The notes below the pieces were generated by a model. That model made no database searches. It was not told where the DNA came from and worked only from the letters and a program-made list of their open reading frames with translations. The translations under genes were made by a program, and so were the position numbers. This document shows, piece by piece, positions 1-21,337 of a stretch of DNA of 21,337 nt. The DNA comes from a virus: the IMG/VR virus record IMGVR_UViG_3300020457_000121, positions 1 through 21,337 of that record, one strand, 5' to 3'. The first letter of the stretch is position 1; every line of letters starts with the position of its first letter.

Positions 1-3000
1 ACATATTTTATAGTTAGAATTGATAAAAATACAATTAAATTATCCGAAACTGTATTTAAATCTAAAAAATTAGTACCAAACTGTATTTCACTCACATCAA
101 CTGGATCTGGTCATACCATTGCTCTTATCAACCCACCTTTATTCTTAACTCGTGGATATAAGGTTGGTTTTGCTGTATCTGACACTTCTCTTACACAAGT
201 TGTATCAGGAAAGAAAACAAAAATATTTGATTTTGATTTATTCAGAGACATTAACTTTACAAACCCATATTTTAATAATGAAGAAGATGGTGGTTTCCAA
301 GTTATAGGTGTCGGAACAGTTGGAGTTACTACAACAGCAAGAGTGGATTTATCTTTGACAGAAAATACTCCAGATGATCTATTCTATAAGTTAACACCTG
401 TAAATTTAGACATCGATGCTCCATTTAAGAGAAATCCTATTGTAGATACAGATGTTATTAACTATTCAAGTTTAAAAATATCAGATAGTGGATATAATGG
501 AAATTATGCAGTTACTGGAATTGGAAGCACTACTTTTAAAGTTATATTGTTATCTCAACCAGAAAAAGATGGATATACTAAAGATGAAGCTACAACATTA
601 TCATATTCGACATCTTCATTAACTGCTGTTGGTGCAATTGATAATATTAATATTACTTCATTAGGAAAAAATTATTTAAACATTCCTGTTGTTACTTCGA
701 TTGGATCAACACTTGGAGTTGGTGGTGTAGTTAGATTAAATAGTAGTGTTACGGGTAGATTAAGAAGATATCAAATCAAAAATATTGGATTTGATTATTC
801 AGCTGATAGAACAATTCAACCATCTGTTCAATTACCACAAATTTTAAGATTAGATCGTCTATCTAAAATATCAAATATTGGAATTAGTTCTGGTGGTAAG
901 AATTATATTCAACCACCAAATATTGTTATTATTGATCGCGTTACTGGTTCAATTAAAAATGAAGTTGTAACAGATGTTGATATAAAGGGAACATCCGTAT
1001 CTGAGGTTAGAATTTTAACAAACACAAACTCTTTATATGGCACAAATCCAAGAATCATTGCTACAAATAATAATAATGGAATTAAGGTTAAAAATCTATC
1101 ATATACAAGTGGAACTAATCTTGTAACTCTTACTCTTGAAGGATCTTACGATTCTACAACATATCCATTTGAGTTGGGTAAAAAGATTTTTGTTGAAAAC
1201 ATAGGTATTGGATCAACAGGTAGTGGTTATAATTCATCTGATTATGATTATGAATCATTCGTAATTACTGGTGTAAATACAAATCCAGGCGGAGGGAATG
1301 CAACCGTATCATATAATCTAGATCGATCTGTCACAAGCCCAGGCATCTTTAGTGGCCCTTCGTCATCTGGACAAGCGATACCATTTGAAAATATAGCTCA
1401 ATTTGATATTGATGTTGAAACAAATCAATTTAGTATAGGAGAAACAGTAAGCACAGGTGATAAAGTTGGAACTGTTGTTGCATGGAATGAAAACAACAAA
1501 TACTTAAAAGTGTTATCTAATGACACATTTAACTCTGGTGACGAAATTAATGGAGCATCTTCTAAATCAATTGCAATAATTGAACAAACTACAAAATTTA
1601 ATTCTGTATTTAATATAGATTCTGATTCAGAGTTTAGAAGTGGATTTAGAAAAGAAACTGGTAAATTAAACACAGAATTACAAAAATTAGCTGATAATGA
1701 TTATTATCAGACATTCTCTTATTCATTAGAGAGTCCAATTTCATATGATACGTGGAAAGATCCAGTTAATAGTCTCGGACATGTTGTTGGATTTAGAAAT
1801 TTTGCAGATGTAAGTATCGTATCGACAGCATCAACTGATGACAAGAATCGAAGTAATGCATCTGTTGGAGTATCATCTTCTCCTGTTGTAGTTGTTGCTG
1901 ATTTGATAAGTGAAAATGAGTCAATGCATATGCATTATGATTTTGATCTTGTTAGTGAAAATTCTAAAAATATATCTGGTTTATTTGCATCTGATGAGAT
2001 TAATTTTAACAATCGAATCTTAACTGATTACATTGAATCAAGAACAAACAGAGCAATTACGATTGATAGTGTAAGTTCTCAGTTTAATGACTTACCTCGT
2101 GCAACTGCGTTCTCTGATGTATTTGATTTTGATATCAATGAAGTTGATGGAGTTAAGTTTTATGTCATGGTATTTGACACAAGATTTTCTGGGGAAAAGG
2201 AGATAATTCAAGTTAACTTACTTCATGATGGATCTCTTGGATACATGATGCAATTTGGTCGTGTTGAAACAGCAATTGATCTTGGTGAATTTGACTTTAA
2301 TATTTCAGGAACCACAGGAAATTTAAGATTTGTTCCAGCTAAATCTAAGAATAATAACTATGCACTAAGATTATTTGCAGTAGAAACATTCAAAGATACG
2401 CAGAGTGGTATCAGCACATTATCTCTTGGAACTGGATATGACATCATATCTACATCCTCTGGTATAGGATCCACAGATCCATCACCTGTTCAGGTCGTTG
2501 GTTTTGGAACCACTGCGATTACAACCAGTAAATTATTCATACAAACACAAGAGTTGGGTGGTGATCAAAGAACTCAGTTAAATGAATTAGTTGTATTAAA
2601 TGATAGTGAAGAGGTGTATCTTTTAGATTATGCTCAAATGATTAATGAGAATATATCTCCAACCAATTCGCCAAGTGTAGGTCTTGGAACATTTGGTGCA
2701 GATGTAAGATCAGGCATTACCAGTGTTTACTTTACACCTGAGACTGGTATCGGTGTCACCATGAGAGTGCATCAAGTTGCTATCGGAGGAACTGCAACTG
2801 GAATCGGAAGCACAACAATATCTCTCACTGAGATACTAACCACAACAACAAATATTGCAGCAACAGGAACTCCACAACCAACTCGTATTAGTGGAATTAA
2901 TTCTGGTACATATACTGCATTTGATGCTTTAATTGAAATTCATAATACAACTGATGATCAATATGCAGTCACTCAAGTAACCGCAATTCATGACACCATA

Positions 3001-6000
3001 ACTCCACAGTTTGTAGAATTTGGTTATATGGATAACTTCAACGGAACTGGTATTGGAACTGTTGGTGTTGGATATTCATCTGCAACTGGTGGCGATCTTG
3101 AACTTCGTTTAACTCCTCCAGCAAACAAGGCAATCACAACTAAAGTGTTCCAGTATAACTTTAATGAAACTGGAACTGGTGGTGTTGGTCTTGTTACATT
3201 TACAGATTCTAGATTAAAATCTGCCGAAGGGTCATACACTGGAACTGAGAATGATGTTAAATTCTCCTTTAATATTAAACATGCTGGTGATTCATTATTC
3301 CATAAGACATTTGATTCATCTGATGCTGCGGTGGTTGATGTAACAAATAATACATTGGTTATCAATAATCATTTCTTCCAAACTGGTGAAGAGTTGACAT
3401 ACACACCAACTGGTGCTGGAACAACAATGAGTGTTGGAATTGCAGCAACTTCAATCAGTGGAATCGGCGTTACCACTAAATTACCATCTTCAGTCTTTGC
3501 AGTTAAGATTGCAGAAAATAAATTAAAACTTGCTAGAACTGCAGCTGAGGCACTTCAAAATGTCCCTAAAGTTTTAGATATCACAGCTGTTGGTGTTGGA
3601 ACTACACATTCACTTACCGCAAAAAATCTTAACTCGAAGGCGTTGGTTACTCTTGATAACAACATTCAAAGTCCAGTTATACAATCACCAATTAACACAA
3701 AACTATCGTTTGATGCTTTAACAACAACTGACTTTATAACGTTAACTGGTATTACTTCATTCTTCTCTGGTGATGTTATTAAGGTAAATGATGAGTTCAT
3801 GAAGATTGATACGGTGGGCATCGGATCCACAAATCGACTTCTTGTGAAGAGAGGTCAGTTGAATTCTGCACTTGCAGATCATGATGCTGGTGACACAGTT
3901 ACTAAGTTCTTAGGTAACTATCAGATTGTTAGAGATACGATTAACTTTACAGATGCACCTAAAGGTGAAAAAGGCCCATCAGGGTTAACAACCACATCAA
4001 CATTTGTGGGTAGAGTATTTACTCACACTGGCACTCCTGATGGAACTCAAGAAACTTACTCAAACAATTTTGTGTTTGATACTTTTGAGAATCAATTCAC
4101 GGGAATTGCAACCAACTTTATTCTCAAATCAAGTGGTCAAAACGTCACTGGATTTGCAACGAATACAGGCGTTTTACTTCTAAATGAAATTTTCCAAAAT
4201 CCAAACGATGATTATAATATTGTTGAAACTGCTGGTATTACATCTGTAAGTTTCACAGGTGTTGGAGTTACAAATAATTATGATGTAAACGTATCATCAG
4301 TTCCTAGAGGTGGTGTTATTGTATCAGTTGGTGAGAGTGCATCCTTCGGATATCAACCATTAGTTGCAGCTGGAGGAACTGCAATTGTATCTGCTGCTGG
4401 AACAATTGAATCCGTGTCTATTGGTAATAGTGGATCTGGATATCGTGTTGGATTACAAACTAATATTCTTGTCAGAGCGGTTGGAAGTTCTGGTATTGTC
4501 ACAATCGGTAAAGCAAATGTAAGTGCTGGTTTAGTTACATCTGTTACTATTACTAGTGGTGGATCAGGATTTAGTTCTGCAACTCCACCAACTCTTGAAT
4601 TTGAAAAACCACTCAACTATGAAAATATAAGATTGATTGGTAGTACTACAGGCATAGGTGCTTCAGTATCTGTTCGTGTTGGTGCTGCAACAAGCATGAT
4701 TAGTTTTAATATTACAAACTTTGGATATAACTACAAAATTGGTGATGTTTTAACTGTTGAAAGAGGTGGTCAAGCTGGTATTCCTACAGATGCATCTGCT
4801 GGATCATCATTCAAATTATTTAACCTAACTGTTCTTGATACATTCAATGATAGTTTCTCTGGATTCACATTTGGTGAATTAGAAAAATTAAACACATTTG
4901 AAGATCTATTTGATGGAAATAGAAAGAATTTCCCAATAACAAAAACAATTGGCGCAGTTGAAACTCCAATTACTTTAAGAGCTGCGAAAGGATCTCCAAT
5001 TAAAGTTGAAGATAATACATTAGTATTCCTAAATGATATTCTTCAAGTTCCTAGAGAAAGTTATGTCTTTAATGGTGGATCTCAAATTACATTCTCTGAA
5101 CCACCAAAAGCAGATGATAAATTAAGAATTTACTACTATCGTGGATCTGATAATGATGTAATTGATGTGGATATTTTAGAAACAGTTAAAATTGGTGATG
5201 ATCTTACAATTAACAAATATCCTGATATTGGTTTGGATGATGTTTTCCAACAAGAACCAAGAACAGTTACAGGTATTACTACATCAGATACTGTAACCAC
5301 AAACACCTACATTGATGCTGGTATTACAACAGATAGAACTGTTCAAAGACCAGTGACTTGGAAAAAACAAATATCAGATGTTATTGTAAATAACATTGGA
5401 ATTGGTAAAGATAGATCTGAGTTAGAAGCTGGTATCCGTCCAACTGCTTACATAATCAATAACGTGTCTGCTGGATCATCTGAAATATTTACAGACACTG
5501 CTGGCCCTCTATTTGATGAAACTGATGATATTGTAGAAGTTAGACAAAGTGTATTGATTCTTGATAGAACAACTAAGACAGGGGTTGCAGCAACTGCAAT
5601 AGTCTCTGCAACTGGTGGAATATCCACAGTTTCCATCTCAAATGGTGGATCTGGATACACTGTTGCACCACATGTTTCAATTGGAATTACAGCTGGAATC
5701 GGAACTATTCATGCTGGAATCGGAACCACCACAACAAATGCAACAGCTGTTGCGACTGTATCTGGTGTTGGAACAATATCTGCAATTACAATTATTAACG
5801 CTGGTGCTGGATACACAAATACAAATCCACCTTTAGTGTTAGTTGAAGCGGAGTCTGTCACTCAGGACAAACTTTCAAGTGTCAAATATGATGGTGATTT
5901 TGGATCTATTGTAGGAATTGGAACATCAACTGTTGCTGGAATAGGAACTGCAATGCAGTTTGATTTATTCATACCAAAAGATTCAGTTCTTCGTGATACA

Positions 6001-6420
6001 TCAGTGGTCGCAGCTGCAACCACGGTGAGTGGTATTGCATCTGGATATTACTTTACTGCATTTGAAACAAATGTAGGTAATGGCATAACTGCATACGAAA
6101 ATGCAATCGGAACTTCTCCATCTGGAATCGGAACTTCCTTCCTAGATAATATATACAAAGTGCATAGCGCTAAAACTATACAAGGGCCTGCTCTTGGAAT
6201 TGGTGCAACCGCTTTAAGAAGAGTGACTGTAAGTGTAAGTTCGACTGAAGGTATTGGTATTGGAAGTGGATTCTTTGGTAAATTCTCTTGGGGTCGTTTA
6301 CACGACTTTGTTAAGGACGGAACTAGTTCGTTCACTGCAATAAATGATGACGGTGTTACAGGTATTATCACAGGGCCTGTGATCATCAGAACTAGGGATT
6401 TAAAAGAATCCTATAACTAA
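1..6420 (+). CDS. Giant virion structural protein upstream of gp8, 5'-incomplete (gp7 position)
   Basis: The frame is open from base 1 to the TAA at 6418-6420, so at least 2139 residues are present and the start lies outside the window; the GTG at 343 is internal. Numbering from base 1, the visible parts are: a YFIVRIDKNTIKL module (about 2-45); GGKNY-type motifs (about 212-235 and 289-313); a GE/SGA-type module (about 475-527); a conserved-looking core starting DNDYYQTFSYSL (about 566); a second copy of the first module around AVKIAENKLKLART (about 1124-1208); an 'ExI' module (about 1237-1304); a short collagen-like GEKGPSG (1322-1328); two LN(D/E)I(L/F)Q hairpin-like modules (about 1393 and 1674); and further GGSGY motifs near 1468-1590 and 1872-1950. 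GIGT/GIGST tetrapeptides recur throughout. In T4 the gene before gene 8 is gene 7 (wedge initiator), so by position this may be its counterpart, but I see no diagnostic gp7 motif. A baseplate or tail structural role is inferred from content and context. Confidence 0.85.
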   Translation, partial: TYFIVRIDKNTIKLSETVFKSKKLVPNCISLTSTGSGHTIALINPPLFLTRGYKVGFAVSDTSLTQVVSGKKTKIFDFDLFRDINFTNPYFNNEEDGGFQVIGVGTVGVTTTARVDLSLTENTPDDLFYKLTPVNLDIDAPFKRNPIVDTDVINYSSLKISDSGYNGNYAVTGIGSTTFKVILLSQPEKDGYTKDEATTLSYSTSSLTAVGAIDNINITSLGKNYLNIPVVTSIGSTLGVGGVVRLNSSVTGRLRRYQIKNIGFDYSADRTIQPSVQLPQILRLDRLSKISNIGISSGGKNYIQPPNIVIIDRVTGSIKNEVVTDVDIKGTSVSEVRILTNTNSLYGTNPRIIATNNNNGIKVKNLSYTSGTNLVTLTLEGSYDSTTYPFELGKKIFVENIGIGSTGSGYNSSDYDYESFVITGVNTNPGGGNATVSYNLDRSVTSPGIFSGPSSSGQAIPFENIAQFDIDVETNQFSIGETVSTGDKVGTVVAWNENNKYLKVLSNDTFNSGDEINGASSKSIAIIEQTTKFNSVFNIDSDSEFRSGFRKETGKLNTELQKLADNDYYQTFSYSLESPISYDTWKDPVNSLGHVVGFRNFADVSIVSTASTDDKNRSNASVGVSSSPVVVVADLISENESMHMHYDFDLVSENSKNISGLFASDEINFNNRILTDYIESRTNRAITIDSVSSQFNDLPRATAFSDVFDFDINEVDGVKFYVMVFDTRFSGEKEIIQVNLLHDGSLGYMMQFGRVETAIDLGEFDFNISGTTGNLRFVPAKSKNNNYALRLFAVETFKDTQSGISTLSLGTGYDIISTSSGIGSTDPSPVQVVGFGTTAITTSKLFIQTQELGGDQRTQLNELVVLNDSEEVYLLDYAQMINENISPTNSPSVGLGTFGADVRSGITSVYFTPETGIGVTMRVHQVAIGGTATGIGSTTISLTEILTTTTNIAATGTPQPTRISGINSGTYTAFDALIEIHNTTDDQYAVTQVTAIHDTITPQFVEFGYMDNFNGTGIGTVGVGYSSATGGDLELRLTPPANKAITTKVFQYNFNETGTGGVGLVTFTDSRLKSAEGSYTGTENDVKFSFNIKHAGDSLFHKTFDSSDAAVVDVTNNTLVINNHFFQTGEELTYTPTGAGTTMSVGIAATSISGIGVTTKLPSSVFAVKIAENKLKLARTAAEALQNVPKVLDITAVGVGTTHSLTAKNLNSKALVTLDNNIQSPVIQSPINTKLSFDALTTTDFITLTGITSFFSGDVIKVNDEFMKIDTVGIGSTNRLLVKRGQLNSALADHDAGDTVTKFLGNYQIVRDTINFTDAPKGEKGPSGLTTTSTFVGRVFTHTGTPDGTQETYSNNFVFDTFENQFTGIATNFILKSSGQNVTGFATNTGVLLLNEIFQNPNDDYNIVETAGITSVSFTGVGVTNNYDVNVSSVPRGGVIVSVGESASFGYQPLVAAGGTAIVSAAGTIESVSIGNSGSGYRVGLQTNILVRAVGSSGIVTIGKANVSAGLVTSVTITSGGSGFSSATPPTLEFEKPLNYENIRLIGSTTGIGASVSVRVGAATSMISFNITNFGYNYKIGDVLTVERGGQAGIPTDASAGSSFKLFNLTVLDTFNDSFSGFTFGELEKLNTFEDLFDGNRKNFPITKTIGAVETPITLRAAKGSPIKVEDNTLVFLNDILQVPRESYVFNGGSQITFSEPPKADDKLRIYYYRGSDNDVIDVDILETVKIGDDLTINKYPDIGLDDVFQQEPRTVTGITTSDTVTTNTYIDAGITTDRTVQRPVTWKKQISDVIVNNIGIGKDRSELEAGIRPTAYIINNVSAGSSEIFTDTAGPLFDETDDIVEVRQSVLILDRTTKTGVAATAIVSATGGISTVSISNGGSGYTVAPHVSIGITAGIGTIHAGIGTTTTNATAVATVSGVGTISAITIINAGAGYTNTNPPLVLVEAESVTQDKLSSVKYDGDFGSIVGIGTSTVAGIGTAMQFDLFIPKDSVLRDTSVVAAATTVSGIASGYYFTAFETNVGNGITAYENAIGTSPSGIGTSFLDNIYKVHSAKTIQGPALGIGATALRRVTVSVSSTEGIGIGSGFFGKFSWGRLHDFVKDGTSSFTAINDDGVTGIITGPVIIRTRDLKESYN

Positions 6421-6428
6421 CATAAATA
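6421..6428 (+). promoter_or_regulatory. Candidate T4-type late promoter (CATAAATA)
   Basis: CATAAATA lies directly after the upstream stop codon and 22 bp before the gp8 ATG. It fits the T4 late promoter core TATAAATA and the relaxed NATAAATA form described for T4-like cyanophages. Used as a -10 element it would start transcription near 6435, leaving a leader of about 15 nt. It sits in the largest gap of the window. No clear Shine-Dalgarno sequence follows it. Confidence 0.55.
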
Positions 6429-6450
6429 AAAACAAAAAGTATTTGATAAA

Positions 6451-8010
6451 ATGTCAGCTATTATAACTGATCAACTGCGTATATTAAACTCGGAAAATTT
6501 TGTAGCGGGTATAGCATCAACTACGAACAGTTATTATGCGTGGATTGGTCTCCCCAACCCAGAGGATTTTCAGTCTGATTGGAGTGAAAATCCACCAGCT
6601 CCAAAAGATTCCTTTAGTGAAGAGAATGATTATTGGGATACGATGATCGCTCTGAAGAAGTTAAATTCAGATGATATTTCAAGAGTTGTTAGAAAGATAA
6701 CTTGGTCGTCAGGAACGACATATGAGATGTATCGGGATGATTATTCACGATCTAATTTGTCACCACAAACTAGTTCAACTAATTTGTATGACGCAAATTA
6801 TTATGTAATGAATTCAAATTTCCGTGTTTATATTTGCCTACAAAATGGAACTAATCCAGAAAACACATCTGGAAGACCATCTCTTGATGAACCACTATTC
6901 ACAGATCTAGAACCAAGATCTGCTGGTGCTTCTGGAGATGGATATATTTGGAAATATCTTTTTACGATTGATCCAAATAGCATTATCAAGTTTGATTCTA
7001 CAAGTTTTATACCTTTACCTCAAGATTGGTCAACTAACAATGATGTTGCTGCTGTAAGAAATAACGCAGCAACTAGTGGTCAGTTAAAGATCGTAACGAT
7101 TACAAATCGTGGAGTTGGTTACGGCACTGCTGCGACTTATAACAACGTCCCCATTAAAGGTGATGGAAGTGGTGGTAAATGTTCTGTTGTTGTAAACGCT
7201 GCTGGTAAAATTGATTCAGTTGAAGTTACTAATGGTGGTTCTAATTATACTTTTGGTTCAGTTGGTTTGAGTGATGTTGGATTAACAAATCCATCAGGTT
7301 CAACAGATGCTGGATTTAACGTAATTGTTCCTCCTCAAGATGGTCATGGTGCTGATGTGTATCGAGAACTTGGTGCAAATCGTGTTCTAATTTATTCTCG
7401 TTTAGAAAACGACACTTCTAATCCAGACTTTATTACGGGAAATCAATTCTCTCGTGTTGGTCTTTGTCGTGATCCTCTTGCTTTTGGATCAGAAAATAAG
7501 TTAACACTGCAGAAAGCGAGTGCTGTTTATGCATTGAAACTCACTGGTGCTGGATCAACAACTACAACATTTACTGCTGACTCTGAGGTAACTCAAGAAG
7601 TTGGTATTGGATCAACTGCTGTTGGTCGTGTCATTAATTATGATGCAACCACTGGAGTTCTTAAATATTGGCAAGACCGTAGACTTGCAATATCAACTGA
7701 TGGAACTGCACCCACATATGGATTTGAATTGTTTAGATTTAGTGCTGATCCTGCAACTGGAGCAGGGACAACCATATTTGGTGGAACAAGCAATCTAAAT
7801 ATAGATACTAATTTCGGAACTTCTTTAGCGCCTGGTCTCTCTACCTCAATAAATAGTAGGACATTTAATTTAGGAATGAGTTTTGTAAAAGGTGTTGCAA
7901 ACCCCGAAGTTGAAAAATATAGTGGTGACATTATATACGTTGATAATAGAGCTGCAGTAACTCGTAGTTCTCAACAGAAAGAAGACATCAAGATCGTACT
8001 GGAATTTTAA
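6451..8010 (+). CDS. gp8: Baseplate wedge subunit gp8, enlarged
   Basis: The 519-residue product matches T4 gp8 (334 residues, recalled) at both ends. The N-terminal part has ITDQLRIL (T4: VTSKFRTE), a central DGYIWKYLFTI (T4: DGYVWEYLFEI) near residue 165, and the C-terminus reads SGDIIYVDNRAAVTRSSQQ then EDIKIVLEF (T4: SGEMIYMENRPPI, then EEINILFTF). gp8 is a wedge component of the contractile-tail baseplate. The extra length lies mostly between these anchors: two GGxGY-type motifs (about residues 210-278) and a GIGST/GxV module near 380-410. The ATG follows a candidate late promoter; no strong Shine-Dalgarno sequence is visible. The next gene starts 6 bp after the stop, suggesting cotranscription. 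Confidence 0.92.
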   Translation: MSAIITDQLRILNSENFVAGIASTTNSYYAWIGLPNPEDFQSDWSENPPAPKDSFSEENDYWDTMIALKKLNSDDISRVVRKITWSSGTTYEMYRDDYSRSNLSPQTSSTNLYDANYYVMNSNFRVYICLQNGTNPENTSGRPSLDEPLFTDLEPRSAGASGDGYIWKYLFTIDPNSIIKFDSTSFIPLPQDWSTNNDVAAVRNNAATSGQLKIVTITNRGVGYGTAATYNNVPIKGDGSGGKCSVVVNAAGKIDSVEVTNGGSNYTFGSVGLSDVGLTNPSGSTDAGFNVIVPPQDGHGADVYRELGANRVLIYSRLENDTSNPDFITGNQFSRVGLCRDPLAFGSENKLTLQKASAVYALKLTGAGSTTTTFTADSEVTQEVGIGSTAVGRVINYDATTGVLKYWQDRRLAISTDGTAPTYGFELFRFSADPATGAGTTIFGGTSNLNIDTNFGTSLAPGLSTSINSRTFNLGMSFVKGVANPEVEKYSGDIIYVDNRAAVTRSSQQKEDIKIVLEF

Positions 8011-8016
8011 AGAATC

Positions 8017-11000
8017 ATGCCACAGGAAACCAATCTAAACGTCAGCCCTTACTTTGACGATTTTGATAAAAATAAAAATTTTTATAAAGTTCTTTTTAAG
8101 CCTGGAACTCCAGTTCAGGCGAGAGAGCTGAGCACCTTACAATCAATTTTACAAAATCAAATTGAACAATTTGGTACTCACTTTTTCAAAGAGGGTTCAA
8201 AGGTAATTCCTGGCAACTTAAGTTATGATAATAATTTTACATGTATTCAGATTGAGGATACATTTTTAGGTATTCCAGTAGAGTTATATACAAGTCAGTT
8301 AATTGGTTTAAAAATTACAGGTGCAAGATCAGGTGTAACTGCTAGTGTTAAAACGGTATTGCCAAAAAATCTCTCCATTAGAGGGAATCTAACTCTTTAT
8401 GTTAAATATCAACAATCTGGTAATGATTTTACAACTGAAAAATTTCTTGATGGAGAAAGTTTATCTGCAAGTAAAGACATAGTTTATGGTGCGAGTGTCA
8501 TTGCTGCAAATGAACCATTTGCAAATACAATAGCCTTTGGATCAAATGGAATTGGATCTGCGATGTCAATCGGAGATGGTGTGTATTTTGTTCGTGGAGC
8601 TTTTGCTCAAATTCAAAGTCAAACTTTAATTCTTGATCAATATAATAATGCTCCATCATACCGTATCGGATTTAATGTTGTAGAGGATTTTGTTAGTGCT
8701 GATGAAGATCCATCATTAAATGATAATGCATCTGGATTTACAAACTTTGCAGCGCCTGGCGCAGATCGTCTTAGAATTAGAATTGAGTTAAGAAAAAAAC
8801 AACTTAGTGATACAAATGATCAAAATTTCATAGAAATTGCCAGAGTTGAACAAGGTGAATTACAGACATTTGTAGAGGATACTCAATATAATTTAATTAA
8901 TGATACTTTAGCTTCAAGAACATTTGAAGAATCTGGAAATTATTACGTTAAACCTTTTGAGGTATTTGTAAAAGAATCATTAAATGATCAAATTGGAAAT
9001 AAAGGAGTTTATACATCAGAACAAAAAACTGCTCAAGGTAATGATCCATCAGATGATTTACTTGCAGTTCAAATATCACCTGGCGTGGCATATGTAAAGG
9101 GATATAAAGTTGAGAGAATTGCAAGTGCTTTTGTTGATGTTCCAAAACCAAGAACTACAAAAACAATTGAACAGGAAGCTGTAACTTATAGAACAGGTGA
9201 TCCCTTATTTGTAAATAACATATTTGGATCTCCAAGTTTAGGAATCGGAACCACTGCAACTGTGGCACTACTTGATAAAAGAAGAGGTGGTAGTGGTGCT
9301 GAAATTGGACTTGCAAGATTGTATGATTTTAAGGCACAATCTGGAAGTTTTGTAAATGAAACCACTCAATATGAAACTCGTTTATTTGATGTAAAAACAT
9401 TTACAAATGTTAAGGTTGGAACTGCAATTACTTCTGTGACACTTGGAACTCATATTCAAGGTGCAAGAAGTGGTGCAACAGGATTTGTTAGAACTGCTGG
9501 CACAAATGTAACTGATTTAAGTTTAATTGATGTTAATGGCACATTTTTAAAAGATGAATCAATATTAATTAATGGTGTTCAAAATGGAAGAGTGCTTACT
9601 AAAGTTGACAATTTTACATTTAATGATGTTAAATCTTTAAAGAGTGCAGTCGGTATTTCCACATTTGAAGCTGATGTTCTACTTAATAGAGGCACTAGAC
9701 TTAGCAATCTTATATCAGGTAATTTTAGATTAAGTAACACATCTGGAAATGCTGGTGTTATTACTGCAACTGGACAGAACTTTGCTGGTATTATTACATC
9801 CAATAATATTGTAAGTTACACTGTGCCTGGTGAAACTGTTCCTCGTTTCAATAGAATTACAGGAGTTTCAACCGACGGAGATACAATTAATGTTGTTGGT
9901 GTTACATCTGTAACTGGTGTATGTAATGGTGGAGTTTCTAATGGTTTAATTCCAGGCTCAATTGATGTAAATGACATTATTCTTCGATCACCCTCCTTCA
10001 GAGTGGGATCAAATAGTCTTGTTACACCTGTAAGTCGTAGAAATCTTGAAAGTCTTGATATCACAAACACGACAGTTCAATTAAGAAAACAATTTAGTGA
10101 TATTACGGTTGCAAATAATCAGTTTACATCACCTAACGCTGGTGCAGATTTATTCTTCCAACCATTTGATGAAGAGAGATATTTCATATCATATGATGAT
10201 GGATCAGTTGAACCATTAAAAGAAAGTCAAATTACTATCGCTGCTGATAAGAAAACAGTTACATTTGCAGCTTTAAGTAAGACATCAGGAAAAGCAAATC
10301 TATTTGCAACTGTTCTCAAGTCAAAACTTAAAACCAAACAGAAAAAATTAGAGGATGCTAATGTATTAGTTGTCAGTAGATCATCTCTATCAGCTTCTGG
10401 TATTGGAACAAATACGTTAAATGATGGTCTAACAACGAGTGATGTATTTGGAACTAGAGTCCAAGATGATAAAATATCATTAAACGTTCCTGATGCTTGT
10501 CAGTTACTTGCGGTTATTGAATCAAATGATGCTGGAGATCCTGATCTTCCAGCGTTAACGTTGACTGCTTATGATGGCCCTACAGGAAATAATTCAGATT
10601 TAATAATCGGAGAAAAAATAACTGGATTAGCAAGTAATGCAGTTGGATTAGTCGTTGAAAAACCAAATGTAACTACGTTAGGAATTGTTCTTTTAAATCA
10701 AAATACTTTTGATGTTGGTGAAAAAGTTAAAACAGAAAAATCAGGAGTTACTGCTTCAGTGACTGCAACTACTGAAGGTGATCGTAATATTACAAATCAA
10801 TTCTCGTTGACCACAAATATTAAACCAACTTACTATGATTTCTCCTTTATTCAAAGAAAAAGAAATTTTGGAGTTCCAACAAATAGATTAAAAATAGTAT
10901 TTAAGAATTTCTTTGTAACATCAGATGATGTTGGTGATTTCTTTACCGCATCAAGTTATCCAAGTGGATCAGAAAAATTAATACCTAATGACACAACATT

Positions 11001-14000
11001 TGGTCTTATAACAAGTGATCTAATTGATATTCGACCTAGAGTTGCTGGATATAATTTATCATCGACTATATCTCCATTTGATTTTGCATCTAGAACTTTT
11101 GCGTCACAAGAAAATAACATTCCAGATCCTCTAGTTCCAGATGAAAATATAGTTGTAAGTTATGATTATTTCTTACCTAGAAAGGATAAATTATTTGTCA
11201 CTAAAGATGGTCAATTCACTTATCTAAGAGGTGTTGCTTCTGATGATCCAAAACCACCACAACCGATTAGTGATGCAATAGATGTTGCAACTATTTCAAT
11301 ACCTGCATTTTTAAGAGATGTCAATAAGGTTAAAATTGTGAGAACGAAACATAAACGTTTCACAATGGCTGATATTGGAAGATTGGAAAAAAGGCTTGAA
11401 CAGGTTGAGTATTATACTGCACTCTCTCTTCTTGAACAAGACACTGCAAACTTACAAATTACAGATGCTAATGGTTTAAATAGATTCAAGTCAGGATTCT
11501 TTGTAGATAATTTCAAAAAACATGAGGCTCATCAAATAGGTCATCCAGATTTTTCTGCAAGTATTGATGCTAAGAATGGATATCTAAGGCCAGGACATTT
11601 TACAACTTGTTTAGATTTTATTGTTGGTTCTAGATCTTATATTGGTATAGGACAAACTGCAAATCCAACATTGGATATTAATTTCTTAACTGATATTGAT
11701 GGACAAAATATTAGGAAAACAGGTAGACTTTTAACATTAAATTATGAGGAAACCGATTACATTACACAACCATACGCATCAAGAGTTGAAAATGTTAACC
11801 CATATCTAATTGTATTCTATCAAGGAGATATTATATTAAATCCAGATTCTGATACTTGGGTAGATACAAGAAGAGTTGATGCAAATGTAATTGAAGAAAC
11901 AGCAGCATTTGATCAAGCGGTTGCTGAATTTGGTATTGATGTTCAGACTGGATTTAGTGAACCTGATTTTGGTGCATGGCAAACAGATTTCGTTGGTGAA
12001 ACAGTTCTAGACACATGGACTGAAACTGATCGTGAGGCCTTAGGCACAATAACTGCTGATGAAGCTAATGCTATAGCTACAGATCAAAATATAACAAACA
12101 CTATTCCTCCAGCTCAGAGTGGTGGATCTCTTGCAGATGGTGGTGGTATTATCACTGATGCTGCGATTCTTACTAATACAACATTCCAAGATGTAGAAGT
12201 AGGAACGGTACAATCAAGAGAAGGCATTCAATTCCAAGTCACTCCAGTTGTTACATCAACATCACTAGGAGACAAGGTTATAAGTCGTGATATTATTCCT
12301 TTCATGAGGAATAGGAATGTTGAAATTATCACCAGTCGCATGAAACCTAGAACACGTTTCTATGCTTTCTTTGATAATATTGACGTTACACTATTTACTA
12401 CACCAAAATTACTTGAAGTAAACATGACTTCAGGTGTATTTACTGCTGGTGAAACTGTCAGATCAAGTGATAATACATTCATATTCAGACTTGCAGCATC
12501 AAATCATAAAGAAGGGCCATTTAACGCACCAACAAAAACATTAGAATTAAATCCTTATGTGCCAGGTGCTGGTGTTCCAGCTGATTATTCAACATCCACA
12601 ACTCTTTTGAATGTTGATACCTTTAGTCTTGCAACTCAAGTTGAGGGTAGTTTCTTTGGTCATGTTAAAAACAATATGCAGTTAGTTGGAGAGACAAGTG
12701 GTGCAGAAGCAACAGTTACAGATGTCAGGTTAATATCTGATTCTATTGGATCATTAGATGCTTGTTTTAACATACCAGATCCAAATATTGATGCTAATCC
12801 TAGATTTGAAACTGGTACGAAGACAATTAGACTAACTACAAGTCCAATAAACTCAAGACTTGGAGGAACTGTCACAGGAGCAGCTGAGGCAAACTTTGCA
12901 GCTTCTGGTGCATTAGATACAAATCAAGAAACTATTTTAAGCACTAGAGTCCCACAAATTGAAAGATTGAATGTTGATGAACAAAGAATTATCAATGATA
13001 GAATTACACGACAAGTTTCTACCAACCAAGCAGTTACGGGTATCAGAAATTTAGTTGAAACAGTGGTTGATGTTCAAACGGTGGTTGAAACGGTGGTTGA
13101 TGTTCAAATTGAAACTGTTATTGATAGACAAGTTGAGTTCATAACATTGCCTCCCGAAGTTATTACAGTGCCTGGAGAACCTGTAGTTCAAACTATATTT
13201 GTAGATCGACCTGTTGAAGTATTTGTAGACCGAATTGTTGAAGTTGAAAGAATTGTTGAGGTTCCAGTTTTCATCTGGGAAGATGATGATCCATTAGCAC
13301 AAACATTTACTGTTAATGATAGTAGTGGTATTTTCATTACATCAGTTGATTGCTTCTTCCAAACTAAAGATGATGAACTACCTGTTACTCTACAGATTAG
13401 AACTGTTGAGACTGGATTACCCACATCAGTAATATTACCGTTTAGTGTTGTTGTTAGAGATCCATCACAGGTAAATGTATCTGAAGATGCATCAGCACCA
13501 ACTAGATTTACATTTGATTCACCAGTTTACTTGGAAGGTCAAACAAGATATGCTCTTGTTCTGATATCTGCTTCAGAAAATTATAATGCTTGGATATCAA
13601 GAATGGGTGAAGTGGATATATCCACTGTTGGATTACCTGATGAACAACAAGTCATTATTAGTCAACAACCATACTTAGGATCTTTATTTAAATCTCAAAA
13701 TGGTGTGACTTGGGATGCAAGTCAATTTGAGGACTTGAAATTCAATATTCGTAGAGCTGTGTTTAACACAAGTCCAGGCGTAGGTAGATTTTTCAGTCCA
13801 GAATTAAAAGAGGGTAATACTGGAATTATCAAATTACCAAATAATTCAATTCAAACTTTATCTAGAAAAGCTATTGTTGGATTATCAACTGCATTATCAA
13901 CGACCCCTGCTGCTGGATTGGTTCCTGGCGTTAAGATTAGTCAATTTGATAATTTAAACGCATCTGCAACTCTCATTAATACTGCTGGTATTGCAACAAT

Positions 14001-15768
14001 TAATGGATCAAATGATGTCACTATCGTAAATCCTGGCGTTGGATATACTCCTGCTAGTGGTCACTTCTTATACACTGATGTTCCAATGGTAACTCAGACA
14101 GGAGAGGGAAGTGGAATAGTTGGTAACGTTCGTGTTGAGAATGGAGTCATTGGCGTTGTTACCTTTACAAATGGTGGTAAAAATTATGCAGTCGGTGACA
14201 CTCTTGGAATTGGAACATTAGGTCTTGGAAATGGTAGTGGTGCTGTCCTTTCCGTTGGATTGATTACCGCAACTAATAGTTTGGTGATTGATAATATTCA
14301 AGGATCTTTTGTAACAGGTATAGGAACAATCGGATACAATAATGGATCAACAGTAATTGGAGTTGATGGAAAGACCGTTGGAAGTGGATCTACGATTGCA
14401 TCAATTGATATAGATCAAACTAATGATGGATTACACTTTAAAGTTGATCATCGTGCTCATGGAATGCACTCCTTTAATAACTTAGTTAAGATTGATGGAG
14501 TTGCATCCGATGTTCCATCAACAAAACTCACAGCTGATTATGCAAATAATTCTTCGACAGATATTCCTGTAACTTCATCATCCAATTTTGCAACATTTGA
14601 GGGTGTGGGTGTTGGAACAACAAACTTTGGATATGCACTTCTTGGAAATGAAATTATATCTTACACAGGAGTTGCAGCTGGATCTATTACAGGTATAACA
14701 ACCAGAGGTATTGATAACACAATCAAGTCAAGTCATTCATCTGGTGATGAGATTAAGAAGTATGAGTTCTCTGGAGTTTCTCTCAGAAGAATTAATAAAA
14801 CTCACAATATGAATAGTCCAGCATCAACTGTTCCAAATGATAAAGATTTAGACTTCTATCATATTAAAGTTGATATGGATTCTAATGGTGAAGATCGAAA
14901 TGGTGGATCATTACCTAATCGTTTCTTCTCAGCAACAAAACGTGGTGGTGGATCAAATATAACTGCATCACAAAATATACAGTTTGAAACACTCACACCA
15001 AATATTGAAACTATAACACCAAACGGAACTAATATTGGTACTAGAGTTAGAACCATATCTGCAACAAGTATTGGTGGCAATGAAACATCATTTGTAGATC
15101 AAGGATTTGAGTCTATCTCAATCGATAATCAGAATAATTTTGAGACACCTCGAATGATCGCATCCAAGGTAAATGAAGATCAACAACTAGATGATCTTCC
15201 TGGCAATAAGTCAATGACACTTGAAGTATTAATGACAAGTGTTAACAGCAACGTATCACCCGTTGTTGATTTAGATCGAGTTGCTATGATATTAACTTCA
15301 AATAGATTAAACAATCCAGTTTCTAATTTTGCAACTGATTCTAGAGTTAATAAAACTGGTCAAGATCCAGTTGGATCATCTTATGTTTCTAATCTCGTAA
15401 GATTAGATAATCCAGCAACGAGTATCTCAGTTCAATTTGCTTCATATCGAAGGAACGGATCTGATATTCGTGTGTTCTTTAAAACAATTGCTGAGGGATC
15501 AAATGAAGATAGTATGCAAAGAGATTTTGAACTCTTCCCAGGCTTTGATAATTTGAATCAATTCGGTAAGATCATTAACAAATCAAATAATAACGGAAAA
15601 CCAGATGATCTAGTAACACCTTCGATTGGTTCAGAATTTAAAGATTACACTTTCTCAATTGATGAATTGCCACCATTTACCAAGTTCCAAATCAAGATTG
15701 ACATGGTTGGAACAAATCAGGCACAACCACCACTTATAAAAGATCTTAGAGCAATTGCGTTAGCATAG
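8017..15768 (+). CDS. Giant DUF4815-type virion structural protein, probable baseplate periphery
   Basis: The 2583-residue protein opens with SPYFDDFDKNKNFYKVLF and PVQARELSTLQSILQNQIEQ (about 10-55), which I recognise as the DUF4815 N-terminus of large structural proteins in marine T4-like phages. A second conserved stretch around MADIGRLEKRLEQVEYYTAL (about 1117-1140) has the look of a helical hairpin. Between and after them are several GE/SGA-type modules (near 90-115, 465-530, 860-920, 1470-1495, 1545-1575). A Val/Glu-rich repeat segment (about 1680-1751) precedes a beta-rich domain starting DPLAQTFTV (about 1757-1860). The C-terminal third holds GGxGY motifs (about 2000-2070) and an 'ExI' module (about 2180-2250). 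T4 has genes 9, 10, 11, 12 and wac here, so this protein may take over some of those fibre-attachment roles; that is inference. It begins 6 bp after gp8 and ends 1 bp before the next ATG. Confidence 0.85.
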   Translation: MPQETNLNVSPYFDDFDKNKNFYKVLFKPGTPVQARELSTLQSILQNQIEQFGTHFFKEGSKVIPGNLSYDNNFTCIQIEDTFLGIPVELYTSQLIGLKITGARSGVTASVKTVLPKNLSIRGNLTLYVKYQQSGNDFTTEKFLDGESLSASKDIVYGASVIAANEPFANTIAFGSNGIGSAMSIGDGVYFVRGAFAQIQSQTLILDQYNNAPSYRIGFNVVEDFVSADEDPSLNDNASGFTNFAAPGADRLRIRIELRKKQLSDTNDQNFIEIARVEQGELQTFVEDTQYNLINDTLASRTFEESGNYYVKPFEVFVKESLNDQIGNKGVYTSEQKTAQGNDPSDDLLAVQISPGVAYVKGYKVERIASAFVDVPKPRTTKTIEQEAVTYRTGDPLFVNNIFGSPSLGIGTTATVALLDKRRGGSGAEIGLARLYDFKAQSGSFVNETTQYETRLFDVKTFTNVKVGTAITSVTLGTHIQGARSGATGFVRTAGTNVTDLSLIDVNGTFLKDESILINGVQNGRVLTKVDNFTFNDVKSLKSAVGISTFEADVLLNRGTRLSNLISGNFRLSNTSGNAGVITATGQNFAGIITSNNIVSYTVPGETVPRFNRITGVSTDGDTINVVGVTSVTGVCNGGVSNGLIPGSIDVNDIILRSPSFRVGSNSLVTPVSRRNLESLDITNTTVQLRKQFSDITVANNQFTSPNAGADLFFQPFDEERYFISYDDGSVEPLKESQITIAADKKTVTFAALSKTSGKANLFATVLKSKLKTKQKKLEDANVLVVSRSSLSASGIGTNTLNDGLTTSDVFGTRVQDDKISLNVPDACQLLAVIESNDAGDPDLPALTLTAYDGPTGNNSDLIIGEKITGLASNAVGLVVEKPNVTTLGIVLLNQNTFDVGEKVKTEKSGVTASVTATTEGDRNITNQFSLTTNIKPTYYDFSFIQRKRNFGVPTNRLKIVFKNFFVTSDDVGDFFTASSYPSGSEKLIPNDTTFGLITSDLIDIRPRVAGYNLSSTISPFDFASRTFASQENNIPDPLVPDENIVVSYDYFLPRKDKLFVTKDGQFTYLRGVASDDPKPPQPISDAIDVATISIPAFLRDVNKVKIVRTKHKRFTMADIGRLEKRLEQVEYYTALSLLEQDTANLQITDANGLNRFKSGFFVDNFKKHEAHQIGHPDFSASIDAKNGYLRPGHFTTCLDFIVGSRSYIGIGQTANPTLDINFLTDIDGQNIRKTGRLLTLNYEETDYITQPYASRVENVNPYLIVFYQGDIILNPDSDTWVDTRRVDANVIEETAAFDQAVAEFGIDVQTGFSEPDFGAWQTDFVGETVLDTWTETDREALGTITADEANAIATDQNITNTIPPAQSGGSLADGGGIITDAAILTNTTFQDVEVGTVQSREGIQFQVTPVVTSTSLGDKVISRDIIPFMRNRNVEIITSRMKPRTRFYAFFDNIDVTLFTTPKLLEVNMTSGVFTAGETVRSSDNTFIFRLAASNHKEGPFNAPTKTLELNPYVPGAGVPADYSTSTTLLNVDTFSLATQVEGSFFGHVKNNMQLVGETSGAEATVTDVRLISDSIGSLDACFNIPDPNIDANPRFETGTKTIRLTTSPINSRLGGTVTGAAEANFAASGALDTNQETILSTRVPQIERLNVDEQRIINDRITRQVSTNQAVTGIRNLVETVVDVQTVVETVVDVQIETVIDRQVEFITLPPEVITVPGEPVVQTIFVDRPVEVFVDRIVEVERIVEVPVFIWEDDDPLAQTFTVNDSSGIFITSVDCFFQTKDDELPVTLQIRTVETGLPTSVILPFSVVVRDPSQVNVSEDASAPTRFTFDSPVYLEGQTRYALVLISASENYNAWISRMGEVDISTVGLPDEQQVIISQQPYLGSLFKSQNGVTWDASQFEDLKFNIRRAVFNTSPGVGRFFSPELKEGNTGIIKLPNNSIQTLSRKAIVGLSTALSTTPAAGLVPGVKISQFDNLNASATLINTAGIATINGSNDVTIVNPGVGYTPASGHFLYTDVPMVTQTGEGSGIVGNVRVENGVIGVVTFTNGGKNYAVGDTLGIGTLGLGNGSGAVLSVGLITATNSLVIDNIQGSFVTGIGTIGYNNGSTVIGVDGKTVGSGSTIASIDIDQTNDGLHFKVDHRAHGMHSFNNLVKIDGVASDVPSTKLTADYANNSSTDIPVTSSSNFATFEGVGVGTTNFGYALLGNEIISYTGVAAGSITGITTRGIDNTIKSSHSSGDEIKKYEFSGVSLRRINKTHNMNSPASTVPNDKDLDFYHIKVDMDSNGEDRNGGSLPNRFFSATKRGGGSNITASQNIQFETLTPNIETITPNGTNIGTRVRTISATSIGGNETSFVDQGFESISIDNQNNFETPRMIASKVNEDQQLDDLPGNKSMTLEVLMTSVNSNVSPVVDLDRVAMILTSNRLNNPVSNFATDSRVNKTGQDPVGSSYVSNLVRLDNPATSISVQFASYRRNGSDIRVFFKTIAEGSNEDSMQRDFELFPGFDNLNQFGKIINKSNNNGKPDDLVTPSIGSEFKDYTFSIDELPPFTKFQIKIDMVGTNQAQPPLIKDLRAIALA
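13054..13113 (+). repeat. Tandem 30-bp coding repeat, two units
   Basis: Two adjacent 30-bp units, 13054-13083 and 13084-13113, differ at one of their first 25 bases. They encode VETVVDVQTV and VETVVDVQIE. They form the first part of a Val/Glu-rich repeat segment in the giant DUF4815 protein and look like a fairly recent in-frame duplication. Confidence 0.85.
13054..13275 (+). other. Val/Glu/Pro-rich repeat segment (VEVxRIVEVP type) within the DUF4815 protein
   Basis: Residues about 1680-1751 of the giant protein are dominated by alternating Val and Glu/Asp, ending in VDRPVEVFVDRIVEVERI then VEVPVF. The pattern of short V-E-V-x-R-I blocks suggests an extended or intertwined beta stalk. It joins the helical/beta N-terminal two thirds to the C-terminal beta domains, immediately before IWEDDDPLAQTF. 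It resembles the EKIVEVP-type repeats of eukaryotic alveolins; that resemblance is probably convergent. Confidence 0.7.
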
Positions 15769-15769
15769 C

Positions 15770-16003
15770 ATGACTAATTACGTTCCAGTTGAAGGTAAGT
15801 CTGGTCTCTATCGAGATGAGGACTCAACAGCGATTGTTAATCGAGATAAGAAAGCTTATCTTGTTTACATGCAAAGAAAAAAAGTTATGGAAAATAAAGA
15901 TAGTGAACTAAATCAAATGAAAGAGGATCTTGATAATGTAAAAGGTGAATTGGGTGAAATTAAAGGTCTTTTATCTACTCTTGTTCAAAAACTAAATAAT
16001 TAG
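15770..16003 (+). CDS. Small conserved-looking phage protein with C-terminal coiled coil
   Basis: This 77-residue gene starts 1 bp after the stop of the DUF4815 gene and ends 4 bp before the next ATG, so it is almost certainly co-translated with them. The N-terminal half (EGKSGLYRDEDSTAIVNRDK) resembles small proteins at this place in T4-like cyanophages, as far as I recall. The C-terminal half, from about residue 36, is charged and heptad-like (MKEDLDNVKGELGEIKGLL), which predicts a coiled coil. No function can be assigned. A minor virion part, or a short trimeric coiled-coil connector, would fit the neighbours, since T4 carries the fibritin gene wac near here, but there is no sequence evidence for fibritin. 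Confidence 0.8.
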   Translation: MTNYVPVEGKSGLYRDEDSTAIVNRDKKAYLVYMQRKKVMENKDSELNQMKEDLDNVKGELGEIKGLLSTLVQKLNN

Positions 16004-16007
16004 AAAA

Positions 16008-16370
16008 ATGGCACAACAGGTAATCACATTTGATCCAGATGTTGCCGTTCCAATGGGTGTAAATCTAACCATATTTTCTGGTGCTGATTTTAATACAACC
16101 TTCACAGTTAAAACTTCTGCTGGTTCAAGTATCAATTTTACTAATTATACTGGAAGAAGTAATATTAAAAAATCTGCGATTGGAACTGCAAATACTTTTG
16201 GTGTAACACTTGGAACCACAGATGGAAAAGTAACTCTATCTTTGGGATCAACAGTGACTAGAAGTTTATCTGAGGGTAGATATCTGTATGATGTAAACGT
16301 GAGTTCTGGATCTACTTTCTTTAAAATTATGGAAGGTAACGTGCTTGTCAGAACAGGTATTTCAACTTAG
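16008..16370 (+). CDS. Small beta-rich virion protein, BppU-N-terminus-like
   Basis: The 120-residue product has the pattern of a small phage beta-sandwich domain: a polar strand stretch (FTVKTSAGSSINFTNYTG), an RSNIKKS strand, then DGKVTLSLGS, a LSEGRYLYDVNV strand and a final KIMEGNVLVRTGIS strand. This order (x-G-x-Y-x-Y-D-V followed by x-x-E-G-x-V-x-V) recalls the N-terminal domain of baseplate upper proteins (BppU type) and many tail-associated proteins. A role as a minor baseplate, fibre-adaptor or neck decoration protein is inferred from that fold pattern and from its place between baseplate and neck genes. It starts 4 bp after the preceding stop. A CTAAATA sequence at 15992-15998 lies inside the preceding coding region and is probably fortuitous. 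Confidence 0.78.
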   Translation: MAQQVITFDPDVAVPMGVNLTIFSGADFNTTFTVKTSAGSSINFTNYTGRSNIKKSAIGTANTFGVTLGTTDGKVTLSLGSTVTRSLSEGRYLYDVNVSSGSTFFKIMEGNVLVRTGIST

Positions 16371-16376
16371 AGGTGA
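16371..16376 (+). promoter_or_regulatory. Ribosome binding site AGGTGA for gp13
   Basis: AGGTGA directly follows the stop codon of the preceding gene and lies 3 bp before the gp13 ATG. It is one of only two clear Shine-Dalgarno sequences in the window and fixes the start at 16380. Confidence 0.7.
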
Positions 16377-16379
16377 AGA

Positions 16380-17219
16380 ATGGCTCAACCAAGTTCAAGA
16401 CAAGGTTTAATAGATTACGCAAAAAGACAGCTTGGTTTTCCTGTCTTAGAAATTAACGTTGCAGATGAACAATTTTCTGATCTGTTAGATGATGCTGTTC
16501 AAGTGTATCAAGAGAGACATTATGATGGCATCACAAGAATGTATTTGAAATATAAAATTAAACAAATAGATATCGATAGAGGTCAAGCAAGAGGAGGAGA
16601 TACATCAGCTGGAATTACTACAACCACTACAACATCAACAGTTGGATTATCAACCACTTTCACTCTTGAAGAAAATCAAAACTACATACAGATGCCTCCA
16701 TCTGTAATCGGAGTTAATCAAATATTTAAAATTAGATCTGATACGGTTTATGATGGATTATTTAATATTCGATATCAACTATTTTTAAACGATTTATATC
16801 AGTTTGGATCAGTTGATCTTCTTCAATATTCAATGGTTCAAACTTATCTTGAGGATATAACGTTCTTGTTAAATCCTGATATGAGATATCGATTTAATAT
16901 TCGTCAAGATCGTTTATATATCGATGCTGATTTTGGCGTTTTAAACGTGGATGATCATTTTGTAATTGATTGTTTCAGAATTTTAGATCCAGATGATTTT
17001 ACAAGAGTGTATAATGATCCATTCTTGAAGAGATATTTTACTGCATTATGTAAGAAACAGTGGGGTCAAAATTTAATTAAATTCCAAGGGGTTCAATTGC
17101 CTGGTGGTATTCAACTTAATGGTCGTCAAATATATGATGATGGTGTAAAAGAGTTAGATGAAATCAGAGCTAAGATGTCTAGTGATTATGAAATGCCTCC
17201 ATTAGATATGATTGGATAA
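16380..17219 (+). CDS. gp13: Neck protein gp13 (head completion)
   Basis: The 279-residue protein begins with a stretch I recognise from gp13 of T4-like phages: RQGLIDYAKRQLGFPVLEIN, then VADEQFSDLLDDAVQVYQE and RHYDGITRMYL (residues 7-56), with conserved LG-P-V-V-D and HYDG elements. T4 gp13 is about 309 residues. gp13 and gp14 close the portal after packaging and form the neck to which the tail docks. Residues about 77-90 carry a Thr/Ser-rich insert (GITTTTTTSTVG). The rest has hydrophobic and aromatic strands plus an acidic segment (DCFRILDPDDFTRVYNDPF) and a C-terminal PGGIQLNGRQIYDDGVKELD. The start is set by the AGGTGA site; the stop overlaps the gp14 ATG by one base (TAATG), indicating coupled translation. 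Confidence 0.9.
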   Translation: MAQPSSRQGLIDYAKRQLGFPVLEINVADEQFSDLLDDAVQVYQERHYDGITRMYLKYKIKQIDIDRGQARGGDTSAGITTTTTTSTVGLSTTFTLEENQNYIQMPPSVIGVNQIFKIRSDTVYDGLFNIRYQLFLNDLYQFGSVDLLQYSMVQTYLEDITFLLNPDMRYRFNIRQDRLYIDADFGVLNVDDHFVIDCFRILDPDDFTRVYNDPFLKRYFTALCKKQWGQNLIKFQGVQLPGGIQLNGRQIYDDGVKELDEIRAKMSSDYEMPPLDMIG

Positions 17220-18607
17220 TGTTAAATCCGTTTTTCCTACAGGGTTCTCAAGGAGAACAAGGTTTAGTACAAGACTTAATTAATGAACAATTAAGAATGT
17301 ACGGACAGGAATGTCATTACATTCCTAGAAAACTATTGACCTCCAGAACAATTATGAGAGAGGTGACTGAATCAAGATTTGATCAGGCATTTCCTCTTGA
17401 GGCATATCTCATGAACGTTGATGGGTATGCTGGACAGGGAGATATATTGACAAAATTTGGTATTCGTGTCACTAGTGAGGCAACATTTGTAATCTCAAGA
17501 GAAAGATTTGAAGAGTCGGTTGCACCTTTTTTGGAACAACAAGAAGATGATTATGAAGTATCAAATCGACCAAGAGAAGGTGATTTGATATTTGCACCTC
17601 TAGGTAAAAAATTATTTGAAATTAAATATGTTGAATTTGAAAAACCACTTTATCAGTTAAGAAAAAATTACACGTATCAACTTACATGCGAACTCTTTGA
17701 ATACGAAGATGAAGTTATTGATACAAATGTTGAAGCCATTGATAAGGTCGTTCAAACAGATGGTTACTCTGCAAGATTAATTCTCTCTGGTATTGGTAGC
17801 ACTGCAACTGCAATCACAACATTAGCTTTTGGTGCGGTTCAAAAAATATTCTTGCAGAATGATGGATTTGGATATGCTGCTGCACCCACAATTGGAATCA
17901 CCACATCAGTCGGCAATGATGCAACTGCTGTTGCAATCATGACAGAGAGATCTGGTATCGCAACTGCTAAATCTATCGATAGAATTCTTTTAATCAATCC
18001 TGGCAGTGGATATGTCGGAATACCCACTGTAACCGTGCCAGGCACGGGTATAGCGACTGCTGGCGTGTCTACACAGGGTTCAATAGGTATTGTTACGATA
18101 ACCAGTGGCGGATCAGGTTACACCACAACTCCAAACGTTGCGATTGGAACTGCGCCTGAGGGTGGAGTAAATGCAACTGCGGAAGCTGTAATGGTTGGAG
18201 GAACAATCAGATCTATCAGAATCAGTAATGCTGGTACTGGATATACTGCTGCACCAACAATTTCAATTGGTGTTGCATCAACCGTTGCAGATGGTAATTA
18301 CATCTTTAATGAAACAGTTCAGGTGTCTTCAAGTTCTGCTGAAACTGCAAGAGTTAAAGTATGGGATGCAAGTTCCAGAACTCTTGATGTTAGTATGCTT
18401 ACTGCGATGCAATTCCAAGTTGGTGAAAAGATCAAAGGACTTGAATCTGGTGCAGAATATGTGATTGAATCTGTAAGTTATGATCAACCAAATAGTTATC
18501 CAAATGATGAGTTTCAAGCAAATCAATATAACGATAACGCAAACTTTGAATCCGAGGCGGATGCAATTCTGGACTTCTCTGAAGGCAATCCTTTCGGAAC
18601 ATTCTAA
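17219..18607 (+). CDS. gp14: Neck protein gp14 with a large beta-repeat insertion
   Basis: The 462-residue product matches T4 gp14 (256 residues, recalled) over its first 190 residues: MLNPF, EQGLVQDLINEQLRMYGQEC (T4: EQNLVNDLVAESIQIRGVEC), YIPRKL, FPLEAYLMNVDGYAGQGD (T4: FAAYLNSFEGYEGQNS), LTKFGIRV, REGDLIF and LFEIKYVE. gp14 works with gp13 in head completion and neck assembly. Between this core and the acidic C-terminus is an insertion of more than 200 residues. It holds four GGxGY-type motifs (about 206-354) and then a GE/SGA module (about 361-420) with FQVGEKIKGLESGAEYVI. T4 gp14 has no such region, so the inserted part would probably project from the neck. The ATG overlaps the gp13 stop. 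Confidence 0.9.
   Translation: MLNPFFLQGSQGEQGLVQDLINEQLRMYGQECHYIPRKLLTSRTIMREVTESRFDQAFPLEAYLMNVDGYAGQGDILTKFGIRVTSEATFVISRERFEESVAPFLEQQEDDYEVSNRPREGDLIFAPLGKKLFEIKYVEFEKPLYQLRKNYTYQLTCELFEYEDEVIDTNVEAIDKVVQTDGYSARLILSGIGSTATAITTLAFGAVQKIFLQNDGFGYAAAPTIGITTSVGNDATAVAIMTERSGIATAKSIDRILLINPGSGYVGIPTVTVPGTGIATAGVSTQGSIGIVTITSGGSGYTTTPNVAIGTAPEGGVNATAEAVMVGGTIRSIRISNAGTGYTAAPTISIGVASTVADGNYIFNETVQVSSSSAETARVKVWDASSRTLDVSMLTAMQFQVGEKIKGLESGAEYVIESVSYDQPNSYPNDEFQANQYNDNANFESEADAILDFSEGNPFGTF
17834..18279 (+). repeat. Four degenerate GGxGY/xP coding repeats inside gp14
   Basis: Four units of roughly 20-25 residues each have the pattern I-x-x-I-x-[IV]-x-N/S-x-G-x-G-Y-x-x-x-P-x-[IV]-x-[IV]: NDGFGYAAAPTIGI, NPGSGYVGIPTVTV, SGGSGYTTTPNVAI and NAGTGYTAAPTISI. 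They are protein-level repeats with diverged DNA. The same motif recurs in three other genes of the window. Confidence 0.85.
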
Positions 18608-18610
18608 ATA
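18603..18610 (+). promoter_or_regulatory. Weak candidate late promoter (TCTAAATA) before gp15
   Basis: TCTAAATA overlaps the gp14 stop codon and ends 16 bp before the gp15 ATG. It differs by one base from the relaxed NATAAATA late motif. The 19-bp gp14-gp15 gap is the second largest in the window and has no clear Shine-Dalgarno sequence, which makes a promoter possible. In AT-rich DNA a match this loose is easily fortuitous. Confidence 0.25.
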
Positions 18611-18626
18611 GTTAGAAAGCTTTGAT

Positions 18627-19670
18627 ATGTTAGGTACTTATTTCTATCATGAAATATTAAGAAAGACGGTTATCGGTTTCGGTACTCTCTTTAATAATAT
18701 TAACATTCGACACAAGGATGCGAGTGGGACGAATTTTAGTGTCATGAAAGTTCCTTTGGCTTATGGGCCAATGCAAAAGTTTTTGGCAAGAATTCAACAA
18801 CAACCAGATCTAGAAAGAGAGATTGCAATCACTCTTCCAAGAATTTCTTTTGAGATGCAGGGATTGCAATATGATCCAAGTCGTAAAACTGGAATCGCAC
18901 AAACTTTTCTTGCAAAAAATGGAACAAATGCAAGAAAGGTTTATATGCCTGTTCCATATAATGTTGGATTTGAACTCAGCATCATGTCCAAATTGAGTGA
19001 TGATGCATTACAGATATTAGAACAAATCATTCCTTATTTTCAACCATCGTTTAATATTACAGTAAATTTAATTGATTCAATCGGCGAGAAGAAAGATATT
19101 CCAATTGTTTTAGAGAGCATAAATTATAGTGATCAGTATGAGGGTGGATTTGATACTCGTAGAATCATAGTTTACACTTTATCATTTACTGCAAAAACTT
19201 ACCTCTTTGGCCCTGTCGCAGACAATCCAGAAGGTCTTATCAAAAAAGTTGATGTTGATTACTATGCAAGTGAAAACTTCAAGACTGCAAAACGTAATAT
19301 TAGATACAGTGCAACACCAGCTGCGAAGCAAAATTATGATGGAGACGAGGCAACCGTTGTCAATGGGGCAATTTCTGAGAAGGTCACAACCTTCAAGGTC
19401 AGCAGTACAACTGATTTAGCTGCAAATAATCGAATCATTATTGATTCTGAGATTATGTTCATCAGAAGTATCAGTGGACAAAATATCACGGTGTACAGAT
19501 CCTATGATAATACTATTGCTGCGAAACATGAACATAATGCGAAGATTGGTGTTCTCAGCACTGCTGATGATGCACAAATCGAATTTGGTGATGATTTTGG
19601 ATTCAATGAAACTTCATCATTCTTTAGTGATGGAAAGGAGTTTAGTCCATCTCAAGGTATAGACATTTAG
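18627..19670 (+). CDS. gp15: Proximal tail sheath stabiliser gp15 with C-terminal extension
   Basis: The 347-residue protein matches T4 gp15 (272 residues, recalled) at several points: the N-terminal GTYFYHEILRKTVIGFGTLF then NNINI (T4: GYFYNSSFRRYATLMGDLFSNIQI), ITLPRISF (T4: TILPRINL), ILEQIIPYFQPSFNITVN (T4: IVEQILPYFQPHFNTTMY), a DTRRIIVYTLSFTAKTYLF segment and PEGLIKK. gp15 caps the tail tube and sheath and makes the tail joinable to the head. The T4-like part ends near residue 225. The remaining residues include an 'ExI' module (about 254-312; KVSSTTDLAANNRIIIDSEI, HEHNAKIG) absent from T4 gp15 and shared with two giant proteins of this window, then an acidic tail. The upstream gap has only a weak late promoter candidate. 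Confidence 0.9.
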   Translation: MLGTYFYHEILRKTVIGFGTLFNNINIRHKDASGTNFSVMKVPLAYGPMQKFLARIQQQPDLEREIAITLPRISFEMQGLQYDPSRKTGIAQTFLAKNGTNARKVYMPVPYNVGFELSIMSKLSDDALQILEQIIPYFQPSFNITVNLIDSIGEKKDIPIVLESINYSDQYEGGFDTRRIIVYTLSFTAKTYLFGPVADNPEGLIKKVDVDYYASENFKTAKRNIRYSATPAAKQNYDGDEATVVNGAISEKVTTFKVSSTTDLAANNRIIIDSEIMFIRSISGQNITVYRSYDNTIAAKHEHNAKIGVLSTADDAQIEFGDDFGFNETSSFFSDGKEFSPSQGIDI

Positions 19671-19675
19671 GAGAG
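19669..19675 (+). promoter_or_regulatory. Ribosome binding site AGGAGAG for gp16
   Basis: AGGAGAG overlaps the last two bases of the gp15 stop codon and lies 2 bp before the gp16 ATG. It is the strongest Shine-Dalgarno match in the window and supports the start at 19678. Confidence 0.7.
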
Positions 19676-19677
19676 TT

Positions 19678-20094
19678 ATGAAAAATTTTGATTCAATCGA
19701 GGAAGCACTTAACGTTGATACCGAGGTTCTTGGAACTGTTGATGATGAACCTCGAAAGAATCAACTTCAGAAAACAGGTGAAAACGATTCTGAAAAAGAC
19801 TATTCATATAGTCGTGCTCAGTTATACTCGTTAGTTGAAAAGGGACAAGAAGCAGTAAATGGTATATTAGAATTAGCACAAGAGTCTGATTCTGCACGAG
19901 CATATGAGGTTGCTGCAACAACAATTAAAGCAGTCGCAGATACTACAGATAAACTTATTGATCTTCAACAAAAAATGAAAGATCTTGAACAAGATCCAAA
20001 CAAAGGCCCTACAAATGTAACCAATGCATTATTCGTTGGTTCTACTGCAGAGTTATCAAAATTAATTAAGAAACAAAAAGAAGATGATAAATGA
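19678..20094 (+). CDS. gp16: Terminase small subunit gp16
   Basis: The 138-residue protein has the features of T4-type small terminase (T4 gp16, 164 residues). There is an acidic N-terminus, a helical middle with ARAYEVAATTIKAVADTTDK and LIDLQQKMKDLEQ (T4: [20 protein letters not shown] then KLHKDMKDI), and the C-terminal NVTNALFVGSTAELSKLIK (T4: NATVFMGSPTELMDEI). It forms a ring that regulates the large terminase gp17 during packaging initiation. In T4 the next gene is 17; here a fibre-like gene starts in the last codons (ATGA overlap, 20091-20094), so gene 17 is displaced or lies beyond the window. A clear Shine-Dalgarno sequence precedes the start. Confidence 0.92.
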   Translation: MKNFDSIEEALNVDTEVLGTVDDEPRKNQLQKTGENDSEKDYSYSRAQLYSLVEKGQEAVNGILELAQESDSARAYEVAATTIKAVADTTDKLIDLQQKMKDLEQDPNKGPTNVTNALFVGSTAELSKLIKKQKEDDK

Positions 20095-21337
20095 AATCAC
20101 CAGAACTCACAGAATTTTTTAGTCTTCTCGGAAAGGCAAAAAAAGAAAAAGAAGAGGAGTTTGATAACTTACTCAAAGAAGCAGACATCAATCTTGATGC
20201 CTTAACTTCGACTGTCTTCAGTGGAATTAAAGAGGCAAAAGTAAACGAAAAGAAACAAAAGAAAAAAGAAGAAAAATTAATCGAACAACTAGATTCAATA
20301 ATAGATGTAATTGAAAATCCAAAAGAAGTTAAAGATATTACAGAACCAGCCGTAACCGTTGGAGTGCCTGAAAATTTTGACGTATCAAAATTAGAGGAGG
20401 AAGATCCCCTAATTGTCCAAGATTGGAATAACGGTGATGACATTAAATTTACCGAAGTTGATGCAGTAGATATAATCAAACCAGAACCAATTAAAACACC
20501 AGAAATAAGTGACACTGTTGCAAATGCAATCAAGTTTATTGAAGAGACAAATATTAAAGAGGAGATTGAAAATTCAGATGAAAAAAGTATTGATGATCTC
20601 AAGGGAGAAATCAAACAAGTAAGAGATATATTATATAAAGTTCTTGCACATGGGCCAGGATCTGGTGAAGTTAATCTTTTAAAACTTGATGATGTTGATG
20701 AAGATAGTGCAAAGGTAGATGGTAAGTTTTTAAAGTATGATGACTCAAGTGGTAAATTTATTGGTGCAGATGCAAGTGGCGCCATAGCTGGCATTAGCAC
20801 AACAGGAACATCAGTATTCAATGAAATTAATGCGTCTGGTGTTACAACTGCCGCACAGTTCTCAGGATATAGTCACTTAATAGCGCCCCATGCATCAACG
20901 ATAACTATCACAGTTAAGGTTGCAACTAAGATAGACGGTGAACACAGATATTATGGTCAAGGTAGTAGTTTAGGATATAACTTAAATGATGTTCAATCTC
21001 CATTCTTAACACTCACGCCTGGTAGAACATATCGTTTCGATCAAAGTGATAGTTCCAACGGTGGTCATCCACTTCGTTTTTATTATGATGCTGCGAAAGC
21101 TACTTCATATACGACTAATATAACAACGAATGGCACCGCTGGTAGTTCAGGTGCATACACTGAAATTGCAGTCACTGATACAACACCAACAGTATTGCAC
21201 TACCAATGTACAAATCATGGTTACATGGGCAATGCCGTTCAGGTAAATTCCAATGTTATCGATAGTCCTTCAGGTGGAACTGTAAGAGGTAGTTTTACTG
21301 CAACTGGAGGTATTTCTGGCACAACCATCACAGGATC
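20091..21337 (+). CDS. Fibre-like virion protein with cupredoxin-like domain, 3'-incomplete
   Basis: The frame opens at the ATG overlapping the gp16 stop (ATGA) and stays open to the window edge, giving at least 415 residues. Residues 1-70 are highly charged and helical (AKKEKEEEFDNLLKEAD, then KKQKKKEE), a pattern I recall from tail-fibre-like proteins of marine T4-like phages. Residues about 115-185 are acidic. Then come a helix (LKGEIKQVRDILYKVL), a short Gly-rich linker and VNLLKLDDVDEDSAKVDGKF, a typical fibre adaptor motif. GISTTGTSVFNEINASGVTT (about 227-246) looks like a fibre-shaft repeat and reappears in GGISGTTITG at the right edge. Residues about 267-386 form a cupredoxin-like domain with His326, Cys373, His376 and Met379. 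The place between gp16 and the expected gp17 is unusual relative to T4. Fibre or decoration function is inferred. Confidence 0.82.
   Translation, partial: MKSPELTEFFSLLGKAKKEKEEEFDNLLKEADINLDALTSTVFSGIKEAKVNEKKQKKKEEKLIEQLDSIIDVIENPKEVKDITEPAVTVGVPENFDVSKLEEEDPLIVQDWNNGDDIKFTEVDAVDIIKPEPIKTPEISDTVANAIKFIEETNIKEEIENSDEKSIDDLKGEIKQVRDILYKVLAHGPGSGEVNLLKLDDVDEDSAKVDGKFLKYDDSSGKFIGADASGAIAGISTTGTSVFNEINASGVTTAAQFSGYSHLIAPHASTITITVKVATKIDGEHRYYGQGSSLGYNLNDVQSPFLTLTPGRTYRFDQSDSSNGGHPLRFYYDAAKATSYTTNITTNGTAGSSGAYTEIAVTDTTPTVLHYQCTNHGYMGNAVQVNSNVIDSPSGGTVRGSFTATGGISGTTITG
20889..21248 (+). other. Cupredoxin-like domain with apparent type-1 copper ligands
   Basis: Residues about 267-386 of the last gene contain a strand-rich segment with PGRTYRFDQSDSSNGGHPLR (His326 at 21066-21068) and, 47 residues later, HYQCTNHGYMG: Cys373 (21207), His376 (21216) and Met379 (21225). 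The order His...Cys-x2-His-x2-Met is that of type-1 copper proteins such as plastocyanin, though the His-Met spacing is shorter than plastocyanin's C-x2-H-x4-M and closer to the CuA loop of cytochrome oxidase subunit II. Similar domains occur, as I recall, in other marine phage fibre proteins. Metal binding is inferred only. Confidence 0.65.

Follow-up and report, generated by a model that had tools for sequence, protein, structure and literature searches.

The stretch of DNA analyzed here, called the window below, is the 21,337 nucleotides (positions 1 to 21,337) of the viral record IMGVR_UViG_3300020457_000121 in IMG/VR. Near its end lies a tail fiber gene that encodes a predicted cupredoxin-like domain with four putative copper ligands (Table 1). 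The gene follows gp16, because a gp16-like small terminase gene adjoins and overlaps its start. In Synechococcus phage Bellamy and Prochlorococcus phage P-TIM68, tail fiber genes likewise stand directly after the small terminase gene, and the large terminase gene lies further on, by two genes in Bellamy and by one gene in P-TIM68. The profile match and this syntenic place both assign the window fiber to phrog_30742, in agreement with the preliminary description, which had called the protein a virion-type protein. Baseplate, neck, sheath, and further structural families account for most matches of the other window ORFs that were scanned. Judged by synteny and similarity, the virus is a T4-like marine cyanophage, nearest to Bellamyvirus and Haifavirus of Kyanoviridae. 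Sullivan et al. (2010), in passages of PMC3037559, name the interval between gp16 and gp17 as one hot spot of genes enriched in Synechococcus phages.

Table 1. Features at the right end of the window and residues of the predicted copper site
Feature	Position	Strand	Evidence or remark
Tail sheath stabilizer, upstream neighbor	18627..19670	+	phrog_227, E 1.1e-100
Terminase small subunit (gp16-like)	19678..20094	+	Overlaps fiber start; phrog_445, E 2.2e-52; PF11053, 34.1 bits (cutoff 25)
Tail fiber gene	20091..21335	+	415 codons, ATG at 20091, truncated by contig end; phrog_30742 'tail fiber protein', E 7.7e-102
Fiber N-terminal part, charged	20091..20780	+	Sequence
Cupredoxin-like domain, residues about 270-386	20898..21248	+	AlphaFold2 pLDDT 94.1, pTM 0.85, nine strands; Foldseek and VIA-align matches
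His326, first predicted copper ligand (N-terminal His)	21066..21068	+	H in 61/61 representatives; pairs with the ligand His of the PF00127 set (hhalign)
Cys373, predicted thiolate ligand, end of penultimate strand	21207..21209	+	C in 58/61 (1 S, 2 gap)
His376, second predicted His ligand	21216..21218	+	H in 58/61 (1 D, 2 gap)
Met379, predicted axial ligand	21225..21227	+	M in 59/61 (2 gap)

Relatives of the window fiber are 952 (IMG/VR locus L001), 850 (Bellamy), and 961 (P-TIM68) amino acids long. The window fiber is 72% identical to that of L001 across residues 1-415 and 81% identical to that of L006 across residues 1-388. A model of the full-length L001 fiber (952 aa) reached a pLDDT of 34.9 and a pTM of 0.20 and supports no claim; it gives only a hint that the N-terminal part of the fiber could be helical. 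By eye, we also noticed GGSGYTxxPxVxIG-like repeats in several structural proteins of the window (1-6420, 6451-8010, and 17219-18607), as well as a resemblance between the C terminus of the L001 fiber (xHDGT...EFGxI...LRLRVTP) and a stretch of the baseplate wedge protein of the window (1-6420), which may possibly have a domain in common.

The domain is predicted to have a cupredoxin fold

The preliminary description had assigned positions 20889-21248 to a plastocyanin-like site. The region does form one domain, with somewhat narrower folded limits (Table 1), in an AlphaFold2 model built on an alignment of 31 domains. At E ≤ 0.001, Foldseek matched this model to 10 PDB entries, eight of rusticyanin (best 1e30, E 1.6e-4) and two of the multicopper oxidase McoA. 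The next 40 rows shown were mostly laccases, nitrite reductase, bilirubin oxidase, amicyanin, and pseudoazurin, the exceptions being an aspartic peptidase (SO1698; three rows) and factor Va (one row). Among the best 50 rows, TM-scores to PDB cupredoxins were moderate, from 0.40 to 0.55. The best VIA-align match was 2dv6_A (Z 9.1; 2.5 Å over 99 residues, chain residues 24-133; 14% identity); according to the tool's own note, models that lack a clear match often reach a Z of 7 to 8. The VIA-align matches to laccases span the first laccase domain, which is not known to hold type-1 copper, and are therefore evidence for the fold only. The model and the matches from both programs bear out the cupredoxin fold proposed for this protein.

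In the model, C116 (domain numbering) ends the strand 111-116, H119 and M122 lie in the loop before the strand 124-128, and H69, the first His, precedes the strand 71-74. This predicted layout, in which C116, H119, and M122 flank the ends of the last two strands, is that of a type-1 copper site. Among the BFVD matches of the model are three 'Beta-sandwich proteins' from Pithovirus/Marseillevirus LCPAC/LCMAC (A0A481Z7Q7, A0A481Z6J5, and A0A481YY19), of which two have a length of only 133 and 124 aa.

The putative metal-site residues are retained in most of the family

His326, Cys373, His376, and Met379 stand where they had been placed, with GGHPLRF running from residue 324 and YQCTNHGYMG from residue 371. 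Among the 415 fiber residues, Cys373 is the sole Cys, and Met379 is the sole Met apart from the start. A six-frame translation of the window (42,670 codons) contains the pattern C-x2-H-x2-M a single time, and the pattern arises in 14 of 200,000 shuffles of the window protein; thus, the motif is beyond chance, and a chance origin was rejected. The loop had also been considered short, with a perhaps unusual geometry. This is not supported, since the nitrite reductases 6hbe (CSIHPYM) and 9cck (CTLHPWM) have the same spacing. Amicyanin shares it, and multicopper oxidases commonly have HP following the type-1 His.

To follow the site through the family, we took the best 80 of 590 relatives from an IMG/VR scan with the window domain and added three further scans (55 loci, the best 80 of 591, and 25 loci). 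Over the domain, the closest among the best 80 of 590 relatives is L001, at 97%. An iterated HMM search of the gathered loci gave 322 domain matches (260 loci, 259 unique). All four ligands are found in 242 of the 254 sufficiently long copies; four copies read H-S-D-M, and eight keep the first His alone. The full ligand set is present in 58 of 61 representatives at <70% identity and in 23 of 24 at <50%, and by relative entropy in the 61 representatives, the four ligand columns rank first to fourth of 100. The x2 and x2 spacing is kept in 244 of 246 copies, a count that takes in the four S/D copies. Codons at the ligands vary between CAT and CAC for His and between TGT and TGC for Cys; it is therefore the amino acids that are kept, and we rejected recent sequence identity as the cause of the conservation.

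A search pattern that lacks the Cys motif gave the same result. In a scan of prokaryote genomes, YRFDQSD[SAG] matched 15 contigs of 14 assemblies, and all four ligands are present in every one of the 15; some of these contigs, above all those from Prochlorococcus single-cell assemblies, may be phage DNA. Likewise, 159 of the 164 unique copies that contain FDQSD have the complete set. The preliminary description had made its case depend on constancy of these residues among homologues, and such constancy is seen both in the representatives and in the loci found by the Cys-motif-free pattern. We conclude that the ligand set of the predicted metal site is selectively retained.

Some copies keep the fold and lack the site

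Profiles rich in Cys, His, and Met favor matches that bear these residues, so that unmasked counts overstate conservation. For this reason, the four ligand columns were masked and the profile was rerun on the gathered loci. The masked profile found 285 unique matches, 258 with the motif and 27 without, which formed 41 and 16 clusters, respectively, at 60%. Five of the 16 motif-less clusters (L010, L260, and three L259 pieces) were set aside by eye as cut or split, leaving 11. Hence, 41 of the 52 complete clusters are intact and 11 are ligand-free, and detection bias as the whole cause of the conservation was rejected. Two L259 pieces seem to be the halves of a further ligand-free copy.

The ligand-free copies were read from the cluster representatives, not from all 27 motif-less members. 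All 11 complete representatives lack both the Cys and the second His, and five keep the first His. The joint absence of Cys and second His is as expected of one joint metal site. S-x2-D takes the place of C-x2-H, with the Met kept, in L074 and L254 (also in L070, L073, and L076), and these copies possibly hold a different metal or a redesigned site. Since several lineages lack the site but still have the fold, the scaffold must be useful without copper. The earlier argument that retention of all four ligands speaks against a structural relic is upheld by the ranks of the ligand columns in so far as copies with the site are concerned; site-less relatives do exist, however, and the fold alone can persist.

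The persistence of ligand-free copies in phage proteins, together with the two S-x2-D lineages represented by L074 and L254, favors an alternative in which the domain is an ordinary β-sandwich of the fiber, with ligands kept for packing or for a metal other than copper, such as zinc, and with no copper function. We consider this alternative unlikely, if the most credible of those weighed here: it does not agree well with ligands that are the most conserved of 100 columns, with the paired absence of Cys and second His in the 11 ligand-free representatives, or with the intact sets of all 15 prokaryote-assembly loci.

Profiles link the phage domain to known copper proteins

Single-sequence searches of the PDB and searches with a profile of window-type domains (A1) gave only chance-level matches, among them pseudoazurin at E 0.88 with A1. 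A second profile (A3) was built from 27 diverse domains picked by hand from the 61 representatives, with the three ligand-free ones (L145, L074, and the first copy in L138) excluded. The four ligands are the only invariant columns of the A3 alignment; as A3 was chosen without ligand-free members, this shows only that every other column varies and does not mean that the ligands are fixed throughout the family. Among the best 60 of 87 PDB matches, A3 found copper nitrite reductases first (6hbe and 9cck; E 9.3e-6 and 5.2e-5), then plastocyanins from 2.7e-4, pseudoazurin (9.1e-4), amicyanin (3.9e-3), and rusticyanin (4.9e-3), and the first antibody chain, taken as noise, came at E 0.03. The score against 6hbe sums two stretches that are singly weak (4.1 and 0.16). 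When PDB chains were aligned singly, the first His coincided with its counterpart in 1kdi and was shifted by two residues in 1pla.

We also compared the profiles by hhalign with a PF00127 set made of 17 of 18 PF00127 places from 10 of 13 genomes, which includes three HPFYIKT-type members that resemble the phage family. The probability was 85.7 for A1 and 97.9 for A3. All four ligands (His, Cys, His, and Met) were aligned with the equivalent residues of the set, and a gap of two residues precedes the Met. Against Pfam, the window domain and protein had no copper-family match, PF00127 (Copper-bind) included, and scans with the window protein gave noise. At E ≤ 0.1, PF00127 matches six of the 27 diverse relatives (best 5.4e-5). 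PF25489, a domain like that of the plant protein At5g54830, also matches six of the 27 A3 members at this threshold (best 0.0017) and may be a distant relative of the phage domain; it scores 17.9 bits against the connector protein of phage S-SM1 (cutoff 27). A PF25489 search of the window's record gave zero matches, but this carries no weight, since the controls were equally silent.

The domain recurs in fibers and baseplate connectors

Among 50,697 phage records, tblastn with four different members of the family matched 26, 76, 339, and 353. The matched records are mostly of Synechococcus and Prochlorococcus phages, with a few of Pelagibacter, Methylophilales, and other marine phages, and the annotations among the matches listed include tail fiber, hypothetical protein, virion structural protein, and baseplate wedge tail fiber connector. 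We examined ten whole phage records and read the ligands in the eight that had domain matches. These eight hold 20 places, 14 with the motif and six without; the six rank among the weaker-scoring of the 20.

Connectors of the T4 gp9/10 type end in an intact H-C-H-M domain in S-SM1 (L306:2391-3614) and Syn9 (L307:2518-3738), and their N-terminal domain matches T4_gp9_10_N (PF07880) with 39.1 and 42.0 bits, respectively (cutoff 25). A potential copper site may therefore sit at the baseplate edge of these well-studied cyanophages. Virion proteomes have been reported for S-SM1, Syn9, and S-PM2 (in passages of PMC3037559) and for S-CREM2. The S-PM2 and S-CREM2 records had no domain match at E ≤ 0.001. 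Passages of PMC9910659 report tail and baseplate mutations in the evolution of S-PM2d; as S-PM2 has no domain match, these mutations do not bear on the cupredoxin-like domain.

Proteins of the HPFYIKT type, which resemble the phage family, also occur in cells. In Bacteroidetes, the end part of a large protein, encoded on a 1 Mb contig, passes the Pfam Copper-bind cutoff. A Prochlorococcus assembly (L274:1498-1902, minus strand) contains a 134-aa ORF with an apparent signal peptide and the sequence SHPFYIKT...CSPHAPFGM, which passes the PF00127 cutoff and possibly encodes an uncharacterized secreted cupredoxin of the host.

Possible role of the domain in the virion

Our computations establish the fold and ligand set of the domain, show that this set is selectively kept, and place the domain repeatedly in annotated fibers and baseplate-fiber connectors. 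Sequence and model together lead us to predict that the domain of the window fiber quite probably binds copper. As for its role, the explanation that we favor, and hold to be probable on the whole, is a cupredoxin module with one copper per chain that serves as a stabilized surface domain of the fiber or baseplate. One copper ion would be held in each chain by His326, Cys373, and His376, with Met379 as the axial ligand. Because the bacterial cytoplasm has almost no free copper, the virion would acquire the metal during or after lysis. Once bound, it would lock a small β-sandwich that projects from the fiber or the baseplate edge. Ig-like domains are thought to act as surface-contact modules in other phages, and the metal-locked sandwich might, more tentatively, play a similar part. 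This scaffold role could exist without metal, as copies that lack Cys and His suggest. Because related domains occur in both fibers and baseplate parts, marine phage particles that bear them may carry copper.

A complete type-1 ligand set belongs, among known proteins, to the electron-transfer class, and the domain occurs also in baseplate-fiber connectors where, judging from T4, conformational triggers act. Both points would fit a virion site that, by electron transfer or by sensing the redox state at the host surface, triggers a change of the fiber or baseplate. We think such a role improbable: neither a redox partner nor a second cofactor nor a virion electron-transfer system was found, and to our knowledge none is known. 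That host copper-uptake receptors recognize the fiber copper, by analogy with the hypothesis for phage-fiber iron, seems very improbable in spite of the T4 gp37 iron precedent (passages of PMC11705849) and the many marine phage records matched by the family, because a type-1 copper ion is in most cases buried and firmly bound, no evidence for a receptor was found, and related domains occur in cellular proteins as well.

In a bolder picture, each particle of marine T4-like phages would carry several loaded type-1 centers, in fibers and connectors, and during infection the metal would serve as a host-recognition element or as a switch that depends on redox state or copper; this we regard as doubtful. 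We know of no metalloprotein function of this class in virions.

Should the domain bind copper, a large number of abundant marine viruses would be copper-carrying particles, which bears on virion stability, adsorption, and marine trace-metal chemistry. The 'tail fiber,' 'connector,' and 'hypothetical' proteins of several hundred phage records, many of them from near-identical isolates, would gain a testable biochemical property, with the site-less copies as natural controls and a contrast set. Neither the cupredoxin fold nor its ligand set is new, and at least one phage tail protein can be recognized with Pfam; what seems new is a candidate blue-copper module as a recurring part of virion proteins. 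Our literature search was not exhaustive, with most subscription papers and all preprints outside it, and found no cupredoxin domain described in a phage tail; within the same scope, the sole match for cupredoxin with cyanophage was the Borgs paper, and passages of PMC9004378 hold nothing on the domain.

Comparison with known systems

By structure, the window domain is most like the cupredoxin domain of the nitrite reductase of Hyphomicrobium denitrificans (2dv6), its best VIA-align match; by profile, it is closest to the C-terminal stretches of the nitrite reductases 6hbe and 9cck, whose motif spacing, noted above, it shares. In all three reductases, the domain is part of an enzyme, whereas in the window it is part of a phage fiber. 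The fold and the four-ligand set are also those of amicyanin, pseudoazurin, plastocyanin, and rusticyanin. These are free electron carriers; unlike them, the window domain is one segment of a large protein. In plastocyanin, Asn follows the first His and two additional residues precede the Met (HN and CxPHxxAGM), whereas the window domain has Pro after the His.

Among phages, the plastocyanin PetE, an auxiliary metabolic gene product, is likewise a blue copper protein encoded in cyanophage genomes (passages of PMC3037559). However, petE is a separate, host-type photosynthesis gene, whereas the cupredoxin-like domain of the window is part of a structural protein; since the domain belongs to a structural ORF, we rejected a pick-up of phage petE as the explanation. 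Another phage tail protein, the tail spike of P-SSM2 (YP_214529.1; 1036 residues given), contains the domain family in two copies. The whole protein scores 23.4 bits for Copper-bind against a cutoff of 21.2, and no single stretch of it passes. It differs from the window fiber in subfamily (GHPF type), gene, and position.

A metal in a phage fiber, as proposed here, has precedents in the HxH iron of T4 gp37 and in alterophage R22Y, where it is held or predicted; passages of PMC11705849 discuss both the iron in the gp37 HxH sites and the Trojan Horse idea. The gp37-type site is an octahedral HxH iron site in a trimer, whereas the window fiber presents the ligand set of a type-1 copper site within one chain.
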